Position numbers and translations under genes: made by a program
In this document: piece by piece, positions 1 through 7,238 of the stretch
Position numbering within the stretch: the stretch's first letter is position 1
Layout of the letters: every line of letters begins with the position of its first letter
From: an uncultured bacterium
GTDB lineage: Bacteria; CALINM01
Assembly: GCA_938045315.1 (NCBI GenBank)
Contig: CALINM010000002.1
Location: 1 to 7,238 of the forward strand
Reading direction: 5' to 3'
DNA length: 7,238 nt
The notes under the pieces: generated by a model
The model's input: the letters and a program-made list of their open reading frames with translations, nothing else
The model's database searches: none
Told to the model about the DNA's origin: nothing

Positions 1-2428
1 AAATTGTCTTAAAATGTTCATTTATAAATGGATTATCCCATTGTTGTGGAGGATTGATAAATTCTTCTAGATGAATGGATTCTTTTTTATTAGGTAGATT
101 TATATGTTCCCATGCTTCATCAGTTGTAAATGCCATAATTGGAGATAAAAGATTTACGAGAACTCTGAAGGTTTCGAAGACAACAGTTTGAGAAGCACGT
201 CTTTTTAAGTCATTTTTACTATTCACATAGATTCTATCTTTAAGAATATCAAGGTATATGGAACTTAGATCGGTTATGCAAAAATTATGTATCAGGTGGA
301 AAATTGTATGCAAATCAAAAGATGAATAAGCTTTTCTAACTTTGCTATTAAGATGATAAAGTCTATGAAGCAATGCTTTATCTAAATTTGAAAGATTTTT
401 GTAATCCATATAGTTTTTTTCATAATCGTAATCTGCCAGAACCCCTAACATATATCTTAGAGTATTTCTTATTCTTCTATATGCATCAATTAGTCTACTA
501 AGTATCTCATTTGAAATTCTAATGTCTTCTTTATAATCTTCCGATGCAACCCATATTCTTAATATCTCTGCACCATATTTATTTATAACTTCCTGTGGGG
601 AAATAACATTTCCAAGAGATTTAGACATTTTTCTTCCCTCTGCGTCTACAACAAAACCATGGGTGAGAACGCTTTTGTAGGGACTTTTATTATAGTTGGC
701 ACAAGCTGTTAGTAGTGAGCTATGAAACCATCCCCTATGCTGGTCTGAACCTTCTAAATAAAGATCTACAGGTATTTCATATCCTTCTTTTTTACATACA
801 TATGAGTAACTTACACCAGAATCAAACCAGACATCTAAAATATCATCTTCTTTCTGGAATTCTTTAGAACCACATTTTTTACATGAATAATCATCTCCAA
901 GAAAGTAAATTGCATCTTTCTCAAACCAGATATCAGCACCATATTCCTCAAATAAATCTGCAACCTTGTTAATTATTTCATATTCAAGTACAATATGATC
1001 GCAGTTTTTACAAAAAAAAGCGATAATTGGTACTCCCCATGATCTTTGCCTTGATATACACCAATCTGGCCTTGTAAGCATCATGTTGAATATTCTGTCT
1101 CTACCCCATCTGGGTATCCAGTTAACTTTATCAATTTCTTCTAAAGCCTTTTTTCGTAATCCTGCTTTTTCCATTGATACAAACCATTGTTCTTCAGCTC
1201 GAAAAATTATTGGTTTCTTACATCTCCAGCAGTGGGGATAGGAGTGTGATATTTCACCAGAAGCAACAAGTTTACCAACTTCTTTTAATTTAGCAATTAT
1301 CTCTTCGTTTACTTGCGACACATTTCTACCTGCAAAATATTTTACATTCTTGGTAAAATTACCGCGTCTATCAACCGGGGCATAGACTTCAACATTATTT
1401 TTTGTCCCCAATTCATAATCTTCTTGACCATGGCCAGGGGCTATATGTACACAGCCTGTACCAGTATCAAGGGTTACAAAATCAGCTAATAGGACTACTG
1501 AATCCCAATCTTCGAAGGGATGTTCACATATAGCGCCTGATAGTTTTTCTCCTTTGAAAACAGATATGATATTTGCTTCTTTTCTTATTATTGATTCAAA
1601 ATTCTTCAACAAATCCTTTGCAATAATGAAAGTTTTATTTTCAAATTCTGCCACTACATAATCGTATTCTGGATGAACAGCTATTGCTTTGTTAGCTGGA
1701 AGAGTCCAGGGAGTTGTTGTCCATATAACTATTGAAACTTTTTTATCCTTTAATTCTGAAATATTATTGCCATTAAAGCTTTTTATAGGAAATTCAACAT
1801 AAATAGATGGAGAAATATGGTCATCATATTCTACCTCTGCCTCAGCTAAAGCAGTTTCACAAGAGATACACCAATATACTGGTTTTTTCCCTCTATATAC
1901 ATGATTATTTTTCACTATATTAGCAAACTCACGAACTATGTTGGCCTGATAATCATATGACATGGTTATATATGGATTATCCCATTGTCCGAAAACACCC
2001 AATCTTTTAAATTCTTCTGCCTGAATTTTTATGTACTTCTCTGCATAACTTCTGCAAAATTTCCTTATTTCTAATTTATGTAATTCACTCTTATTTTTGC
2101 TTAGACTTTTTTCAGCCTGAAGTTCTATTGGTAACCCATGGCAGTCCCATCCTGGTATATAAGGTGTGTCATAACCTTCTTTGTAATAGTACTTTATTAT
2201 AATGTCTTTAAGTATTTTATTGACAGCATGTCCTATATGTATATGACCATTTGCATAAGGTGGTCCATCATGTAGATGAAATATTTTTTTCCCCTTTGCT
2301 TTTTCTCTCATTTTTTTATAAATATTTAATTTTTCCCATTTTTTTAATCTCTCTGGTTCGTTTTGAGTTAAGTTAGCTTTCATGGGGAAATTAGTGGTTG
2401 GCAAAAAAAGCGTGTTCTTGTAATCCAT
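1..2428 (-). CDS. ileS: Isoleucyl-tRNA synthetase, C-terminal end cut by the window
   Basis: Class I aminoacyl-tRNA synthetase that charges tRNA-Ile in the cytoplasm; an editing domain hydrolyses Val-tRNA-Ile. About 809 codons are present without a stop or frameshift. Visible in order: DGPPYANGHIHIGHA with the HIGH motif at residues 64-67; GWDCHGLP near 93-100; WCISCETAL at the entry to the editing insertion; TTTPWTLPAN near 235; the editing-site block GTGCVHIAPGHG at about 323-334; RPDWCISRQRSWGVP near 453; two CxxC pairs near 473 and 516; DVWFDSG near 535; and KMSKS at about 600-604. The anticodon-binding helical domain follows. IleRS is usually about 920-940 residues, so roughly 120 residues, including the C-terminal zinc ribbon, lie outside the window. 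The ATG at 2428 has a GGGAG Shine-Dalgarno (2438-2442) 9 nt upstream. It lies 5 bp behind queC and probably shares its transcript. Confidence 0.97.
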   Translation of the reverse strand, partial: MDYKNTLFLPTTNFPMKANLTQNEPERLKKWEKLNIYKKMREKAKGKKIFHLHDGPPYANGHIHIGHAVNKILKDIIIKYYYKEGYDTPYIPGWDCHGLPIELQAEKSLSKNKSELHKLEIRKFCRSYAEKYIKIQAEEFKRLGVFGQWDNPYITMSYDYQANIVREFANIVKNNHVYRGKKPVYWCISCETALAEAEVEYDDHISPSIYVEFPIKSFNGNNISELKDKKVSIVIWTTTPWTLPANKAIAVHPEYDYVVAEFENKTFIIAKDLLKNFESIIRKEANIISVFKGEKLSGAICEHPFEDWDSVVLLADFVTLDTGTGCVHIAPGHGQEDYELGTKNNVEVYAPVDRRGNFTKNVKYFAGRNVSQVNEEIIAKLKEVGKLVASGEISHSYPHCWRCKKPIIFRAEEQWFVSMEKAGLRKKALEEIDKVNWIPRWGRDRIFNMMLTRPDWCISRQRSWGVPIIAFFCKNCDHIVLEYEIINKVADLFEEYGADIWFEKDAIYFLGDDYSCKKCGSKEFQKEDDILDVWFDSGVSYSYVCKKEGYEIPVDLYLEGSDQHRGWFHSSLLTACANYNKSPYKSVLTHGFVVDAEGRKMSKSLGNVISPQEVINKYGAEILRIWVASEDYKEDIRISNEILSRLIDAYRRIRNTLRYMLGVLADYDYEKNYMDYKNLSNLDKALLHRLYHLNSKVRKAYSSFDLHTIFHLIHNFCITDLSSIYLDILKDRIYVNSKNDLKRRASQTVVFETFRVLVNLLSPIMAFTTDEAWEHINLPNKKESIHLEEFINPPQQWDNPFINEHFKTI

Positions 2429-2433
2429 ATTTT

Positions 2434-3114
2434 TTAACTCCCATTTTTATATTTTATTGGGTCTTCAAAACCAGCCTCTTTGAAACCTTTTAATCTAAGC
2501 AGGCAACTGTCACAAACACCACAAGCCATATCTTCATCTTTATAACATGACCAGGTTAGGTGAAAGGGTACGCCCAAGTGCATGCCAATTTTAACAATCT
2601 CACTCTTTTTCTTATGAATGATAGGGGTCACTATTTCTATATTTGTATCAGGTTTTGTGCCTTTATTTACAGCTATTTGAAAAGCATTAAAAAACTCTTC
2701 TCTACAGTCCGGGTAGCCAGAACTATCCTCTTCTACTGCACCTATGTAAATTTTTTTTGCATTTATTACCTCTGCCCAGGTCGTAGCTATAGAGAGTAAG
2801 TGTGCGTTTCTAAAAGGGACATAAGTCACAGGTATTTTATTTTTAGTTAAATCTCCTCTTGGAATATCAATATTATCATCAGTTAATGCTGAACCTCCAA
2901 TCTGCTTTAAATATGAAATGTTTACGATAAGTTTTTTTACTGGTTTAAAATAATCGCATAAATCATTAAAAGCTTTCTCTTCTCTAATTTCAGTTTTTTG
3001 ACCGTAGTTAACATGTAAAAAGGCTAAACTGTTATCCAGTCCTGCTATGCCTGCAGTTACGCAACTATCCATACCACCAGAAACAAGAACTACTGCTAAA
3101 TCTCTCCTGCACAT
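2434..3114 (-). CDS. queC: 7-cyano-7-deazaguanine (preQ0) synthase QueC
   Basis: ATP-dependent enzyme that converts 7-carboxy-7-deazaguanine and ammonia to preQ0, the precursor of queuosine in tRNA; cytoplasmic. The 226-residue length is normal for the family. The N-terminus carries the PP-loop signature SGGMDS (residues 12-17), which binds ATP. The C-terminus has the QueC zinc site C190-x7-C198-x2-C201-x2-C204 (in CYKDEDMACGVCDSC). Conserved internal stretches include HVNYGQK and VPFRNAHLLSIA. The ATG at 3114 is the only usable start before an in-frame upstream stop, but no Shine-Dalgarno lies in front of it. An AGGAGA occurs just after the start codon but no start codon follows it, so it is not an initiation signal. 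A good promoter ends only about 6 nt upstream, suggesting a nearly leaderless mRNA. The gene is followed by ileS after 5 bp and is divergent from the tRNA-His gene, whose product is a queuosine substrate. Confidence 0.96.
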   Translation of the reverse strand: MCRRDLAVVLVSGGMDSCVTAGIAGLDNSLAFLHVNYGQKTEIREEKAFNDLCDYFKPVKKLIVNISYLKQIGGSALTDDNIDIPRGDLTKNKIPVTYVPFRNAHLLSIATTWAEVINAKKIYIGAVEEDSSGYPDCREEFFNAFQIAVNKGTKPDTNIEIVTPIIHKKKSEIVKIGMHLGVPFHLTWSCYKDEDMACGVCDSCLLRLKGFKEAGFEDPIKYKNGS

Positions 3115-3126
3115 ATTAGAAACAAT

Positions 3127-3155
3127 ATTGTATCTTTTTTAGCTAAATGTTGCAA
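3127..3155 (-). promoter_or_regulatory. Predicted sigma70 promoter of queC-ileS
   Basis: Read on the minus strand: a -35 box TTGCAA (3155-3150), a 17-nt spacer and a -10 box TACAAT (3132-3127). The expected transcription start is near 3120, only about 6 nt before the queC ATG. This fits the lack of a Shine-Dalgarno. It is a prediction from consensus only. Confidence 0.55.
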
Positions 3156-3246
3156 GATATGATATTTAATAATATTGGCAAAAAATTAACATATATGCAT
3201 CATGTTTTGTTAAATTGATCCTGTTGAAAGTTTAAGAACATAATTC

Positions 3247-3275
3247 TTGACGATTTTAAAAAAAGTAAATAAAAT
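3247..3275 (+). promoter_or_regulatory. Predicted sigma70 promoter of the tRNA-His/tRNA-Lys unit
   Basis: A -35 box TTGACG (3247-3252) and a -10 box TAAAAT (3270-3275) are separated by exactly 17 nt. The start point would be near 3282, about 7 nt before the mature 5' end of tRNA-His. Both boxes match five of six consensus bases, which is the strongest promoter match seen in the window. Confidence 0.7.
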
Positions 3276-3288
3276 ATTAAACTCTAAT

Positions 3289-3363
3289 GGTGAGCGTAGC
3301 TCAGTAGGTTAGAGCACAAGGTTGTGGCCCTTGTGGTCGTGGGTTCGAGTCCCATCGCTCACC
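3289..3363 (+). tRNA. tRNA-His (anticodon GTG)
   Basis: Complete cloverleaf. Acceptor stem GTGAGCG (3290-3296) pairs with CGCTCAC (3356-3362). An extra G at 3289 opposite the discriminator C at 3363 gives the G-1:C73 pair that identifies tRNA-His. D stem GCTC/GAGC; anticodon stem CAAGG/CCTTG around the loop TTGTGGC, anticodon GTG; T arm GTGGG-TTCGAGT-CCCAT. CCA is not encoded (ACCC then TTACA), so the CCA-adding enzyme must complete it. The GUG wobble G is a substrate for queuosine modification, the pathway of the neighbouring queC. Confidence 0.97.
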
Positions 3364-3376
3364 CTTACAAAAAAAT

Positions 3377-3450
3377 GGGCCATTAGCTCAGTTCGGTAGA
3401 GCAGCTGACTCTTAATCAGTTGGTCCAAGGTTCGAATCCTTGATGGCCCA
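3377..3450 (+). tRNA. tRNA-Lys (anticodon CTT)
   Basis: Complete cloverleaf. Acceptor GGGCCAT (3377-3383) pairs with ATGGCCC (3443-3449), with discriminator A3450. D stem GCTC/GAGC; anticodon stem GCTGA/TCAGT (closing G-T pair at the outer end) with loop CTCTTAA and anticodon CTT; T arm CAAGG-TTCGAAT-CCTTG. CCA is not encoded. It lies 13 nt after tRNA-His and probably shares its transcript. No hairpin-plus-T-run terminator is visible downstream. Confidence 0.97.
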
Positions 3451-3475
3451 TTCATTTTAAATCCCACCTAAATTT

Positions 3476-3503
3476 TTGCAATTAGTGAGATATGGAATAA
3501 AAT
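3476..3503 (+). promoter_or_regulatory. Possible relic promoter of the decayed lemA gene
   Basis: TTGCAA (3476-3481), a 16-nt spacer and TAAAAT (3498-3503) lie just upstream of the intact Shine-Dalgarno AGGAGG (3517-3522) of the lemA remnant. The boxes are close to consensus, but the region is so AT-rich that chance matches are common. If active, it would make a transcript with no translatable gene. Confidence 0.4.
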
Positions 3504-3530
3504 AAGAAAAATGAGCAGGAGGTAAAATCG

Positions 3531-3758
3531 ATGCTTTTTTAATGTTATTTTAACAATTTTTTGTTTTTATTTTGTATTTTCATATAAATTGAAAAAAATA
3601 TACAATTTGCAAGAAGTATTACAATGAGAAAGTGAGGGATTACAATATTCTATGTGAAGCCTTTCCAACTAACATAATTGCTTAAATGTTTGTGTTTAAA
3701 AAGAGAGTTTTTTGAGATTAACGATTTAGAAAGAGAAAATGTCAAAATCTCCTTTTAA
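3531..3758 (+). pseudogene. lemA: Decayed LemA-family gene
   Basis: LemA proteins are small membrane-anchored, coiled-coil proteins of about 185 residues, with a poorly understood role. The former start is clear: AGGAGG (3517-3522), 8 nt, then ATG at 3531. The first frame reads MLF, a stop (3540), then the hydrophobic stretch CYFNNFLFLFCIFI, a stop (3585), then IEKNIQFAR. After a one-base shift near 3615 it continues YYNEKVRDYN...FPTNIIA, a stop (3683), then MFVFKKR. After a second shift near 3707 it reads FFEINDLERENVKISF and ends at TAA 3756-3758. This follows the usual LemA C-terminus, in which an AR.YYN..V..YN block precedes FPsn.iA..F.F, FFE and a terminal SF. About 75 codons remain, so the central coiled-coil part between the anchor and IEKNI is deleted. 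The family call is from remembered consensus; the order and spacing of five blocks make chance unlikely. Not expected to give a working protein. Confidence 0.82.
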
Positions 3759-3761
3759 AAC

Positions 3762-4357
3762 ACGAAGAAATTTTTCATTTTAATTTTTTTAATCATAACT
3801 CATGATATCTATGCAGAAAGATTTGTTATCAATTATAATATGGATGTTAAGGTATAGGAAAATGGTAGAATATTGGTTAGTGAAGAAATTGATACTGATT
3901 TTAAAGCCTTAAGGCTTTATTAGAAAAATACCCTTTTATATGAAAACCATCTCAAATGAAGAGTATATAAATAAAACGCAAATTTATGATAGTAAAAGTT
4001 TTTTTCAGAAAAATTTTTTACACAATTTCTTTTTCAATATTTTTTAGGAACATTTTGAGTAGTTATGTTTAATTTTAGATGGGGTATAAATATTATTTTT
4101 TTCCTTACGCCATAGCACTTGGTATTGCTGATAAAATTGTAAGTAAATTTTCTAGTTTATTCAAAGAACCGCAAAAGTATATTCCTATCAGGGAAAAAAC
4201 TTGGGAAGTTATGGATATTTTAGTATCAAGAGTTGATTTTATGATAAGTGGTTTAAACAATTTTCTTTATTTTTTAGACAAGAATATTTCTACAAAAGCT
4301 ATATGTATTTGCAGCAAGGATGTAAATACAAGTTTAGATGGTAGATCGAGTTGGTGA
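3762..4357 (+). pseudogene. Decayed DUF2207-family membrane protein gene
   Basis: Begins 3 bp after the lemA relic stop, as in intact lemA-DUF2207 pairs. The frame from 3762 reads KKFFILIFLIITHDIYA, a signal peptide whose start codon is now ACG (3762-3764) instead of ATG. Then comes AERFVINYNMDVKV, a TAG stop (3855-3857), and ENGRILVSEEIDTDFK, which resembles the family N-terminus (ERI..Y...V.V...G...V.E.I). After a frameshift near 3906-3913 it reads RGFIRKIPFYMK, matching the RGIYRDIP site. Roughly 4010-4078 is degraded. A third segment from 4079 (open to 4357) gives FFPYAIALGIADKIVSKF, the conserved C-terminal YLPYAIALGV region, then a degraded tail ending SSW. DUF2207 proteins are usually about 550-620 residues; about 200 codons remain, so the middle, including the membrane segments, is lost. 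The 92-residue ORF at 4079-4357 is a fragment, not a gene. Function of the family is unknown. Confidence 0.75.
3902..3919. repeat. 18-bp perfect palindrome
   Basis: TAAAGCCTTAAGGCTTTA reads the same on both strands. It falls exactly at the frameshift in the DUF2207 relic. No T-run follows, so it does not look like a terminator. It may be a mutational product inside the pseudogene or a chance palindrome. Confidence 0.5.
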
Positions 4358-4480
4358 ACATAATCTTAATGTAAGCAAAATATTTATTTGAAAAAAATAT
4401 TTACAATCACATGTCATATAATGAGTTTAACTATTTAAAATTTCTTGTTAAAAAACATTACCTCATGTATCATATAACAT
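4358..4480 (+). promoter_or_regulatory. Upstream region of the hyp operon with two possible promoter boxes
   Basis: Non-coding stretch between the DUF2207 relic and hypC. TTGTTA (4445-4450), 17 nt, then TATCAT (4468-4473) forms a plausible sigma70 promoter whose start would fall at about 4480, directly at the hypC ATG (4481). A perfect TATAAT also occurs at 4417-4422 but has no -35 box at the right distance. No Shine-Dalgarno precedes hypC. No sigma54 -24/-12 (GG-N10-GC) element was found, although such elements drive hyp operons in some bacteria. Confidence 0.4.
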
Positions 4481-4720
4481 ATGTGTTTAGCTGTTCCTAT
4501 GAGGGTTATAAATATTGTAGAAGATTTTTGTACAGTAGAATTAAAGGGGGTTAAAAAAACCTGTTATATTGGTTTTCTCGATGAAAGACCCAAAGAAGGG
4601 GACTATTTATTGGTTCATGCTGGTATGGCGATAAAGGTTTTAGACTATAATTCAGCTCAAGAAATATTAGAGGAGCTTGCTTTTCTTATAGAAGGAGAAA
4701 TGAGTAGTGGAGATCAGTAG
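4481..4720 (+). CDS. hypC: [NiFe]-hydrogenase assembly chaperone HypC
   Basis: Small cytoplasmic chaperone (79 residues, normal length). It binds HypD to carry the Fe(CN)2CO unit and delivers it to the hydrogenase large-subunit precursor. The N-terminus MCLAVPMRV contains the essential Cys2, exposed after removal of Met1, which ligates the iron. The OB-fold-like body ends in GDYLLVHAGMAIKVLD followed by AQEILEEL, both typical of HypC/HupF. The ATG at 4481 is fixed by the invariant MCLA start, although there is no Shine-Dalgarno in front of it; initiation may be leaderless. The 3' end overlaps hypD by 14 bp, implying translational coupling. Confidence 0.97.
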   Translation: MCLAVPMRVINIVEDFCTVELKGVKKTCYIGFLDERPKEGDYLLVHAGMAIKVLDYNSAQEILEELAFLIEGEMSSGDQ

Positions 4721-5810
4721 CCCTCAGTTTTACAAAAATAAAGATGTTACAAAAGCTTTTGTAAATTATCTTAAAGAGAGATTGAAAAAATTTTCAAATC
4801 TAAAAATTATGGAATTTTGTGGTACCCACACACATAATATTTTTCAATACGGTTTCAGATATGCATTTAAACCCAATTTAAGTTTTATAGCTGGTCCAGG
4901 TTGTCCTGTTTGTGTAACTTCTGATTATGAATTGGCTGAAGTTTTTTATCTTCTTGAGAAAGAAAATGTTGGCATAATAACCTATGGTGATATGTTAAAG
5001 GTGCCTTATAAGGGCAAAAGTTTACTTGATTTTAGATCTGATGGATATAGCATAGAAATAGCATATAGTGCACTAGATGCCATAAACATAGCAGAAAAAA
5101 ATTCACAAAAGGAGTGGGTTTTTTTAGGTATTGGTTTTGAGACAACTATACCAGCAACAGCTGCACTGATAGAGATGATAATAAAAAGAAAAATAAAAAA
5201 TTTATCAGTCCTCTCCTTTCACAAAAATACAAGATCAATTATTTCTGCCCTTAGTAGTATTGGTGAACTTAAAGTTGATGGGATTTTTTTACCCGGGCAT
5301 GTCTCTGCAGTTGTAGGATGGCAATATTTTGAAGATATAAATAATTTTCGCATACCTTCTGTAGTTGTTGGGTTTGATCCCCTCGATATACTTTATGGCC
5401 TGTATGAACTAATTAATATGATTGAATCAGGCGAAGTTGGTATTAAGTGCTGTTATAAAAGAGCAGTTAATGAGAAGGGTAATACTAAAATGTTAATATC
5501 AATAGGACACTATTTTGATAATGTGGATTGTAATTGGCGTGGTTTAGGAGTTATAAAGAACGGTGGATTTGATATAAATACTGAATTTGAACAATTTAAT
5601 GCAAGGAAGAGATATGATTTTACAGATTTTAGATTTGATATTAACAAAAATGAATGTTCATGTGGTGAAGTTTTGTTAGGTAAAATTGAGCCAACAGATT
5701 GTCCATCTTATGAGATTATTTGCACTCCCGATACACCAATAGGCCCATGTATGGTCTCTCATGAAGGAACTTGTCTTGCATATTACAAGTGGAGTCGCAT
5801 TAATGGATAA
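4707..5810 (+). CDS. hypD: Hydrogenase formation protein HypD
   Basis: Iron-sulfur protein that, with HypC, holds the iron while CN and CO ligands are attached for the [NiFe] active site. 367 residues, normal for the family. Visible: EFCGTHTH with Cys38 in the active site; GPGCPVC with Cys66 and Cys69 (equivalents of E. coli C41, C69, C72); GIGFETT; and LPGHVSAVVG. The C-terminal cysteine cluster C317, C319, C332, C339, C348 and C356 includes the ligands of the [4Fe-4S] cluster (DCPSYEIICTPDTPIGPCMVSHEGTC). The start is GTG at 4707 inside the hypC end, with AAGGAG (4692-4697) 9 nt upstream; the ATG at 4700 belongs to the hypC frame. The end overlaps hypE by 8 bp. Confidence 0.97.
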   Translation: MEISSPQFYKNKDVTKAFVNYLKERLKKFSNLKIMEFCGTHTHNIFQYGFRYAFKPNLSFIAGPGCPVCVTSDYELAEVFYLLEKENVGIITYGDMLKVPYKGKSLLDFRSDGYSIEIAYSALDAINIAEKNSQKEWVFLGIGFETTIPATAALIEMIIKRKIKNLSVLSFHKNTRSIISALSSIGELKVDGIFLPGHVSAVVGWQYFEDINNFRIPSVVVGFDPLDILYGLYELINMIESGEVGIKCCYKRAVNEKGNTKMLISIGHYFDNVDCNWRGLGVIKNGGFDINTEFEQFNARKRYDFTDFRFDINKNECSCGEVLLGKIEPTDCPSYEIICTPDTPIGPCMVSHEGTCLAYYKWSRING

Positions 5811-6798
5811 AGTTAGAATAACTGTAGGTAGTGGTGGTAAAAAAACACAATACTTTATCAATAACGAAATTATTTCAAGATTTTCAAATGAAAAACTAAA
5901 TATTCTTGCTGATGGTGCACATATCGATAATAATATGGTTATCACTACGGACTCGTTTACAGTTTATCCACCTTTTTTTGATGGTGGCGATATAGGTATG
6001 CTTTCTGTATGTGGAATGATTAATGATTTGGCTTCAATGGGTGCAGAACCAAAGTTTATGACCATGTCTTTGATTATAGAAGAAGGTTTTCCCTTTATAG
6101 ATCTAAAAAATATATTGGATAGTATGAAGAAGATTACTGACAAGCATAATATACAATTAGTGGCGGGTGATACAAAGGTTGTGGAAAAAGGGAAATTGGA
6201 TGGTATTATTATCAATGTTACCGGGATTGGATACAGATATAGAGATATTTTTTTACCCGCAAAAGAATACAAAGTGGGAGATAAAGTTATTTTAACAGGG
6301 CCTGTGGGTGAGCATTCAGTTGCAGTTCTTAAAAGCAGAGGAATAGTAGAATTTGATGGAGAGATTATTTCAGATGTAGCCCCTTTGTGGGATCCAGTAA
6401 GGAAACTTATTGATGCAAATGTGAGGGTAAAATTTATTAGAGATGTTACCAGGGGTGGGCTCTCTGCAGTTTTGAATGAGTTTGCTTTTTTCTCTAAAAC
6501 AAAAATTGAAATATATGAGGATGAAATTCCAATAAATGAAAAGGTACTATCAATTTGTGACATATATGGTTTCGACATTTACAGCCTTGCCTGTGAAGGT
6601 AGGCTTGTAATAGTTGTTGATTCTGAAGATGTTGAGAATACCTTATATCTTTTGTCTCAAAATGATCTAACTAGGGACTCAAAAATTATTGGTCGAATTA
6701 TCGAGCTCTCAAAACCTCTCGTTATTATGAATACCCAATATGGTGGAAAAATTATTATGGACATGCCATCGGGGGAGATACTGCCTAGGATATGTTAA
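5803..6798 (+). CDS. hypE: Hydrogenase expression/formation protein HypE
   Basis: ATP-dependent dehydratase of the PurM/AIR-synthase fold. The C-terminal cysteine accepts a carbamoyl group from HypF, is dehydrated to thiocyanate and donates CN to the HypC-HypD iron. With the start at 5803 the protein is 331 residues, typical. Visible: GSGGKKTQ near the N-terminus; TTDSFTVYPPFFDGGDIG; VCGMINDLASMGAEP; IIEEGFP; VAGDTKVVEKG; VTGIG; DVTRGGLSAVLNEFA; and the terminal PRIC with the catalytic Cys as last residue. The ATG at 5803 is preferred because GGAG (5791-5794) lies 8 nt upstream and the product begins where family members do. An in-frame ATG at 5761 would add 14 residues and overlap hypD by 50 bp. 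The last 7 bp overlap the next small ORF. Confidence 0.96.
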   Translation: MDKVRITVGSGGKKTQYFINNEIISRFSNEKLNILADGAHIDNNMVITTDSFTVYPPFFDGGDIGMLSVCGMINDLASMGAEPKFMTMSLIIEEGFPFIDLKNILDSMKKITDKHNIQLVAGDTKVVEKGKLDGIIINVTGIGYRYRDIFLPAKEYKVGDKVILTGPVGEHSVAVLKSRGIVEFDGEIISDVAPLWDPVRKLIDANVRVKFIRDVTRGGLSAVLNEFAFFSKTKIEIYEDEIPINEKVLSICDIYGFDIYSLACEGRLVIVVDSEDVENTLYLLSQNDLTRDSKIIGRIIELSKPLVIMNTQYGGKIIMDMPSGEILPRIC

Positions 6799-6932
6799 AT
6801 TTAAAAGATTTAATGATAATACTTATTGCTGTGATTATATCTTTTGGAATTATGTATTTGATTCAAATTGAATTGCCAAAATACATGAAAAATGAAATCA
6901 GATGCTTTGATGTTTATGTTAATAAAAATTGA
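6792..6932 (+). CDS. Small single-span membrane protein, unrecognised
   Basis: 46 codons starting with ATG at 6792 inside the hypE stop region (overlap ATGTTAA) and ending in TGA at 6930-6932. The predicted protein begins MLNLKDL, has one strongly hydrophobic segment (residues about 8-24, LIAVIISFGIMYLI region) and a short tail with one cysteine (Cys38, in EIRCFDV). AGGA (6787-6790) is too close to the ATG and GGGGGAG (6772-6778) is rather far, so initiation is probably by coupling to hypE termination. I do not recognise the family. The 7-bp overlap and membrane-like composition support a real gene; short length and AT-rich sequence leave doubt. Confidence 0.5.
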   Translation: MLNLKDLMIILIAVIISFGIMYLIQIELPKYMKNEIRCFDVYVNKN

Positions 6933-6937
6933 AACTT

Positions 6938-7238
6938 ATGACTAACTATAAATCTAAACCCCTTTATTTTATTTTAATTGCGATCATCCTCTTGCTGCTT
7001 CATTTTGGTTTTTTAGCATATGTTCAAACCCATTATGTTCACCTTGATGGTCCTTTCTGGAGACATTTTTTGAGTATCCATCATTTAATGATAAATAAGA
7101 AGTTGAATAGATTTCTTACAATATTTATTGTTTTGTCTTTTGCTAAAATATCAACAGTTTTATATTCCAGGCTTTATAAGTCTAAAGAAAAAATTTCAGA
7201 TATCCACTTCCCTTTAAGGGGAAAATACAAAATATTAT
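6938..7238 (+). CDS. Membrane protein with His-rich loop, 3' end outside the window
   Basis: About 100 codons from ATG 6938, open to the window end. A hydrophobic segment at about residues 9-28 is followed by a loop rich in histidine and aromatic residues (His32, His35, His43, His48, His49; contains DGPFWRHF), then a second hydrophobic segment at about 59-76 and a basic stretch (YSRLYKSKEK). It begins 5 bp after the 46-codon ORF, so it probably belongs to the same operon as hypCDE. A TTG at 6929 is an alternative start that would overlap the upstream stop. I do not recognise the family; the histidines could bind metal or heme but this is speculation. The full length is unknown. Confidence 0.65.
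   Translation, partial: MTNYKSKPLYFILIAIILLLLHFGFLAYVQTHYVHLDGPFWRHFLSIHHLMINKKLNRFLTIFIVLSFAKISTVLYSRLYKSKEKISDIHFPLRGKYKIL

Follow-up and report, generated by a model that had tools for sequence, protein, structure and literature searches.

A DUF2207 pseudogene and an adjacent lemA relic upstream of hypC in an uncultured bacterium

Introduction

In the genome of an uncultured bacterium, the DNA between a tRNA-Lys gene and hypC holds pieces of protein-coding sequence, in three frames, that resemble the two ends of a DUF2207 protein, with a fragment of lemA just before them. Are these the remains of a lost operon, or could they be a live small gene, an intact operon garbled by errors in the assembly, or a chance resemblance? 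In many bacteria, lemA and a DUF2207 gene lie head to tail and almost without a gap. Paired DUF2207 and LemA genes have been described (PMC12631010).

The window that we analysed is the whole of a 7,238-bp contig (C2) from a draft genome of 1.86 Mb in 244 contigs (92% complete). Upstream of the relics lie tRNA-His, tRNA-Lys, and two genes that we take, from their protein sequences, to be ileS and queC; downstream lie what we recognised in the same way as hypC, hypD, and hypE. A search for Rfam RNAs in 3200-4600 found the two tRNAs and nothing else, and no terminator-like site was found in 3440-4500.

Both ends of a DUF2207 gene are recognisable

The N-terminal part of the DUF2207 relic lies at 3762-3933 on the forward strand, with the recognisable DUF2207 N terminus at 3771-3933. 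The lemA frame ends with a TAA at 3756-3758, and 3 bp later there is an ACG (3762-3764), which is where the earlier note on this DNA had the relic begin. After the ACG, TKKFFILIFLIITHDIYAERFVINYNMDVKV, a TAG stop codon (3855-3857), and ENGRILVSEEIDTDFK follow in a single frame, including a signal peptide and a stretch that runs from AERFVINYN to ENGRILVSEE. The position of the ACG and the signal peptide after it suggest that an ATG start codon was lost here. There is a frameshift at about 3908-3913, and a second frame encodes GFIRKIP (3913-3933). The C-terminal part is in a third frame: FFPYAIALG (4097-4123) lies within a forward-strand open reading frame (ORF) of 92 amino acids at 4079-4357 (FFPYAIALGIADKIVSKFSSLFKEPQKY...RSSW, then a stop), and the DUF2207 C terminus extends from 4097 to the stop at 4357. 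All of the pieces that the earlier note had quoted are present in the DNA where the note placed them, in that order and in three frames.

A perfect 18-bp palindrome (TAAAGCCTTAAGGCTTTA) lies at 3902-3919, exactly on the frameshift. It is possibly the product of a template-switch mutation, or else chance; we give it little weight because another perfect 18-bp palindrome (TTACAAAAGCTTTTGTAA) lies at 4747-4764, inside the 5' end of hypD, and because palindromes of 18 bp also turned up in 2 of 60 shuffled versions of the window.

When its frames are joined across the stop codon and the frameshift, the N-terminal part matches Pfam family PF09972 (DUF2207) with 24.8 bits, just above the gathering cut-off of 24.4 bits (E = 2.9e-5; positions 4-62 of 172 in the profile). 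A direct search of the genome with PF09972 gave no match because the stops and changes of frame break the profile. By tblastn, about half of 36 DUF2207 proteins match the C-terminal part at 4097-4213 (best E = 2e-4), nearly always from the C-terminal region of the query and at a consistent place. The 92-residue ORF also matches the very end of PF20990 (DUF2207_C; positions 230-247 of 247), below the cut-off (E = 0.13).

Because the stitching of frames involves choice, we also ran a frameshift-tolerant profile alignment on the raw DNA, using a profile built on 32 intact homologues, and put 200 dinucleotide shuffles through the same settings. The whole relic region scored 77.0 bits, versus 24.5 ± 5.2 for the shuffles (maximum 43.3), so that none of the 200 reached its score. 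A less clean profile (36 proteins, with 4 wrong-frame ORFs) gave 65.4 bits, versus at most 33.6 for shuffles and at most 39.0 for 38 real decoy tiles. The two ends were significant separately: 36.6 bits for the N-terminal part (shuffles 15.7 ± 2.9) and 45.0 bits for the C-terminal part (shuffles 17.5 ± 3.2). DUF2207 similarity at both ends, which the earlier note had proposed along with this kind of check, is therefore borne out.

Could this similarity have arisen by chance in AT-rich intergenic DNA? Translations that are low in complexity and biased towards hydrophobic residues do inflate weak matches, and the middle of the relic aligns at noise level. The shuffle test already refutes this explanation, however; the two ends are independently significant and colinear, and a lemA relic lies upstream in the canonical operon order. 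We consider a chance resemblance to be vanishingly improbable.

The middle of the gene is missing

Between the two ends lies a deletion-scarred middle (3934-4096, forward strand), in which about 441 residues would be expected from the spacing of intact homologues. Frameshift-tolerant alignment of 3940-4090 gave no DUF2207 remnants above noise (16.6 bits versus 15.1 ± 2.7 for shuffles; 60 of 200 shuffles did as well or better). In 32 intact homologues, 408-487 residues (median 441) separate the IP motif from the LPYA motif, versus 166 bp in the relic, and from this difference we estimate that about 1.16 kb, or roughly two thirds of a DUF2207 gene of about 1.8 kb, has been lost. The earlier note's estimate of a loss of roughly two thirds between preserved ends agrees with this spacing; a single large deletion is not demonstrable, as several smaller ones would look alike. 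The junction lies somewhere in 3934-4096, and since the middle has no family signal, the number and end points of the deletions are not readable from it. Direct repeats in the region are AT-rich only.

Full-length DUF2207 proteins have about 580-660 amino acids, with central transmembrane segments and a Gly-rich tail; the relic lacks both the middle and the Gly-rich tail. The locus is a pseudogene of the DUF2207 family and not a functional member, and it cannot give rise to a working DUF2207 protein.

The N-terminal block scores lower than all 31 of the intact DUF2207 homologues compared, as decay would predict. A point against decay is that the conserved block of the C-terminal ORF, at 34.8 bits, is inside the intact range (6 of 32 intact homologues score lower), so that decay at this end is mild.

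A lemA relic lies directly upstream

The lemA relic (3472-3758, forward strand) is secure from 3600 to the TAA at 3756-3758, probable at 3552-3614, and possible at 3472-3507, as judged from tests of each segment. Its Pfam match covers positions 100-136 of the LemA profile (E = 1.6e-7) with 2 stops within, and frameshift-tolerant alignment of 3600-3770 gave 67.3 bits, versus 14.2 ± 2.5 for shuffles. Most of the 5' part of the gene is missing between tRNA-Lys and the preserved portion. The relic's lemA block scores lower than 16 of 16 intact homologues, which would again be expected from decay.

An alternative placement, in which the N terminus of LemA was kept (an AGGAGG, an ATG around 3530, and a hydrophobic stretch), did not reach significance (12 of 200 shuffles). 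A LemA segment at 3552-3614, just before RRYYN and colinear with it, is a better fit. The Shine-Dalgarno-like AGGAGG and the ATG near 3518-3532 do not match any recognisable LemA N terminus. The 5' cut of the relic is near the 3' end of tRNA-Lys.

Of the DUF2207 loci that we inspected, about half have an intact lemA directly upstream, with a spacing of about zero, and the relic pair has lemA immediately upstream and on the same strand, as in other genomes. Furthermore, the LemA tail in the relic (YYNEKVRDYNILCEAFPTNIIA...KKREFFEINDLERENVKISF) is 62-64% identical to the DUF2207-linked LemA proteins at two other loci, L059 and L077 (a Desulfurellales MAG). It is clearly unlike the genome's own intact second LemA, which is encoded on another contig (C185) beside a gene for what we take, from its sequence, to be a TPM-domain-like protein. 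This C185-type lemA and its neighbour are conserved in two related genomes, one of the same genus (G001) and one of the same family (G002, where the copy is truncated by a contig end), and it is a LemA system separate from the relic. Because the relic's LemA tail resembles L059 and L077 and not the C185 protein, we read the two relics as one unit: the locus between tRNA-Lys and hypC is almost certainly a decayed lemA-DUF2207 operon of the DUF2207-linked kind.

The intact pairs at L059 and L077 (PF04011 with PF09972/PF20990) share with the relics their gene order, near-zero spacing, GIIRKIP-like N-terminal motif, LPYAIALG-like C-terminal motif, and terminal W. Unlike in those pairs, both genes are broken here: lemA lacks most of its 5' part, and DUF2207 about two thirds of its length.

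If the disruptions were assembly or sequencing errors, the operon would be intact in the organism, and a draft in 244 contigs does invite this suspicion. Yet several independent lesions are spread over the two genes, the sequence is short by about 1.16 kb, and the N-terminal block is more decayed than in any intact homologue. The flanking ileS, queC, hypC, hypD, and hypE frames are all open on the same contig, which also argues against sequencing error. We regard errors of this kind as extremely improbable.

The C-terminal ORF is probably not a gene

The ORF at 4079-4357 might instead be a live small gene for a stand-alone protein derived from the C terminus of DUF2207. It has 92 open codons in AT-rich DNA, and its conserved block is as well preserved as in some intact proteins. 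On the other hand, the sequence has no ribosome-binding site near the ATG at 4079, and the ORF is in register with the disrupted N-terminal half upstream. It has lost the Gly-rich tail, and its last codon before the stop encodes Trp; in most intact DUF2207 homologues a Gly-rich tract is followed by a terminal W. A search of 386 panel genomes gave no stand-alone homologue: the matches are weak and all fall within larger frames, and those to DUF2207 proteins lie at the C terminus, inside frames of about 600-660 amino acids. The ORF is absent from the same-genus genome, and the same-family genome gives noise-level matches only. A conserved stand-alone gene at 4079-4357, which the earlier note had named as grounds for giving up its reading, was thus not found, and a live small gene is highly unlikely. 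Because the conserved block is well preserved, we allow a small chance of residual use, and there is only a very slim chance that the 92-residue remnant still yields a protein with some leftover or newly acquired function next to the hydrogenase maturation genes. Annotations should not list ORF 4079-4357 as a gene.

How the operon may have decayed

The best-supported account is that a dispensable lemA-DUF2207 operon was inactivated and then underwent deletion-biased decay. The homology of both ends, the lesions, the missing middle, and the operon order are directly visible: lemA lacks most of its 5' part, and DUF2207 is without its start codon, is interrupted by a stop codon in frame and by a frameshift, and is about 1.16 kb short in its middle. 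We infer that the operon was inactivated first and that neutral deletions, one or a few, then removed the sequence. The genome presumably tolerates the loss via its separate intact LemA, which has a different partner.

Ordinary bacterial pseudogenes, which are inactivated and then shortened by deletion, have the same stops, frameshifts, lost starts, and internal deletions, and nothing is distinctive here. The locus is a real but ordinary pseudogene that reflects ordinary reductive decay. Outside annotation it is of little consequence: it documents that a lineage with another LemA system has lost the lemA-DUF2207 one.

Related loci

The closest matches to the N-terminal part of the relic are DUF2207 proteins from Bacteroidota (L079 and L089; 40% identity over 63 amino acids for L079), whose genes are open whereas the relic is broken. 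Too few residues survive for the relic to be placed phylogenetically. The DUF2207 family is present in 77 of the 386 panel genomes. We found no intact DUF2207 gene in the three genomes of this phylum that we compared (the host, G001, and G002); there is a slight chance of an intact copy elsewhere in the host genome, given that its assembly is 92% complete. With three genomes compared, the operon may have been ancestral and lost elsewhere, or it may have been acquired by this lineage before it decayed.

In the same-family genome, the tRNA pair has different neighbours. In the same-genus genome, tRNA-His and tRNA-Lys are followed by hypC about 165 bp on. No DUF2207 relic was detected in this tRNA-Lys/hypC intergenic region (156 of 200 shuffles scored as well or better). 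The same gap (L013, 972-1150) has a weak LemA score of 18.3 bits, which 12 of 200 shuffles equalled or bettered, and this could possibly be a trace of the same operon.
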